In this document: piece after piece, positions 1 through 64,000 of the stretch
Numbering within the stretch: the first letter of the stretch is position 1
How the letters are laid out: each line of letters begins with the position of its first letter
NCBI RefSeq assembly: GCF_014925385.1
Contig: NZ_JACSDK010000010.1
Coordinates: forward strand, 124,001 to 188,000
Direction: 5' to 3'
Length of the DNA: 64,000 bases
Origin: Pelagibius marinus
Lineage (GTDB): Bacteria > Pseudomonadota > Alphaproteobacteria > Kiloniellales > Kiloniellaceae
Translations under genes and position numbers: made by a program
The notes under the pieces: generated by a model
Told to the model about the DNA's origin: nothing
The model's input: the letters and a program-made list of their open reading frames with translations, nothing else
Databases searched by the model: none

Positions 1-78
1 CTCTCCGAAGAGGAGGTGCAGGATACCTGGGCGAGCGGTGCGCTCGGCGATATGCCGGAGCAGGCTGCCGCCGAGTGA
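1..78 (+). CDS. C-terminal end of a CDS, possibly CaiB/BaiF-type CoA-transferase (partial)
   Basis: Only the last 25 codons are in the window; the frame runs from base 1 to a TGA at 76-78. The visible tail (LSEEEVQDTWASG, then a short acidic end) resembles the C-terminus of class III (CaiB/BaiF) acyl-CoA transferases, which often finish with a GLSEEEI...GVI-like segment. This is a weak match on a short tail. If right, the neighbouring formyltransferase, formate-THF ligase and formate dehydrogenase would make a formyl-CoA/oxalate-type transferase an attractive guess, but nothing here proves it. A strong hairpin follows the stop, so this gene probably ends its own transcript. Confidence 0.4.
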   Translation, partial: LSEEEVQDTWASGALGDMPEQAAAE

Positions 79-85
79 ATGTTAG

Positions 86-115
86 GCGTCGCGGCGAGAT
101 CAGACGCCGCGACGC
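86..115 (+). terminator. Hairpin after the partial upstream gene
   Basis: A perfect 11-bp GC-rich inverted repeat (86-96 with 105-115, arm GCGTCGCGGCG) encloses an 8-base loop, 7 bases after the stop of the partial gene. There is no T-run, so it is a terminator-like or mRNA-stabilising hairpin rather than a textbook intrinsic terminator. Confidence 0.5.
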
Positions 116-174
116 GAATCAACGCTCATCAGCAATCAAGACCATTGGTCTAAAGACATACGGGGAATACGGGG

Positions 175-1089
175 ATGCGGATAGTCGTCCACGGCCAGCA
201 GGCCTTCGGTAAAGCGGTGCTCGAGAAGCTTCTCGAGCGGGGTGAGAACGTCGTCGGTGTGTTCTGCGCGCCCGACAAGGAGGGGCGGCCGACCGACCCC
301 TTGAAGGAGTTCGCCCTGGAAAAGGGCCTGCCGCTGCACCAGCCGTCGTCATGGAAAACGCCGGAGGCCAAGGAACTGATGGCCTCCTTCGAGCCGGACC
401 TCTGCGTTATGGCCTACGTGACCCTGTTCGTGCCCCAGGACGTCGTCGACCTGCCGACCAAGGGGACCATCCAGTATCACCCCTCGCTGCTGCCGCTGCA
501 CCGCGGGCCCAGCTCGATCAACTGGCCGATCATCATGGGATCGAAGCAGACCGGCCTGACCATCTTCGAGCCCGACGAGGGCCTGGACGAGGGTCCGATC
601 ATCATGCAGAAGACGGTCGACATCGGCCCCGACGATACCCTCGGCACGCTGTACTTCAACCACCTCTTCCCCATGGGCGTGGACGCCATGTGCGAGTGCG
701 TCGACCTAGTGCGCGAGGGCAAGGTCACGAAGACGCCGCAGGACCACAGCAAGGCGACCTACGAGAGCTGGTGCCGCAAGGCCGACGCCGAGATCGATTG
801 GTCGAAGCCGGTCGACGAGGTCTACAACCTGATTCGCGGCACCAACCCGCAGCCCGGCGCCTGGACCACCTGCAACGGCAACGAGTTGAAGATCTTCGAC
901 TGCCGCAAGGTGGAGGGCACCGGCGAGCCGGGCAGCGTGCTGGCCGTCGACGGCGACAGCTTCACCGTCGCGGCGAACGGCGGCGCCATCCGGGTCGAGC
1001 GGGTGCGTCCGCACGACGACAAGAAAATTTCCGCCGGCGACTTCGCGGCGAAGGCCGGCCTTGCCGAAGGGGCAAAACTCGGCAGCTAA
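175..1089 (+). CDS. Formyltransferase-family protein, like the 10-formyl-THF hydrolase domain
   Basis: This 304-residue protein has the formyltransferase fold with HPSLLP and HRG at about 102-111, GLDEG at 137-141 and a C-terminal OB-like part ending around residue 300. Spacing and wording (VVGVF.PDK near 27-35, INW at 115-117, DDTLGTLYFN.LFP, IRG..PQPGAW) match the N-terminal hydrolase domain of 10-formyl-THF dehydrogenase (ALDH1L) better than methionyl-tRNA formyltransferase. Likely catalytic residues are His102 and Asp138; the Asn of tRNA formyltransferases is a Gln here, as it is also not conserved in ALDH1L. There is no attached aldehyde dehydrogenase domain. It lies 63 bases before fhs, so a role in releasing or moving formyl groups on THF is likely. 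The ATG at 175 follows a purine-rich stretch. Confidence 0.8.
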   Translation: MRIVVHGQQAFGKAVLEKLLERGENVVGVFCAPDKEGRPTDPLKEFALEKGLPLHQPSSWKTPEAKELMASFEPDLCVMAYVTLFVPQDVVDLPTKGTIQYHPSLLPLHRGPSSINWPIIMGSKQTGLTIFEPDEGLDEGPIIMQKTVDIGPDDTLGTLYFNHLFPMGVDAMCECVDLVREGKVTKTPQDHSKATYESWCRKADAEIDWSKPVDEVYNLIRGTNPQPGAWTTCNGNELKIFDCRKVEGTGEPGSVLAVDGDSFTVAANGGAIRVERVRPHDDKKISAGDFAAKAGLAEGAKLGS

Positions 1090-1098
1090 GCAGGGAGC

Positions 1099-1116
1099 GC
1101 CCCGGTTCGCCGGGGC
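1099..1116 (+). other. UUCG-loop hairpin between formyltransferase and fhs
   Basis: Arms GCCCCGG (1099-1105) and CCGGGGC (1110-1116) close a TTCG tetraloop, an unusually stable RNA hairpin. It sits in the 63-base gap between two genes likely to be co-transcribed, so it more probably shapes mRNA stability or partial termination than ends the transcript; there is no T-run. Confidence 0.6.
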
Positions 1117-1152
1117 AGACAGCAATCATCAGAAAACAGGCAGAATAGCGCT

Positions 1153-2826
1153 ATGTCAAAGTCCGACATCGAAATCGCCCGCGAAGCCGATATGAAGCCG
1201 ATCACCGAGATCGGCGCGAAGCTGAACATGCCGGCGGAGGCCCTGATGCAATACGGGCCGACCAAGGCGAAGGTCAGTTTCGACTACCTGGAGTCCATCA
1301 AGAAGAACAAGGACGGCAAGCTGATCCTGGTGACGGCGATCTCCCCGACGCCGGCCGGCGAGGGCAAGACCACCACGACCGTGGGGCTGGGCGACGGCCT
1401 GAACCGCATCGGCAAGAAGGCGATGATCTGCCTGCGCGAGCCTTCCTTGGGCCCCTGCTTCGGCATGAAGGGCGGCGCCGCCGGCGGCGGCTATGCCCAG
1501 GTGGTGCCAATGGAGGACATCAACCTTCACTTCACCGGCGACTTCCATGCCATTACCTCGGCCCACAACCTGCTCTCGGCTCTGATCGACAACCATATCT
1601 ACTGGGGCAACGAGCTGGGCATCGACGCGCGCCGCGTTTCCTGGCGCCGGGTGCTGGACATGAACGACCGCGCGCTGCGCGACACCATCACCTCGTTGGG
1701 CGGCGTGGCCAACGGCTTCCCGCGGCAGACCGGCTTCGACATCACCGTGGCCTCGGAGATCATGGCGATCTTCTGCCTGGCCGACGGCCTGGCCGACCTG
1801 CAGCGGCGCCTGGGCGACATCGTCATCGCCTACACCCGCGACCGCGAGCCGATCTACGCCCGCGACGTGAAGGCCGACGGCCCGATGACGGTGCTGCTGA
1901 AGGACGCCTTGATGCCGAACTTCGTGCAGACGCTGGAGAACAATCCCGCCTTCATCCACGGCGGTCCCTTCGCGAACATCGCCCACGGCTGCAACTCGGT
2001 CTCCGCCACCAAGACGGCCCTGAAGCTGGCCGACTACGTGGTCACCGAGGCCGGCTTCGGCGCCGACCTGGGCGCGGAAAAGTTCTTCGACATCAAGTGC
2101 CGCAAGGCCGGGCTCAATCCGGAGGCTGTCGTTATCGTGGCCACGGTGCGCGCCCTGAAGATGCACGGCGGCGTCGCCAAGGACGCGCTCGGCGATGAGA
2201 ACGTCGACGCCCTGAAGAAGGGCTGCGCCAACCTGGGCCGCCACATTTCAAACGTGAAGAAGTTCGGCGTGCCGGCGGTGGTCGCCATCAACCGCTTCAT
2301 CAAGGACAGCGAGGCCGAGCTGGCGGCGATCCAGGAGTTCGCCAAGAGCCAGGGCGTCGAGGCGGTGATCTGCGAGCACTGGGGCAAGGGCTCCGAAGGC
2401 ACCGAGGAACTGGCCAACAAGGTGGTCGGTCTGATCGACTCCGGTGAGGCCAAGTTCAAGCCGCTCTACGACGACAAGCTGCCGCTCTTCGAGAAGATCG
2501 ACACGATCTGCAAGGAGATCTACGGCGCCTCCGGGGCGATCGCGGACAAGAAGGTGCGCGATCAGCTCAAGCAGTGGGAAGAGGCGGGCTACGGCGAGTT
2601 GCCGGTCTGCATGGCCAAGACCCAGTACAGCTTCTCGACCGATCCGAACCTGCGCGGCGCGCCCAGCGACCATGCCGTGCCGGTGCGCGAGGTGCGCCTC
2701 TCGGCGGGCGCCGGCTTCATCGTCGCCATCTGCGGCGAGATCATGACCATGCCCGGGCTGCCGCGGGTGCCTTCGGCCAACAGTATCCGGCTCGACGATG
2801 CCGGCATGATCGAGGGCCTCTTCTAG
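1153..2826 (+). CDS. fhs: Formate--tetrahydrofolate ligase
   Basis: At 557 residues this is the normal length for Fhs, the cytoplasmic enzyme that joins formate to THF using ATP, giving 10-formyl-THF. The P-loop TPAGEGKT is at residues 66-73, followed by the family signatures [19 protein letters not shown] (about 95-113) and the [12 protein letters not shown] block near 128. The C-terminus ([11 protein letters not shown]) is intact. The protein starts at an ATG 63 bases after the formyltransferase. Together the two genes could balance the formate and 10-formyl-THF pools, and the formate dehydrogenase downstream removes excess formate. Family assignment is essentially certain. Confidence 0.97.
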
Positions 2827-2844
2827 CGGCTCGTTTTACGCCCT

Positions 2845-2884
2845 CGGCGGCCGGCAAAGGGGTAGGGACAAACCCCGGCCGCCG
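2845..2884 (+). terminator. GC hairpin after fhs
   Basis: A 10-bp perfect inverted repeat (CGGCGGCCGG at 2845-2854 with CCGGCCGCCG at 2875-2884) has a 20-base loop and lies 18 bases after the fhs stop. No T-run follows. It may terminate the fhs transcript before the stress-protein gene. Confidence 0.45.
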
Positions 2885-2943
2885 AAGGGTGCGGTTAGTA
2901 CCTGCAAGAATAAGCCGAAGCGGGCTTACAGGGAGGAAGCGGG

Positions 2944-3804
2944 ATGACATTGCGTTCGATACTGGTGCCGGTACGCGGCGACGGCAAGGGTGAGGGTGTG
3001 CTGGATCATGCCTTGAGCCTGGCCAAGCGCCACAATGCACACCTGGAAGTGCTTCACTGCCGGCCGAAGCCGGAGGACATGATCCCCTACGGCGTGCCTC
3101 TTCCCTCCAGCCTGCGCAAGAGCATCGTGGGCTCCGCCAGCAGCCTTGCTGACGAGGAAGAGGGCAAGGTCCGCAAGCTCTTCGACGACTACTGCGCCAG
3201 CCACGGCGTTCCAGAGGTCGACAACTTCCCCTGGCCCCAGGACGCGGTTTCGGCCACTTGGCGGGAGGCCACCGGCAAGCAGGCGAACGTGATCGGCCTG
3301 CGCGGGCGCCTGGTCGACCTCATTGCGGTGCCGCAGCCCGACTACGAGCAGAACCTCGGCCTCAACACCTTGCAGGCCGCGCTGCTGGAATCCGGTAAGC
3401 TGGTGCTCATGTGCCCGGCAAAGCCGGTCTCCGAGGTCGGCGCCAAGGTCGCCATCGCCTGGAACGGCAGCGGCGAAGCCTCGCGCGCCTTGACCGCCGG
3501 GTTGCCGATCCTGAAGGAGGCCGATGCGGTGGTGCTGCTGGCGTCTTCGGAGAAGGCCCAGCCGATCTCCGCGGAGGAAGCCAAGATCTATCTGGAATCC
3601 CACGGCGTGTCCTGCAGTGTGCAGGATTTCAAGCGCGGCTCCTCCTCGGTGGGGGAGGTCCTGCTTGCCGGCGCCAAGAAGGCCGGCGCCGACTGCCTGC
3701 TCATGGGGGCCTACGGCCAGAGCCGGCAGCGCGAACTCATCCTGGGCGGAGTGACGCAGTATGTTGTCGATCACGCTGACCTGCCGATCCTGCTTATGCA
3801 CTAG
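2944..3804 (+). CDS. Universal stress protein, tandem UspA domains
   Basis: The 286-residue protein has two Usp domains (about 1-150 and 155-286). The second carries the nucleotide-binding signature G-x2-G-x9-G near the end (GAYG then GG before VTQYV), while the first, starting SILVPVRGDG, lacks a clear copy, so one ATP site is likely. A purine-rich ribosome site (GGGAGGAAGCGGG) precedes the ATG at 2944. Usp proteins are small cytoplasmic stress-related nucleotide binders of poorly known biochemical role. The position between fhs and the TTT transporter may only be accidental; it is set off by a 117-base gap upstream and about 600 bases downstream. Confidence 0.9.
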   Translation: MTLRSILVPVRGDGKGEGVLDHALSLAKRHNAHLEVLHCRPKPEDMIPYGVPLPSSLRKSIVGSASSLADEEEGKVRKLFDDYCASHGVPEVDNFPWPQDAVSATWREATGKQANVIGLRGRLVDLIAVPQPDYEQNLGLNTLQAALLESGKLVLMCPAKPVSEVGAKVAIAWNGSGEASRALTAGLPILKEADAVVLLASSEKAQPISAEEAKIYLESHGVSCSVQDFKRGSSSVGEVLLAGAKKAGADCLLMGAYGQSRQRELILGGVTQYVVDHADLPILLMH

Positions 3805-4406
3805 GGATCGGGTTGTTCCCGGTTGCGCCCGGCGGTCGCCTTCGGCGGCCGTCGCGGAGGGCAGGTAATGCGGCGCCCGGGTCCACACGTCGATGTGTAT
3901 CGTCCGGCAGATGGCGTGCCGGCGCCGATGGCTTCTTCTCTATCAACCTCTGGTTTATTTTCCAGACCAAAGCCACCTCTCGCCGGTTTGTCCGAGGGGA
4001 GTTATGCTTGGTCGTGGCGCGCTGCCGGCAGCTCGGATAACGCGCATGCGAACAGGGGTAGCCGTCCAGCGGCAACGCTGCCGGCAAGAAGAGCCGAAGT
4101 AGGATGCTTAAGTCCCTGTTCAGCTTTAAGAAAAGTAACGGACGAGAATCAGGAAGATTTACGTATCGTGAAATATTGCGCTGCAATAAATCTCTCTAAT
4201 TTCTCTTTCGGCAATAAGAAGAGTGGACCTGAGGCGCGTCTCACGGTATTTTGTATACCACACACCATGGATGCCCATGACGTGCCTATGGAACGCTAAG
4301 AAGAACGAAAAGGATAAGGTTCGAGGTTCAGTTTGTACTGGGTTTTCAACCTTATGGGGAATACCCTGAAAACCTATTCAAAAAAAACCACGGGAGGTAA
4401 ATCAGC
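3805..4406. other. 602-bp intergenic region upstream of tctC
   Basis: No supportable gene is present. The first 290 bases are GC-rich like the surroundings. From about 4100 the sequence becomes clearly richer in A+T, which is typical of a promoter region. It contains a GTATAC-centred operator-like site at 4251-4260 and a good ribosome site (GGGAGG, 4391-4396) for tctC. Short open frames here lack ribosome sites and recognisable protein features. Confidence 0.6.
4251..4260. promoter_or_regulatory. GTATAC-centred operator-like palindrome upstream of the TTT transporter
   Basis: TTGTATACCA differs by one base from the perfect palindrome TGGTATACCA found upstream of the CoA-ligase gene at 7822-7831. 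Sites of this shape (GT-rich half, AC-rich half around TA) are common for GntR-family repressors. It sits about 150 bases before the tctC start, in the AT-rich part of the gap. The regulator itself is not in the window, so the assignment is inference. Confidence 0.45.
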
Positions 4407-5405
4407 ATGACAGTTACCAGAAGAGCTCTGACCGGGTGCGCGCTTGCGCTGGGCCTGAGTGTTGCGGTGTCGGGCGTTGTGACGCCGGCCCAGGCTTGGG
4501 AACCGAAAAAGCCTGTCGAGATGATCATCATGGCGGGTACTGGCGGCGGTGCTGACCAGCTTGCGCGTCTGATCCAGGGCATCATCGACCAGAATGACCT
4601 GTCTCCGCGACCGTTCATCCCGATCAACAAGCCTGGCGGTTCGGGCGCCGAGGCCCTGCGCTACCTGCAGGACAAGGCTGGTGACGATCACACCGTTCTC
4701 GTCACGCTGAACAGCTACTACACCACCCCGATCATCAACAAAGGCCTGGGTGTGGACGTGACGAAGTTCACGCCGATCGGCCTGATGGCGCTGGATACCT
4801 TCCAGCTGTGGGTGACTTCCGACTCCGGCATCAACTCGCTGGACGACTGGGTGAAGGCTGTGAAGGCGGCTGACACCTGGAATGTGGGCGGCACCGGCAA
4901 GGGCCAGGAGGACTCGATCCTCTTCGCCATGCTGCAGGCCGAGTACGGTATCAACAACATCACCTACATTCCGTTCCCGGGTGGCGGCACTGTCGCCAAG
5001 AACCTGATCGGCAAGCACATCGCCTCGACGGTCAACAACCCGTCTGAGCAGATGTCCTTCTACAAGGCGGGGCAGAGCAGGCCGCTGGTGCAGTTCACCG
5101 ACGAGCGTCTTGCGGCCTTCCCGGACGTGCCGACGGCCAAGGAGTTGGGTCACGACATCGTCTACTTCATGCAGCGTTCCTTCAATGCGCCTCCGGGCAT
5201 GTCGAAGGAAGCTCAGGAGTTCTACATCAGCCTCTTCGAGAAGGTCTTCAACTCCGACCAGTGGCAGAACTTCTGCACGGACGAAGGTCTGATGTGCGAC
5301 AACTGGGTGGCTGGTGACGATCTGGCTGAATTCCACAAGAAGCAGCTGGCGCGCCACGAGGCTCTGATCGCGAAGGTCGGTGCCAAGGCCATCACTGGCG
5401 AGTAA
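4407..5405 (+). CDS. tctC: TTT transporter periplasmic solute receptor (TctC/Bug family)
   Basis: This 332-residue protein begins with a Sec signal peptide (about 1-30, ending TPAQA before WEPKKP). The typical Bug-family body follows, with a glycine-rich GTGGGADQLAR loop near 46-56 and NKPGGSGAEALRYL near 73-86. It binds a carboxylic acid in the periplasm and hands it to TctAB. The substrate cannot be read from sequence. The next genes are tctB and tctA. A strong hairpin directly after the stop probably keeps receptor mRNA more abundant than permease mRNA. The ribosome site GGGAGG is well placed. Confidence 0.93.
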   Translation: MTVTRRALTGCALALGLSVAVSGVVTPAQAWEPKKPVEMIIMAGTGGGADQLARLIQGIIDQNDLSPRPFIPINKPGGSGAEALRYLQDKAGDDHTVLVTLNSYYTTPIINKGLGVDVTKFTPIGLMALDTFQLWVTSDSGINSLDDWVKAVKAADTWNVGGTGKGQEDSILFAMLQAEYGINNITYIPFPGGGTVAKNLIGKHIASTVNNPSEQMSFYKAGQSRPLVQFTDERLAAFPDVPTAKELGHDIVYFMQRSFNAPPGMSKEAQEFYISLFEKVFNSDQWQNFCTDEGLMCDNWVAGDDLAEFHKKQLARHEALIAKVGAKAITGE

Positions 5406-5421
5406 GCGTAGCTACGGGGAA

Positions 5422-5447
5422 GGGGGGTGATATCCGGATCACCCCCC
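5422..5447 (+). terminator. Intra-operon hairpin between tctC and tctB
   Basis: GGGGGGTGAT (5422-5431) and ATCACCCCCC (5438-5447) form a perfect 10-bp stem with a 6-base loop, 17 bases after the tctC stop. No T-run follows. Its position after the receptor gene fits an attenuator or 3-prime-end stabiliser that raises receptor expression over the membrane subunits. Confidence 0.6.
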
Positions 5448-5554
5448 GGACCCTCGCAGTGAGTTAAGAGTATGGCGGCATAGGGCCGCGTCCGGACCCA
5501 ATCTTTTACATTTTTGTTCGTTTTCGTAGCTGCGCGTTTTAAGGAGGCGCCGGT

Positions 5555-6064
5555 ATGAGGGTTCGTACTGCCGAATTGCTGGTGGCGATTGTCCTCGCCA
5601 TCATGTCCGCTGGGATCATGTGGAAGAGCACGGAGCTCAATGTCGGCTGGGTGCCGAAGAGTGGCCCCGGCGGCGGCGCCTGGCCGTTCTGGCTGGCGAC
5701 CGGCATGCTCGGGACCAGCATCTGGACGATCATCCGGTGGTTCCGCAGGGTGACGCCGCAGTCGCGCTCGGACGAGCTCTTCATGACGGCGGATACCGTG
5801 GCCATCGTCGGCCCGGTGGTGGTCGGCCTGGTGCTGTTGCTGCTGGGCACGTACTTCATCGGCATGTACATCGCGGTCTTTCTGTTCATGATCGCCTTCG
5901 TCCGCTATCTGGGCCGTCACTCCTGGCCAATGACCATGTCGCTCGCGATCGGCGCGCCAGTCGTCATGTTCTGTCTGTTCGAGTGGGCGCTGAGCACCCC
6001 TTTGCCGAAGGGCGTGTCCGCACTCGAGCCGCTCTACTACCCGCTCTATGACCTCATCTACTGA
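5555..6064 (+). CDS. tctB: TTT transporter small membrane subunit TctB
   Basis: The 169-residue hydrophobic protein has four likely membrane helices: residues about 5-24, 40-56, about 85-125 (two closely spaced) and about 130-148. It shows the TctB-type N-terminus (TAELLVAIVLAIMSAGIMWKS) and a PKSGPGGGAWPFWLA loop. It is the small integral subunit of the tricarboxylate transporter. Start ATG 5555 has a strong AAGGAGG site. It lies between tctC and tctA as in other TTT operons. Confidence 0.9.
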   Translation: MRVRTAELLVAIVLAIMSAGIMWKSTELNVGWVPKSGPGGGAWPFWLATGMLGTSIWTIIRWFRRVTPQSRSDELFMTADTVAIVGPVVVGLVLLLLGTYFIGMYIAVFLFMIAFVRYLGRHSWPMTMSLAIGAPVVMFCLFEWALSTPLPKGVSALEPLYYPLYDLIY

Positions 6065-6158
6065 CGTCTGAGACGGACCTATCGGGGGGATGCGCCGGAT
6101 CACAACTCCGGTTCGCATACACAGGGACTAAATAAGGAAACGCAGGCGGTAATCGGAC

Positions 6159-7685
6159 ATGGAAACTATCATCGAACCTCTCATGCTCGGCTTGGTCGAG
6201 GCGGTGCAGCCGATCAATCTGGCGATGATGATCGTCGGCTGTATCGTGGGCCTCTTTGTCGGTGCGATGCCGGGCCTGGGCTCCGTGAACGGCGTGGCGA
6301 TCCTGCTGCCGCTCACTTTCCTGGTGCCGCCCAACGCGGCCATCATCTTCCTGGCCGCGATCTACTACGGCGCCATGTACGGGGGCGCCATCTCGTCGAT
6401 CACTCTGGGCATACCGGGGGCGTCGACAGCCGTGGCAACGGTCTTCGACGGGAGACCCCTGGCCATGTCGGGCAAGGGGGACCAGGCACTGATGGCGGCG
6501 GCGCTCGCCTCCTTTATCGGCGGCACTGTCTCCGTCGTGCTCTTCACCCTGGCCGCTCCGCCGCTCGCCGCTTTCGCCCTGAAATTCGGCCCGCAGGAGG
6601 AGTTCGCCCTCATGGTGCTGGCCTTCGCCACCTTCGTCGGTCTGGGCGGCGACGATATCCCGAAAACCCTTTTCTCGATCTTCATCGGCCTGGTCCTGGC
6701 GACGGTCGGTTACGACATTATCTCCGGTAAGCCGCGCCTGGTGTTCTTCGACCTCGCCGCCTTTCAGCGCCAGATCAGCTTCCTGGTGCTCGCCATCGGC
6801 ATCTACGGCATCGGCGAGATCCTCTGGACCATGGAAACGAGCGGCGGCTCGATGCAGGTCAACTACGTAAAGTCGACCTTCCGCTCGATCATCGACAACA
6901 TAAAGCGGGCCAAGACCTACTTCTTCACCGCGATATGGAGCGGCGTGCTGGGTTACATCGTCGGCATTCTGCCGGCGGCCGGCGCCACCCCTGGCTCGCT
7001 GATGGCCTACGGCCTGGCGAAGACCTTCTCCAAGGACCCCGAGTCCTTCGGCAAGGGTAATGTCACCGGCGTCGCGGCGCCGGAATCGGCCAACAACGCA
7101 GCTTCCACAGGTTCCATGCTGCCGATGCTGACGCTCGGCATTCCGGGTTCGCCGACCACGGCGATCCTGCTGGGCGGCATGATCATCTGGGGCCTGCGTC
7201 CGGGGCCGCTGCTCTTCGTCGAGCATCCGGATTTCGTCTGGGGCCTGATCGGCTCGCTCTACATGGCGAACATCTTCACGGTGATTATCAACGTCGCCTT
7301 CATTCCGGTCTTCGTGAAGGTGCTGGTGATGCCCTTCACCATCCTGGCGCCAATCATTTTCGTGCTTTGCCTCGTCGGCGGCTATTCCCCGAATGCGCTG
7401 CTGTCGGATGTCTGGCTGATGGTGATCTTCGGCGTCGCCGGCTACATCCTGCGCAAGCTGGACTATCCCGTGGCGCCGGCGGTGCTGGCCATCGTGCTCG
7501 GCACCCTGGCGGAACGCTCGCTGCGGCAGTCGCTGCTGTCCTCTCAGGGCGATCCCATGACCTTCGTCGAACGGCCCATCTCCGGCATTATCCTGTTGTG
7601 CGCCGTCGGCTTGGTCCTGGTGCCGGTTATCCGGAAGTTCATGCCCAAGAAGGAGGCCGCTACGGCCGGGGCGTCGGAAGGCTGA
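6159..7685 (+). CDS. tctA: TTT transporter large membrane subunit TctA
   Basis: The protein has 508 residues, the usual TctA length, with about ten to twelve membrane segments. Both family signatures are seen: GAMPGLGSVNGVAILLPL near 34-51 and, in the second half, GILPAAGATPGSLMAYG, ESANNAASTGSMLPMLTLGIPGSP. It is the Na+- or H+-coupled permease subunit that takes up the acid delivered by TctC. A GC hairpin follows at 7695-7722, probably ending the tctCBA transcript. Confidence 0.95.
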   Translation: METIIEPLMLGLVEAVQPINLAMMIVGCIVGLFVGAMPGLGSVNGVAILLPLTFLVPPNAAIIFLAAIYYGAMYGGAISSITLGIPGASTAVATVFDGRPLAMSGKGDQALMAAALASFIGGTVSVVLFTLAAPPLAAFALKFGPQEEFALMVLAFATFVGLGGDDIPKTLFSIFIGLVLATVGYDIISGKPRLVFFDLAAFQRQISFLVLAIGIYGIGEILWTMETSGGSMQVNYVKSTFRSIIDNIKRAKTYFFTAIWSGVLGYIVGILPAAGATPGSLMAYGLAKTFSKDPESFGKGNVTGVAAPESANNAASTGSMLPMLTLGIPGSPTTAILLGGMIIWGLRPGPLLFVEHPDFVWGLIGSLYMANIFTVIINVAFIPVFVKVLVMPFTILAPIIFVLCLVGGYSPNALLSDVWLMVIFGVAGYILRKLDYPVAPAVLAIVLGTLAERSLRQSLLSSQGDPMTFVERPISGIILLCAVGLVLVPVIRKFMPKKEAATAGASEG

Positions 7686-7694
7686 CACGGAAGG

Positions 7695-7722
7695 GGCGGG
7701 CCCGCGGCAGCTCGGGCCCGCC
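7695..7722 (+). terminator. Hairpin after tctA
   Basis: GGCGGGCCCG (7695-7704) and CGGGCCCGCC (7713-7722) form a perfect 10-bp stem with an 8-base loop, 9 bases after the tctA stop. There is no T-run. It separates the transporter genes from the CoA-ligase and formate dehydrogenase genes. Confidence 0.55.
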
Positions 7723-7803
7723 TCCGCCGAAGGCCTTATGGTCCCTGGCTTTGCCGATAGGGTATCCATGGGGCTTGAGCAGCGTCTGAGAGGAGAAAAA
7801 CGA

Positions 7804-7831
7804 TTGCTGAGGCGTGGTCTCTGGTATACCA
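7804..7831 (+). promoter_or_regulatory. Candidate promoter with TGGTATACCA operator upstream of the CoA ligase
   Basis: TGGTATACCA at 7822-7831 is a perfect 10-base palindrome and nearly repeats the site at 4251-4260. A possible -35 (TTGCTG, 7804-7809) and -10 (TATACC, 7825-7830) overlap it, with a short 15-base spacer, so a protein bound here could block transcription. The promoter reading is tentative. The palindrome itself is certain. It lies about 90 bases before the ligase start. Confidence 0.45.
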
Positions 7832-7920
7832 TATGCCACAGAGCTGAACCTCAGACCCCGTGAGAGAACGCTGTCTTAGTCATTGATTTAGCTTCCAAGG
7901 ATGATGAGGCGGGCGGATCC

Positions 7921-9096
7921 ATGAACCTCCACGAATACCAAGCCAAGGAACTGCTGCGGCGGCACGGCGTGAACAGCCCCGCCGGGCGGCTGGCGCGCAG
8001 CGCCGAGGAGGCGGCTGAGGCCGCCCGCGACATCGGTGGCGACCGCTGGGTCGTCAAGGCGCAGATCCATGCCGGGCTGCGCCAGGATGCCGGCGGGGTG
8101 CAGCTTTGCGACACACCAGAGGCCGTGGCCGAAGCCGCGGCGGGCCTGCTGGGGCGCCGCCTCGTAACGCCGCAGACCGGTGCCAAGGGCAAGCTGGTGC
8201 GCTCGGTCTACGTGGAGCAGGCCGTCAGCTACGACCGCGAGATCTACCTTGCCACCCTGATCGACCGCTCTGCCGGGCGGGTGGCGATCATCGCTGCGCG
8301 CGAGGGCGGCAACGACATCGAGGCGCGCCTCGCCGCGGCGCCGGACGAGATGCTTTCCCTGGTGGTCGACCCGGTCGACGGCGTGCAGGAGTCAGCGGCG
8401 GCGGCCCTGGCCGGTCAGCTCGGCCTGGATGGCGCCGCCGCCGATCAAGCGGTGGCCCTGATGAAGGCGCTCAACAAGGCCTTCCAGGACTTCGACGCCA
8501 GCCTCATCGAGATCAACCCGCTGGTGGTCACCGCCGAGGGGCAGCTGCTGGCCCTCGACGTGAAGATGGTGCTGGACGACAACGCCCAGTTCCGCCACCC
8601 GGACCTGGCCAACCTGCGTGACGAGGAGGAGGTCGACCCGGCCGAGCTCGAGGCGCGGGACTACAACCTCAATTACGTGCGCCTGGAAGGCAATATCGGT
8701 GTCATGGGCAACGGCGCCGGCCTGGCCCTGGCGACGGTCGATCTGCTGAAGGAACATGGCGGCGAGCCCGCCGACTTCATGGACATCCGTCCCGAGGCGA
8801 CGCGCGCCCAGGTGACGCACGGCTTCAAGCTGCTGCTGCGCAATCCGGAGGTGCGCGCCATCCTGGTGAACATCTACGGCGGCGGCATCCTGCGCTGCGA
8901 CACCGTGGCCGAAGGCATCGCCGCGGCCTGCAAGGAGGAGGGGCTGCGCGTGCCGCTCATCGTCCGCGCCGCCGGCACCAACGGCGAGCTGGCGCGCAAG
9001 ATCCTCATGTCGCAGGGCATTCCCGTGACCTTTGCCCAGAGCCTCGGGCAGGCGGCCGCCAAGGTGGTGGAAGCCGCCGGCAGGAAGGCGGCGTAA
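7921..9096 (+). CDS. Succinate/malate-CoA ligase-like beta subunit
   Basis: This 391-residue protein has an ATP-grasp N-terminal part (MNLHEYQAKELL at the start, KAQIHAG near 43-49, EINPLV near 200) and a CoA-ligase C-terminal part (NGAGLALATVD, HGGEPADF, VNIYGGG.LRCD). It pairs with the next gene to make an acyl-CoA from an acid, ATP and CoA. It differs from SucC and malate thiokinase MtkA in a loop that normally reads DVGGGA: here it is DIRPEAT from residue 288. The acid substrate is therefore uncertain. The setting next to a TTT transporter and formate dehydrogenase argues against a housekeeping TCA role. Its stop overlaps the alpha-subunit start by one base. Confidence 0.85.
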   Translation: MNLHEYQAKELLRRHGVNSPAGRLARSAEEAAEAARDIGGDRWVVKAQIHAGLRQDAGGVQLCDTPEAVAEAAAGLLGRRLVTPQTGAKGKLVRSVYVEQAVSYDREIYLATLIDRSAGRVAIIAAREGGNDIEARLAAAPDEMLSLVVDPVDGVQESAAAALAGQLGLDGAAADQAVALMKALNKAFQDFDASLIEINPLVVTAEGQLLALDVKMVLDDNAQFRHPDLANLRDEEEVDPAELEARDYNLNYVRLEGNIGVMGNGAGLALATVDLLKEHGGEPADFMDIRPEATRAQVTHGFKLLLRNPEVRAILVNIYGGGILRCDTVAEGIAAACKEEGLRVPLIVRAAGTNGELARKILMSQGIPVTFAQSLGQAAAKVVEAAGRKAA

Positions 9097-9971
9097 TGGC
9101 GATCCTCATCGACAGCGACACCAAGGTCATCTGCCAGGGCTTCACCGGCGCCCAGGCGACCTATCACATGGAGCGCGCCATCGCCTACGGCACCAAGGTC
9201 GTGGGCGGCGTGGTGCCGGGCAAGGGCGGGCGCGGCCATCTCGGCCTGCCGGTCTTCGACACCGTTGCCGAGGCGCGCGAGGCCACCGGCGCGACCGCCT
9301 CGGCGGTCTTCGTACCGCCGCGCAACGCGGCCGATGCCATCATCGAATCGATCGACGCCGGCATGGAGCTGCTGGTCTGCGTGACCGAGCGGATCCCGGT
9401 GCTGGACATGGTGCGGGTAAAGCAGCGCCTGGAAAGCTCCAACACCCGCCTGATCGGCCCCAACTCCCAGGGCATCATGATCCCGGGGCGCTGCAAGATC
9501 GGCGTCATGCCGGCGCACCTGGAACGTCCGGGCAAGGTCGGCATCGCCTCGCGCTCGGCCTCGCTGACCTCCGAGGTCATCGAGCAGATTTCCACCTATC
9601 GCCTGGGCCAGTCGACCTCCATCGGCATCGGCGGCGACCCGGTGCACGGCATGGGCTTCGTCGACTGCCTGAAGCTGTTCTTCGAGGACCCGGATACCGA
9701 GTGCGTGGTGCTGCTGGGCGAGATCGGCGGCAGCGACGAGGAGGAGGCCGCGGCCTACCTGAGCGCCAATCCGGCGCCCAAGCCCGTCGTCGCCTATGTC
9801 GCCGGCCTGCACGCCCCGACCGAGCGGCGCATGGGCCATGCCGGGACGGTGAACGTCTTCGGCCAGGGCGACGCGGCGGCCAAGATCGACGCCTTGCGTG
9901 CAGCCGGTGTCACCATCGCGACCTCGGCGGCGGAAATCGGCCTGACCGTGCGTCAGGCGGCACGGGCCTGA
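9096..9971 (+). CDS. Succinate/malate-CoA ligase-like alpha subunit
   Basis: The 291 residues have the SucD layout. A CoA-binding Rossmann part ([20 protein letters not shown] near 14-33, GGVVPGKGG) is followed by IGPNSQG and a phosphohistidine loop RMGHAGTV with His248. The active-site segment that usually reads SGTLTYE is SASLTSE at 154-160, so the conserved Tyr is Ser. The start overlaps the beta stop (TAATG), which indicates translational coupling. It forms the heteromeric ligase with the preceding gene. Substrate unknown; malate, oxalate, formate and other short acids are all possible. Confidence 0.85.
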
Positions 9972-10103
9972 GGGAGGTCGTTCTCCCAGGGCAGCGTGCA
10001 AATACGGAAGAAAGAGTCGGTAACGGTGAAGTCAGCAGCGACACCGGTCGGCAGGGTAGGACGGCCTCCTTCGGGGGGACGTATCAGGATCGGAGACTAG
10101 TCT

Positions 10104-11807
10104 ATGCCAGAGGGAACGCCGCGCCCGTTTGAGCGGCAGATTCATCCGGGTTCGGGGCGCCGCAAGGCGCCATTCACGCCCAAGGGCCGTCAGCTTGACG
10201 CCGAGGCGCTGGACGACGTTCAGGCGCTGCTGGGCGACAAGCCGCGGCGGCCCGATCTGCTGATCGAGCATCTTCACCTCATTCAGGACAACTACGGCCA
10301 TCTCTCGGCGCGCCACCTGCGGGCGCTGTCGGAGGAGATGAAGCTGCCGATGTCCGCGGTCTACGAGGTGGCGTCCTTCTATGCCCACTTCGATATCGTG
10401 CTCGACGGCGAGACGCCGCCGCCGCCGCTGACTATCCGGGTCTGCGATTCCATCACCTGCGAGATGATGGGCGCCCAGGACATTCTGAAGGCGCTGCCCC
10501 AGGAAGTCGGCAGCCAGGTCCGTGTCGTGGCCGCCCCCTGCATGGGCCGCTGCGCCTGCGCGCCGGTGGCCGAGGTCGGCCACCGCCATGTCGACAACGC
10601 CACGGTGGAGAGCCTGGCGGCGGCCGCCGCGGGCGGTCACCACGCGGTAATCCCGGACTACACCGACTTTGCCGCCTATGGAGGCGGGGGCGGGTACACG
10701 CTGCTGCGCGCCTGCCTGGCCGGCAAGCGCACGCCCGAGGAACTGATCACCGCGCTCTCCGACGCCAGCCTGCGCGGCCTCGGCGGTGCCGGTTTCCCGA
10801 CCGGCAAGAAGTGGGAAATCGTGCGCGGCTATCCCGGCCCACGCCTCATGTCCATCAACGGCGACGAGGGCGAGCCCGGCACCTTCAAGGACCGCCACTA
10901 CCTGGAGAGCGATCCGCACCGCTTTCTCGAGGGCGCGCTGATCGCCGCCTGGGCGGTGGGCTGCGAGCGCTGCTACATCTACATCCGCGACGAGTATCCG
11001 GCGGTCCGCGAGATCCTGAGCAGCGAGATCGCCAAGCTGGAGGCCGCGGGCCTCACCGAGCATTGCCCGCTGGAACTGCGCCGTGGCGCCGGCGCCTATA
11101 TCTGCGGCGAAGAGTCGGCGATGCTGGAATCCATCGAGGGCAAGCGCGGCCTGCCGCGCCACCGCCCGCCTTACATTGCCGAGGTCGGCCTCTTCGGCAA
11201 GCCGACCCTGAACCAGAACGTGGAGACCATGTTCTGGGTGCGCGACATCGTGGAGAAGGGGGCCGAGTGGTTCGCTTCCCACGGCCGCAACGGCGGCAAG
11301 GGTCTGCGCTCCTATTCCGTCTCGGGCCGCGTCAAGTCGCCCGGTGTGAAGCTGGCGCCGGCCGGCATCTCGGTCCAGGAACTGATCGACGAGTACTGCG
11401 ACGGCATGGCCGAGGGGCATGAGTTCCGCGCCTATCTGCCCGGTGGGGCTTCGGGCGGCATCCTGCCGGCCTCCATGGGCGACTTGGCGCTGGAATTCGG
11501 CGTGCTCGACAAGTTCGGTTGCTTCGTCGGCTCCCACGCCGTGGTGATTCTCTCCGACAAGGACGACCTGAAAGCCGCGGCGCTCAACCTCATGCGTTTC
11601 TTCGAGGACGAATCCTGCGGCCAGTGTACGCCCTGCCGCAACGGGACCGAAAAGGCGGTGCAGTTGATGAGCCGCAAGACCTGGGACGTCTCCCTGCTGG
11701 AGGAACTGGCGCAGGTCATGCGCGACGCCTCCATCTGCGGCCTCGGCCAAGCGGCGCCCAATCCCCTGTCCTCGATCCTCAAGTACTTCCCGGAGGAGCT
11801 GAAATGA
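10104..11807 (+). CDS. fdh1B: NAD formate dehydrogenase beta subunit (fused NuoE/NuoF-like)
   Basis: This 567-residue protein fuses two parts. A NuoE-like thioredoxin-fold domain (about 40-180) has [2Fe-2S] cysteines in CDSITC and CMGRC. A NuoF-like domain follows with LRGLGGAGFPTGKKW near 225, NGDEGEPGTFKDR, a GGASGG motif and the [4Fe-4S] set ESCGQCTPC. Such fused beta subunits accompany tungsten/molybdenum FDH1 of Methylobacterium. It passes electrons from the catalytic subunit through FMN to NAD+. The next gene, the alpha subunit, overlaps it by four bases (ATGA). It starts 132 bases after the CoA ligase genes and is probably co-transcribed with them. Confidence 0.92.
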   Translation: MPEGTPRPFERQIHPGSGRRKAPFTPKGRQLDAEALDDVQALLGDKPRRPDLLIEHLHLIQDNYGHLSARHLRALSEEMKLPMSAVYEVASFYAHFDIVLDGETPPPPLTIRVCDSITCEMMGAQDILKALPQEVGSQVRVVAAPCMGRCACAPVAEVGHRHVDNATVESLAAAAAGGHHAVIPDYTDFAAYGGGGGYTLLRACLAGKRTPEELITALSDASLRGLGGAGFPTGKKWEIVRGYPGPRLMSINGDEGEPGTFKDRHYLESDPHRFLEGALIAAWAVGCERCYIYIRDEYPAVREILSSEIAKLEAAGLTEHCPLELRRGAGAYICGEESAMLESIEGKRGLPRHRPPYIAEVGLFGKPTLNQNVETMFWVRDIVEKGAEWFASHGRNGGKGLRSYSVSGRVKSPGVKLAPAGISVQELIDEYCDGMAEGHEFRAYLPGGASGGILPASMGDLALEFGVLDKFGCFVGSHAVVILSDKDDLKAAALNLMRFFEDESCGQCTPCRNGTEKAVQLMSRKTWDVSLLEELAQVMRDASICGLGQAAPNPLSSILKYFPEELK

Positions 11808-14596
11808 CCGCCATGACCTCCGCCCCGAAGAAGGAAGTGGTCCGCTTCACCCTGGACGGCCAGGAAGTCGAGGCCCTGCCCGGCGAGAGCATCTGGGAGG
11901 CGGCATCGCGCTACGGCACCAAGATCCCGCACCTCTGCTACTCGCCGGAGCCGGGCTACCGCGCCGACGGCAACTGCCGCGCCTGCATGGTGGAGATCGA
12001 GGGCGAGCGCGTGCTGGCCGCCTCCTGCATCCGCGAGCCGCGCGAGGGCATGGTGGTGAAGAGCGCCAGCGAGCGCGCCGAGAAGGCGCGCGGCATGGTT
12101 TTCGAACTGCTGGTCGCCGACCAGCCGGAACGCGCCACCTCGCACGACCCGGAGAGCAAGTTCTGGAACTGGGCCAGCGACATCGGCGTCACCGAGAGCC
12201 GCTTCCCGGCGCGCGAGACCTGGGCGCCCGACAACAGCCACACCGCCATGGCGGTGAACCTGGACGCCTGCATCAACTGCAACCTCTGTGTGCGCGCCTG
12301 CCGCGAAGTCCAGGTCAACGACGTCATCGGCATGGCCTACCGCGGCCACGGCGCCAAGGTGATCTTCGACTTCGACGATCCCATGGGCAGCTCCACCTGC
12401 GTGGCCTGCGGCGAGTGTGTGCAGGCCTGCCCGACCGGCGCGCTTATGGAAGCCAACCTGCTGGACGAGAAGGGCACCCGGGTCGAATTCGCGGACCGCT
12501 CGGTGGACACCCTCTGCCCCTACTGCGGCGTCGGCTGTCAGACCACGGTGCATGTGAAGGACGACAAGATCCTCTACATCGACGGGCGCGACGGCCCGGC
12601 CAACCAGAACCGTCTCTGCGTCAAGGGGCGCTTCGGCTGGGACTACATCTACAACAAGCAGCGCCTCACCAAGCCGATGATCCGGCGCGAGGACGCGCCC
12701 AAGCGTTGGGACGACCAGGTCGATCCGCTGAACCCCTGGACTCACTTCCGCGAGGCGACCTGGGAAGAGGCGCTGGACAAGGCGGCGGCGGGCCTGAAGA
12801 AGGTCTATGACGAGATGGGCCCCTCCGGCATGGCCGGCTTCGGCTCGGCCAAGGGCTCCAACGAGGAAGCCTATCTCTTCCAGAAGCTGATCCGCACCGC
12901 CTTCCACACCAACAACGTGGACCACTGCACGCGGCTGTGCCACGCGTCCTCGGTGGCGGCCTTGATGGAGGGCATCGGCTCAGGCGCGGTGACGGCGCCC
13001 TTCGGTGCCGCCAAGGACAGCGACTGCATGATCATCATCGGCGCGCGGCCGGGACAGAACCACCCGGTGGCGGCCACCTTCCTGAAGAACGCGGCCAAGC
13101 GCGGCGCCAAGATCATCGTCATGGATCCGCGCGGCCAGCAGATGGACCGCTACGCCTACAAGCACCTGAAGTTCAAGCCGGGCCGGGACGTGGCGCTGCT
13201 GAATGCGATGATCCACACGATCATCGAGGAAGGGCTCACCGACGAGCAGTACATCCAGGCGCATACCAGCGGCTATGAAGACCTGAAGGCCATGGTGAAG
13301 GACTTCTCGCCCGAGGCCATGGAGAAGGTCTGCGGCATCGATGCCGCCACCATCCGCGACGTGGCGCGGACCTTTGCGCGTTCCGAGCGGTCGATCATTT
13401 TCTGGGGCATGGGCATCTCGCAGCACGTGCACGGCACCGACAACGCCCGCTGCCTCATCGCGCTGACCATGATCACCGGTCAGATCGGCCGCCCCGGCAC
13501 CGGCCTGCATCCGCTGCGCGGCCAGAACAACGTGCAGGGCGCTTCCGACGCCGGGCTTATTCCCATGGTCTATCCCGACTACAAGTCGGTGGAACTGGAC
13601 GAGGTGCGCGAGCACTACGAGAAGTTCTGGGGCACCAAGCTGGATCCGAAGCGCGGACTGACGGTGGTGGAGATCGTCGATGCCGTCATCGCCGGGCAGA
13701 TCAAGGGCATGTACATCATGGGTGAGAACCCGGCCATGTCCGACCCGGACCAGCGTCATGCCCGCGAAGCCCTCGCCAAGCTGGATCATCTGGTGGTGCA
13801 GGACATTTTCATGACCGAGACCGCCTGGCATGCCGACGTGGTGCTGCCGGCCTCGGCCCACGCGGAAAAGTGGGGCAGCTTCACTAACACCAATCGCGAG
13901 GTGCAGATCGCGCGGCCGGTGGCGCCGCCGCCGGGCGAGGCACGCCAGGACTGGGAGCTGATTCAGGAACTCGCCCAGCGCCTCGGCCTGGAGTGGACCT
14001 ACAGCCATCCCAAGGACGTTTTCACCGAGATGACCGAGGTCATGCCCTCGCTGAACAACATCACCTGGGACCGACTGGTGCGCGAGGATGCGGTGACCTA
14101 CCCGGTGGACGGCCCTGATGTTCCGGGCAACGAGATTCTCTTCGCCGAGGGTTTCCCGACCGCCGACGGCCGCGCGAAGATCGTGCCGGCCGGCCTGGTG
14201 CCGCCGGACGAGCTGCCGGATGACGACTATCCGATGGTGTTGACCACCGGCCGCATGCTGGAGCACTGGCACACCGGCGCCATGACCCGGCGCGCCACGG
14301 TGCTCGACGACCTGGAGCCGGAGGCCGTGGCCAGCCTGCATCCGCGCCAGCTGCGCGCGATGGGCCTGGAGCCGGGTGACATGGTGAAGGTGTCGACGCG
14401 CCGCGGCGAGATCGCGCTGCACGTTCGCGCCGACAGCGACGTGCCCGAAGAGATGGTCTTCATCCCCTTCTGCTTCAACGAGGCGGCGGCCAACATGCTG
14501 ACCAACCCGCAGCTCGACCCCTTCGGCAAGATTCCGGAGTTCAAGTTCTGCGCGGCGCGGGTCGACAAAATGGACGTTTCCGCGGCAGCGGAGTAG
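11804..14596 (+). CDS. fdh1A: NAD formate dehydrogenase alpha (catalytic) subunit
   Basis: Starting at the overlapping ATG 11804 this gives 930 residues. The order is an N-terminal ferredoxin-like [2Fe-2S] domain (about 12-90, C..C motif GNCRACMVEIEG), a His/Cys segment, two [4Fe-4S] motifs (CINCNLCVRAC and CVACGECVQAC), the Fe4S4 motif LCPYCGVGC near 239, then the bis-MGD domain. The metal-ligand cysteine is Cys379 followed by His380 (RLCHASS), a Cys rather than selenocysteine enzyme. It oxidises formate to CO2. Either tungsten or molybdenum could be the metal; sequence cannot decide. An in-frame extension to 11519 is just overlap with fdh1B. Confidence 0.95.
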   Translation: MTAMTSAPKKEVVRFTLDGQEVEALPGESIWEAASRYGTKIPHLCYSPEPGYRADGNCRACMVEIEGERVLAASCIREPREGMVVKSASERAEKARGMVFELLVADQPERATSHDPESKFWNWASDIGVTESRFPARETWAPDNSHTAMAVNLDACINCNLCVRACREVQVNDVIGMAYRGHGAKVIFDFDDPMGSSTCVACGECVQACPTGALMEANLLDEKGTRVEFADRSVDTLCPYCGVGCQTTVHVKDDKILYIDGRDGPANQNRLCVKGRFGWDYIYNKQRLTKPMIRREDAPKRWDDQVDPLNPWTHFREATWEEALDKAAAGLKKVYDEMGPSGMAGFGSAKGSNEEAYLFQKLIRTAFHTNNVDHCTRLCHASSVAALMEGIGSGAVTAPFGAAKDSDCMIIIGARPGQNHPVAATFLKNAAKRGAKIIVMDPRGQQMDRYAYKHLKFKPGRDVALLNAMIHTIIEEGLTDEQYIQAHTSGYEDLKAMVKDFSPEAMEKVCGIDAATIRDVARTFARSERSIIFWGMGISQHVHGTDNARCLIALTMITGQIGRPGTGLHPLRGQNNVQGASDAGLIPMVYPDYKSVELDEVREHYEKFWGTKLDPKRGLTVVEIVDAVIAGQIKGMYIMGENPAMSDPDQRHAREALAKLDHLVVQDIFMTETAWHADVVLPASAHAEKWGSFTNTNREVQIARPVAPPPGEARQDWELIQELAQRLGLEWTYSHPKDVFTEMTEVMPSLNNITWDRLVREDAVTYPVDGPDVPGNEILFAEGFPTADGRAKIVPAGLVPPDELPDDDYPMVLTTGRMLEHWHTGAMTRRATVLDDLEPEAVASLHPRQLRAMGLEPGDMVKVSTRRGEIALHVRADSDVPEEMVFIPFCFNEAAANMLTNPQLDPFGKIPEFKFCAARVDKMDVSAAAE

Positions 14597-14831
14597 CGGC
14601 GGGACAAGCAAGATCCGCGGAGGGCGGTACAGGTTAAGGTCGCGCCCTGGCCGTCCCTATCGCCTTGTGGTCGCATATCTTCGCGCTGCGCTGGGGCAAA
14701 GCTGCGTCAATTGGCGCGGCAGTCCGCCCGGTCAGCCAACCCATCTTGTCGCAAATCCGGCGTGTTGCTTAGACTCCCGAAGATTCGATGGCGGTTGCGG
14801 AAAGGCCGCCCGCTGCAAAAGGGAGCCCAGC

Positions 14832-15230
14832 ATGAAGCACCTGATCATCGTTCTCCTTGTCACCGCGCTCGGATTCCAGTCACTGGTTGCCGTGCCGGCT
14901 CAGGCGGCAATGATCTCAACCGGCGACGTCGTCGCCGGTGACAGTTCACTGGCCAGCGACCGTGATCGCTTGAATGCCCTGATGCAGCGAGAGGATGTGC
15001 GTGCAGAGATCCGCCGCCAGGGCGTCGATCCGGATGAGGCGGCGGCAAGGGTGGCGGCGCTCTCCGACGCCGAGGTAGCGCAGTTGACCTCGCAGATCGA
15101 CCAGCTTCCCGCGGGTCAGAACGCTATTGGCGTCATCGTCGGCGCCATCGTGCTGATCTTTCTCGTGCTGCTGGTGACCGACCTGCTCTGCCTGACGAGT
15201 GTGTTCAACTTCACCCGCTGCGCCAACTGA
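14832..15230 (+). CDS. PA2779 family small membrane protein
   Basis: The 132-residue protein starts at ATG 14832, eight bases after a GGGAG site. It has a signal peptide or N-terminal helix (about 5-25, ending PAQA), an ordered acidic/basic helical stretch (DRDRLNALMQREDVRAEIRRQ, GVDPDEAAARVAALSDAEVAQL) and a C-terminal membrane helix (about 100-120) with the family ending LLVTDLLCLTSVF. It matches the PA2779 family, whose function is unknown. It is almost always next to a PA2778-type cysteine peptidase, as here, where the two genes are 21 bases apart. I infer that it is a partner or substrate of that peptidase. Confidence 0.85.
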   Translation: MKHLIIVLLVTALGFQSLVAVPAQAAMISTGDVVAGDSSLASDRDRLNALMQREDVRAEIRRQGVDPDEAAARVAALSDAEVAQLTSQIDQLPAGQNAIGVIVGAIVLIFLVLLVTDLLCLTSVFNFTRCAN

Positions 15231-15251
15231 GTGCGGCGGGGGGCGTTCCCC

Positions 15252-16172
15252 ATGGCGGCCCGGCTGCCGCTTTTCCTTCTGCTGCTCGCGATGGCGGCCT
15301 GCACCGCGCCGCAGACGGCGCGGCTTGTGGAGGATCCGGCTGATCTCCCGCGGCAGGTCCTGCTGGAGGAAGCACCTTTCTTCCCCCAGACGGACTACTA
15401 CTGCGGCCCGGCGGCCCTTGCGATGACGCTGACCTGGTCCGGAGTGGAGCAAGATCCTGACGACCTCGTTTCCCAGGTCTACACACCGGGCCGTGAGGGG
15501 ACCCTGGCCCCTGATATCGTCGCCGCTGCGCGGCGCCACGGCCGTCTCGCCGTGGAGCTGCGCAACCTGCGTGATCTTCTGACCGAGCTGGCTGCCGGCA
15601 ACCCGGCGATCGTTTTCCAGAACCTGGCGCTCGACTGGTGGCCGCAGTGGCACTTTGCCGTCGCGGTCGGCTACGATCTCGACCGGCGGGTGCTGATCCT
15701 CCATTCGGGAACGACCGAGCGCCTGGTGACGCCGCTGGACGCCTTCGAGCGAACCTGGGCGCGCAGCGGACATTGGGCCCTGTTGACCTTGCCGCCGGAT
15801 CAGCTGCCGGCCAGCACCGGGGCCGGACCGGTCCTGATTGCCGCGGCCGGCCTGGAACAGGCCCGGCGATATCGGGCTGCGGTCACCGCCTACGAGACGG
15901 CGTCCGTCCGCTGGCCGCAGGAGCCGGCAGTCTGGATCGGCAAGGGCAATGCTCTCTTCGCGCTGGAGCAATTCGCACCCGCCGAAGAGGCGTTCCGCGC
16001 CGCCCTGCAGCGCGCGCCGCAACACCCGGCGGCCTGGAACAACCTCGCCTATACACTGAGCCGCCAGGGGCGCCGTGACGAAGCGGTCGCTGCCGCCCGC
16101 AAGGCGGTGGAGTTCGCTGGAGACGACAACGCGGCCTACCGCGATACGCTGAAGGAGGTTTCCGGTCCCTAG
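15252..16172 (+). CDS. PA2778 family C39-like cysteine peptidase, lipoprotein with TPR
   Basis: With ATG 15252 (just after a G-rich ribosome site) the product is 306 residues and begins with a lipoprotein signal whose lipobox is AMAAC, lipidated Cys at 17. A GTG at 15231 is the alternative. The peptidase domain shows the C39-like Cys in YYCGPAALAM near 52-61 and His in WHFAVAVGYD near 136. A TPR region fills about 200-300 (AAVTAYETAS, AEEAFRAAL, NLAYTL). It is probably anchored in the outer membrane, facing the periplasm. Its stop overlaps the stop of the convergent diguanylate cyclase. The natural substrate is unknown. Confidence 0.88.
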   Translation: MAARLPLFLLLLAMAACTAPQTARLVEDPADLPRQVLLEEAPFFPQTDYYCGPAALAMTLTWSGVEQDPDDLVSQVYTPGREGTLAPDIVAAARRHGRLAVELRNLRDLLTELAAGNPAIVFQNLALDWWPQWHFAVAVGYDLDRRVLILHSGTTERLVTPLDAFERTWARSGHWALLTLPPDQLPASTGAGPVLIAAAGLEQARRYRAAVTAYETASVRWPQEPAVWIGKGNALFALEQFAPAEEAFRAALQRAPQHPAAWNNLAYTLSRQGRRDEAVAAARKAVEFAGDDNAAYRDTLKEVSGP

Positions 16173-17293
16173 GCCTCTGCAAGCTGCGATGCGAAGACGA
16201 TGCGGCTGCGGCCGGTCGCCTTGGCTTCGTACATGGCCTGGTCGGCCTGCTTCAGCAGTTCGTCGTGGCCGGCGGCGTCGTCCGGGAAGAGGGCGATGCC
16301 GATGCTGGCCGCCACGGTGATCGGCGGTTCGGCTTCCTCGATGGTGATGTTGAGTGCTTCCAAGAGGCGCTCCGCCACGAGGCGAATCCCCTCGATGCTG
16401 CTGCCCGGCCTCATGCCGGCGATCACGGCGAACTCGTCGCCGCCCAGGCGCGCCACAAAGTCGCTGTCGCGCAGGCCGGAGGTCAGCCGCAGGGCCACCT
16501 TCTTCAGCAGCGCGTCGCCCTCGTCGTGGCCCAGGATGTCGTTCACCGGCTTGAAATTGTCGAGGTCGATGAACAGCAGAGCCTTGCCGGTCCCCGCCTG
16601 GCCGGCCACCAGCAGGGCCTGTTCCAGGAATTCCGTGAAGTAGCGCCGGTTGGGCAGGCCGGTCAGCTCGTCGTGCCGGGCCTGGAAGTCGCTCTGCTTG
16701 CGGCTTTCCTCGATCTCCTTGTTCTGCACCGACAGCTGCTCCGCCATCTCGACCACCTGACCGGCCTGCTGCTCGACCATGGCCCGCTCCAGGTCGATGT
16801 CCTCCAGGTAGCGGGTCAGTTCCTTCTCTTTGTCTTGCAGCGCTTCCTGGGCCCGGGTCGCTTCGGTCACGTCGACATAGGTGGTGACGAAGCCGCCGGA
16901 GGCGAGAGGTTCGCCGGTGACTTCCAGGACCGTACCGTCCGGGCGGTGGTGCCGGAAGCTGTGGGCCTCGAACTTGCGCGCGCGGGTCAGGCGCTCTTCG
17001 ACCTGCGCTTCGGCGTCGCCCTCGCCGTACTCGCCGCGCGCCGCGTTGAAGCGGAAAATCGCTTCCAGGGGCGTGCCGGCCCGGCCCAGCTCGGGGGGCA
17101 GGTCGAGCAGGCGCAGGCAGGCCTTGTTGGCTGTCACCAGAAGCAGCTCTGCGTCGAAGATCGAAAAGCCCACGTGCATGGCTTCCAGGGCCTCCTCAAC
17201 GGAGGCCCGGCAGCCGGTCCGATCGCCGCTGTCGAGTGACTTACCGTCGAACACGCGTGAACCCCTTCGCGTGAAGCCCTGCTGAGCTGCCAT
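16169..17293 (-). CDS. PAS-GGDEF diguanylate cyclase
   Basis: This 374-residue soluble protein has a PAS domain (about 30-145), a coiled-coil linker (about 148-203, KEKELTRYLEDIDLERAMVEQQ) and a GGDEF domain (about 205-370). The active-site loop is intact, GGDEF at 284-288, and the product-inhibition I-site RxxD is present as RDSD at 275-278, exactly five residues before it. It should make c-di-GMP from GTP under control of the PAS sensor and feedback. There is no membrane segment. Its start (ATG 17293) lacks a clear ribosome site, so a later start is possible. The HD-GYP protein at 56.8 kb would be an opposing enzyme. Confidence 0.93.
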   Translation of the reverse strand: MAAQQGFTRRGSRVFDGKSLDSGDRTGCRASVEEALEAMHVGFSIFDAELLLVTANKACLRLLDLPPELGRAGTPLEAIFRFNAARGEYGEGDAEAQVEERLTRARKFEAHSFRHHRPDGTVLEVTGEPLASGGFVTTYVDVTEATRAQEALQDKEKELTRYLEDIDLERAMVEQQAGQVVEMAEQLSVQNKEIEESRKQSDFQARHDELTGLPNRRYFTEFLEQALLVAGQAGTGKALLFIDLDNFKPVNDILGHDEGDALLKKVALRLTSGLRDSDFVARLGGDEFAVIAGMRPGSSIEGIRLVAERLLEALNITIEEAEPPITVAASIGIALFPDDAAGHDELLKQADQAMYEAKATGRSRIVFASQLAEA

Positions 17294-17420
17294 GCAGCAT
17301 TGTTGTTGCCTGCCGGTCCCTGTCTACCGGGGGTGGTCATATTGGCGGATTTTGGTGAATCCACCCTTAATCGATCAGCGGAGGAAGCGTACACGTTATG
17401 GGCGATATTTCGCCAATGAC

Positions 17421-18530
17421 TCATCCGACCCTGGTCGCCGCCAGGGTCGCTTCGTCCAGCTCGACGCCGAAGCCGGGAGCCTCGCCGAGCTGCAGCCAGC
17501 CGTCTACGTGCCCGAAGGGGTGGGCCAGCAGATAGTCGCGCCGCTCCAGGCCCCATTCCGGCGGGTCGAAGGGAAACTCGATGAAGGCGGTTTCGCCCAG
17601 CCCGGCGGTGAGGTGGGTGTTGGCCACCACGCCGAAGCCATTGGACCAGGTGTGCGGCGTGAAGGTGATGCCGAACTCCCGCGCCATGACCGCCACCCGG
17701 CGCAGCCCGGTGATGCCGCCGACCAGGGCGCAGTCCGGCTGCACCACGTCGAGGCAGCCCTCGGCGATGAGGTCGCGGAACTCGTAAAGCTCGCGCGTCA
17801 TCTCGCCCCCGGCGATGCGCAGGTCGACGCTGTCGCGCAGGCGCTTCAGCCCCGCGCGGTCGGCGCGGTGCAGCGGCTCCTCCATCCAGTAGACGTCCAG
17901 GCGCTCCAGTTCCCGTGCTACGGCGATGGCGTCCTTCAGCGTCCAGGGAGCCTCGGTGTCCCAGGGCATGCGCCAACCCTGATTGCAGTCCACCATCAGT
18001 TCCAGGCGCGTGCCGATGCGCTCGCGCACCGATTCCAGCGCGGCTATGTCGTCGCGCCAGTCACCGCGATGGAAGCGGACCTTCATGGCGCCGAAGCCGG
18101 CTTCGGCGAAGCGCTCGGCGGTCTCCGCCATGGCCTTGGGGTCGCGCAGCACACCGGAGGAGGCATAGGCCCGCACCCGGTCGCTGCGCCCGCCCAGCAG
18201 GCGCCAGACCGGCTCGCCGGTGATCTTGCCGGTCAGGTCCCAGAGCGCCAGGTCCAGCGGCCAGCAGCGACCGTAGTGGAACTGGATATGGGACAGCACC
18301 TCGTAGTGGCGCTCCACGCGGCGGGGATCCTGGCCGATGAAGAGATCCTCGTGTCCCTGCAGGCCGAGCAGCAGGTCGCCCGAGCCGATGCCGACGCGCC
18401 CCTCGTTGTCGGTGACCCGCACCACGGTGACGTCGAAGTGCTGGCGCGGGCGGCCGTCCCAACTCGCCACGAAAGGCGGGTCCAGGGGCAGGCGGTGGTG
18501 GCTGACGTCGATGCGGGCAATGATCGGCAT
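17421..18530 (-). CDS. Mandelate racemase/muconate lactonising enzyme family protein
   Basis: The 369-residue enolase-superfamily protein has an N-terminal capping domain and a C-terminal barrel. Metal ligands are visible as VDCNQGW (Asp), MEEPL (Glu) and GGEMT (Glu). A KxR base pair (MKVRF) and the His-Asp dyad (QPDCALVGG and FTPHTWSNG) are present. This points to the mandelate-racemase subgroup, often acid-sugar dehydratases. It lies next to an iron alcohol dehydrogenase on the same strand (39-base gap), so the two probably act in one pathway, perhaps sugar-acid use. The specific substrate cannot be read from the sequence. Confidence 0.88.
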   Translation of the reverse strand: MPIIARIDVSHHRLPLDPPFVASWDGRPRQHFDVTVVRVTDNEGRVGIGSGDLLLGLQGHEDLFIGQDPRRVERHYEVLSHIQFHYGRCWPLDLALWDLTGKITGEPVWRLLGGRSDRVRAYASSGVLRDPKAMAETAERFAEAGFGAMKVRFHRGDWRDDIAALESVRERIGTRLELMVDCNQGWRMPWDTEAPWTLKDAIAVARELERLDVYWMEEPLHRADRAGLKRLRDSVDLRIAGGEMTRELYEFRDLIAEGCLDVVQPDCALVGGITGLRRVAVMAREFGITFTPHTWSNGFGVVANTHLTAGLGETAFIEFPFDPPEWGLERRDYLLAHPFGHVDGWLQLGEAPGFGVELDEATLAATRVG

Positions 18531-18569
18531 GGGCGGCTCCGCGCTCTTTCGGCTCTCGGTCGGGCGATT

Positions 18570-19745
18570 CTAGGCGAGGGCCATAATAGCGCCGGAGAAG
18601 CGATCGATGTCGGCTTCCGTCACCTCGCGCGCGCTGGCCAGGCGCATGGGCCGGTTCTCCGCGGCCCGCATCTCGGCGGCCAGGGCTGCGTTGTCGAAGC
18701 TTCGGAAGGCCTCGGGCAGGCGGCGCGCGACGCCGCAGCGGGTCATGAGGTCGCTGTACCAGGCGGGCAGCTCTTCCGCGCTCTTCAGGCCGCAGGCCCG
18801 CGCCGCGGCGGCAAAAGAGCCCCCATCCGCTTCTTGGGCATCGGCCTCGACCGACCAGGCGAGGGTGGCTTCCAGGCCCAGAGCGGTGGCCAGACCGTGG
18901 TGGACCGGGGCCAGCCCGGCCAGGGCGTGGGAGATATTGTGCGCGACGGCGGTGCCGCAGTTGTCGATGCCGATCCCGGCGAAGGCCGAGCCGAGCAGCA
19001 TGGCGCCGCGCGCTTCCAGGTTCCCGGGCTGCGTCACGGCGGTTTCAAGCGCCCCGGCGACGAGCGCCAGGGCTTTGTGGCAGGTCGGGCTGTTGCCCGG
19101 GTTGGCGCGGCGGTTGGTGCAGGCCTCCAGGGCGTGCACAAAGGCGTCGAGCCCGGTCCAGGCAGTGAGCTGCGGCGGCAGGGAGAGCGTCAGTTCCGGG
19201 TCCAGGACGACGCGCCGGGGCTTGGTCTCCTGGCCCCAGATCCACAGCTTCTTACCCTTGGGACCGGTGAAGATGTTGGTGGCGGAAAGCTCCGAGCCGG
19301 TGCCGGCGGTCGTCGGCAGGCAGATTGCCGGCAGGCCCCCGGCGGGCAGCGGCTGGGCGGCCAGGGCGTAGTGCAGGGCCGCTTCCCCGGCGGGCGCGAT
19401 GGCGGCCGCTACCTTGCCGATGTCGAGGGCCGAGCCGCCGCCCAGCGCGACGACGGCTCCGGCGCCCAGACGGCGTGCCGCTTCGGCGGCGGCGTCGATC
19501 TGCGCCGCTTTGGGTTCGCCGGCGATATCGGCATAGAGCCCGACCGTGGCGCCGCTTGCCTCCAGGTCCTGCACGATCGGCGCGACCACCCCGAGCTCGA
19601 CCAGGGCCGCGTCGACGACCAGCAGCACCTTGTCGGCGCCGGGCGCGACGGCCTGCACGTCGTCGGCCAGGGCCCGGCTGCGGCCGGGGCCGAAATGGAT
19701 CTCCGGCACGGCGTTGAGCGAGAAGGGAACGGGGGTAGCGGTCAT
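18570..19745 (-). CDS. Iron-containing alcohol dehydrogenase
   Basis: At 391 residues this is a full type III alcohol dehydrogenase. The NAD-binding GGGSALD loop is near 101-107 and the TTAGTGSE motif near 144. The iron ligands are seen as TGLDAFVHALEA (Asp, His), NISHAL and VHHGLATAL (His). It would oxidise an alcohol or reduce an aldehyde in the cytoplasm. The neighbour downstream in transcription order is the enolase-superfamily enzyme, so an aldehyde or hydroxyacid step in the same route is likely. Substrate unknown. Confidence 0.92.
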   Translation of the reverse strand: MTATPVPFSLNAVPEIHFGPGRSRALADDVQAVAPGADKVLLVVDAALVELGVVAPIVQDLEASGATVGLYADIAGEPKAAQIDAAAEAARRLGAGAVVALGGGSALDIGKVAAAIAPAGEAALHYALAAQPLPAGGLPAICLPTTAGTGSELSATNIFTGPKGKKLWIWGQETKPRRVVLDPELTLSLPPQLTAWTGLDAFVHALEACTNRRANPGNSPTCHKALALVAGALETAVTQPGNLEARGAMLLGSAFAGIGIDNCGTAVAHNISHALAGLAPVHHGLATALGLEATLAWSVEADAQEADGGSFAAAARACGLKSAEELPAWYSDLMTRCGVARRLPEAFRSFDNAALAAEMRAAENRPMRLASAREVTEADIDRFSGAIMALA

Positions 19746-19843
19746 AACGGGTCCTGCGCCAAGCGTGTCGCTCCGGCATTAGCCCAGGCGGCGGACGGCG
19801 GCAAGCCTCTGGGCGACGGGACTTGGCTTTCCGCGCCGGTGGC

Positions 19844-21064
19844 TCAGACCTCGCCCTGGCGGCTGCGCCGCGCCGCCAGCACCAGGACCAGGGAGCATCC
19901 GCCGGCGATCAGGAAGCCGATGGTGAGCGGCACCACCGTCTGATCGTAGAAGCGCCCGATGACAACCGAGAGGACCACCGCGACCAGGCTGGAGATCGAG
20001 GCGATCATCGAGGCGCCGAGCCCGGCCACGCGCCCCAGCGACTGCATGGCCATGGCGTTCACGTTGCCGAACAGCAGGCCGTTGCAGAAGAAGATGGCAA
20101 AGCAGAGCGTCATGAAAATCGGGAAGGGCGGCACCCCGCCGTGCGACAGCGCCAGGAACAGCAGAAGGGCGGCAAAGCAGATGAGTCCCACCAGGGCGGT
20201 GACCGCGAGGCGGTGCATGCCGAAGCGCAGCACCATCTGGCTGTTGGAAAACGACGCGATGCCGATGCCCAGCGCCAGGATCGCGAAGTAGAGGGCGAAG
20301 AGCTCCCCGACGCCGTAGAGGTCGACCATGATCGCCTGCACGGTGCTGAGGTAGAGAAGCAGGGCGCCGAAGAGGAAGCCGGCGGCGAAGGTATAGGCCA
20401 TGACCGGCCCGTGGCGCACGATCAGCAGACCGTTGGCCAGGATCGAGGCCAGGGAAAAGCGGATGCGCCGCTCGGGCGTCAGGGTTTCCGGCTGGCGGAG
20501 CTGCATCCACAGGGCGACCACGGCGGCGATGGCCAGGAAGACGTTGAAGATGCCCCGCCAGTCGGCGACGGCAAGCACGGCCTGGCCCAGGGCCGGGGCC
20601 AACATGGGCACCAGGATGAAGACCATCATGATGAAGGACAGGATGCGCGCCATGGCGGCGCCCTCGAACTGGTCGCGGATCAGCGCGCGGCTGGCGATCT
20701 TCGGGCCGGAGACGCCGATGCCCTGGACGATCCGCCCCAGCAGCATCTGCTCCAGGCTGCCGGCGGTCATGGCGATCACGGTGCCGGCGCCGTAGATGGC
20801 GAGGCCCAGCAGGATCGCCTTCTTGCGCCCGATGGCGTCCGACAGCGGCCCGAAGAAGAGCTCTCCGAAGACCATGCCGAAGATGAAGAGGGTGACGATG
20901 AGCTGGGTGTCGTTGGGGGTGCCCACGGCCAGTGCCTGCCCCATGTCGCCCAGCGCCGGCAGGATCGCGTCGATGCTGAGCGCGATCAGCGAGGTCGTCA
21001 GCGAGAAGAGCGCGACGAATTCGGGCAGGCGCAGGGCGGGCTTGGCGAGGCTGGTATCGGTCAT
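19844..21064 (-). CDS. MFS transporter, Bcr/CflA-type multidrug exporter
   Basis: The 406-residue protein has twelve predicted membrane segments. The MFS motif GPLSDAIGRKKAILLGLAIY lies after helix 2 (about 72-91), and GRIVQGIGVSGPKIASRALIRD matches the helix-4/5 signature of the Bcr/CflA drug:H+ antiporter group. It is probably an inner-membrane exporter. It is transcribed in the same direction as the iron alcohol dehydrogenase, 98 bases upstream of it. A function in exporting a pathway product is as possible as drug efflux. Confidence 0.88.
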   Translation of the reverse strand: MTDTSLAKPALRLPEFVALFSLTTSLIALSIDAILPALGDMGQALAVGTPNDTQLIVTLFIFGMVFGELFFGPLSDAIGRKKAILLGLAIYGAGTVIAMTAGSLEQMLLGRIVQGIGVSGPKIASRALIRDQFEGAAMARILSFIMMVFILVPMLAPALGQAVLAVADWRGIFNVFLAIAAVVALWMQLRQPETLTPERRIRFSLASILANGLLIVRHGPVMAYTFAAGFLFGALLLYLSTVQAIMVDLYGVGELFALYFAILALGIGIASFSNSQMVLRFGMHRLAVTALVGLICFAALLLFLALSHGGVPPFPIFMTLCFAIFFCNGLLFGNVNAMAMQSLGRVAGLGASMIASISSLVAVVLSVVIGRFYDQTVVPLTIGFLIAGGCSLVLVLAARRSRQGEV

Positions 21065-21165
21065 CCGAGAGGGGCTGTGTCGTCCGGCAGTTCGGGAAAG
21101 GATGCCGAGACTACTCCCTTGCTGGCCGAAAAGCCCAGTGCCGTTGCCGCAACCCCCTCATGCGG

Positions 21166-21193
21166 GCGGCCGGGAACCTGTGGTCCCGGCCGC
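21166..21193. other. GC-rich inverted repeat
   Basis: GCGGCCGGGA (21166-21175) and TCCCGGCCGC (21184-21193) form a perfect 10-bp stem with an 8-base loop, in the gap between the MFS gene and the secreted-protein gene. It lies just beyond the terminator at 21202-21240 and may act as a second termination hairpin. Confidence 0.5.
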
Positions 21194-21201
21194 TGCAGAT
21201 G

Positions 21202-21240
21202 AAACGGGCCCCGCGGCTCTTCGCCTCCGGGGCCCGTTTT
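21202..21240 (-). terminator. Intrinsic terminator of the secreted-protein gene
   Basis: AAACGGGCCCCG (21202-21213) pairs perfectly with CGGGGCCCGTTT (21228-21239) around a 14-base loop. Read on the minus strand it begins 13 bases after the stop of the 21253-22542 gene. The A/T ends allow action on both strands, with a TTTT tail on the plus side. Confidence 0.75.
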
Positions 21241-21252
21241 GCTTCGCCGTCC

Positions 21253-22542
21253 TTACTCGGCCCGCGCAGGCCGGGACGGGGTCGGGTCGACCGGTTCGGC
21301 CCGCTTCGGCTTCACGGCCGGGGTGGGGCTGGCGCCGCCGCCCTGCTTGACGCCGCCGACCACGCCGCCGCCGAGGACCGGGTTCACCTGCGGGGTGCAG
21401 CGGTGCTTCCACACGGCCGTGTCCATCGGCTGATAGTGGCTCGGCCAGATCTGCTCGTCCGCGTCCTTGCCGCGCACGTAGACCCGCAGGTTATGGACGA
21501 CTGTTTTGTTGAGGTCGAACTTGGAGACTTTGGGCAACTCGATCTCGAAGTCGTAGAACTGCTTGCCGTTCTTTGAGTCGAAGGCGATCTTCTGGGAGTC
21601 GTGGATCGTCTCGCTGCCGTCGTTGATGCGGATGCGGATCTCGCCCTTGCCCTGGCCCATGTAGTTCACCCGGATCGTGCGGGTCGCCGGGCAGGCGCCG
21701 GCGTAGAGCGGCAGGTTGGGCTGGAAGGTCATGCTGGTGATCTTGAGCGGTGAGGGACCGGCCTGAAACCCGTTCGGCGTATTGCCGCCGATCTGCGCGT
21801 TCAGGACCGGCGTGTCGTTGATCGCCGGATCGCCTTCGTAATGGATGGTAAGCGGCACCATGACGGTCTCCCAAGCGCCGCCCATCGTGTTCTTGTTCGG
21901 ATTGTTGTAGTGGTACATGCAGGTGGCGCCCAGGCTGATCGGACGGTCGACGGAGAAGCTGTGGTTCTGGCGCAGGAAGGCAACCTTGTCGCCGCCGCCG
22001 TTCACGTGATCCTGGAGCTTTTGATTGAAGATCGCCACCGGGTCGAAGCGCAGGTTGGCGGGGCCGTTCTTGACTTTGGCGAGCGGCACCACGAAGGGGT
22101 CCTGGTCCACCGAAGTGGTCTCTTTGTGCGCCTTAGCAATAGGGTTGGCCCGGTCCCATCCGGCATGGCTCGGCAGATAGGCCGCTTTGTAGAGCACGTT
22201 CAGTTCCCAGATCTGCTCGTGCCCCAGCCCCAAGGTTCCGAAGTACATCTTGGTCCCGCTGAGCAAGAGACGCGATTCAGCGAGTGCCGGCGGCTTCTCG
22301 CAGCTGACCCAGCCGCTCATCGAGATGCTGATGTTCGGGTTCGTGGGCTGAATGTCCACCGCGTTGACGTGTTTGTTAGCCGAGACGTTCTTGATGTTGA
22401 CGGCGCCGCTGATCCCGTCCTGGGACAGCTGAATGCTGTAGACGTGGTCCGAGGTCTGGCCGGCCAGGGCCGGAGCGGTCAGGGCGGCGAAGCCAAGGGC
22501 AAGGGCCGAGGCCCCCAGGGTGAAGGTCTTGAAGGAAGGCAT
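21253..22542 (-). CDS. Secreted protein of unknown function with proline-rich tail
   Basis: I do not recognise this 429-residue protein. ATG 22542 follows a GGGAG site; an ATG five codons earlier is less likely. A clean Sec signal peptide (about 1-27, ending APALA) is followed by a Cys-poor, Asn/Gly-rich, probably beta-rich body. About 390 residues in it turns into a low-complexity tail (glycine run, then Pro/Lys/Arg/Ala). The four Cys (CEKPP, CMYHY, CPATRT, CTPQV) could form disulphides. Its strong ribosome site and own terminator suggest solid expression as a single gene. It could be a periplasmic or cell-surface protein. Confidence 0.75.
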   Translation of the reverse strand: MPSFKTFTLGASALALGFAALTAPALAGQTSDHVYSIQLSQDGISGAVNIKNVSANKHVNAVDIQPTNPNISISMSGWVSCEKPPALAESRLLLSGTKMYFGTLGLGHEQIWELNVLYKAAYLPSHAGWDRANPIAKAHKETTSVDQDPFVVPLAKVKNGPANLRFDPVAIFNQKLQDHVNGGGDKVAFLRQNHSFSVDRPISLGATCMYHYNNPNKNTMGGAWETVMVPLTIHYEGDPAINDTPVLNAQIGGNTPNGFQAGPSPLKITSMTFQPNLPLYAGACPATRTIRVNYMGQGKGEIRIRINDGSETIHDSQKIAFDSKNGKQFYDFEIELPKVSKFDLNKTVVHNLRVYVRGKDADEQIWPSHYQPMDTAVWKHRCTPQVNPVLGGGVVGGVKQGGGASPTPAVKPKRAEPVDPTPSRPARAE

Positions 22543-22840
22543 GCTGTACTCCCACAAAAAGGCTTAGATCGCGGTCCGGAATAGGGATATCCCCCCGCTT
22601 CTGCCCATAAGTCGGCAGGGGGCACCAAAGGGTTCAAAGGAAACTATCGACCGGGAGCGGGCTTGAGAACCCGCGCCGCCGCTTTACGGTCCTGCGCAAA
22701 TCCCGCCGTTTGCCTGGGAAGGCCGCTTGCCCCAATGAGGCAGAATCTAGGGGTTTCCCCGCAGTTTTCCCGTTAACCTAATCGCAGTGGTAGAGAGGTG
22801 TCTTGGGAGCACAAGTGAGCCGACGGCCGACGACGCCTTG

Positions 22841-24007
22841 TCAGGGGCTGCCGGGCTCCAGGCGGATCAGCCGGCCGTTGCGGCTGTCGGTCAGCAGGTA
22901 GAGGTAGCCGTCGCGGCCGCTGCGTACGTCGCGAATGCGCTCACGCAGCCCTGTCAGCAGCTCCTCCTGGCCGGTCACCTCGCCCCCAACCAGTTCCAGC
23001 CGCCGCAGGTGGCGGCCGGCCAGCGCGCCGACGAAGAGGTCGCCCTTCCATTGCGGAAAGAGATCGCCGTCATAGAAAGCCATGCCGCTGGGCGCGATGG
23101 AGGGCACCCAATAGACCACCGGCTGCTCCATGCCCGGCGCCTCGGTCTTGTCGGAGATGATGGCGCCGGAGTAGTCGATGCCGTAGGTGATGGCCGGCCA
23201 GCCGTAGTTGGCGCCGGCCTTCAGGATATTCACCTCGTCGCCGCCGCGCGGTCCGTGCTCGTGCGCCCAGACCTCGCCGCTGGCCGGATTTAAGGCGAGG
23301 CCCTGCACGTTGCGGTGACCGTAGCTGAAGATCTCCGGGCGCGTGCCATCGACGCCCAGGAAGGGATTGTCTCCGGGGATCTCGCCGTCGTCTTCCAGGC
23401 GAATGATGCTGCCCAGGTGATTGGCGGGGTTCTGTGCCTCCCGCATATAGTTGCGGCGGTCGCCGAGGCTGATGTAAAGCCGGCCGCTGCGGTCGAAGGT
23501 CAGGCGAGAACCGTAGTGGGCGCCGCCGGGCGTTTTCGGCTCTGCGCGGAAGATTACTTCCAGCTCGTCTAGTTTGTTGCCGTCGAAGCGGGCACGGGCC
23601 ACTTCGGTTCCGGCGCCGCCGGGGCCGGCCCCTGCGTAGGACAGGTAAACAAGCCGGTTCTCCGCGAAGTCCGGATGCAGGGCCACATCCAGCAGCCCAC
23701 CCTGGCCGCGCGCCGCGACCTGCGGCGCCCCGGGGATCGCTTTCGTTTGCAGCTTTCCGTCCTTGAAGAGGCGCAATTGGCCTGTGCGCTCGGTGATCAG
23801 GATGCCACCGCCGGGCAGGAAGGCCATGCCCCAGGGATGGTCCAGGCCTCTGGCCAGGGTCACGACACGGAAGGCGGCCTGCTCCGAGGCCTCTACGCGG
23901 TCCTGGGCCAAGGCGGGTCCGGCGGGCAAGGCAGCCAGCGCGAGCAACGCGCCGGCGATCGAAGCTGTCATGAAGCCGTTCGAAAGCGAGAAGAGGGCCC
24001 TGGTCAC
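22841..24007 (-). CDS. PQQ-dependent aldose sugar dehydrogenase-type beta-propeller
   Basis: This 388-residue protein has a signal peptide (about 13-34, ending GPALA) and the GSDH six-bladed propeller. Signatures include LDHPWGMAFLPGG near 55, RGQGGLLDVALHPDF near 99, SYGHRNVQGLALNP, HEHGPRGGDEVN and NYGWP. It matches soluble aldose sugar dehydrogenases (YliI/Asd type), which oxidise aldoses in the periplasm with PQQ. It is divergent from zwf (269 bases apart), which leads the Entner-Doudoroff genes, so periplasmic and cytoplasmic sugar oxidation lie side by side. No PQQ synthesis genes are in the window. Confidence 0.9.
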   Translation of the reverse strand: MTRALFSLSNGFMTASIAGALLALAALPAGPALAQDRVEASEQAAFRVVTLARGLDHPWGMAFLPGGGILITERTGQLRLFKDGKLQTKAIPGAPQVAARGQGGLLDVALHPDFAENRLVYLSYAGAGPGGAGTEVARARFDGNKLDELEVIFRAEPKTPGGAHYGSRLTFDRSGRLYISLGDRRNYMREAQNPANHLGSIIRLEDDGEIPGDNPFLGVDGTRPEIFSYGHRNVQGLALNPASGEVWAHEHGPRGGDEVNILKAGANYGWPAITYGIDYSGAIISDKTEAPGMEQPVVYWVPSIAPSGMAFYDGDLFPQWKGDLFVGALAGRHLRRLELVGGEVTGQEELLTGLRERIRDVRSGRDGYLYLLTDSRNGRLIRLEPGSP

Positions 24008-24150
24008 AAGCGTTGCTCCCGGCAGTGCTGACTGTGGCTAAACTTGGCGCTGCGGGCGGCGGGGTCAATGCGTGCCTGACGGCTGTTCCGGGAGTCTTCC
24101 GAAAAGAGGCTTGGCAAGGCGGGGCAGAATCAGGTACAAAGCGCCGTTTC

Positions 24151-24165
24151 ATCAACAAGGTTGAT
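24151..24165. promoter_or_regulatory. Palindrome between the PQQ dehydrogenase and zwf
   Basis: ATCAAC (24151-24156) and GTTGAT (24160-24165) flank AAG, a perfect 6-base-arm inverted repeat in the AT-richer middle of the divergent gap. It is a plausible operator for the zwf operon, for the PQQ dehydrogenase, or both. The regulator is unknown. Confidence 0.35.
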
Positions 24166-24276
24166 TTATTATCCGCCGAATCGGTGTAGCCTTGGAAGCA
24201 TCCTCAGGTAGGCTGACGCCGGTCGGTGCCGGCCGCCAAAACCTACGTACACCAATAACTTACCGGACAGACGCCC

Positions 24277-25751
<1,475 letters not shown>

Positions 25752-25752
<1 letters not shown>

Positions 25753-26471
25753 TGGGGCCGCAGGGCCCTCAGGTGACCATGTCGCGTCACGACTTTGAGA
25801 CGCCGCAGGACCTGGCCGCGGCTCTGGCGGAAGCGGTGGCCGACAATCTGCGGGCGGGCCTTGCGGCGCGCGGCGCGGCCTGCCTGGCGCTCTCCGGCGG
25901 CCGCACGCCCGAGCTCTTCTTTGCCGCCCTGTCGCGGCAGGAGCTTGACTGGTCGAAGGTGTCGGTGACGCTGGTGGACGAGCGCTGGGTGCCGCTTGAC
26001 AGCCCGCGCTCCAACGAGGCGCTGCTGCGACGTGGCTTGCTGCAGGGACCTGCGGCGGCGGCCGAGGTGGTCAGCCTTGTCACCGCGGACCCCGGCCCGG
26101 AAGAGGGGCTGCGCGAGGTCTCGGACCGCATCGCGGCCTTGCCCTTGCCTTTTGATGCCGTAGTTCTTGGTATGGGGAGCGATGGGCACACGGCCTCCTT
26201 CTTTCCCGGCGGCGACCGCCTGGCCGAGGCGATCGACCCGGCCGGGAGCGCCCTGGTGCTGCCGCAGCGCGCGCCGGGCGCGGGAGAGCCGCGGATCACC
26301 CTGACTTTGCCCCTCATCGTGGCGGCCCGCAGCGTCTATCTTCACATCGAGGGGGCGGAGAAGGCGGCGGTGCTGAAGACCGCGTTGCAGGACGGCCCGG
26401 TGGCGGACATGCCGCTGCGCGCCGTACTGCGCTCGCCCGGGCTGCCGCTGGACATCTACTGGTGCCCCTGA
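25752..26471 (+). CDS. pgl: 6-phosphogluconolactonase
   Basis: With the overlapping ATG 25752 the product is 239 residues, normal for Pgl. It shows [16 protein letters not shown] near 46-61, [10 protein letters not shown] near 75-84 and [14 protein letters not shown] near 142-155, the latter holding the conserved catalytic His. It hydrolyses the lactone made by Zwf. A second ATG at 25779 is possible, but the coupled start is preferred. Longer upstream frames are overlap with zwf. Confidence 0.95.
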
Positions 26472-26508
26472 GGCACCGATAGCCACCGAAGGAGCAAGGA
26501 GACAGTCG

Positions 26509-28335
26509 ATGACCCTGCATGACCGTGTGGCCGAAGTGACCGATCGCCTGAAGGCACGCAGCCGCGACAGCCGCCAGGCCTACCTGGAGCGGATCCGCGG
26601 GGCCGGGGAGAGCGGTCCGCGGCGAACGACGCTTTCCTGCGGCAACCTGGCCCACGGCTTTGCCGCCTGCGGCCTGTCCGACAAGACGGCGCTGAAGGGC
26701 GACGTGGTGCCGAACCTCGCCATTATCACCGCCTACAACGATATGCTCTCGGCCCACCAGCCCTTCGAGCGTTTCCCGGAGCTGATCAAGCAGGCGGCGC
26801 GCGACGCCGGCGGCGTGGCGCAGGTCGCCGGCGGCGTGCCGGCAATGTGCGACGGAGTCACGCAAGGCCAGCCTGGCATGGAGCTGTCGCTCTTCTCGCG
26901 CGACGTCATCGCCTTGGCCGCCGCCGTGGGCCTGTCCCACAACATGTTCGATGCCGCTGTCTTCCTGGGCGTCTGCGACAAGATCGTGCCGGGCCTGGTG
27001 ATCGCGGCGCTCTCCTTCGGGCATCTGCCCGCGGTCTTCGTGCCGGCGGGCCCCATGCCCTCGGGCATGCCCAACGACGAGAAGGCGCGCATCCGCCAGC
27101 TCTATGCCGAGGGCAAGATCGGCCGCGACGAGCTGCTGGAGGCGGAGTCCAAGTCCTACCACGGACCCGGCACCTGCACCTTCTACGGCACCGCCAACTC
27201 CAACCAGATGCTGATGGAGATCATGGGCCTGCACCTGCCGGGGTCTTCCTTCGTCAATCCCAACACGCCGCTGCGCGACGCCCTGACGGCGGAGGCGGCC
27301 AAGCGGGCGCTGGCCATTACCGCGCTGGGCAACGCCTACACGCCGGTCGGCGAGATGATCGACGAGCGCGCGGTGGTCAACGGCGTGGTCGGCCTGCACG
27401 CCACCGGCGGCTCCACCAACCACACCCTGCACCTGGTGGCCATGGCCGCGGCGGCGGGCATCAAGCTCACTTGGGACGATATCGCCGATCTGTCGGACGT
27501 GGTGCCGCTGCTGTGCCGCATCTATCCCAACGGCCTGGCCGACGTGAACCACTTCCATGCCGCCGGCGGCATGGGCTTCCTGATCGCCGAACTGCTCGAC
27601 GGCGGCCTGCTGCACGGCGACGTCACCACGGTCTGGGGGCAGGGGCTGGAATCCTACCGCCAGGAACCGACGCTGACCCACGACGGCTCCGTGGTCTGGG
27701 AGCCGGCGGCCGCCCGGAGCCACGATGAAGAGGTCCTGGCGCCGCTGGGGCAGGCCTTCTCGGCCAACGGCGGCCTCAAGATGCTGGACGGCAACCTGGG
27801 CCGCGCGGTCATCAAGGTTTCGGCGGTGAAGCCGGAACGCCACGTCATCGAGGCGCCGGCGGTGATCTTCCAATCCCAGGACGATCTCATGGCCGCTTTC
27901 AAGGCGGGCGAGTTGGAGAAGGATTTCGTCGCCGTGGTGCGCTTTCAGGGGCCGCAGGCCATCGGCATGCCGGAGTTGCACAAGCTGACGCCGCCGCTGG
28001 GCGTGCTGCAGGACCGCGGCTTCAAGGTGGCGCTGGTGACCGATGGCCGCATGTCCGGTGCCTCTGGTAAGGTGCCGGCGGCCATCCACGTGACGCCGGA
28101 GGCCGCGGCGGGCGGGCCCATCGCCAAGCTGCGCGAGGGCGACATGCTGCGCCTCGACGCCGTGGCCGGGATCTTGACGGCCCTGGTCCCGGAGGCAGAC
28201 TGGGCGGCGCGCGAGGCGGTCCAGGCGGATCTCTCGGCCAGCCATGCTGGCCTTGGGCGCGAACTTTTTGCATCCTTCAGGGCGGCGGCAGGGCCCGCCG
28301 ACCAGGGGGCGCACGTTTTCGGAGGGGGTTTGTGA
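26509..28335 (+). CDS. edd: Phosphogluconate dehydratase
   Basis: The 608-residue protein is the standard length for Edd. It contains the iron-sulphur cluster cysteines in [29 protein letters not shown] and [16 protein letters not shown]. It also has the [12 protein letters not shown] and [16 protein letters not shown] signatures of the IlvD/Edd family. It dehydrates 6-phosphogluconate to KDPG. The GTG start of eda overlaps its stop. Confidence 0.96.
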
Positions 28336-28970
28336 CAGAACGGCAAAAGGGGATCGCAGCGGTCCTCAAGCTGGCGCCGGTGGTGCCGGTCCTGGTGATC
28401 GACGAGGTGGCGACCGCGGTTCCCTTGGCGCGGGCCCTGGTGGCCGGAGGTCTGAAGGCCATCGAGGTGACCTTCCGCACGCCGGCGGCGCTGGAATCGA
28501 TCCGCGCCATCGCCGGCGAGGTGGAGGACGCGGTGGTCGGGGCCGGGACGGTGCTGACGGCCAAGCAGGTGGCTCAGGCGGCTGACGCCGGCTGCCGCTT
28601 CATGGTCTCGCCCGGCGCTTCCCTGGATCTGCTGGCGGCGGTGAAGGATTGCCCGGTACCGCTGCTGCCCGGCGCGGCCACGGCCTCGGAGGCCATGACC
28701 TTGTTGGAGCAGGGCTATGCCTTCCAGAAGTTCTTTCCGGCCGAGCCCGCGGGCGGCGTCGCCTACCTGAAGGCGCTGTCCTCGCCGCTGGCCGGCATCA
28801 CCTTCTGCCCGACCGGCGGCATCTCGCGCGCCAGCGCCGGCAGCTATCTGGCGCTGCCTAACGTGGTCTGCGTCGGCGGCTCCTGGGTGGCGCCGGGCGA
28901 CAAGGTCGCTGCCGGGGCCTGGGACGAGATCGAGGCCCTGGCCCGCGACGCGGCCGGACTGACAGCCTGA
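28332..28970 (+). CDS. eda: KDPG aldolase
   Basis: At 212 residues this is a typical Eda. The start is GTG 28332, overlapping the edd stop (GTGA). Active-site Glu is in [10 protein letters not shown], and the Schiff-base Lys in AFQKFFPAE. The phosphate-binding PTGGIS loop is also present. It splits KDPG into pyruvate and glyceraldehyde 3-phosphate, completing the Entner-Doudoroff pathway. It is followed after 14 bases by pgi. Confidence 0.96.
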
Positions 28971-28984
28971 GGACCGAGACCATC

Positions 28985-30621
<1,637 letters not shown>

Positions 30622-30625
<4 letters not shown>

Positions 30626-31542
30626 CCTGTTTCGGAAGTAATGGCGTAGACGTCGTCGGGCGGGACGGCCAGTTCCAGGAAGACCTCGATGCTCATGGCC
30701 AGGACCATGAGGGCCAGCAGGACGCGCAGCTGTTCGGTGCGCAGGCGCGCGCCGACACGCGCGCCGATCTGGGCGCCGACCGTACCGCCGATCAGCAGCA
30801 GCAATGCCAGCAGGGCATCGACCGTCTGATTGGTGACGGCCTGCAGTACCGTGACATTGGCGGCGACGAAGATGATCTGGAACAGCGAGGTGCCGACCAC
30901 CACGGTCGAGGGCATGCCGATCAGGTAGATCATCGCCGGCACCATGACGAAGCCGCCGCCTACGCCCATGATGGCCGAGAGGAAGCCGACGAGGAAGCCG
31001 ACCCCGGCCGGCACCAGCGCCGAGATGTAGAGCTTCGAGCGCCGGAAGCGCATCTTATAGGGCAGGTGGTGGATCCAGGTATGGCGGTGGGCGCCGCGCG
31101 TTGCCACCGCGCCGCCCTTGCCCCGGCGGTAGAACATCTTCAGGGCGTCGACCAGCATCAGGGTTCCGAGGGCGCCTAGCAGCACGACGTAGCAGAGCTG
31201 AATGGTCAGCTCGATCTGGCCCAGCGTCCGCAGCAGGCGGAACACCCAGACCCCCATCGTCGAGCCGGCGAAGCCGCCCAGCAGCAGGATCATGCCCATC
31301 TTCAGATCGACGTTGCGCCGCGCCCAGTGCGCCATGCAGCCGGAGACGCTGGCGCCGACAACCTGGTTGGCCGCCGAGGCGACGGCGATCGGCGGCGGGA
31401 TGCCGATCTGCATGAGAAGAGGGGTGAGCAGGAAGCCACCACCGACGCCGAACATGCCCGAGATCAGCCCGACCCCCGCTCCGAGGCCAAGAATGAGAAA
31501 GAGGTTCTCGGAGATGCCGGCGATGGGGAGGTAAATTTCCAT
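30622..31542 (-). CDS. TauE/SafE family (TSUP) permease
   Basis: This 306-residue membrane protein has about eight helices. Two family repeats start [18 protein letters not shown] near 29-46 and [19 protein letters not shown] near 193. TSUP proteins export small sulphur-containing or organic anions such as sulphite, sulphoacetate or related acids. It is transcribed with the upstream SDR and LysR genes, 208 bases after the SDR stop. The substrate is unknown. Confidence 0.9.
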
Positions 31543-31750
31543 GCGGCGGGCTTAGAGCCTTCCCTCTTAAGACGAGGTTACTGCTGTTCCCGCAACGCCT
31601 CTCATTTGCCGGAGGGGCAGGAAGCGCCAGGGCGATGAATTGGATCAGATCGGGCCGAAAACCGCATTACCTGCAGCGCGGCGGGACCGTCTCTCCCTTC
31701 TAGTCGAACCACAGACGCCTGTCGACCGTGGAAGGCCGGGAGGAGGGCGG

Positions 31751-32494
31751 TTAAAACGCGGCGGCGCCGCCGTCGGCGGGAATGATGGCGCCGTTGATGA
31801 GGCTGGCCTCGTCGGAGGCGAGAAAAAGCGCCAGCTCCGCCACCTCCAGGGGCTGGCCCGGCGGAACGCGCCACTGCGGGTCGATCTCGTCGGTCATCCC
31901 CTGGGCGCGGGTGCGGTCGGTCAGCACCGGGCCCGGCGCGATGGCATTGACGCGGATGCCCAGCGGCCCGCATTGCAGGGCCATGGCCTGGGTCAGCGCG
32001 ATGATGCCGCCCTTGGCGGCAGAGCAAGCGTCGGCGCCCCGGGTCCCTTTCAGCGCGCGGATCGAGGTGGTGTTGATCACCGCGCCGCCGCCGGCCTCCT
32101 GGATGTAGGGCACCGCGATGCGGCTGGCCAGGAAGGTGCCGTAGAGGTCCACCGAGACCGTGCGCCAGAATTCCTCCAGCGGAATGTCGAGGAAGCTGCC
32201 ATCGCGCGCCGTGGCGCCGCCGGCGTTGTTGTAGAGCACGTCGAGGCCGCCGAAGGTGCCGGCCACCTCGTCGATGGCGTCCTCCACGTCTTCCGGTTCG
32301 CTGACGTCGGCCTGCAGGAACAGGACCTCGCCGCCCTCGGCCTCGGCCGCCGCCGCGGCGCGTTCCCCCGCCTCGCGGTCGGTGTCGAGGATCGCCACCT
32401 GCGCGCCTTCGCGCACAAAGAGCATGGCCGCGGCGGCACCGATGCCGTTCCCGCCGCCGGTGATGATCGCGCGCTTGCCGTGCAGCCGTGCCAT
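31751..32494 (-). CDS. SDR-family protein with the catalytic Tyr replaced by Cys
   Basis: The 247-residue protein has the classical SDR fold: cofactor loop TGGGNGIGAA (about 12-21), NNAGG at 89-93 and Ser144 of the catalytic set. The YxxxK signature is C157-SAA-K161: the position that should be Tyr is Cys (codon TGC at 32024-32026). A single base change from TAC would explain it. The acidic LDTD at the end of strand 2 suggests NAD preference. Either the enzyme is inactive or it works in an altered way. It is 21 bases after the LysR gene, so probably in the same transcript. Confidence 0.85.
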   Translation of the reverse strand: MARLHGKRAIITGGGNGIGAAAAMLFVREGAQVAILDTDREAGERAAAAAEAEGGEVLFLQADVSEPEDVEDAIDEVAGTFGGLDVLYNNAGGATARDGSFLDIPLEEFWRTVSVDLYGTFLASRIAVPYIQEAGGGAVINTTSIRALKGTRGADACSAAKGGIIALTQAMALQCGPLGIRVNAIAPGPVLTDRTRAQGMTDEIDPQWRVPPGQPLEVAELALFLASDEASLINGAIIPADGGAAAF

Positions 32495-32515
32495 GTTCTC
32501 CCCCGAATTGAGCCT

Positions 32516-33511
32516 TCAGCCGCGCCCCTCGATGCTGCGCAGGGCGGGGGCGGTTTCCTCCGGCCAGACGATGCTCGCCGCCAGCCAGGGTAGGGTGGCG
32601 TAGAGTTCCGGCAGGCGGCGGCGCAGGATGTCGCGGATGGCGGCGGCCAGCACTTCCGGCGCCGCGCCCAGGTCGCCGCGCCGCGCGACCAGAGAGACGG
32701 GGCGCGAGAAGCGGCCACGTCGCAGCGGTTCGATCCGCAGGCGCTCCAGACGGCCGGCTTCCTGCAGCAGGCAGAGCGGCGTCGTCATGCTCCAGCCCAT
32801 GCCGCCGGCCACCGCTGAGAACTGGCTGATGGCGGTGTCGAATTCGGCGTCGATGGGCACGTTGAGGCGCAGGCGGTTTAGCTGTCCTTCGATCTGGCGG
32901 CCGATGGCCGAGCGCAGCGAGTAGCGCACGAAGGGCATGCCGGTCAGCGCCTCCAAGGGCTCGCTGGGGCCGTCGTAGTTCGCGGGAAAGACCAGCACGA
33001 AGGGCTCGGTCAGGATGGGATGGCTCTCCAGGCCCTCGACGCCGTCCAGCTCGTCGGTGGTGGTGACCACCGCGTCCACCGTGTGGTTCATCAGCAGGGC
33101 ATGGTTGTCGGGCGAGATGCCGGCCCAGATGCGCCAGCGCTTGGCGAGGCCGCGCTGCTCGGCGACCAGCTGCGGGCCGACCGAGTTGGCGATGCTCTCG
33201 GCCATGGCCAGGGTCAGGCTGGAAAGCTGCTTCAGTTCGCGATCGCGCAGGTCGCGGTAGAGGTCGCCGGCCTCGGCCAGCATGGCCCGGCCGCGTTCGT
33301 AGAGGGTGGTGCCGGCGGCGGTCAGCGCCAGGGGGCGGACCGAACGGTCGAAGAGGGCGCTGCCGAGGGCCTCTTCCAGGTTGCTGACGATCTGCGAGAC
33401 GCTGGACTGGGTGAGTCCCAGCTGCTTGGCGGCCGATGTCATGCCGCCGGCCTCCGCCACCATGACGAAGACGCGGATTGACTTCAGGTCGAAGCCCTGC
33501 GGCAAGTCCAT
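32516..33511 (-). CDS. LysR-family transcriptional regulator
   Basis: The 331-residue protein has an N-terminal winged helix (SIRVFVMVAEAGGMTSAAKQ about 11-30, LTQSSVSQIVSNLEE about 33-47) and a C-terminal effector-binding domain. It lies 40 bases after soxG and 21 before the SDR, all on the minus strand, so it may be part of the sox transcript. It may control the sox genes or the SDR/TSUP pair. The effector is unknown. Confidence 0.92.
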   Translation of the reverse strand: MDLPQGFDLKSIRVFVMVAEAGGMTSAAKQLGLTQSSVSQIVSNLEEALGSALFDRSVRPLALTAAGTTLYERGRAMLAEAGDLYRDLRDRELKQLSSLTLAMAESIANSVGPQLVAEQRGLAKRWRIWAGISPDNHALLMNHTVDAVVTTTDELDGVEGLESHPILTEPFVLVFPANYDGPSEPLEALTGMPFVRYSLRSAIGRQIEGQLNRLRLNVPIDAEFDTAISQFSAVAGGMGWSMTTPLCLLQEAGRLERLRIEPLRRGRFSRPVSLVARRGDLGAAPEVLAAAIRDILRRRLPELYATLPWLAASIVWPEETAPALRSIEGRG

Positions 33512-33551
33512 CGAACAATCGGCCCCTTCTGATGAGGCCGTGGGAACGGCC

Positions 33552-34172
33552 TCAGGCGCTGCCGGGCGGGTCGACGCGGTAACCGGTCTCGGCCGCCGCC
33601 TCGGTCAGCCAGTCCCAGAACGATAGCGCGAAGCCCCGGTAGACATAAAGGTCGAAGCTGTCCCCCCCAAGCTTGTCGGCCGAGAGCCGACGGACGACAA
33701 CGCCGACCTCGTGGACCGCGGATTGCGCCACCTTCATCGGTGGGAAGGCCTGCGGGTGCAGGTCGAGAGCGAGGCCCTTGGCCAGGACCCAGGCGGCTTT
33801 CGGCCCGCTCACCCGGATCGCGATGCGGGCATGCGAGAGGTCGGCGACGGCGCCGAGCGCCGGCGGGATCTGTTCGCCCAGGCGGGCGGCGAGGCGCGGA
33901 TCGCCGCTTTCGACCAGCCAGCGTCCTGGGCTGAGGGCCAGGATGGCGCCACCGGCGTCGCCGCTGGAGCCGGCAGGGCCTTGCGGCGGGGCGCAGCCGA
34001 TGAGGGAGGCGAGGATGCCCTCCACCTGCTCGGCGGTCTCCGGCCAGGCGGCCACCTGGACCAGGGAAACCAGCTTGCGCTCCGTGAGCGTGACGGCCGC
34101 GTCGCCGGCGGGAACGCGGGCCTCGCTGTGGCCGCGCAAGGGCGAGACGGCCGGGGAGATTGCCTCAGACAT
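33552..34172 (-). CDS. soxG: Sarcosine oxidase gamma subunit
   Basis: The 206-residue protein matches the SoxG subunit, with the pattern GRWLVESGDPRLAARL near 87-102, DLSHARIAIRVSGPKAAWVLAKG near 114-136 and a C-terminal SFWDWLTEA. It is the last subunit of the heterotetrameric enzyme; the four genes are read B-D-A-G on the minus strand. Its start overlaps the end of soxA by eight bases. Its role in the complex is structural. Confidence 0.93.
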   Translation of the reverse strand: MSEAISPAVSPLRGHSEARVPAGDAAVTLTERKLVSLVQVAAWPETAEQVEGILASLIGCAPPQGPAGSSGDAGGAILALSPGRWLVESGDPRLAARLGEQIPPALGAVADLSHARIAIRVSGPKAAWVLAKGLALDLHPQAFPPMKVAQSAVHEVGVVVRRLSADKLGGDSFDLYVYRGFALSFWDWLTEAAAETGYRVDPPGSA

Positions 34173-37131
34173 GCATGCGGCTCCCTTCGGGATCGAAGAA
34201 GTGAGAAGAGACCACCTCTACGTCCACGTCGATGTTCTTCAGCGGGTAGGTCGCGACCAGCTTCTCGCCGACGCGCTCCGGCCCGTCCTCCAGCAGGCCG
34301 AGGGCGATGTACTTCTCCAGGGCCGGGCTGTAGGTGGTGGAGGTGATGTGCCCCAGGCTGCGCGGCGGAGAAGAGGTGTCGTTGGCGGCGACCAGGTGCG
34401 CGCCGGCGCGGATCTTGCCGCCGTCGGCGGAGACAAAGCCGACCAGCTTCAGGCGCGCCGGATCGGTCAGGCCCTCGCGCTTCAGCATCGAAGAACCGAT
34501 GTAGTGCTTCTTGCGCGAGGTCATGCCGGCGAGGCCCAGGTCCTCGGCCGTGGTGCGGCCGTCCAGCTCCGGTCCGGCCACGTGACCCTTCTCGATGCGC
34601 AGGGTGCCCAGCGCCTCGACGCCGTAAGGGATCATGCCGAAGGGCTTGCCGGCCTCCAGGATACGGCTCCAGACCGCCTCGCCGTGATGGGCGCCGCAGT
34701 AGACCTCGTAGGCCAGTTCGCCGGAGAAGGAGAGCCGCGCCACCAGCACCGGCAGACCATTCAAGTGTCCCTTGCGCACGCCCATGAAGGGCAGGGCCTC
34801 GTTCGACATGTCGAGGTCGTCGAGGACGCTGGCCAGCACCTCCCGGCTCTTGGGGCCGGAGACCGCCATGCCCGCCCACTGCTCGGTGACCGAGGTGACC
34901 GCGACCTTCAGCTCCGGCCAGACCGCCGCCAGCAGGAATTCGAGCTGGGAGAGGACCGGCGCGGCATTGGCCGTGGTGGTGGTCATAAGGAACTGGGTTT
35001 CGCTGAGCCGCCAGGTGGTGCCGTCGTCCCAGAGGAAGCCGTCCTCGCGCAGCATCAGGCCATAGCGCGCCTTGCCCTCCGGCAGCTTCAGGAAGCCGTT
35101 GGAATAAACGCGGTTCAGGAACTCGGCGGCGTCCAGTCCCTGCACGTCGATCTTGCCCAGGGTCGAGACATCGACCATGCCGACGCTCGCGCGCACCTGG
35201 CGCGCCTCGCGGCTGTAGGCCTGCTCCACCGTTTCGCTGCCCTGGGCGTAGATGCGCGGGCGCAGCCACAGGCCGGCGGCCTGCATCTCGGCGCCGTTTT
35301 CCACGTGCCAGTCGTGCATTGCCGTGCGCCGGGTCGGGCGGAAGTGGCTGCCGCGCGCCTGGCCGGCCAGGGCCCCGAGGGAGACCGGCGTGTAGGGCGG
35401 GCGGAAGCGGGTGGTGCCGACCTCGGGGATTGAGAGCTTGCGCTCCCGTGCCATCAGAGCCAGGCCGGTGACGTTGGAGGTCTTGCCCTGGTCGGTGGCC
35501 ATGCCCAGCGTGGTGTAGCGCTTCAAATGCTCGACCGAGCGGAAGCCCTCGCGGTGGGCGAGGCTGATGTCCGAGGCTGTCACGTCGTGCTGCAGGTCAA
35601 CGAAGGCCTTGCCCTTGCCGTGCGGCGGGCGCGCGTCCCACACCGGCAAGGGCACGTCCGCCAATGGTTCAGTCTTGGCGCCGGGCAGGGACACCGGGTT
35701 AGGCGAGAGTCCGCAGGCCCGCGCCGCCTCCGCCCCGGCCTGCGCGCCCTCGGCGAAGCAGGCGGCGCTGTCGAGCGTGCCCTGGCAGGCCCCGGCGGCA
35801 CGCCAGGGCTGCGAGGCCTCGCCGGGCAGGAAGGCGGTCAGGCTGTCGTCCCAGCGCGCCGGGCCGCCGGCCTGGCTCGCCAGGTGGATGGTCGGGGTCC
35901 AGCCGCCGCTGACCAGCAGGCAGTCGGCGCTGATCTGGCGCTGGGCGCCGTCGCGCGCGCCCTGGACGGGATCGAAAGCCGCGACTTCGATGCCGCTGAG
36001 CCGCTGGCCGCCGAGAGCACGGGTGACCACCTGACCCAACAGCAGTTCCGCGCCGCTGGCCGCGGCGATGGCCTGCGCCTCGGCGCCGATCTCCCGGCGG
36101 GCGTCGACGATGGCGCTCACGGCCACGCCCGCAGTGGTCAGCGCCGCAACGCTGCGGTAGGCGCCGTCGTTGTTGGCGAAGACGGCGACCCGGCGGCCCG
36201 GCGCGACGCCGTGGCGCTCGACATAGAGGCGGCCGGCGTCGGCCAGCATAACGCCCGGCTTGTCGTTGTCGCCGAAAATGATGGGCCGCTCGATGGCGCC
36301 CGTGGCCAGCACCACCTGTTTCGCGCGGATCGTCCAGTGGCGCTCGCGCGGCTGGCCTTCCGCCGGCGCCGCGACGTGGTCGGCAACCCGCTCGACGGCG
36401 CCCAGGGTGTTGTCGTCGTAGTAGCCGTAGACCGTGGTGCGTGCCAGCAAGGTGACGTTGTCGAGCGCGGCAAGTCCCGCAAGGTTTTCCTGAGCGCTGG
36501 CCGAGCCACGCAGATTGCCGCCGAGCGCGCTCTGCTCGTCGGCGAGGATGACGCGCGCGCCGCTGGAGGCCGCGGCGGTGGCGGCCATCAGCCCTGCCGG
36601 GCCGGCGCCGACCACCAGCACGTCGCAGAAAGCGTTCATTTCCTCGTAGCGGTCCGGGTCGGGCAGCAGCGTGCCGGCGCCCAGGCCCGCCGCCTTGCGG
36701 ATGAAATACTCGTAGAGCATCCAGGCCTTGCGCGTCGGGCCCATGAATGTCTTGTAGTAGAAGCCCGCCGAGAACAGCGGCCCGGCGAGCTGGTTCATCG
36801 CCATGACGTCGAAGGCCAGCGAGGGCCAGCGGTTCTGGCTGCTGGCCTCCAGGCCGTCGTAGAGCTCCACCACTGTCGCCCGCGTGTTGGGCTCGGCGCG
36901 GGCGCCGCTGCGCAGCGTCACCAGCGCGTTGGGTTCCTCAACGCCGGCCGAAAAGAGGCCGCGCGGGCGGTGGTACTTGAAGCTGCGCCCGAAGAGGTCG
37001 ACGCCGTTGGCGAGCAAGGCCGAGGCCAGGGTGTCGCCGGCATAACCTTGGTAGCGCTTGCCGTCGAAGGCGAAGCTCAGCGGCCTGGCGCGGTCGATCT
37101 GCCCGCCCGAAGAAAGCCGATAGCCGCTCAT
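34165..37131 (-). CDS. soxA: Sarcosine oxidase alpha subunit
   Basis: From the ATG at 37131, which overlaps the soxD stop (ATGA), the product is 988 residues. The order is a cysteine-free ferredoxin-like domain (about 15-95), an NAD-type Rossmann domain (GAGPAG at 175-180), the amine-oxidase-related middle and a C-terminal GcvT-like THF-binding domain (about 600-985). It binds NAD+ and takes the methyl carbon of sarcosine as 5,10-methylene-THF. It works with B, D and G in the cytoplasm. An upstream in-frame extension to 37311 only overlaps soxD. Confidence 0.96.
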   Translation of the reverse strand: MSGYRLSSGGQIDRARPLSFAFDGKRYQGYAGDTLASALLANGVDLFGRSFKYHRPRGLFSAGVEEPNALVTLRSGARAEPNTRATVVELYDGLEASSQNRWPSLAFDVMAMNQLAGPLFSAGFYYKTFMGPTRKAWMLYEYFIRKAAGLGAGTLLPDPDRYEEMNAFCDVLVVGAGPAGLMAATAAASSGARVILADEQSALGGNLRGSASAQENLAGLAALDNVTLLARTTVYGYYDDNTLGAVERVADHVAAPAEGQPRERHWTIRAKQVVLATGAIERPIIFGDNDKPGVMLADAGRLYVERHGVAPGRRVAVFANNDGAYRSVAALTTAGVAVSAIVDARREIGAEAQAIAAASGAELLLGQVVTRALGGQRLSGIEVAAFDPVQGARDGAQRQISADCLLVSGGWTPTIHLASQAGGPARWDDSLTAFLPGEASQPWRAAGACQGTLDSAACFAEGAQAGAEAARACGLSPNPVSLPGAKTEPLADVPLPVWDARPPHGKGKAFVDLQHDVTASDISLAHREGFRSVEHLKRYTTLGMATDQGKTSNVTGLALMARERKLSIPEVGTTRFRPPYTPVSLGALAGQARGSHFRPTRRTAMHDWHVENGAEMQAAGLWLRPRIYAQGSETVEQAYSREARQVRASVGMVDVSTLGKIDVQGLDAAEFLNRVYSNGFLKLPEGKARYGLMLREDGFLWDDGTTWRLSETQFLMTTTTANAAPVLSQLEFLLAAVWPELKVAVTSVTEQWAGMAVSGPKSREVLASVLDDLDMSNEALPFMGVRKGHLNGLPVLVARLSFSGELAYEVYCGAHHGEAVWSRILEAGKPFGMIPYGVEALGTLRIEKGHVAGPELDGRTTAEDLGLAGMTSRKKHYIGSSMLKREGLTDPARLKLVGFVSADGGKIRAGAHLVAANDTSSPPRSLGHITSTTYSPALEKYIALGLLEDGPERVGEKLVATYPLKNIDVDVEVVSSHFFDPEGSRMHV

Positions 37132-37421
37132 GCCACGTCCCGCCCTTGCTTCGGCGCGGCGGCGGCCCAGGGCCCGACGACCTCGGCGCCCTCGATCTTG
37201 TGGGTCACCGTGTCGCGCGCCACCTTCAGCCACAGGCGGCAGCCCTGGCCGTGGTGCCAGTACTCGACGTGACGGCCGCGTGGGTTGTCGCGGTGGAAGA
37301 CGTAGTCGCACCAGTCCTCGGCCGTCGCGCTATCCGGATTCGGGCGCTCCTTCGTCGCGTCGCCGCCGTAGGTGAACTCGGCCACGTCGCGCGGGCCGCA
37401 GTGGGGGCAGGGGATCAGCAT
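37128..37421 (-). CDS. soxD: Sarcosine oxidase delta subunit
   Basis: This 97-residue protein has the zinc ligands of SoxD: Cys5 and Cys8 in CPHC near the start, and His plus Cys in the YWHHGQGCRLWL segment near 56-62. It is the small structural subunit of the heterotetramer. It lies 13 bases after soxB, and its stop overlaps the soxA start. Confidence 0.95.
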   Translation of the reverse strand: MLIPCPHCGPRDVAEFTYGGDATKERPNPDSATAEDWCDYVFHRDNPRGRHVEYWHHGQGCRLWLKVARDTVTHKIEGAEVVGPWAAAAPKQGRDVA

Positions 37422-37434
37422 TCTTGCGGCTTCC

Positions 37435-38694
37435 TTAGTGCAGTTCGGGGCGCGGCCCGGCGCCGCGCTCGTCGATCACGCGACCCTGGCAGAAGCGCTC
37501 CAGGGTGAAGGCGGCGTTCAGTTCGTGCGGCGCGTCGTTGGCGATGGTCGAGGCGAAGCACCAGCCCGAGGCCGGGGTCGCCTTGAAGCCGCCGTAGCAC
37601 CAGCCGGCGTTGATGTAGAGGCCGTCGATCGGCCCCTTGCAGATGATCGGGCTGCCGTCCATCGACATGTCCATGATGCCGCCCCAGGAGCGCAGCAGGC
37701 GCAGCCGCGCCAGGTTGGGGAAGAGGGTCACGGCGGCGGCGGCCACGTGCTTCACGATCGGCAAGTTGCCGCGCTGGGCGTAGGAGTTGTAGCCGTCGAT
37801 GTCGCCGCCGAAGACCAGGCTGCCCTTGTCCGACTGGGAGATGTAGAGGTGCCCGGCGCCGAAGGTGACGACGCCGTCGATCAGCGGCTTCAGCGCTTCG
37901 GTGACGAAGGCCTGCAGCACGTGGCTTTCGATGGGGATGTTGTTCAGCCCTGCCTTCTGCAGCACCACCGAGGAGTTGCCGGCCACGGCGACGCCCACCT
38001 TGCCGGCGCGGATGGCGCCGCGGGAGGTCTCGACGCCCACGATGGCGCCGCCCTCACGGATAAAGCCGGTGACCTCGCAGTTCTCGATGAGGTCGACGCC
38101 CTGGCGGTCGGCACCGTAGGCGAAGCCCCAGGCCACGGCGTCGTGGCGCGCGGTGCCGGCGCGCGGCTGCAGCAGGCCGCCGGCCACGGGAAAGCGGGTG
38201 TTCTGGGACATATCGATGCCGGGCGCGTATTTCGCCACCTGGTCGCGGTCCAGCAGCTCGGCGTCGATGCCGTGCAGGCGCATGGCGTTGCCGCGCCGTG
38301 CGTAGGCGTCGAGCTGGCTCGGCGTGTGGGCCAGGTTCAGCACCCCGCGCTGGGAGAACATGACGTTGTAGTTCAGGTCCTGGGACAGGCCCTCCCAGAG
38401 CTTCATGGAGTGTTCGTAGAAATAGGCGTTGGCCGGCAGCATGTAGTTGGAGCGCACGATGGTGGTGTTGCGCCCGATGTTGCCGCCGCCCAGCCAGCCC
38501 TTTTCCAGGACGGCCACGTTGGTGATGCCGTGGTTCCTGGCCAGATAGTAGGCGGTGGCCAGGCCGTGCCCGCCGCCGCCGATGATGATCACATCATAGG
38601 CCGGTTTGGGCTCCGGCGAGCGCCACACGCGCTCCCACTTCCTGTTGCCGCTCAAGGCGTTGCCGAGCAGCGAAAAGACCGAATAACGCGCCAT
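37435..38694 (-). CDS. soxB: Sarcosine oxidase beta subunit
   Basis: The 419-residue protein starts MARYSVFSLL at ATG 38694; a TTG two codons earlier is less likely. The FAD motif is IIIGGGGHGLATAYYLARNHG (about 36-56), and His184 in TARHDAVAWG corresponds to the residue carrying covalent FMN in this family. It oxidises sarcosine to glycine, passing electrons to oxygen. It heads the soxBDAG operon. Confidence 0.96.
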   Translation of the reverse strand: MARYSVFSLLGNALSGNRKWERVWRSPEPKPAYDVIIIGGGGHGLATAYYLARNHGITNVAVLEKGWLGGGNIGRNTTIVRSNYMLPANAYFYEHSMKLWEGLSQDLNYNVMFSQRGVLNLAHTPSQLDAYARRGNAMRLHGIDAELLDRDQVAKYAPGIDMSQNTRFPVAGGLLQPRAGTARHDAVAWGFAYGADRQGVDLIENCEVTGFIREGGAIVGVETSRGAIRAGKVGVAVAGNSSVVLQKAGLNNIPIESHVLQAFVTEALKPLIDGVVTFGAGHLYISQSDKGSLVFGGDIDGYNSYAQRGNLPIVKHVAAAAVTLFPNLARLRLLRSWGGIMDMSMDGSPIICKGPIDGLYINAGWCYGGFKATPASGWCFASTIANDAPHELNAAFTLERFCQGRVIDERGAGPRPELH

Positions 38695-38814
38695 GCTCAA
38701 GGGTTCCCGGGAACTGAGATGGGGCCATTAGGGCGCGACTTTGCGCCCGGGTCCAGCGCCGGGCGGCAGTATCGGATTATTCAATCCGCGGGATCGGCAG
38801 GGGTGATGGTGAGG

Positions 38815-39234
38815 CTAGCGGCCCAGGTCCTGCTCCGGGCCGATCGGCCGGGGCTGCTCGCGGACCCGCTGTTCGAAACCGCTCGCCGCGAAGGAGATCC
38901 GGCCGTTGTCGCAGTCGATCTCGTAGTCCCGGAGGGTGACCTGCCCGTTGGCGGAGGGGCGCGGATCGCCGCGCTTCAGTTCCATGATGAAGAGCTGCAT
39001 GTAATTCTTGAAGTCGATCCCGGCCTTGAAATCCGACACGTTCCGGAAAACCAGTTCGCAGGGCGAGACCCAGAACCGGAAGCTGTTCTCCGGCAGCTTT
39101 TCCCAGCGAAAGATATAGTCGATATCCAGCTTTAGCCGGTGTTCGTTGTCCGGAAACCGCACAGAGTAGATGCGGCAGTCGTGCCAGCCCATCTGCTCGA
39201 AGTCCGCATCGGTCCAAAGCTCTTTGACTTCCAT
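38815..39234 (-). CDS. Hypothetical protein
   Basis: I do not recognise this 139-residue protein. ATG 39234 (MEVKELW) is the most natural start; a longer frame reaches 39288 but lacks a ribosome site. It is acidic, without membrane or signal segments. Conserved-looking bits are WHDCRIYSVRFPD, LDIDYIFRW and FWVSPCELVFRNVSDFK, which suggest a small beta-rich cytoplasmic domain reminiscent of immunity-like families. The gene is isolated between soxB and an oppositely read FAD oxidoreductase. Confidence 0.6.
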   Translation of the reverse strand: MEVKELWTDADFEQMGWHDCRIYSVRFPDNEHRLKLDIDYIFRWEKLPENSFRFWVSPCELVFRNVSDFKAGIDFKNYMQLFIMELKRGDPRPSANGQVTLRDYEIDCDNGRISFAASGFEQRVREQPRPIGPEQDLGR

Positions 39235-39423
39235 GCCTGCCGCCTCGGGATCCTGGGGCCGCGATGTGCTTCGGCTCACTCTATCCACAAAGCGACCTGC
39301 GATCCTCTGATTTTCCTCTCCATCGGGTCTGCCGATGCAGGGTTATCGTTCTCGCCGATTGTGCGCCCAAGGCCCCGGAAAGGTCTTAGTCTCTGCGGGA
39401 AATCAGCCTCTTGGAGCAGTTAC

Positions 39424-40767
39424 ATGGCCTTTCCCGACAGCAGCCGCTACGTGATCATCGGCGCCGGCATCCACGGTCTCTCGACCGCGCTGCACCTGGC
39501 GCAGGCGCTGGAGGCGCGCGGCCAGGGCGGCGGCAAGGACGTCCTGGTCATCGACAAGGGCGGCATCGCCGCCGGGGCCAGCGGCATCGCCTGCGGGGTG
39601 GTGCGCAACAACTACTTCCAGCCGGCCATGCGCGAGCTCATGGCCCATTCGGTCCAAGTCTGGGAGAGCGACCCCAAGGCCTACAGCTATCATCCCGTCG
39701 GCTACATGCAGATCAGCCCGGAGGTGATGCACGAGGACGTCGCCTCGATCTACCAGCAGCAGCAGGCCATCGGTTACGAGTCGGTCTTCGTCGAGGGCGC
39801 GGCGGACTCCGAGCGCTACATGAAAGGCCTCTTCGACGACTGGCAGGCCAAGGGCATCACCTCGGTCCTGCACGAGAAGAAGGGCGGCTACGCCAACAAC
39901 ACCGCGGCGCTCTACGGGCTCGCCGACAAGGCCGAGGCGCTGGGCGTGCGCGTCCTGACCGGCGTCACCGTCACCGGCTTCGAGTTCGGCCACAACTCGG
40001 AGGCCGTGGCCGCCGTCGAGACCGACAAGGGGCGCATCGCCTGCGACCAGCTGGTCATCGGCACGGGCCCCTGGGTGCGCGACTTCTGGGACATGCTGGA
40101 GCTGCCCAAGAGCGTGACCATCAAAGGCAAGGACGGCAGCGAACATCCGGACGTGCCGATGTGGCGCTACTGGCAGCTGGAGGAGGGGGTGCTGGGCGTC
40201 GAGCCGGGTTATCTCACCACCAATGACGGCGCCATGCCGCCGGTGATGCACGTGGACACCGACGCACCACTCATGAGCGACGTCGACGGCTCACTCATCA
40301 CCGACCAGCTCTGGGGCATCTACTACAAGCCGGATTTCCACTTCAACGGCGTGCAGGGCGGCGCTTCGCCCTACGAGGTCACCACGCCGGTCGACGATGT
40401 CGCCATCGACCCCTACGGGCCGTCCTCGCCGGAGTTCGTCGCCTCGCCGGAATTCGTGCACATGTGGTGCTCGGCGCTGGCCCACTGCCACAAGCGCTTC
40501 GAGGGCAAGATCGGCCTCTACAAGAAGGAGCCCTCGGGCGGCATCGGCTGCTTCACGCCGGACTCCTTCCCGGTCTTCGACCGCTTCCGCGAGAATGCCT
40601 ACGTCATCGCGGACTCCAACCACGGCTACAAGATGATCGGCGTCGGCAAGCTGGTGGCCGAGGAGATGCTGAACGGCACGCCCGAGCTGCTGAAGCCCTT
40701 CCGCTTCTCGCGCTACGCCGAAGGCGATCTCCACCCGGTCTCCCACAGCCCCTTTCCCTGGAGCTGA
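39424..40767 (+). CDS. FAD-dependent amine oxidoreductase (DadA/SoxB type)
   Basis: With ATG 39424 the product is 447 residues. The FAD motif IIGAGIHGLSTALHLA is at 10-25, and a DAO-type body follows with RIACDQLVIGTGPWVRDFWD in the middle and SNHGYKMIGVGKLVAEEML near the C-terminus. It belongs to the sarcosine/glycine oxidase group, probably oxidising an N-methyl amino acid or other secondary amine. It has no GcvT domain, so any formaldehyde released would not be caught on THF directly. Close to soxBDAG but on the opposite strand. An upstream in-frame extension to 39139 runs through the neighbouring gene and is not real. Confidence 0.9.
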   Translation: MAFPDSSRYVIIGAGIHGLSTALHLAQALEARGQGGGKDVLVIDKGGIAAGASGIACGVVRNNYFQPAMRELMAHSVQVWESDPKAYSYHPVGYMQISPEVMHEDVASIYQQQQAIGYESVFVEGAADSERYMKGLFDDWQAKGITSVLHEKKGGYANNTAALYGLADKAEALGVRVLTGVTVTGFEFGHNSEAVAAVETDKGRIACDQLVIGTGPWVRDFWDMLELPKSVTIKGKDGSEHPDVPMWRYWQLEEGVLGVEPGYLTTNDGAMPPVMHVDTDAPLMSDVDGSLITDQLWGIYYKPDFHFNGVQGGASPYEVTTPVDDVAIDPYGPSSPEFVASPEFVHMWCSALAHCHKRFEGKIGLYKKEPSGGIGCFTPDSFPVFDRFRENAYVIADSNHGYKMIGVGKLVAEEMLNGTPELLKPFRFSRYAEGDLHPVSHSPFPWS

Positions 40768-40785
40768 TGCGGAAAAGGCGGAGGT

Positions 40786-41346
40786 TCAGGGAATATCGGT
40801 GACGGGTAGGAAGTAGACGTCCGGCTGCCGCATCTTTGCCGGCGTGTCGCTATGTTCCCATTCGCAGACCGTCATGCCCAGGAGGCTGGTTGCTTCTTTT
40901 CCGGAATCGCCGCTCAGTGGCAGTATCAGGCGGCCGCCGTGGCCGGTCCGGTCGGCGCCGTAGTAAACCATTCCCTTCATGGAAATGACGCACTGCTGCT
41001 CGATGGCACGCCGCCAGGCACGCTCTACGATCACCAGGCGCTCGGGCTTCACGAAATCGCGCAGATTGAGGCCCTTGAGATTCGCGCGTCCGAAGACACG
41101 CGCGATTTCGTTGCCGGCCAGGCGGTAAACGAAGCCCTCGCCAGGGATATAATCGACCAGGAAAATACGCGACAGCGCCCAGCTGATGTCGATCGGATCG
41201 ATGTCGTTTTTCTTTGGAATCGGCGCGCCATGGCGCTTTGCACACCAATAATCGAACAACCGCCGGAGTTGGGGCTGCTCAACGAGGTCCGACACCTTGG
41301 TCGTCTGGTGCCCAGAGTCGTCAGCGGATGGATCTTGATCGGACAC
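40786..41346 (-). CDS. PAS-domain protein (PAS_5/LRRLYDYW type)
   Basis: The 186-residue protein uses GTG 41346, eight bases after a strong GGAGGAG site; an open frame continues upstream but has no ribosome site. It shows QLRRLFDYWCAKRHGAPIPKKNDIDPIDI, the usual start of this alphaproteobacterial PAS family, then YRLAGNEIARVFGR. It has no effector domain, so it is probably a stand-alone sensory or regulatory PAS protein. Function unknown; members are common in many copies in Rhodospirillales-type genomes. Confidence 0.8.
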   Translation of the reverse strand: MSDQDPSADDSGHQTTKVSDLVEQPQLRRLFDYWCAKRHGAPIPKKNDIDPIDISWALSRIFLVDYIPGEGFVYRLAGNEIARVFGRANLKGLNLRDFVKPERLVIVERAWRRAIEQQCVISMKGMVYYGADRTGHGGRLILPLSGDSGKEATSLLGMTVCEWEHSDTPAKMRQPDVYFLPVTDIP

Positions 41347-41527
41347 TTGGCTCCTCCCTGAAGACCCGATGCCGAGTGGGAGCCGGAAACAATAGGCAAC
41401 TGCCGGCGCCGGGATCAAGGCGCAAGCCATCGCCGTGTCACCGCGACCGGGGGCTTTCGCGTTGGAAGGTTCAGCTTCTCGGGAATTCCGGATAGGATCG
41501 CCACCGTTCAACGGCGGAGGATGCGAA

Positions 41528-41821
41528 ATGCTCGCAGTGACGGTCGTTTTCAATATCAAGCCCGAAGCGGTGACCGAGTTCCGTCGGGTGGTTCTTCAGC
41601 AAGCGAAGAATTCTCTGGAGAAGGAAGAGTCCTGCCGGCGCTTCGACGTTTGTTTCGACGACGCGCGCCCGGCCATGGCGTTTCTTTACGAACTCTATGA
41701 CGACCGGGCCGCTTTCGATCTTCACCTGGCGAGCGATCATTTTAAGAATTTCGACGCCGAGTCCGGTCCCCTGGTGGAAAGCCGGGTGATCGAGACCTGG
41801 CAGCTGCAGCCAGCGACCTGA
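41528..41821 (+). CDS. YgiN-like antibiotic biosynthesis monooxygenase family protein
   Basis: This 97-residue protein begins at ATG 41528, eight bases after GGAGG. It has the ABM dimeric alpha-beta barrel pattern: a strand MLAVTVVFNIKPE, EFRRVVLQQAKNSLEKEESCRRFDVCFD, then FLYELYDDRAAFDLHLASDHFKNF. Relatives are quinol monooxygenases or small-molecule binders. No partner gene is obvious; the opposite strand begins a glucan gene five bases later. Confidence 0.88.
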   Translation: MLAVTVVFNIKPEAVTEFRRVVLQQAKNSLEKEESCRRFDVCFDDARPAMAFLYELYDDRAAFDLHLASDHFKNFDAESGPLVESRVIETWQLQPAT

Positions 41822-41826
41822 CCGGG

Positions 41827-43473
41827 TCAGCTGCGGGGGCCGCGGGCCGGGCGGAACTGGTAGAGCCAGGTCTCGCTGAGCGGTTCTTTTCCCAGCGCGA
41901 GGTACATCCGCAGTTCCACCGGCTCTTCGCCCTCCACCGCGAGATCGAAGACGGCACGCCAGGCCTTGGTGCCGGGGACCGGCTCGGCGAAGACGCGGGA
42001 GACCTCACCGCGCGAGGCGGTGACCACAGGCTCCGGTTCGCTCTTGCCGTTCAGGCCCGGCAAGCGTCCGCCTTCGAAGTCCACCACGAACTTGGTCAGC
42101 CCGGGCGGACGCGGCTTGCCGGGCTGGCCGCCGCGGCCCAGGCGCGTGGCCGTCACCCGGGCGAAGTCGCGGGCCGGGTAGGGCTCCTCGGCCAACCAGT
42201 GCAGGCGGTAGGTCAGGTGGCGGCTGTCGCCCGCCTTGGCCGCCGCCTGCGCCACCCAGCAGGCGACGATGTTGTCGTGGATCTCGTCGTCGGTGGGGAT
42301 TTCCAGCAGTTGCACACTGCCGGGCCCCCAGTCGCCCAGGGGCTCGACCCAGAGGCTGGAGCGGCGCTCGTAGTGGACGCCGTCCAGGTAGTGGTCGAAG
42401 TCGCGGTCCCGCTGCAGCAGGCCGAAGCCGCGCGGATTGTCGTCGAAGAAGGAGGAGAGGGTAACCTGCTCCGGATTGTTGAGCGACCGCCAGAGGCGTT
42501 CGCCGCCGCCGGTCCACAGCGCGAGGCCGTCGGAGTCATGGATCTCCGGGCGCCAGTCCATGCGGGCGGGACGGTCGCCCTCCGAATAGAAGTACATGGA
42601 GGTCAAGGGCGCGAGACCGAGGCGGGCCACGTCGCGGCGCAGGAAGAGGTGTTTTTCCACCTCCATGATCACCCCGGCGCCGCGGGTGAGGGAGAAGCGG
42701 TAGGCGCCGGCGAGGCTGGGGCCGTCCAGCAGGGCATAGACCGCCACCGGGTCCCCCGCCTTTTCGGCGGGGGCGATGTAGAACTCGGTGAAATCGGGGA
42801 ACTCCTCGGGCCCCGAGAGCGTTGGGTTCACCACGACGCCGCGCGCCGAAAGGCCGTATTGCTCCAGCTCGCCGATGGCGCGGAAATAGGAGGCGCCGAG
42901 GAAGGCGATCCAGTCGTGGCTGCGCCACCAGTCTTGGGACTTTCCGGCGTCGCGCCCGATCGACTCCTGCAGGCGAAAGCCGGCGAAGCCGGAATCCTCG
43001 GGCAGGCGGCGGGCGATGGAGTCTGCCGGCATCTCGAAGTAATCAGGCGAATAGAGGATTTCCCGCGCCTCCATGCCGCCCGGGCCGCTCGCCAGCGCAT
43101 GCATCTTCACCGACTTGCCGAAAAAGCGGCCCAGGTGGAAGAAGGTCGCCGGGTAGGCGCTCTTTGGCCCGCCAGACTCGGGACCATAGAGCGCCCGGTC
43201 CGGATCGAAGCGGATCTTGCCGTGGGCCTCGTAGTCGATCTGCTCCACGACTTGCGGCGCTGGGCGGTAGGGCGGCTGGTAGGCTCTGCCGGCGGTTTCC
43301 CTCGCCCGCTGCGTCAGCGCCTCGAAGCTGAAGGGCCGGGCCGGGCCGAAGTGGAGACCGCCGCCTTGCGCCCAGCTTTCCAGTGGCCCCAGGAGGGCCG
43401 GACCGGCGGCGCCTACGGCGGCTCCCAGAGAGGCAAGTTCCAGCAGCCTGCGTCTGGAAAACGGTCTCGGCAT
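41827..43473 (-). CDS. OpgG/OpgD family periplasmic glucan biosynthesis protein
   Basis: The 548-residue protein begins with a twin-arginine-like signal (SRRRLLELAS, cleavage near AWA/Q at about 36) and has the MdoG domain throughout: FSFEALTQRARETA near 49-62, RFRLQESIGRDAG-like segment and WVEPLGDWGPGSVQLLEIPT. OpgG/D family proteins help to make osmoregulated periplasmic glucans. The twin-arginine export route fits OpgD more than OpgG. It is a single gene; no glucosyltransferase (OpgH) lies within the window. Confidence 0.9.
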   Translation of the reverse strand: MPRPFSRRRLLELASLGAAVGAAGPALLGPLESWAQGGGLHFGPARPFSFEALTQRARETAGRAYQPPYRPAPQVVEQIDYEAHGKIRFDPDRALYGPESGGPKSAYPATFFHLGRFFGKSVKMHALASGPGGMEAREILYSPDYFEMPADSIARRLPEDSGFAGFRLQESIGRDAGKSQDWWRSHDWIAFLGASYFRAIGELEQYGLSARGVVVNPTLSGPEEFPDFTEFYIAPAEKAGDPVAVYALLDGPSLAGAYRFSLTRGAGVIMEVEKHLFLRRDVARLGLAPLTSMYFYSEGDRPARMDWRPEIHDSDGLALWTGGGERLWRSLNNPEQVTLSSFFDDNPRGFGLLQRDRDFDHYLDGVHYERRSSLWVEPLGDWGPGSVQLLEIPTDDEIHDNIVACWVAQAAAKAGDSRHLTYRLHWLAEEPYPARDFARVTATRLGRGGQPGKPRPPGLTKFVVDFEGGRLPGLNGKSEPEPVVTASRGEVSRVFAEPVPGTKAWRAVFDLAVEGEEPVELRMYLALGKEPLSETWLYQFRPARGPRS

Positions 43474-43810
43474 AAGATGGTCTCGCGATGCTGTTGGTCC
43501 GGATTTCGGGGGAAGGGGCTGGCAGGACCCTGGGCCCAGAAACTAGGCGACGGCGCCGCACCCCGGCCAAGGGCAATTTCCGGGCAAAGGACGGTGGCAA
43601 GCCGGCAGCTACGGACGCCGTCGCAAGAATGACGTGGTGGCGCGGGATTTCTTCCATTTCCCTCTGTCGGACAGGCCCCGGTCCCTTATCCTCTACGCGC
43701 CACGGATGGTCGCTGGCGGGCCTGAAAAGCGGGGGCCAGCCGACTATTTCTGAACCTGGCAGGTCCTGTGACGGGTAGATAGGAACAGGCGTTAAAACAA
43801 GGAAGTACTT
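43474..43810. other. 337-bp intergenic region upstream of the dehydrogenase gene
   Basis: This gap lies between the divergent glucan gene and the 805-residue dehydrogenase. No supportable gene was found. The last part becomes more A+T-rich and ends with a GGAAG ribosome site at about 43801-43805. I saw no clear palindrome or riboswitch. Promoters for both divergent genes must lie here. Confidence 0.5.
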
Positions 43811-46228
43811 ATGAAATCCCATGCTCAGGTCGTGGTCATCGGCGGTGGCGTCGTCGGCTGCAGCGTCCTCTACCACCTGACCAAGGCCGGCTGGCGCGAC
43901 GTCGTGCTGCTGGAGCGCAGCGAGCTGACCTCGGGCTCCACCTGGCATGCCGCCGGGGGCATGCACACCCTCAACAGCGATCCCAACGTCGCCAAGCTGC
44001 AGAGCTACACCATCAACCTGTACAAGGAGATCGAGGCGATCTCCGGCCAGTCCTGCAGCGCGCATATGCCCGGCGGCCTGATGCTGGCCGACACGCCGGA
44101 CTGGCTGGACTTCCTGAAGGTGACCCAGGGCAAGGCGCGGGTGCTGGGCCTGGAGACCGAGCTCATCTCGATGGAGGAAGCGAAGGAGCGCCATCCGCTG
44201 ATCAACGAGAAGCGCTTTCTCGGCGCTCTTTACGATCCGATGGAAGGCCATGTCGATCCTTCCGGCGTCACCCACGCCTACGCCAAGTCGGCGCGCATCG
44301 GCGGCGCCGAGATCGAGCGCTTCACCCGCGTCGTCGACCTGCAGCCGCTGACCAACGGAGGCTGGGAGGTCGTTACCGACAAGGGCGGGATCAAGGCCGA
44401 GCACGTGGTGAACTGCGGCGGCCTCTGGGCGCGCGAGGTCGGCCGCATGGTCGGCCTGGAACTGCCGGTTCTGGCCATGGAACACCACTATCTCGTCACC
44501 GACGAGATGCCGGAGGTGAGCGGACGCGCCCAGGAGCTGCCGCACTGCATCGACTTCGGCGCCGAGATCTACATGCGCCAGGAGCGTGGCGGCCTCGTCA
44601 TGGGCACCTACGAGCGCAACTGCGTGCCCTGGTCGCCCAAGCAGACCCCCTGGGACTTCGGCCACGAGTTGCTGCAGCCGGACCTCGACCGCATCTCCGG
44701 CAATCTCGACCTTGCCTTCGACCATTTCCCGGCGCTGGAGACCGCCGGCATCAAGCAGGTCATCAACGGGCCCTTCACCTTCGCGCCCGACGGCAACCCT
44801 CTGGTCGGCCCGGTGCGCGGCCTGAAGAACTTCTGGGTCGCCTGCGGCGTCATGGCGGGCTTCAGCCAGGGCGGCGGCGTCGGCCTCGCGCTCTCCAACT
44901 GGATGGTGGAGGGCGACCCGGGCTTCGATGTCTTCGCGATGGACGTGGCACGCTTCGGGGACTTCGCGACCATGGCCTACACCAACGCCAAGGTGCGGGA
45001 GAACTACGGCCGGCGCTTCCGCATCACCTTCCCGAACGAGGAGCTGCCGGCGGCGCGCCCGCTGCGTACTACGGCGATCTACGATTGCCTCAAGGAGGAG
45101 AACGCCGTCTTCGGCGCGTCCTACGGCATGGAGCACGCCCTGTGGTTCGCACCCGAGGGAGAGGAGCCGGTGGAGACGCCGAGCTACCGCCGTTCCAATG
45201 CCTTCGAGCACGCGAAGGCCGAGTGCAAGGCGGTGCGCGAGGCGGTCGGCATGACGGAGACGGCCATCTTCGCCAAGTACGAGGTGACGGGCCCTGGGGC
45301 CGAGGGCTGGCTCTCGCAGCTGCTGGCCAACCGCATGCCGCGGGAAGGCCGCCTGGTGCTCACGCCGATGCTGAACCCCGGCGGCAAGATCATCGGCGAC
45401 TTCACCGTCGCCAAGGCGGGGCCGGAACGCTTCTTTATCTTCGGCTCGGGCCCTGCCGAGGACTATCACCTGCGCTGGTTCGAGCAGCACCTGCCGGAAA
45501 GCGGCGTACGCCTGCAGTCCCGCAGCCGCGATCTTCAGGGTTTCATCATCGCCGGGCCGAGGTCGCGCGAACTGCTCGCGCGGCTCACCGACGACGACGT
45601 TTCCAATGCGGCTTTTCCCTTCATGGACTTCCGCCGCATGGATCTCGGCATGACGCCCGCCTGGGTCGGCCGGATCAACTTTACCGGCGACCTGGGCTAC
45701 GAGCTCTGGGTGGCGCCCGATGGCCTGCGCCGCCTCTATGACGACCTGCTGGCGGCGGGCGAGGACCTGGGCCTGCGCCAGTTCGGCCTTCGCGCCATCC
45801 TCTCCCTGCGCCTGGAGAAGAGCTACGGCACCTGGGCGCGTGAGTACCGCCCGATCTACACCCCCGCCGAGGCCGGCCTCGACCGCTTCGTCGACCTGCG
45901 CAAGAACGACTTCATCGGCCGTGACGCCGTGCTGAAGGAGAAGGAGGCCGGCGGCCCCAAGCTGCGCCTCGTCACCTTCACGGTGGACGCGGACGGCGCC
46001 GACGTCGTCGGCGACGAGCCCGTCTGGCACAACGGCGAGGTGGTCGGCTGGGTTACTTCCGGCGGCTACTGCCACTGGGTCGACCGCTCGGTGGCGCTGG
46101 CCTACGTGCCGGCCGAGCTGGCGAAGGCTGACGGCGGTTTCGAGATCGAGATCCTCGGCGACCACCGCGCGGCAAAGCTGCAACCGGAGCCGCTCTTCGA
46201 CCCCAGGCGCGAGCGCATGCTGGGGTAG
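43811..46228 (+). CDS. Dimethylglycine/sarcosine dehydrogenase-like FAD-GcvT protein
   Basis: This 805-residue protein has a DAO domain (about 5-370) with FAD loop VVIGGGVVGCSVLYHL (8-23), an FAO-M segment, a GcvT THF-binding domain (about 430-700) and GcvT-C (about 710-800). The SGSTWHAAGG motif places a His at 46, the residue that holds covalent FAD in dimethylglycine and sarcosine dehydrogenases. The likely reaction is oxidative demethylation with transfer to THF. It therefore feeds one-carbon units into the same pool as soxBDAG. Its promoter region follows the divergent glucan gene. A specific substrate is not certain; other N-methylated amines are possible. Confidence 0.9.
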   Translation: MKSHAQVVVIGGGVVGCSVLYHLTKAGWRDVVLLERSELTSGSTWHAAGGMHTLNSDPNVAKLQSYTINLYKEIEAISGQSCSAHMPGGLMLADTPDWLDFLKVTQGKARVLGLETELISMEEAKERHPLINEKRFLGALYDPMEGHVDPSGVTHAYAKSARIGGAEIERFTRVVDLQPLTNGGWEVVTDKGGIKAEHVVNCGGLWAREVGRMVGLELPVLAMEHHYLVTDEMPEVSGRAQELPHCIDFGAEIYMRQERGGLVMGTYERNCVPWSPKQTPWDFGHELLQPDLDRISGNLDLAFDHFPALETAGIKQVINGPFTFAPDGNPLVGPVRGLKNFWVACGVMAGFSQGGGVGLALSNWMVEGDPGFDVFAMDVARFGDFATMAYTNAKVRENYGRRFRITFPNEELPAARPLRTTAIYDCLKEENAVFGASYGMEHALWFAPEGEEPVETPSYRRSNAFEHAKAECKAVREAVGMTETAIFAKYEVTGPGAEGWLSQLLANRMPREGRLVLTPMLNPGGKIIGDFTVAKAGPERFFIFGSGPAEDYHLRWFEQHLPESGVRLQSRSRDLQGFIIAGPRSRELLARLTDDDVSNAAFPFMDFRRMDLGMTPAWVGRINFTGDLGYELWVAPDGLRRLYDDLLAAGEDLGLRQFGLRAILSLRLEKSYGTWAREYRPIYTPAEAGLDRFVDLRKNDFIGRDAVLKEKEAGGPKLRLVTFTVDADGADVVGDEPVWHNGEVVGWVTSGGYCHWVDRSVALAYVPAELAKADGGFEIEILGDHRAAKLQPEPLFDPRRERMLG

Positions 46229-46886
46229 GGGAGCCGCGCGGTGCGAATTAGCGCCGTGTCGGCTCCCGATGGTCCTGGCTAGCTGTCGCGGCGAACAAGC
46301 CGGTGATTGCTGCTGACCCTGGTTGCATCTGCGATAGTGCGATGCCGCACAATGGACAACGCCCTCCAAACGGGAAATTGGTATGAAAAACAACCCGCTG
46401 CGGGACCAATTTCTGACCAATTTCTGTTGTGGTCACAAAGAAATGTCGTGCAGTATGGAACGGGTTTCCGGTCTGCGGGAATTCGCCACGATGAAAGCCT
46501 CGGAACAGAGGCGGTGGAACGAAATGGTTTTTGGGGAGGAAAGCAGCAGCGCGCCGCAGGGCGTTGAAAAGCGCCGGTATCGCTCGGTCTAAAGCCTGGC
46601 CGTCGAACCGTAAGTCGACACCCCCTGCGTCCACGAAAATCCGTTCATGCAAATGCCTGCAATGCCACGGCGGCAGCGGTTTTCCGCCGGTGCCGGGCAA
46701 CCCGGCAGGGGTATGACCGGCTCTGCTCGCGGTATTGCGGCGCGTTCACGATTTGTGGATTTGCACAAGAATCTGAGACGAATTGTGCTAGTTTTGACGG
46801 GTTGGTGACGTCTGAACTCGATGCCAGCCAAAGTCCGTAAAGGGCCGGCCCACAACGGGCCAACAATGAAAAAAGGGAGGAAAGCT
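46229..46886. other. 658-bp intergenic region upstream of the TRAP genes
   Basis: The gap has no convincing gene. It holds an 11-base tandem repeat at 46404-46426. Near 46759-46787 a TTGCAC and a TGTGCT are 17 bases apart and could be a weak promoter. The 30 bases before the GTG start carry GGGAGG. Short frames in the region, such as a 69-codon frame from 46383, show no known domain. Confidence 0.5.
46404..46426. repeat. Tandem 11-base direct repeat
   Basis: GACCAATTTCT occurs twice in tandem (46404-46414 and 46415-46425), followed by G. An 11-base period places the two copies on one face of the helix, a layout used by some transcription factors. It lies about 460 bases upstream of the TRAP receptor start. 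Confidence 0.7.
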
Positions 46887-48026
46887 GTGAAGAACAAGTC
46901 TGAAACCAAATCACTCTCGCGCCGTAAGCTGCTGAAAGGCGGCGGCGTTGCCGCCGGCGCGGTGGCGGCCGGCGCCATTGCCATGCCGAACGTCTCGCGG
47001 GCCCAGACGAAGACTCTGAAGATGCAGGGCTCCTGGGGGGCCTCGGATGTCTTCAGCGACATGGCCCGGCAGTACACCGAGCGCGTCGAGAAGATGTCCG
47101 GCGGGCGCCTCAAGATGGACTATCTGCCCTCCGGTGCCGTGGTGAAGGGCTTCCAGGTTCAGGACGCGGTCAACGACGGTGTTCTCGATGCCGCCCACAC
47201 GGTGACGGCCTACTGGTACGGCAAGAACAAGGCCGCCTCGCTGTTCGGCACCGGTCCGGTCTTCGGCGCCAACGCCTCGCAGATCCTGGCCTGGATCCAC
47301 TACGGTGGCGGCAAGGAGCTCTACAAGGAACTGACCCAGGATATCCTCGGCCTCAATCTCGTCGGCTTCTTCGCCATGCCGATGCCGACGCAGCCGCTGG
47401 GCTGGTTCAAGAATCACATCGAAAACGTCGAGCAGATGCAGGGCCTCAAGTACCGCACCGTCGGCCTGGCCACGGACATCATGCAGGGCATGGGCCTGAA
47501 GGTGACCCAGCTTCCGGGCGGTGAAATCGTGCCGGCGCTGGAACGTGGCGTGATTGAGGCTTTCGAGTTCAACAATCCCACGTCGGACAGGCAGTTCGGC
47601 GCTCAGGACGTCTCCAAGCACTATCACATGGGCTCCTACCACCAGGCGGCCGAGTTCTTCGAGATCATCTTCAACAAGGATCTCTTCGAATCGCTGCCGG
47701 CGGAGCAGCAGGCCATCCTGGAGTACGCGGCCGAGGCGGCCAACACCGCCAACTACGGCATGGCCATGGACAGCTACTCCAAGGATCTGCAGACCCTGAT
47801 CAACGATGACGGTGTGAACGTCTACCGCACCGACGAGTCGATCATGGCGGCACAGCTGGTCTCCTGGGACAAGACGCTGGAGTCCCTGACGCAAGATCCC
47901 TTCTTCAAGAAGGTGGTCGACAGCCAGAAGGCTTGGTCGGAGCGGGTTGCCTTCTACGACTTGATGAACTCCGCCGACTACAAGCTGGCCTACAAGCACT
48001 ACTTCCCGGGCAAGATCACTTTCTAA
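46887..48026 (+). CDS. TRAP transporter solute receptor (DctP family, TakP-like)
   Basis: A GTG at 46887 with the GGGAGG site six bases upstream gives 379 residues and a twin-arginine signal (SRRKLLKGGG near 11-20, cleavage near SRAQ at about 42). ATG 46866 is an alternative without a good ribosome site. The body is that of the TakP/2-oxo-acid type, with LPSGAVVKGFQVQDAVNDG near 82, KYRTVGLATDIMQGMGLKVTQLPGGEI and ALERGVIEAFEFNNPTSDRQFG. It would catch a 2-oxo or hydroxy acid in the periplasm. The gene is followed by a hairpin and the dctQ and dctM genes. Confidence 0.92.
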   Translation: MKNKSETKSLSRRKLLKGGGVAAGAVAAGAIAMPNVSRAQTKTLKMQGSWGASDVFSDMARQYTERVEKMSGGRLKMDYLPSGAVVKGFQVQDAVNDGVLDAAHTVTAYWYGKNKAASLFGTGPVFGANASQILAWIHYGGGKELYKELTQDILGLNLVGFFAMPMPTQPLGWFKNHIENVEQMQGLKYRTVGLATDIMQGMGLKVTQLPGGEIVPALERGVIEAFEFNNPTSDRQFGAQDVSKHYHMGSYHQAAEFFEIIFNKDLFESLPAEQQAILEYAAEAANTANYGMAMDSYSKDLQTLINDDGVNVYRTDESIMAAQLVSWDKTLESLTQDPFFKKVVDSQKAWSERVAFYDLMNSADYKLAYKHYFPGKITF

Positions 48027-48055
48027 CCGAAGCTGGTCGAAGCCATGAGGTGACA

Positions 48056-48083
48056 GAGGGCGGCACCCTATCGTGCCGCCCTC
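48056..48083 (+). terminator. Intra-operon hairpin after the TRAP receptor gene
   Basis: GAGGGCGGCAC (48056-48066) and GTGCCGCCCTC (48073-48083) form a perfect 11-bp stem with a 6-base loop, 29 bases after the receptor stop and 48 before the dctQ start. No T-run follows. It is placed as in the TTT operon at 5422-5447. Confidence 0.6.
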
Positions 48084-48131
48084 GCCTTAAGACAACGCAT
48101 TCCGGCTGATCTACTTTATTTGAGGCGCTCC

Positions 48132-48761
48132 ATGGAAGGGTATATCCACTTCGCCGACAAAGTGTCGGCTTGGTTCGGCAAGGCTTTCGCCTGGTTGATC
48201 CTGGTCATGACCTTTGGCGTGGGCTATGAGGTCTTCGTGCGCTACGTGCTGCGCGATCCCACTTCCTGGGCGTTCGACGTCAGCTACATGATGTACGGCA
48301 CGCTCTTCATGATGGGAGGCGCCTATACCTTGTCACGCGATGGCCACGTGCGCGGCGACTTCGTTTACCGGCTGTGGAAGCCGAAGGTTCAGGCCACCGT
48401 GGAGTTGATACTCTATCTCTTCTTCTTCTTCCCCGGCGTCATCGCGCTGATCCTTGCCGGATGGAAGTACGCCGCGCGCTCCTGGAGCTATACCGAGGTC
48501 AGTGTTATGAGCCCCGCGAACGTGCCGATTTTCCAGTTTAAGACGGTGATTATCGCCGCCGGCATCCTGCTGCTGATTCAGGGAATCGCGCAGGTATTTC
48601 GCTCGGTAATCTGCATTCGAACAGGCGCATGGCCGAAGTATTCCGAGGAAGATGTCGAAGAAATGGAAAATGTACTCCTGCGCGAGCACGAGAAGGAGGT
48701 GCTGAGGCACGGCTCAGAGACCATCGACGTGGTTCACACCCAGGAGCGTCGCGATGACTGA
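48132..48761 (+). CDS. TRAP transporter small membrane subunit (DctQ)
   Basis: ATG 48132 follows a GAGG site and gives 209 residues (a TTG at 48120 is an alternative). Four membrane helices are predicted (about 13-33, 43-68, about 90-115, about 135-158), with the DctQ loop YVLRDPTSWAFDVSYMMYGTLFM and the GGAYTLSRDGHVRGDF motif. The charged tail (about 170-209) is longer than usual. The stop overlaps the dctM start by eight bases. Confidence 0.9.
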   Translation: MEGYIHFADKVSAWFGKAFAWLILVMTFGVGYEVFVRYVLRDPTSWAFDVSYMMYGTLFMMGGAYTLSRDGHVRGDFVYRLWKPKVQATVELILYLFFFFPGVIALILAGWKYAARSWSYTEVSVMSPANVPIFQFKTVIIAAGILLLIQGIAQVFRSVICIRTGAWPKYSEEDVEEMENVLLREHEKEVLRHGSETIDVVHTQERRDD

Positions 48762-50109
48762 TCCTCAAATTGCGGTGATGATGCTTGGCATCTTCATCAT
48801 CGTCATCCTGCTCGGATTCCCGATCGCCTTCACGCTGATGGCCATGGGCGTCGGCTTCGGCTACTACGCCTATTACGACCCGGAGCGGATGAGGACGATC
48901 TTCGACAACCGGATCTTTGACCTCTTCGTCAACCAGACCTATTCGGTGATGGCAAACGATGTGCTCACCGCGGTGCCGCTCTTCTTGTTTATGGGCTACA
49001 TCGTCGAAAGGGCGAACATCGTCGACCGCCTGTTCCACACGCTTTACATCGCCTCGCGGCGCCTGCCGGGCTCCATGGCGGTGGCCGCCCTGGCTACCTG
49101 CGCCATGTTCGCCACGGCAACGGGCATCATCGGCGCGGTGGTGACCCTGATGGGCATGCTGGCCTTCCCGGCGATGCTGAAGGCGCGTTACGACACCAGC
49201 TTCGCCTCGGGCGTTATCTGTGCGGGCGGCTGCCTGGGCATCCTGATTCCGCCCAGCATCATGCTGATCGTTTATGCGGCGACCTCCAACGTCTCCATCG
49301 TCAAGCTCTATGCCGGCGCCATCATCCCCGGCTTCATGTTGGCGAGCCTCTACATGGTCTATGTCATTGGTCGCGCCATGATTAACCCCAAGCTGGCGCC
49401 CAAGCCACGGGCGGACGAGGTCGAGCATATCACCGCGGGGCAGGTGGCTTTCCAGCTCTTGACCTCCTTCTTCCCGCTGGCCTTTCTCATTCTTTCGGTG
49501 CTGGGCGCTATTCTCTTCGGCCTGGCGACGCCTTCGGAGGCGGCCTCCATCGGCGCCCTGGGTGGTCTGGTGCTGGCCGTTGCCTATCGGGCCTTGACCT
49601 GGCAGCGCCTGCGCGAGTCGGTCTACCTGACGGTCAGGACGTCGGCCATGGTCTGCTGGCTTTTCGTCGGCTCCTGGACCTTCTCCTCGGTCTTCTCCTA
49701 TCTCGGCGGCGAGCAGCTCATCAACGATTTCGTGCTGGGCCTTAACCTCTCGCCGCTGGCCTTCCTGCTGATGGCGCAGCTGATCATCTTCCTGCTGGGC
49801 TGGCCCCTGGAGTGGTCGGAGATCATCATCATCTTCGTGCCGATCTTCCTGCCGCTGCTGCCGCACTTCGGCATCGACCCGCTGTTCTTCGGCATCCTCG
49901 TGGCGCTGAACCTGCAGACGTCCTTCCTGACGCCGCCTATGGCCATGGCGGCCTACTACCTGAAGGGCGTCGCGCCGCCACACGTGCAGCTGGTGGAGAT
50001 TTTCAAGGGGGTTCTGCCCTTCCTCTCGATGGTCTTCCTGGCCATGTTCCTGCTGTACGTCTTCCCGGAGATCGCCCTGTGGCTGCCCGAGAAGGTCTAT
50101 GGGCACTGA
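48754..50109 (+). CDS. TRAP transporter large membrane subunit (DctM)
   Basis: The 451-residue protein has about twelve membrane helices with a DctM-type N-terminus (IVILLGFPIAFTLMAMG) and the motifs ATATGIIGAVVTLMG and GGCLGILIPPSIMLIVYA. It makes up the Na+-coupled transport pathway. Its stop overlaps the start region of the amidase by eleven bases, which suggests coupling. Confidence 0.95.
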   Translation: MTDPQIAVMMLGIFIIVILLGFPIAFTLMAMGVGFGYYAYYDPERMRTIFDNRIFDLFVNQTYSVMANDVLTAVPLFLFMGYIVERANIVDRLFHTLYIASRRLPGSMAVAALATCAMFATATGIIGAVVTLMGMLAFPAMLKARYDTSFASGVICAGGCLGILIPPSIMLIVYAATSNVSIVKLYAGAIIPGFMLASLYMVYVIGRAMINPKLAPKPRADEVEHITAGQVAFQLLTSFFPLAFLILSVLGAILFGLATPSEAASIGALGGLVLAVAYRALTWQRLRESVYLTVRTSAMVCWLFVGSWTFSSVFSYLGGEQLINDFVLGLNLSPLAFLLMAQLIIFLLGWPLEWSEIIIIFVPIFLPLLPHFGIDPLFFGILVALNLQTSFLTPPMAMAAYYLKGVAPPHVQLVEIFKGVLPFLSMVFLAMFLLYVFPEIALWLPEKVYGH

Positions 50110-51472
50110 TGGAAAAGGTAGTGTGGTGGATCAACTAGCCTCACCGGAGAACCTGAGCGCGGCAGAGCAGGCCGCGCAGATCGCCGCGGGCAGTCTTCGC
50201 TCGGTCGAACTGGTGGAACGCTGCCTCGACCGCATCGCGTCGAGCGAGGAAGCGGTGCAGGCCTGGACCTACCTTGATCCGGACTATGCCCTGAAACAGG
50301 CGCAGGAGAGGGACGAGCAACGCGGACTGGGCTTTCCCATTGGCCCCCTGCACGGTGTGCCGGTCGGGCTGAAGGATATCATCGACACCGCGGACATGCC
50401 GACGGAGAACGGCACGGTCATCGATGCCGGGCGCAAATCGCGCAACGACGCAACGCTGGTTTCCCGTCTGCGCGCGGCGGGCGCGGTTATCCTCGGCAAG
50501 ACCGTGACCACGGAGCTGGCCTTCTATGCGCCGGGCAAGACGCGCAACCCGCACAATCCGGAGCATACACCCGGCGGGTCTTCCAGTGGGTCTGCCGCGG
50601 CGGTGGCGGCGTGGCAGGTGCCTCTGGCCGTCGGAACCCAGACCAACGGTTCGGTGATCCGGCCAGCGTCCTTCTGCGGCGTCGTGGGCTACAAGCCGAC
50701 CCACGGCCTCATTTCCCGTCACGGTCTGCTGTCGCAGTCGCCGCCCCTGGACACGGTGGGTGTCTTCGCCCGCAGCGTCGAGGATGCTGGCCTGCTTGTC
50801 GACGTCATCGCCGGTTACGACCCGGCGGATGCGCACACCCGCCCCATGGCGCACCCGCGTCTCCAGGAAACCGCGCGCAGCGCGCCGCCGCTGCGGCCCT
50901 CCTTCGCTTTGGTCAAAGGCCCGACCTGGGAAGCGGCCTCCGCCGATACCCGCGACGGCCTGGAAGAGCTGCGCGCTTTCCTGGGCGAGGCCTGCGACGA
51001 GGTGGCGTTGCCCTCCGCCTTCGCCCAGGCGCACGACCTGCTGCGCCTTCTCATGGTCGCGGGCTTCGCCAAGAACCTGGCCCCCTACTACGAGAAGGGG
51101 TGGGATCAATTGAGCGATGTCATGTGTGCCGCCATCGAGGAAGGCCGCAAAGTCCTGGCCGTCGACTACAATCTGGCCGTGGAGTGGATCGAGGTCCTGA
51201 ATGCCGGGCTGGGCGAGGTCTTCGAGCGCTATGACGCCATCCTGACGCCCGCCGCGGTCGGCGAGGCGCCGCAGGGCCTCTCGTCGACGGGCGATCCGAC
51301 CTTCTGTACCCTTTGGAGTCTCTGCGGCACGCCTGCCGTCACCCTGCCGCTGTTGCAGGGCGGAGCGGGGCTGCCGATCGGCGTTCAAGTGGTGGGACGG
51401 CGCGGCGACGACGCCCGCCTGCTGCGCGCTGCCCACTGGCTTTCGGCGCAAGTGGCGGCGGATAGTGAATGA
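50099..51472 (+). CDS. Amidase signature-family hydrolase
   Basis: The 457-residue enzyme has the catalytic Lys in GVPVGLKDIIDT (about 83-94), the cis-Ser/Ser segment in TPGGSSSGSAAAVAAW (about 157-172) and TQTNGSVIRPASFCGVVGYKPTHG. It hydrolyses an amide in the cytoplasm. The start ATG 50099 overlaps dctM by 11 bases; a GTG at 50123 is an alternative. Being coupled to the TRAP transporter, it may act on a transported amide or an amide formed from the imported acid. Substrate unknown. Confidence 0.9.
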   Translation: MGTDGKGSVVDQLASPENLSAAEQAAQIAAGSLRSVELVERCLDRIASSEEAVQAWTYLDPDYALKQAQERDEQRGLGFPIGPLHGVPVGLKDIIDTADMPTENGTVIDAGRKSRNDATLVSRLRAAGAVILGKTVTTELAFYAPGKTRNPHNPEHTPGGSSSGSAAAVAAWQVPLAVGTQTNGSVIRPASFCGVVGYKPTHGLISRHGLLSQSPPLDTVGVFARSVEDAGLLVDVIAGYDPADAHTRPMAHPRLQETARSAPPLRPSFALVKGPTWEAASADTRDGLEELRAFLGEACDEVALPSAFAQAHDLLRLLMVAGFAKNLAPYYEKGWDQLSDVMCAAIEEGRKVLAVDYNLAVEWIEVLNAGLGEVFERYDAILTPAAVGEAPQGLSSTGDPTFCTLWSLCGTPAVTLPLLQGGAGLPIGVQVVGRRGDDARLLRAAHWLSAQVAADSE

Positions 51473-51526
51473 TTGTTGCTTGCTTGGAGCCTTGCCGCGC
51501 GGCAAGGCGCGTAAGGAGGATTTGAA

Positions 51527-51715
51527 ATGCCCCTGACCGACAAGGTATTGGCGGTTCTCTCCATGGCACTCGTGATCGCCTTCCTGGGAATCCTGGTCTG
51601 GTGGGTGCGCGAGCCGGACCTGATCGCCGTGGTCGTTCTTGTTTGTGGGCTGGCAATCTACGATTTCTACAAGGGCGCCGGCCACGACCAGACCATCCAG
51701 ATGCACAAGGACTAA
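51527..51715 (+). CDS. Small membrane protein, 62 residues
   Basis: A strong AAGGAGG site eight bases upstream supports this gene. The product has two closely spaced hydrophobic helices (about 8-28 and 30-50) joined by a short loop with WWVREPD, and a short polar C-terminus. I do not recognise a named family. It lies in the 280-base gap between the amidase and the D-2-hydroxyacid dehydrogenase, so it is probably co-transcribed and may assist the transporter or the membrane. Confidence 0.7.
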   Translation: MPLTDKVLAVLSMALVIAFLGILVWWVREPDLIAVVVLVCGLAIYDFYKGAGHDQTIQMHKD

Positions 51716-51752
51716 TACCCCGCGGCAGGAAGCATAGGATAGGGGAAGTCAT

Positions 51753-52703
51753 ATGAAGGTCGCCCTCTTGGACGACTATCAGGGGGTGGCGCTGAGTTGC
51801 GCCGACTGGTCGGCGGTGCAGGCGCAGGCCGAAGTCACGGTATTCCGCGACACCATCACCGATCCGGATGCCCTGGTGACGCGGCTGCAGGATTTCGAGA
51901 TCATCGGCATCATGCGCGAGCGCACGCCTTTCCCCAAGGCTCTGCTGGAGCGCCTGCCCAAGCTGAAGCTGCTGGTCACCACCGGCCACCGCAACGCCTC
52001 GGTGGACGTGGCGGCGGCCAAGGAGTTGGGCGTTACGGTCTGCGGCACACCGTCCTCGGCCCATGCGGCGGCGGAACTGACCTGGGCGCTGATCATGGCG
52101 GCGGCCCGGCGCCTCGACCTGGAAAACCGCTCCTTCCGCGAAGGCGGCTGGCAGGCCGGCCTCGGGCGCGACCTGCACGGCGCCACCCTGGGCGTCGTCG
52201 GCCTGGGCCGGCTCGGCAGCCTGGTTGCGGGCTACGGCCGCGTCTTCGGCATGAAGGTCATCGCCTGGAGCCAGAACCTGACGCCGGAGCGCGCAGCGGA
52301 GTGCGGGGCCGAGGCGGTCGACAAGGAGTCCCTGTTCCGCGAGGCCGATTTCATCACCCTGCACCTGAAGCTCAGCGACCGCAGCCGTGGCCTGGTGGGG
52401 AGTGAGGAACTGGCGCTGATGAAGCCGGATGCCTGGGTGGTGAACACCTCGCGCGGCCCGATCATCGACCGCACCGCCCTCCTGGCGGCCCTGGAGGAAA
52501 AGCGCATCGGCGGCGCCGTTCTCGACGTCTTCGACGAGGAACCACTGCCGGCGGAGGACCCGCTGCGCCGCCTGGACAACGTGGTGGCGACGCCGCACGT
52601 CGGCTATGTGTCGCGGGAGAACTACGGCACTATGTACCGCGTGACGGCGGAGAACATCGTCGCTTTCCTGGACGGCAAGCCACAGAACCTCATCGAGCCC
52701 TAG
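51753..52703 (+). CDS. D-2-hydroxyacid dehydrogenase family protein
   Basis: The 316-residue protein has the NAD loop GVVGLGRLGSLVAGYG (about 149-164), with catalytic Arg in NTSRGPIIDRTAL, Glu in DVFDEEPLP and His in ATPHVGYVS. It reduces a 2-oxo acid or oxidises a D-2-hydroxy acid. The TakP-like TRAP receptor upstream fits such a substrate. The start is ATG 51753 in a purine-rich (AGGGGAAG) site. The acid cannot be identified. Confidence 0.9.
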   Translation: MKVALLDDYQGVALSCADWSAVQAQAEVTVFRDTITDPDALVTRLQDFEIIGIMRERTPFPKALLERLPKLKLLVTTGHRNASVDVAAAKELGVTVCGTPSSAHAAAELTWALIMAAARRLDLENRSFREGGWQAGLGRDLHGATLGVVGLGRLGSLVAGYGRVFGMKVIAWSQNLTPERAAECGAEAVDKESLFREADFITLHLKLSDRSRGLVGSEELALMKPDAWVVNTSRGPIIDRTALLAALEEKRIGGAVLDVFDEEPLPAEDPLRRLDNVVATPHVGYVSRENYGTMYRVTAENIVAFLDGKPQNLIEP

Positions 52704-52794
52704 GCGGCCGGCCGCTCGCGGGAGGTTGATTTTGCCTGGCGGGTGAAGGGCGGCAGACTGCGGCAATTGTCGTCCCCAGACCTTCGGAACGCCC

Positions 52795-53622
52795 ATGCGC
52801 CGGCTTGCCCTGCTGCTTTTCCTTATCCTGCCCCTCGGCGGCTTTACCTCGTCCGAGCGCCTCTTCGCCCCCTCGGCGGACCTCTGGCCGCGCTGGGAAC
52901 GCCACGACCCTGCCAGCCGGGAAAGCCTCGACTTTGCCGCCTGGGACGCCCTGCTGCGGCGGGTCGTGATCAGTGGTGGCGACGGCATCAACCGGGTCGA
53001 CTACCGTGGCCTCGCGGCGGCGGACGCGCTGGCGGGGATCGTCGCGGACCTGGCCGCGGTGCAGGTCTCTGCCTACGACCGTGACCAGCAGCTCGCCTAC
53101 TGGATCAATCTCTACAACGCGGTGACGCTGCAGGTGGTGGCGCAACACTACCCCGTGGTGACGATCCGGGACATTGACATCTCCCCCGGGTGGTTCGCCG
53201 ACGGCCCCTGGGACGCGGAAGTGGTCACCGTGGAGGGCGAGGCCCTGACCCTCAACGACATCGAGCATCGGATCCTGCGGCCGATTTGGCGCGACCCGAG
53301 GGTTCACTACGCGGTCAACTGCGCCTCGCTGGGCTGTCCGAACCTGGCCCGCGAGGCTTACCGTGGGGAGACGGTCGATCGCCAGCTTGAAGAAGCCGCC
53401 AGGGTCTACATCAATCATCCGCGCGGGGTCACAATCGCCGACGGGGAGGTCACGGTCTCGAAGATCTACGACTGGTTCCTGGAGGACTTTGGCGGCTCCA
53501 CCGAGACCCTGCTGGCGCACCTTCGCCGCTATGCCGGACCCGAACTGGCGGGGCAGCTGGCGGCGGCGGGCGATATTGACGGCACGGCCTACGACTGGAC
53601 GCTTAACGACGCGTCGGAGTAG
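52795..53622 (+). CDS. DUF547 domain-containing protein
   Basis: This 275-residue protein has a signal peptide (about 1-16) and a DUF547 domain (about 70-215), with KxxAYWINLYNAVTLQVV-type motif near 101-116, VNCASLGCPNL near 175-185 and SKIYDWFLEDFGG near 222-234. The cysteine pair in the NCASLGC motif is typical. Function is unknown; proteins of this family are secreted or periplasmic. It is a single gene between the hydroxyacid dehydrogenase and the TPR gene. Confidence 0.85.
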   Translation: MRRLALLLFLILPLGGFTSSERLFAPSADLWPRWERHDPASRESLDFAAWDALLRRVVISGGDGINRVDYRGLAAADALAGIVADLAAVQVSAYDRDQQLAYWINLYNAVTLQVVAQHYPVVTIRDIDISPGWFADGPWDAEVVTVEGEALTLNDIEHRILRPIWRDPRVHYAVNCASLGCPNLAREAYRGETVDRQLEEAARVYINHPRGVTIADGEVTVSKIYDWFLEDFGGSTETLLAHLRRYAGPELAGQLAAAGDIDGTAYDWTLNDASE

Positions 53623-53775
53623 GCCGCCGGGCGGTTGCCGCCGCAGGTATTCGGTTTCAATTGTAGCTCTGTGACCTTTCGCACAAGGAAGCGTCGCCTT
53701 TCAGCGGTAGAGGAGGGGCATGACACTGTAAGCCAGTGTCGTAAGCCGCAGGTGGTGTGAAGGGTTGAAACCGAA

Positions 53776-55128
53776 ATGATGATCACTCGTGTCGATGCGA
53801 GAGGAGAACCGGTGAGCGGCGCCTCGGCGGCGGCGATCGCTCTTTATGAACAGGCGCTGGCCGAACTGCAGTGCTACAGCGGCGATCCGCTGGCGACCAT
53901 CGACGAGGCCCTGGCCGAGAGCCCGGATTTCGTTATGGCTCATTGCCTGCGCGCCTATGTCTTTGTCCTGTCGACGGAGGCCCAGGCCGCCCCCGAGGTC
54001 CAGGCCAGTTTCGACGCCGCGGCTTCGCTGCCCAGCAACGCGCGCGAACGCCGCCACCTGGTTGCCCTGCGTCAGTTTCTGCAAGGCAGCTGGGACGGCG
54101 CGATCGGTGCTCTGGAGGATGTGCTGATCGACTATCCGCGCGATGCTCTGGCGGTGCAGGCGCTGCACCTGGCGGACTTCTTCGTTGGCGATGCCCGCAA
54201 CCTGCGCGATCACGTGGCGCGCGTGCTGCCCGAGTGGTCGCCCGACGATTCGGGCTATCACGCTCTGCTCGGCATGTACGCCTTCGGTCTGGAGGAGTGC
54301 GGCGACTATAGGCGCGCTGAAGAGGCGGGACGCCGTGCCATCGCACTCAATCCCTGCGATGCCTGGGCGCAGCACGCCGTGGCGCACGTCATGGAAATGC
54401 AGGGGCGGGCCCAGGAGGGGATCGACTGGATGACGGGGCGCCAGGGCTTCTGGGCCACGAACAGCTTTTTCGCCGTACACAACTGGTGGCATCTAGCGCT
54501 GTTCCATTTGGAACTGGAGCAGGTCGACCGGGTTTTGGCGCTCTATGACGGACCGCTGCGCGGCGAGCGCTCGCAGGTGGTGCTGGACCTCGTGGACGCC
54601 TCCGCCCTGCTGTGGCGTCTCTACCTGCGCGGCATCGACACCGGCGATCGCTGGAACGAACTTGCCGCGGCCTGGGAACCTCTGGCCACCGACGGGTTCT
54701 ACGCCTTCAACGACGCCCACGCGATGATGGCTTTCGTCGCCGACGGCCGGGATCGGGCCGCCGACGCCCTGCTCGCGGCCCAGCAGCAGGCGATCTCCAG
54801 CAGCACCGGAAATGCGCGGATGACCTGGGAGGTCGGCTATCCGCTGTGTTCGGCTCTGCGCGCTTTTGGGCGTGGCGACTATAGCACCTGCCTCAGCCTG
54901 CTGCGGCCGATCCGCAGCCGTCTCAACCGCTTCGGCGGCAGCCACGCCCAGCGCGATGTCTTCGACCTGACCCTTCTGGAAGCGGCCCGCCGGGACGGCC
55001 ACTACGCCCTGCTGCGGGGATTGGCCAACGAGCGCATCGAGTTGAAGCCGTCCAGCCCGTTGAGCCGGCGCTACCGCCAGGACGCGGCGCGCTGGGCCGC
55101 CCAGACCGCGGGCATCGCCGCGATTTAG
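53776..55128 (+). CDS. TTC38-like tetratricopeptide repeat protein
   Basis: The 450-residue soluble protein is made of helix pairs across almost its whole length. It resembles the TTC38 family, with HAVAHVMEMQGRAQEGIDWM near 200-219, NWWHLALFHLELEQVDRVLALYD near 236-258 and GSHAQRDVF near the C-terminus. Relatives occur in animals and in bacteria; function is unknown. The start ATG 53776 lies near GGTTGAAACCG, a weak site; the next Met could be used. It ends 13 bases before the end of the convergent DUF1194 gene. Confidence 0.85.
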   Translation: MMITRVDARGEPVSGASAAAIALYEQALAELQCYSGDPLATIDEALAESPDFVMAHCLRAYVFVLSTEAQAAPEVQASFDAAASLPSNARERRHLVALRQFLQGSWDGAIGALEDVLIDYPRDALAVQALHLADFFVGDARNLRDHVARVLPEWSPDDSGYHALLGMYAFGLEECGDYRRAEEAGRRAIALNPCDAWAQHAVAHVMEMQGRAQEGIDWMTGRQGFWATNSFFAVHNWWHLALFHLELEQVDRVLALYDGPLRGERSQVVLDLVDASALLWRLYLRGIDTGDRWNELAAAWEPLATDGFYAFNDAHAMMAFVADGRDRAADALLAAQQQAISSSTGNARMTWEVGYPLCSALRAFGRGDYSTCLSLLRPIRSRLNRFGGSHAQRDVFDLTLLEAARRDGHYALLRGLANERIELKPSSPLSRRYRQDAARWAAQTAGIAAI

Positions 55129-55141
55129 GTCTTTGCAGGGG

Positions 55142-55936
55142 TCAGCCGGCGGCGGACTCGGGCAGCCCGGCGATGAGGTCCTGCCAGAACTTCTTTTCCA
55201 GGGCTATCGGCAGGTCTGCCGGCTTTTGCACGGTCATCAGGAAGGCGCCGGGCCCGCCGACGATGTTGCGGCGGAAGTAGTCGGGCAGGTCCGGCATGTT
55301 TCCGAAGACCACGCCATTGATGGTCATGCCCTGGCGAATGGCCTCGTCGCGCACGACTTGCGGGTTCTGGCCATTGTTGTCGACCCCGTTGCTGAGGACG
55401 TTGATCACGGAGCGGCCGGCGGAGAAGGGTGCGGTCATGCTGATTTGCAGGGCGGACCTAACGGCCTCGGCGATATCGGTCATACCACGCGCGCCCTGAT
55501 CCAGGCTGGAGGGGCGGAACATGCCGAAGCCCCTGCGGTCGATCCGCGGCGCGGCGTCGAGCAGGGCCGCTACCCGGGCGCCGTCGGCGCGGTCCTCGAT
55601 CACCGTCCAGGGCACGACGATCCTGATGTCGCCACCGCTGGACCAGGTAAAGACCAGGAACCCGACACGCTGTTCCAGGCCTTCGGCAACGCGTGCGAGA
55701 AAGCGCGGGTCGACCACGCCGCGGGACAGCCCGTCGTACTGCAGTTTCTCTTCCTGCTGGGTGATTGAATCCGAAACATCGATGGCGGTGATGATGTTGA
55801 TGTCCGTCCCGATCGGCATCGGATGATCGCGCGAGGCCAGCGACGTCCCGGCGAGATCATCCGCCGCCGCCGGCGCAGCGGCGGCGAAGGCCAGCCCGAA
55901 AAGGGCGGCGATCAGGCGTCTGAACAGCATGGCCAA
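55142..55936 (-). CDS. DUF1194 protein with vWA-like fold, secreted
   Basis: The 264-residue protein has a signal peptide (about 1-25, ending AAAPAAA) and a MIDAS-like DVSDSI at 53-58, followed by a vWA-like pattern (VGFLVFTWSSGG near 92, SVINVLSNGVDNNG near 176-189). DUF1194 proteins are uncharacterised secreted von Willebrand-A-like proteins. It lies convergent to the TTC38-like gene. An ATG two codons further in is also possible as start. Confidence 0.88.
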   Translation of the reverse strand: MAMLFRRLIAALFGLAFAAAAPAAADDLAGTSLASRDHPMPIGTDINIITAIDVSDSITQQEEKLQYDGLSRGVVDPRFLARVAEGLEQRVGFLVFTWSSGGDIRIVVPWTVIEDRADGARVAALLDAAPRIDRRGFGMFRPSSLDQGARGMTDIAEAVRSALQISMTAPFSAGRSVINVLSNGVDNNGQNPQVVRDEAIRQGMTINGVVFGNMPDLPDYFRRNIVGGPGAFLMTVQKPADLPIALEKKFWQDLIAGLPESAAG

Positions 55937-56054
55937 AACAGCATCGATCGTGCTCCTTGGCCCGAAGTACAGCAGGTAGATGGAAAAAAGCGGTTAACGG
56001 GTCGCTAAGTATAAAATCCGGTGGCCAAGCGCGGTGCCCGCCCGAGGCGGGGCC

Positions 56055-56369
56055 TCAGGCGGCGATGCCCGACGTGGGCCAGGCTTTCGGCAGGCTGAAG
56101 CGCTTGGTCAAGGGGTTGAACATGACCCGGTAGCGCGCGACGAGCTCATCCAGGCAGGCGGCGGCTGTCACCGGATCCAGCCTTGTGGCCTCGGCGATTT
56201 CCTGCGCGGTTGAGGGCAGCATGTCGGCCAGGGCGTCGCAGATCAGGCGGCGCGGATCCTCGGAAATGGTCTCTTTGTCCATGTTGAGATCGGCCTTCTT
56301 GCTCAGGCGCTCTTTGCACCCGGAAAGGCGGGCGCAGAACGATACGACGGGACTCTCGACGGCAAACAT
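56055..56369 (-). CDS. Small hypothetical protein with wHTH-like C-terminus
   Basis: ATG 56369, seven bases after AAGGAA, gives 104 residues; longer frames begin without a ribosome site. The N-terminal third has a Cys pair and is basic; the rest has a helix-turn-helix-like pattern (RRLICDALADMLPSTAQEIAEATRLDPVTAAACLDELVARYRVMF). It resembles a small winged-helix protein, perhaps a regulator. No known family is recognised. Confidence 0.6.
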   Translation of the reverse strand: MFAVESPVVSFCARLSGCKERLSKKADLNMDKETISEDPRRLICDALADMLPSTAQEIAEATRLDPVTAAACLDELVARYRVMFNPLTKRFSLPKAWPTSGIAA

Positions 56370-56404
56370 ATAACGCTTCCTTAACCAAAAGAGCTTTTGT
56401 GGCA

Positions 56405-56423
56405 AATACCCCTTTGGGGTATT
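56405..56423. promoter_or_regulatory. Short inverted repeat AATACCCC/GGGGTATT
   Basis: AATACCCC (56405-56412) and GGGGTATT (56416-56423) flank TTT, 36 bases upstream of the small wHTH-like gene start. It could be an operator for that gene, possibly bound by its own product, but there is no further support. Confidence 0.35.
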
Positions 56424-56534
56424 CGCGGCAAGCGCGGGTGGCTTCCTGCTTCCAGTTACGGGTTTCCCCGCTGCGGGGTTTCATCGCCGTCGCGAATTAT
56501 GCGGCTGGGCGGAACGGCGGCGATGGAATCGCGC

Positions 56535-56556
56535 CTAGATTTATTGATAAATCTAG
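56535..56556. promoter_or_regulatory. AT-rich palindrome with 10-base arms
   Basis: CTAGATTTAT (56535-56544) and ATAAATCTAG (56547-56556) are exact reverse complements separated by two bases. Such a long perfect arm is rare by chance in this GC-rich window and looks like a binding site for a dimeric regulator. It is about 180 bases before the wHTH-like gene and 235 before the HD-GYP gene. Confidence 0.55.
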
Positions 56557-56790
56557 AAAACAAGTGAAAGTTGCTGTCTCTGGTACCCTGCTGGTCCGGC
56601 TAAAAGCGGTCCATGACAGCCGCGAGATGAGGCGAAACGGGGCGCGCACACTCCTTTAGGTAGCTGATTCGTCTTTCATTCCCGGAAGAGATGTGCTTAT
56701 GATTTTTCCCACTTAAGGGGTAAGTGGCGTGGAGGCGTGCTTTTTTTGGTCGCTTAATCGGTCCCTTGGTCGAGATGAGGACGAGCGCCG

Positions 56791-59706
56791 ATGAGAGTCT
56801 TTGCCCTACCGCTGGTCGTACATCTATCGACCCTCTTCGGTCTCCTGACCATCGTGACCGTCGCGGTGCTGACCTGGGTCGGCTATCAGCGCACGACGGA
56901 GTTGATGGAGAACGATGGCGCGCAACTTGCCGAGCGCGCGGCCACAGAAGTGCGCCAAGCGTTCAGCAATATCATTGAGCCCGTCGAGTTGGGGGTCGCC
57001 CTCATCGGCCAGCACCAGGTTAATGAAGAGACGAAGTGGTACGGGCGTCTCGATCACCTGCCTGTCTTTGCCCAGGCGCTGGATTCTTCGCGCGGAGTCA
57101 ACGCCTACTACGTCGGCTATCGGGACGGCGATTTCTTCATGGTGCGCCGCCTTCGCTCGACGATGGAGCACTTCCTGTTCGATGTCGGCGACAACGTTCA
57201 CTACATAGTCCAAAGCATAGACCGGGAGCCCGGATCGGTTGACGGGCGATTCATTTACCTCGACAGCAACGGGGATATCGTCGGCCAGGTCGTTAAGCCG
57301 AGTTACCCGGACGAATTCGATCCACGCCTGCGGCCGTGGTACCGCAAGGCACTCGTGACCATCGGGGTCGCGCGGACGGAGCCCTATATCTTCGCGACGA
57401 CGCACGAGCTGGGGATTACCTTCGCGATCAGCAGCAGCCGGGCCGACGCCGTCGTGGGGGCCGACTACAGCCTTGCCTCGGTGGCCGATCTGCTCAGCGC
57501 CCGCAAGCCGACACCTTCATCCCGCGTTGTGCTGGCAACTGAAAACGGCCACGTGATCGCCGCCGATGATGCGAGCAGCCTGGTCGTGTCCAGGCTCAAC
57601 GGAACCTTGGAAATGAAGAGCCTCGGCGATTTCGATTCGGAGCCGGTGCGCGTCTTCAGTGGGGGAGGCCTGAAAAGAGAAGGTCTGCGGCGATTTGAAG
57701 TCGGCGACGAGGCCTATCTCGGTTGGAACTTTCTGGTCAACCTGCGAGGCGGCAGCCCGCATAACCTGATCATCACCATTCCGGAACGCGAGCTGCTCGC
57801 CGAGGCCTACGAAACGCTGCGGGATATGCTGATGTTCTCGGCCCTGGTCTTCGTCGTCGCCCTCTTGCTGACGCTCATCGCCGCCTTCTCGATGAGCCGC
57901 TCTCTGGTGAATTTGACGGTTGCTGCCGATCGCTTTCGGAAGTTCGACTACGACACGCCGCTATCCAACCGTTCCTGGATAGCGGAAGTTCGTAACCTGA
58001 CGGAAGGCTTCCAGTCGTTGCAGGCGACCTTGAACCGCTACTCTCATCTACTCGATCTCATTTCCCGCGAGAAAAACCTCACTTCCCTGCAGCCAACCAT
58101 CTTGAGCGAACTCTCGGCCGTCCTTCAGGTGGACAGGGCGGTTCTCTACGTCGTGCCTCAACAGGTCGACGGTCTCGCCCCCGTTGCGTTTAAGGACGGT
58201 GAGAATATCGAGCTCTTGAAGGTCAGGAAGGAGAGCGCCGATCCGGTTCCCGACCTGGTGAGTCGGACCTTGGATGCGGGGCAGCGCAGAGCACTGACCG
58301 GGACGGTCGTGGCTGACGAGATGGGGCTGCCGGGTTTGGCGGCGATCGACAGCAACGATACCTTTCCCAACGCGCTCTGCTATCCCCTGCGCGACCGCAA
58401 GGATGACTATATCGGCGCGATCCTTTTCCTCGATGCGGAGAACGCGTCACATGGCGCCCAAGCGCTCGTCGGCGCGCTCACCGGTATTGCCGCCGTGTCC
58501 CTGGAAACGCGACAGCTCATCGCCACGGAGAAGATGCTCTTCCAGGCCTTCATTGCGCTCATCGCCGGCGCCATCGACGCGAAGAGCCCCTATACCGGCG
58601 GCCACTGCGAACGCGTTCCGGAGCTGACCAAGATGCTTGCCGAAGCGGCGGAAGGGGCGCAGGAAGGCCCCTTCAAGGACTTTGCGCTGAGCGAGGACGA
58701 ATGGGAGGCGGTGCATGTGGCCGCCTGGCTGCACGACTGCGGCAAGATCACCTCGCCGGAATACGTCGTCGACAAGGCGACCAAGCTGGAGACCATCTAC
58801 GACCGGATCCACGAGGTCCGCATGCGCTTCGAGGTGCTGAAGCGAGACGCGGAGATTGCGAGGCTGGTGGCGGTTATGGCGGGGAAAGATCCGGCGGCGG
58901 CCGAAGCGGTCCGCGACGAGACCTGGCGCCAGCTCGACGAGGACTTCGACTTCGTGGCGCAATGCAACGAGGGCGGCGAGTTCCTCAGCGACGACAAGAT
59001 CGAGCGGCTTCATGAAATCGCTGGGCGGACCTGGACGCGGACCCTGGATGACACCATCGGAATTTCCAACGACGAGCGCAAGCGCAAGCTGTCAACGCCT
59101 CGCCCTGTCCTGCCGGCAGTCGAATCTCTGCTCGCCGACCGCCCTGACCACATTGTCCGGCGGCCGGAGCGCGAGGTACTGGGAGAAGAGAATGAATGGG
59201 GCTTCAAGATGAAGCAGCCGGAGCATCTCTACAACCGCGGCGAGCTCTACAATCTCGCGGTGCGGCGGGGCACGCTCAGCGACGAGGAACGTTACAAGGT
59301 CAACGACCACATCATTCAGACGATCATTATGCTCTCGGCCCTGCCTTATCCGCGCCATCTGCGCAACGTGCCGGAGCTTGCGGGCGGTCATCATGAGCGG
59401 ATCGACGGCAAAGGCTATCCCCGTAACCTCACGGGCGACCAGATGAGTCCCGTTGCCCGCATGATGGCCATTGCGGACATCTTCGAGGCGCTGACCGCCG
59501 CGGACCGTCCTTACAAGAAGGGGAAGTCCCTGTCGGTCGCCATCAAGATCATGTCGGGCATGGCCGACGAAGGACACGTCGATCCGGATCTCTTCAACCT
59601 CTTCCTGACGTCGGGCATCTATCGTGCCTACGCAAAACGCTACATGACGAAAGAGCAGATCGACGACGTGCGCATCGAGGATTATTTGACTTCAAAGGCG
59701 GCATAG
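56791..59706 (+). CDS. Cache-HAMP-GAF-HD-GYP cyclic-di-GMP phosphodiesterase receptor
   Basis: This 971-residue protein has a membrane helix (about 8-30), a large periplasmic Cache-type sensor (about 35-340), a second helix (about 347-370), HAMP (about 370-425), GAF (about 440-590) and HD-GYP (about 595-960). The HD is WLHDCGKI near 646, and the GYP motif GGHHERIDGKGYP is at about 865-877. Between the two lies an insert of roughly 140 residues compared with compact HD-GYP domains; a similar insertion is known in a subtype. It would degrade c-di-GMP in response to an external ligand. An UrtA-like binding protein gene follows after 64 bases. Confidence 0.92.
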   Translation: MRVFALPLVVHLSTLFGLLTIVTVAVLTWVGYQRTTELMENDGAQLAERAATEVRQAFSNIIEPVELGVALIGQHQVNEETKWYGRLDHLPVFAQALDSSRGVNAYYVGYRDGDFFMVRRLRSTMEHFLFDVGDNVHYIVQSIDREPGSVDGRFIYLDSNGDIVGQVVKPSYPDEFDPRLRPWYRKALVTIGVARTEPYIFATTHELGITFAISSSRADAVVGADYSLASVADLLSARKPTPSSRVVLATENGHVIAADDASSLVVSRLNGTLEMKSLGDFDSEPVRVFSGGGLKREGLRRFEVGDEAYLGWNFLVNLRGGSPHNLIITIPERELLAEAYETLRDMLMFSALVFVVALLLTLIAAFSMSRSLVNLTVAADRFRKFDYDTPLSNRSWIAEVRNLTEGFQSLQATLNRYSHLLDLISREKNLTSLQPTILSELSAVLQVDRAVLYVVPQQVDGLAPVAFKDGENIELLKVRKESADPVPDLVSRTLDAGQRRALTGTVVADEMGLPGLAAIDSNDTFPNALCYPLRDRKDDYIGAILFLDAENASHGAQALVGALTGIAAVSLETRQLIATEKMLFQAFIALIAGAIDAKSPYTGGHCERVPELTKMLAEAAEGAQEGPFKDFALSEDEWEAVHVAAWLHDCGKITSPEYVVDKATKLETIYDRIHEVRMRFEVLKRDAEIARLVAVMAGKDPAAAEAVRDETWRQLDEDFDFVAQCNEGGEFLSDDKIERLHEIAGRTWTRTLDDTIGISNDERKRKLSTPRPVLPAVESLLADRPDHIVRRPEREVLGEENEWGFKMKQPEHLYNRGELYNLAVRRGTLSDEERYKVNDHIIQTIIMLSALPYPRHLRNVPELAGGHHERIDGKGYPRNLTGDQMSPVARMMAIADIFEALTAADRPYKKGKSLSVAIKIMSGMADEGHVDPDLFNLFLTSGIYRAYAKRYMTKEQIDDVRIEDYLTSKAA

Positions 59707-59770
59707 AGGGAGGCCAACACGCAAAGGTGCCGGCCGTCTGGTGCAAGGGGGTAGATTGGAGAAGAAGCGG

Positions 59771-61075
59771 ATGCAGCCAATGCGGATTCTTCGACGGATT
59801 GTCCTTGTTTCAGGCGTCTCTATTGCGCTCTCTGGCGGAGCGGCGCAGGCGCAACAGGCGGCGGAGGTCATCAAGATCGGCATCCTGCACTCGCTCAACG
59901 GCGAGATGTCGCTCTCGGAGACCAGCCTCAAAGACTCCTTGAAGATGCTGGTCCAGCTGCAGAACAAGAACGGCGGACTGCTGGGCCGGGAAATCGTCGC
60001 GATCCAAAGGGATCCCGCTTCCGATCCGGAAGTCGCCGCCCAGTTGGCCCGCGAGTTGATCGAAGAGGAAGGTGTGGTCGCGATCTTCGGCTGCTGGACT
60101 TCGTCCTGCCGAAAGTCCGTCAGGTCGGTGGTCGAGGAGCTGAACGGACTGCTGTTCTATCCCGTGCAATATGAAGGGCAGGAGTCCAGCCGCAACATCA
60201 TCTATACCGGCGCGACCCCAAATCAGCAGGCGCTACCCGCTGTCGACTTTCTGATGGGCGCGCGCCGCATCGAGCGCTGGGTATTGCTGGGTTCCGACTA
60301 CGTCTATCCGCGCGTCACCAACGGCATCCTCTCCGCCTATCTGCGGGGTAAGGGCGTCGCAGCAGAAGACATCCTGGTGCGCTATGCGTCGTTGGAAGAG
60401 CGGGATTGGCATGACGCTGTCGCCGAAATCGTGGCCTTTGGATCGCAAGGCAAGAGGGCGGCGGTCGTCTCGACCATAAACGGCGAGTCCAACATCTATT
60501 TCTATCAGGAAGTGGCGCGGGCGCAGATCAGCGCCAGGGACATCCCCATCATGGCGTTCTCGGTCGGCGAGGAGGAACTCGTCGGTCTCGATACCGCGCC
60601 CCTGGCCGGGCACTTGGCAGCCTGGAACTACTTCATGTCCGTCGATAACGCCTTCAACCGCACCTATATCAAGCTGTGGCAAAACTTTGCGCAGAACCCG
60701 CGCCGAGTCACCAAGGACCCCATGGAGGCCCAGTTCATCGGCTTCAGGCTCTGGGTGAAGGCGGTGGAGCAGGCGCAGAGTACTAAGATTGAAGCGGTGT
60801 TGAAGGAAATGGTCGGCCTTTCCGTGGACAACCTTTCCGGCGGCATCGCCACCGTGCTCCCCAATCACCACATCACCAAGCCGGCTTTTGTCGGTGAGAT
60901 CCAGGGCGACGGGCAGTTCAAGGTGGTGTGGGAGTCGCCGGAAACAATCGCGGCCGACGCCTGGTCGGATTACTTGCCTTCTACCGCGAAGCTGACCGCG
61001 GACTGGCGCCCGCCGGTTTCCTGTGGGCGTTACAACACGGTGACTGAATCCTGCGAGGGCTTCGTCGGCGAATAG
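59771..61075 (+). CDS. UrtA/AmiC-type periplasmic binding protein
   Basis: From ATG 59771 the product is 434 residues with a signal peptide (ending AAQAQ near 25); a GTG at 59741 would add ten residues. The body is the type-1 binding fold of urea/amide receptors: GILHSLNGEMSLSETSLKDS, IFGCWTSSCRKSV, FYPVQYEGQESS, and a DPMEAQFIGFRLW-type segment. No ABC permease or ATPase gene follows. It lies directly after the Cache HD-GYP receptor, so it may present urea, a short amide or similar ligand to that receptor rather than to a transporter. Confidence 0.88.
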   Translation: MQPMRILRRIVLVSGVSIALSGGAAQAQQAAEVIKIGILHSLNGEMSLSETSLKDSLKMLVQLQNKNGGLLGREIVAIQRDPASDPEVAAQLARELIEEEGVVAIFGCWTSSCRKSVRSVVEELNGLLFYPVQYEGQESSRNIIYTGATPNQQALPAVDFLMGARRIERWVLLGSDYVYPRVTNGILSAYLRGKGVAAEDILVRYASLEERDWHDAVAEIVAFGSQGKRAAVVSTINGESNIYFYQEVARAQISARDIPIMAFSVGEEELVGLDTAPLAGHLAAWNYFMSVDNAFNRTYIKLWQNFAQNPRRVTKDPMEAQFIGFRLWVKAVEQAQSTKIEAVLKEMVGLSVDNLSGGIATVLPNHHITKPAFVGEIQGDGQFKVVWESPETIAADAWSDYLPSTAKLTADWRPPVSCGRYNTVTESCEGFVGE

Positions 61076-61097
61076 GGCTTGTGGTCCCGTCGCCCGC

Positions 61098-61667
61098 TCA
61101 GGTCTCGGCGGGGGCCTTCAGCACCGCGAGAAAACGCTCCACCGCGCGCTCCAGAGGGCCGTCGTTCACGATGGTGACCACGTTGGCGCCGGCGGGCAGG
61201 GCGGCGCTGCGGGCCAGGCGCCGCTTCACCGCCGCGGCATCTTCGCGTCCGCGCGCCAGCAGGCGCTGTGTCAGAATCTCCTGTGGGGCGGTGACGAAGA
61301 CCACGGTAGTGGCGGGGTGGCGCCGGCGCGCGTCGTCGATCACCCTGCGCGAGACGTTGGCGATGACCGTGCTGCCGCCGGCAAGAGCATCGGCGATGGA
61401 ACCGGGCAGGGCATAGCGCAGCTCATGCGCGCCCCAATGCAGGAAAAAGGCGCCGGCGGCCAGCTGCACGTCGAATTCGGCCTCGCTGAGGGTGAAGTGG
61501 TCCTCGCTGGCCGGGTCGCTCTGGCGGGTGATGACGCGCCGGGGGAAGACGAACTGCGGCAGGCCGGCGAGCGCCTGGCGGGCGCCTTCGATCAAGCTGT
61601 CCTTTCCGGCGCCACTGGGGCCCACCACCAGGAACAGATGACCGGTCTTGCGGCCCGCCTGGGGCAT
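61098..61667 (-). CDS. phnN: Ribose 1,5-bisphosphokinase PhnN
   Basis: The 189-residue kinase has a P-loop GPSGAGKDSLI at 16-26 and the guanylate-kinase-like body (RRVITRQ, EDHFTLSEAEFD, FFLHWGAHELRYALPGSI). In C-P lyase pathways it makes PRPP from ribose 1,5-bisphosphate. It is the last gene of a three-gene minus-strand cluster with an HD oxygenase-like and a DUF1045 gene; only one base separates it from the HD gene stop. No phnGHIJ genes are seen, so the rest of the pathway must be elsewhere. Confidence 0.92.
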   Translation of the reverse strand: MPQAGRKTGHLFLVVGPSGAGKDSLIEGARQALAGLPQFVFPRRVITRQSDPASEDHFTLSEAEFDVQLAAGAFFLHWGAHELRYALPGSIADALAGGSTVIANVSRRVIDDARRRHPATTVVFVTAPQEILTQRLLARGREDAAAVKRRLARSAALPAGANVVTIVNDGPLERAVERFLAVLKAPAET

Positions 61668-61668
61668 C

Positions 61669-62268
61669 TCAGGCCTCCCGGCGCTCGGCCCGCTCCAGCA
61701 CCGGTCGGAAGGCCTCCAGCGTGGGCGTCGCCATCTCCGGGTCCTTGGCCAACTCGTCCCAGCGCCGCAGCGCCACGGCGTCCTGGGCGTAGGGGCGGGC
61801 CAGGAAGTCGGCGGCCTGCGCGGCGTCGAAGGGACCGCCCTGGACCGCGAGGCTGCGCACGGATTCTTCCGACAGGCGATCGAAGTAGCCGTCTTCGGCC
61901 TGGCAGAGATAGCGCTTGGCCGCCACGTGCTGGGCGACCGGCGCGGTGACCGCCGGGCCGAACCAGCGCGCCAGGTAGTTGGCCCCGACCTTCTCGTGGG
62001 CGGCGTCTATGCCGCGCAGGGTGGCGTCTTCGTCCTTGGGGTTCACCAGGTGCCCGATGTCGTGCAGCAGCGCGGCGGCGACCAGGCTGTCGGAGGCGCC
62101 CTCGCGCTGGGCGAAGGTGGCGCACTGCAGCGCGTGAGCCAGCTGCGTCACCTCTTCGCCGCCGTAGCGGTCGCCCCCCAGTTCCTCCAGCAGCCAAAGA
62201 AGATGCCCGATGGGGTCGGTGACCGCCGCGTCGCCGCCGTGGATTTGGGGTTCGGGAGACTGGGTCAT
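61669..62268 (-). CDS. PhnZ-like HD-domain protein of phosphonate operons
   Basis: This 199-residue HD protein shows the set of PhnZ-like mixed-valent di-iron oxygenase ligands: His45 (TQLAHALQCA), His69-Asp70 (LLHDIGH), His91 (AHEKVGA), His114 (QHVAAKRYL) and an Asp near 163-171. Tyr35 and Glu38 or Glu39 also fit the gate and substrate region. Such enzymes oxidatively cleave a hydroxy-aminophosphonate; other family members have unknown substrates. It overlaps the DUF1045 gene (ATGA). A PhnY partner is not in the window. Confidence 0.85.
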   Translation of the reverse strand: MTQSPEPQIHGGDAAVTDPIGHLLWLLEELGGDRYGGEEVTQLAHALQCATFAQREGASDSLVAAALLHDIGHLVNPKDEDATLRGIDAAHEKVGANYLARWFGPAVTAPVAQHVAAKRYLCQAEDGYFDRLSEESVRSLAVQGGPFDAAQAADFLARPYAQDAVALRRWDELAKDPEMATPTLEAFRPVLERAERREA

Positions 62269-63035
62269 GAAATCACGGGTCCTTCCACGCTGTCGGCGCT
62301 TCCCTCCACCGAGGCGGTTGGTCCGGCGCCGAAGCGGAATCGGTCCACCAGGGTGAAGGGCTTCTCGGCCGAGTTCTGACTATAGAGAGAGATTTCCCCG
62401 ACCGGAACGGGCTCTGCGAGCACCGGGCGGAAGAGGGCGGTGAGCTTGCTCCGCAGCACCTCGCGACGGCTTTCCTCGGCAATCGGGCCGGTCAGGGTCA
62501 TATGAAAGCGGAACTCCTCCAGCACGTAGGGGTAGCCCCAGGCTCGCAGCAGTTCCTCCTGGCGGGGCGACAGGCCGCCGGCGAGGCGGCGCTGCAGCTC
62601 CGCGTCGCTCAGCGGCGCGCGCAGGGGGTCGAGTTCCTGCACCGCCGCGGCGGCCAGGCTTTCCATCTCCGGCGATGGTGTCGAGAAGGTCAGGGCCAGA
62701 AAGGGCCCGATGGCCGAGACCTTCAGCGGCGGCGCCTGGAACGGCTGCCGGGCGGCGGCAAAGGCGCCGAGGCTGTCGTGCAGGCGCCGGAGCGAAACGC
62801 CCGGGGCGAGGCGAAAGGGGGCCTTCAGGGTGCCGTGGAAGCCGTAGTGGCGCGGGCTGCCGGTGGCCGCTTCAGCGTCCTCCGCGCTCACACCGTCCAG
62901 CGCCGGCCGCTCCAGGATCTCGCCGCTCTCACAGTCGCGCCCCAGCCAACTCTGCGCCAATTGCCACAGGGCGGCGCTGCGCGGCGGTGCGTAGTAGACC
63001 GCATAGCGGGGCTGGGGCGATGAGGTATCGGTCAC
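62265..63035 (-). CDS. DUF1045 phosphonate-metabolism protein (2H phosphoesterase-like)
   Basis: A GTG at 63035 (VTDTSSPQPRYAVYYAPP) gives 256 residues; a longer frame to 63113 would need a TTG and extends into non-coding-looking sequence. Two HxT motifs of the 2H phosphoesterase fold are seen, HGTLKAPF near 68 and HMTLTGPI near 179. The family (phosphonate operon protein) is thought to act on a phosphonate-pathway intermediate. Its stop overlaps the start of the HD gene. The ribosome site of the GTG is weak. Confidence 0.85.
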   Translation of the reverse strand: MTDTSSPQPRYAVYYAPPRSAALWQLAQSWLGRDCESGEILERPALDGVSAEDAEAATGSPRHYGFHGTLKAPFRLAPGVSLRRLHDSLGAFAAARQPFQAPPLKVSAIGPFLALTFSTPSPEMESLAAAAVQELDPLRAPLSDAELQRRLAGGLSPRQEELLRAWGYPYVLEEFRFHMTLTGPIAEESRREVLRSKLTALFRPVLAEPVPVGEISLYSQNSAEKPFTLVDRFRFGAGPTASVEGSADSVEGPVIS

Positions 63036-63384
63036 GTCGTGGCCCGGATTATCTGCGTCGAAACTCTTGCTTCCTTCTTGTAGCCAGCGACGGAGGCGGC
63101 GTACAGGCCTCAAAAGCCTACGGTTTCATGACGGCGGCATGACGGTGATTTTGGTTTGCCGAGTCGTGCTCGCCGTGTTTCAGGAGACGCCATCGGCAGT
63201 GACTCGATGTCGAAAATTAACCAAAGACAAAGTCAATGTGGCACTTCAATGACGGTGTCGTGAAGCTGCCATTATATTTGCGTCTACTTGGCTGTCCCGC
63301 CCTTGTACTGCAACAACATGTTGCTATAAGCCGCAGAAAGTTCGCTGAGTTTTGCGATCTACTCGACACCTGCGGAGTCGAAAC
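63036..63384. other. 349-bp intergenic region
   Basis: The gap between the divergent phosphonate genes and the phosphatase gene is AT-richer than average. It contains the promoter-like element at 63303-63330 and a GGAG ribosome site seven bases before the ATG at 63385. No gene was supported; a short frame from 63236 is not convincing. Confidence 0.55.
63303..63330 (+). promoter_or_regulatory. Candidate promoter with palindromic spacer upstream of the phosphatase gene
   Basis: TTGTAC (63303-63308) and TATAAG (63325-63330), 16 bases apart, resemble a sigma-70 promoter. The spacer holds GCAACA (63310-63315) and TGTTGC (63319-63324), a perfect inverted repeat with 3-base gap, a good place for a repressor. 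The start codon is 55 bases further on. Confidence 0.45.
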
Positions 63385-64000
63385 ATGGACGGCCTGGCAC
63401 CTCATTCGCGCCCTTCGCGCTACCGCACGATCTTCATCTCCGACGTCCATCTGGGGACGCGGGGCTGCAAGGCGGACTACCTGCTGGATTTCATCAAGCA
63501 CACCGACTGCGAGACCCTGTACCTGGTCGGCGACATCGTCGACGGCTGGCGTCTGAAGCGCACCTGGTACTGGCCGCAGGCGCACAACGACGTGGTGCAG
63601 AAGCTGCTGCGCAAGGTGCGTAAAGGGATGCGCCTCGTCTACGTGCCCGGTAATCACGACGAGTTCCTGCGTGATTACCTCGGCAGCCATTTCGGTGGCG
63701 TCGAGGTGAGGAAGGAGGCGATCCACGAGACCGCCGACGGCAAGCGCCTGCTGGTGATCCACGGCGACGAGTTCGACGGCGTGGTGAAGTACGCGCGCTG
63801 GCTGGCGCTGCTGGGCGACTGGGCCTACGTCACCATGCTGCACGTCAACACCTGGTTCAACTACCTGCGGCGCAAGCTGGGCTTCGGCTACTGGTCGCTC
63901 TCGGCCTACCTGAAGCACCGGGTGAAGAACGCGGTGCAGTTCATCAGCAACTTCGAGGAAGCGGTGGTCGACGAAGCGCGGCGCCAGGGCGTCGACGGCG
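63385..64000 (+). CDS. LpxH-like UDP-2,3-diacylglucosamine diphosphatase/metallophosphatase (partial)
   Basis: The first 205 codons are visible; the window end cuts the rest. All metallophosphatase ligands appear in order: SDVHLGTRG (Asp, His), VGDIVDGW (Asp), PGNHDEFL (Asn, His) and IHGDEFDG (His). The body resembles the alphaproteobacterial LpxH-type family. It may act in lipid A or another membrane-lipid route. A promoter-like element lies 55 bases upstream. Confidence 0.85.
   Translation, partial: MDGLAPHSRPSRYRTIFISDVHLGTRGCKADYLLDFIKHTDCETLYLVGDIVDGWRLKRTWYWPQAHNDVVQKLLRKVRKGMRLVYVPGNHDEFLRDYLGSHFGGVEVRKEAIHETADGKRLLVIHGDEFDGVVKYARWLALLGDWAYVTMLHVNTWFNYLRRKLGFGYWSLSAYLKHRVKNAVQFISNFEEAVVDEARRQGVDG

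Follow-up and report, generated by a model that had tools for sequence, protein, structure and literature searches.

A UrtA-like binding protein gene directly behind a dCache/HD-GYP sensor gene in Pelagibius marinus: a possible urea co-receptor

Two adjacent genes were analyzed in a window of 64,000 nucleotides of the Pelagibius marinus genome, i.e. the whole stretch of DNA considered here, in which positions are counted from the first letter. The first gene (56791..59706, + strand) encodes P0001, a dCache/HD-GYP membrane sensor of 971 aa identified by its open frame, Pfam, and sequence and fold matches. The second (59771..61075, + strand) encodes P0002, a UrtA-like periplasmic binding protein of 434 aa when counted from its ATG, identified by its open frame, Pfam and the TIGR03407 model. 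Residue numbers of P0002 follow a form that starts at GTG 59741 (444 aa), but the ATG at 59771 is the likely start since it is preceded by a GGAG ribosome-binding site, near the end of the 64-base gap (59707..59770, + strand) that separates it from the P0001 stop. These coordinates agree with an initial annotation of the locus, which had placed the two genes 64 bases apart. No terminator-like site was seen on the + strand in the gap. Downstream, on the - strand, phnN-like, HD and DUF1045 genes and the next one (61098..63918) mark the site in the genus. As previously described, the binding protein has no permease gene beside it: none, urtBCDE included, was recognised among the flanking genes scanned. 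Here, then, a membrane second-messenger enzyme and a periplasmic binding protein without permease are encoded side by side. Both genes have a GC content below that of most genes around them. The repeats at the site are short and imperfect, and no signature of a mobile element was seen.

The periplasmic part of P0001 was delimited by hydropathy. Hydrophobic segments at about residues 8-28 (56812..56874) and 346-368 (57826..57894), both on the + strand, correspond to the two-helix Cache sensor proposed earlier. Between them, the dCache domain (about residues 30-340, 56878..57810, + strand) is assigned from a Pfam dCache_1 match at residues 154-263 that stays below the cut-off (31.4 bits vs 45), from matches to PctA and CtaA, and from a structure model with pLDDT mostly between 70 and 85. 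Of this full-length model, which was poor overall (mean pLDDT 58.9, pTM 0.36), the periplasmic part alone was used. The best solved sequence matches are the dCache domains of the amino-acid chemoreceptors CtaA, PctA and PctB; among fold matches, two integrative models of full-length chemoreceptors come first, directly followed by dCache domains of amino-acid chemoreceptors. Alignment with PctA and CtaA identifies the residues F176, R181, W183, Y184, Y199 and D225 (57316..57465, + strand), five of which are identical to the six-residue dCache_1AA motif Y-R-W-Y-Y-D, in a domain that itself lies below the Pfam cut-off. At the first position P0001 has F like CtaA, which was solved with amino acids. 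With Y and F both allowed, the motif is complete in 71 of the 76 full-length family members, the window included. The motif suggests that the dCache domain binds an amino acid directly; the sensor therefore probably functions without a partner, and a docked partner is unnecessary to explain sensing. PctA and CtaA resemble P0001 in the motif and fold of the periplasmic domain but are chemoreceptors.

On the cytoplasmic side, a putative GAF-like region may occupy about residues 425-575 (58063..58515, + strand), GAF_3 being detected only in the relative L183 and below cut-off. It is followed by the HD-GYP domain (58597..59592, + strand), for which Pfam reports HD at 603-700 and HD_5 at 776-934 above cut-off (162.5 bits for HD_5). 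All motif residues are present (HD 648-649, K652, HH 867-868, GYP 875-877) and are invariant in A1. P0001 is a membrane sensor that probably breaks down an internal bacterial signal molecule. The large insert reported earlier between the HD and GYP motifs is real: it covers about residues 660-815 (58768..59235, + strand; edges approximate, derived from spacing counts), and the HD-to-HHE spacing is 219 residues in P0001 vs 53-63 in three other HD-GYPs measured. It is not an oddity of P0001 alone, the long spacing being a family trait (212-232 residues in the 80 family loci, out of 102, in which both motifs were readable, window included). Such a long insert is unusual, yet it is not a defining feature of HD-GYP phosphodiesterases.

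P0002 begins with a likely Sec signal peptide read from the sequence (59771..59851, + strand), which ends in AQA, and it matches Peripla_BP_5 with 456.7 bits. In the alignment it keeps all eight of the key urea-binding residues of UrtA, as listed in PMC10392092, and urea is therefore the likely ligand.

The distribution of the pair is patchy, and the expectation that it would be conserved in relatives was contradicted. Only one member of the genus other than P. marinus, G004, has the sensor, 80% identical and at the same site, and there the UrtA-like gene is absent; no remnant of it was seen by eye at the junction. Six other genus members have neither the sensor nor the binding-protein gene at the site. 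In the 101 other HD-GYP family loci no UrtA-like neighbour was found, and for nine further members of the nearest clade (0.996 support) no binding-protein partner was recognised. A conserved operon is accordingly rejected. Since the sole close ortholog lacks the UrtA-like gene and the other family loci show none beside the sensor, the linkage is absent from relatives, an outcome that the initial annotation had itself named as counting against its proposal; the pair is a singleton, and no conservation stands behind its linkage. Among the literature matches listed (titles and abstract openings), no pairing of a UrtA-like protein with an HD-GYP or Cache sensor was found. This distribution, like the amino-acid motif common to most of the family, is what would be expected if the two genes were neighbours only, i.e. 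if the sensor responded to amino acids by itself and the UrtA-like gene were a passenger or an independent insertion with no physical link.

Comparable arrangements found elsewhere bear on this alternative. A second UrtA copy at E <= 1e-100 is present in only 3 of the 398 genomes of the phylum: the source genome, G292 and G126. In G292, another alphaproteobacterium, the orphan UrtA gene overlaps the gene of a dCache nucleotide cyclase by 4 bp, and such a pair is also carried by the Bradyrhizobium japonicum plasmid NZ_CP126014.1. As in the window, a dCache enzyme gene is followed by a permease-less UrtA gene; the differences are the class III cyclase output, the 4-bp overlap and a UrtA that is not the sister of P0002. 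The two UrtAs do not group together in the tree, and the changes that P0002 shares with the G292 protein are modestly above chance (10 vs 5.3 expected, P 0.017). The second UrtA of G126 was rejected as a sensor partner, no adjoining sensor being seen among open frames read by eye; it has lost the key glutamine (Q143E).

The sensor family itself is also associated with binding proteins of another type. In one genus (that of G155), an orphan SBP_bac_3 gene lies directly upstream of the sensor gene in 21 of 23 loci, with 5-56 bases between matched ends, and one more case, with the genes 39 bases apart, was found in G096, which belongs to another class. These pairs resemble that of the window in that the sensor is of the same dCache/HD-GYP family and a single binding-protein gene accompanies it on its strand, but the binding protein belongs to an unrelated family and is encoded upstream, not downstream. 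Other candidates were set aside: in L181, a binding protein of a urea-carboxylase region adjoins the sensor, but is read as an ordinary transporter component because the next gene resembles an ABC permease by eye; in L170, a LivK-like gene upstream of the sensor is a single case; and the upstream neighbours of the sensor in Rahnella and Vibrio plasmid records gave no Pfam match, while a Cupriavidus record carried no annotated genes. The orphan SBP_bac_3 and orphan UrtA/cyclase pairs support binding-protein partners in general. Together with the rarity of second UrtAs, of which one of the two others also lies directly behind a dCache enzyme gene, and with the low GC common to both genes of the window pair, they speak against mere neighbourhood, which we regard as rather unlikely.

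To our knowledge, binding-protein input to c-di-GMP enzymes has been documented in few cases. According to two reports (PMC8079147, PMC9993111), the periplasmic binding protein NspS of Vibrio cholerae interacts with the periplasmic domain of the membrane c-di-GMP enzyme MbaA, and homologs of this system exist in Sinorhizobium meliloti. In the NspS-MbaA system, too, the binding protein is encoded beside the enzyme. NspS binds polyamines and is encoded upstream and MbaA carries GGDEF/EAL domains, whereas P0002 is of UrtA type and encoded downstream and P0001 is an HD-GYP protein, so that the window pair falls outside a strict NspS-MbaA definition (polyamine-type binding protein with GGDEF/EAL enzyme). 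In Salmonella, the response of the dCache_1 cyclase STM1987 also requires a periplasmic binding protein, ArtI, as stated in PMC8846402. The output of that system is c-di-GMP synthesis and its ligand L-arginine, whereas the window sensor is of HD-GYP type. ArtI is part of a transporter encoded elsewhere.

P0002 could also be an auxiliary substrate-binding protein feeding a UrtBCDE permease encoded elsewhere in the genome. While the absence of urtBCDE nearby was borne out, a complete urtABCDE operon does lie on the same contig, and the intact urea contacts of P0002 would suit such a role. The operon however has a normal UrtA of its own, 57% identical to P0002. Although the two proteins have the family profile and all eight key contacts in common, P0002 is unlike a transporter UrtA in lacking adjoining permease genes, in being changed at 45 of 195 near-invariant positions, and in scoring below the cut-off of the UrtA model TIGR03407 (457.8 bits vs 492.75). 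Its terminal branch in the UrtA tree is about 0.9, vs a mean of 0.13. Flanks were checked at 77 other UrtA-type loci, and a urtB-like gene adjoins each of them; L255, a candidate orphan, was rejected when urtB was found further downstream. An auxiliary role is consequently improbable. It is still less probable that the two proteins cooperate with another ligand, such as a short amide, or another output, such as 3'3'-cGAMP as HD-GYP substrate: among solved structures, the catalytic end best matches 5z7c, a 3'3'-cGAMP-specific phosphodiesterase, and P0002 is more distantly related to AmiC, the aliphatic amidase regulator, but none of the eight key urea contacts is lost and the c-di-GMP phosphodiesterase 4mcw is the next sequence match and also a fold match.

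The reading that we favour, tentatively and at somewhat less than even chances, is that P0002 is a urea co-receptor of an amino-acid-sensing dCache/HD-GYP phosphodiesterase. The sensor would have been acquired, its periplasmic domain most likely taking an amino acid directly. P0002 would be a strongly diverged UrtA that departed from the urea transporter, retained urea binding and, co-transcribed with the sensor gene, supplies the sensor with an additional input. Either with urea bound or in its empty form, it would dock on the dCache domain, and this contact would raise or lower the phosphodiesterase activity, shifting c-di-GMP or a related cyclic dinucleotide. The co-receptor proposal of the initial annotation is thus retained in part. 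It is favoured by the gene order, the urea contacts, the separate UrtA of the urtABCDE operon, the rarity of second UrtAs, the SBP_bac_3 pairs and the NspS-MbaA and ArtI/STM1987 precedents; against it are the lack of conservation, a G004 sensor that presumably works without a UrtA-like gene, a nearest clade with no recognised partner, the amino-acid motif of the dCache domain, and the separate position of P0002 and the G292 UrtA in the tree with shared changes modestly in excess.

The window pair is a singleton and is best read as a new form of binding-protein-assisted second-messenger sensing. The SBP_bac_3 pair is conserved in one genus and is therefore a better system for testing binding-protein partners of this sensor family. 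A wider proposal, which we consider doubtful, is that UrtA paralogs freed from the transporter repeatedly became periplasmic co-receptors that report urea to dCache second-messenger enzymes, an HD-GYP protein here and, independently, a class III cyclase; if so, they would form a class of urea-to-second-messenger receptors. Should P0002 be a co-receptor, urea, a common nitrogen source, would act directly on the control of second messengers, and a single sensor could combine its signal with that of an amino acid.

The window carries two co-directional genes, first that of the dCache/HD-GYP sensor (56791-59706, 971 residues) and second that of the UrtA-like binding protein P0002. Two hydrophobic segments of the sensor (residues ~8-28 and ~346-368) enclose its periplasmic region, the middle is GAF-like as inferred from a relative, and the HD-GYP domain is interrupted by an insert. 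The longest frame of P0002 starts at GTG 59741 (444 residues); because GGAG precedes ATG 59771, the latter is the likely start (434 residues), and from there the N-terminus reads as a signal peptide. No terminator-like site was found on the forward strand between the two genes. A few kb upstream (48754-51472) lie a TRAP-type permease-like gene and then an amidase-like gene, both named by eye.

A complete urtABCDE operon is present elsewhere on the contig, with its own UrtA (580.6 bits) and with UrtB to UrtE above their cut-offs; P0002 is therefore a second, divergent UrtA copy. It scores 457.8 bits on TIGR03407, under the cut-off of 492.75, and it is changed at 45 of 195 constant UrtA positions, each conserved in at least 97% of a set of 70 UrtA proteins. 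Its terminal branch is ~0.9, the mean being 0.13, and its identity to the UrtA set averages 56%, compared with 77% among 500 sampled pairs of that set. The urea contacts mutated in Prochlorococcus UrtA (PMC10392092) were used as reference. W119, S121, Y140, Q143, E145, Y187, N247 and S274 are kept in P0002; the sole changed contact is Phe192, here Tyr, whose mutation had little effect in that study. Eight of eight contacts kept, with 77% of constant positions kept, would alone be a weak argument. Urea is the probable ligand of P0002, which has probably become independent of the transporter.

Among 61 genomes of the order searched, the sensor was found at E <= 1e-100 only in the window's genome and in one genus relative, G004. 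The corresponding stretch of G004 aligns collinearly with the window at 78-81% DNA identity; it has neither the 1.4-kb UrtA-like gene nor a TPR gene that lies further upstream in the window, and no UrtA-like match at E <= 1e-60 was found anywhere in the G004 genome. In six other genus members the flanking genes keep the same order with neither pair gene between them, the gap being ~0.9 kb in one. The TPR gene (53776-55128) is also near the site in five of these six regions without sensor; it is absent from the G005 stretch as well as from G004. Most parsimoniously, the sensor would have been gained at this site; the UrtA-like gene may have been gained together with it and then lost in G004, or may be a later addition. 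GC content is 61% for both pair genes versus 66-72% for most neighbours, which fits a joint arrival; a nearby dctM-like gene (61.7%) and the urtA of the urtABCDE operon (62.8%) have similarly low values. Outside the genus, the closest named sensors come from betaproteobacteria (Propionivibrio, Azoarcus, Oxalicibacterium; 44-45%). Beside 101 other HD-GYP family loci, a chosen part of the family matches (75 with full-length layout, downstream flank cut in three), no UrtA-like match at E <= 1e-4 was found. The pair, whose conservation the initial annotation had proposed to check, is thus not conserved.

The large insert pointed out in the same annotation is present, the HD-to-HHE distance being 219 residues versus 53-63 in three other HD-GYP proteins (four further loci gave no reading). 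It is not particular to this protein: the distance is 212-232 in the 80 of 102 family loci in which both motifs are readable, and the insert is a trait of the sensor family. HD-GYP catalytic residues are invariant among four aligned members. Among solved structures, a 3'3'-cGAMP-specific phosphodiesterase matches the catalytic end best, so that c-di-GMP is a presumed substrate.

For the periplasmic region, the Pfam dCache_1 match is under the cut-off, and CtaA, PctA and PctB are the top matches by sequence. A fold search with the sensor model returned two full-length chemoreceptor integrative models, then PctA, Tlp3 and CtaA (6pxy), whose structures were determined with L-Ile, L-Leu and L-Met, among others; the overall model is poor, and solely the agreement of its fold with the sequence search was used. 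Sensor residues F176, R181, W183, Y184, Y199 and D225 align with the PctA motif, of which W128, Y144 and D173 are named in PMC10104139. The first position is also F in CtaA, which was solved with amino acids. Since the motif is complete (Y or F allowed) in 71 of 76 full-length members, window included, amino-acid sensing would be the default expectation for the family; the strict Y-R-W-Y-Y-D form occurs in 32 of the 76. The sensor probably reads an amino acid itself.

Docking of P0002 on the sensor, which the initial annotation had suggested as a link between external nitrogen and c-di-GMP breakdown, would make P0002 a co-receptor. We tentatively favour this over any other single account, on the analogy of NspS-MbaA (PMC8079147) and of ArtI with STM1987, the latter a dCache_1 cyclase (PMC8846402). 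Among the open-licence literature matches listed, no paper on an UrtA-like and dCache/HD-GYP pairing was found. A serious rival, somewhat less probable, is that the UrtA-like gene merely lies beside the sensor by chance. In a sample of 398 genomes from the phylum, 127 have a UrtA at E <= 1e-100 and three have a second one (at most the best four candidates per genome scored): the window's, G126 and the alphaproteobacterium G292. In G292 the pair spans L342:7577-10755, where the second UrtA gene shares 4 bp with the end of the gene for a 632-residue dCache-class III cyclase. The annotation of the conjugative B. japonicum plasmid NZ_CP126014.1 (L344:6001-9185) shows this pair too, at 83% and 85% identity. 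The 13.9 kb examined there gave no urtB-E match, and another cache-domain gene is annotated downstream. By eye, no sensor accompanies the G126 copy (L341:7858-9084), and no urtB-E match was found in the 17-kb stretch around it; its key urea-binding glutamine is a glutamate, which probably points to a changed ligand. A urtB-like gene adjoins all 77 other UrtA-type loci with checked flanks (50, and 26 of 27 with the last one resolved), these being the loci returned by the searches rather than every match. Leaving aside the window's pair, which prompted the question, one of the two remaining second copies stands as independent evidence for a UrtA-dCache linkage, with a chance of roughly 2% if ~1% of genes (an assumed share) encode dCache proteins. 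P0002 and the G292 UrtA are not sisters, and share ten changed constant positions versus 5.3 expected (P 0.017).

Elsewhere, too, sensors of this family have binding-protein genes as neighbours, in a form other than UrtA. In the genus of G155 the sensor is present at E <= 1e-100 in 23 of 25 genomes. Of these 23 loci, all of which were analysed, 21 carry a co-directional SBP_bac_3-type gene upstream, with 5-56 bases between matched ends. Pfam places one of these proteins just over the cut-off (27.4 versus 26.4). The same arrangement is found in G096, from a different class, with the binding protein 39 bases upstream and 32-33% identical. G480 is a single case of a LivK-like gene 170 bases upstream of the sensor; in 33 other loci from its family no SBP neighbour was recognised by eye and with four SBP queries, which could miss other SBP families. 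Elsewhere, a urea-carboxylase-region binding protein (TIGR03427; L181:2631-3683, G162) lies 371 bases downstream of a family sensor and is followed, by eye, by a permease-like gene, and an MtxA-like (magnetotaxis protein) gene (L180:7221-8222, G261) lies 198 bases upstream of an HD-GYP family protein. The SBP_bac_3-paired sensors form one clade (support 0.973) that also includes nine sensors without the gene, and the pairing may have had one origin with losses or transfer. Orphan SBP_bac_3-type genes occur at L182, L183, L224, L225, L227-L236, L331-L337 and L072, and the SBP_bac_3 and dCache/HD-GYP pair merits a study of its own.
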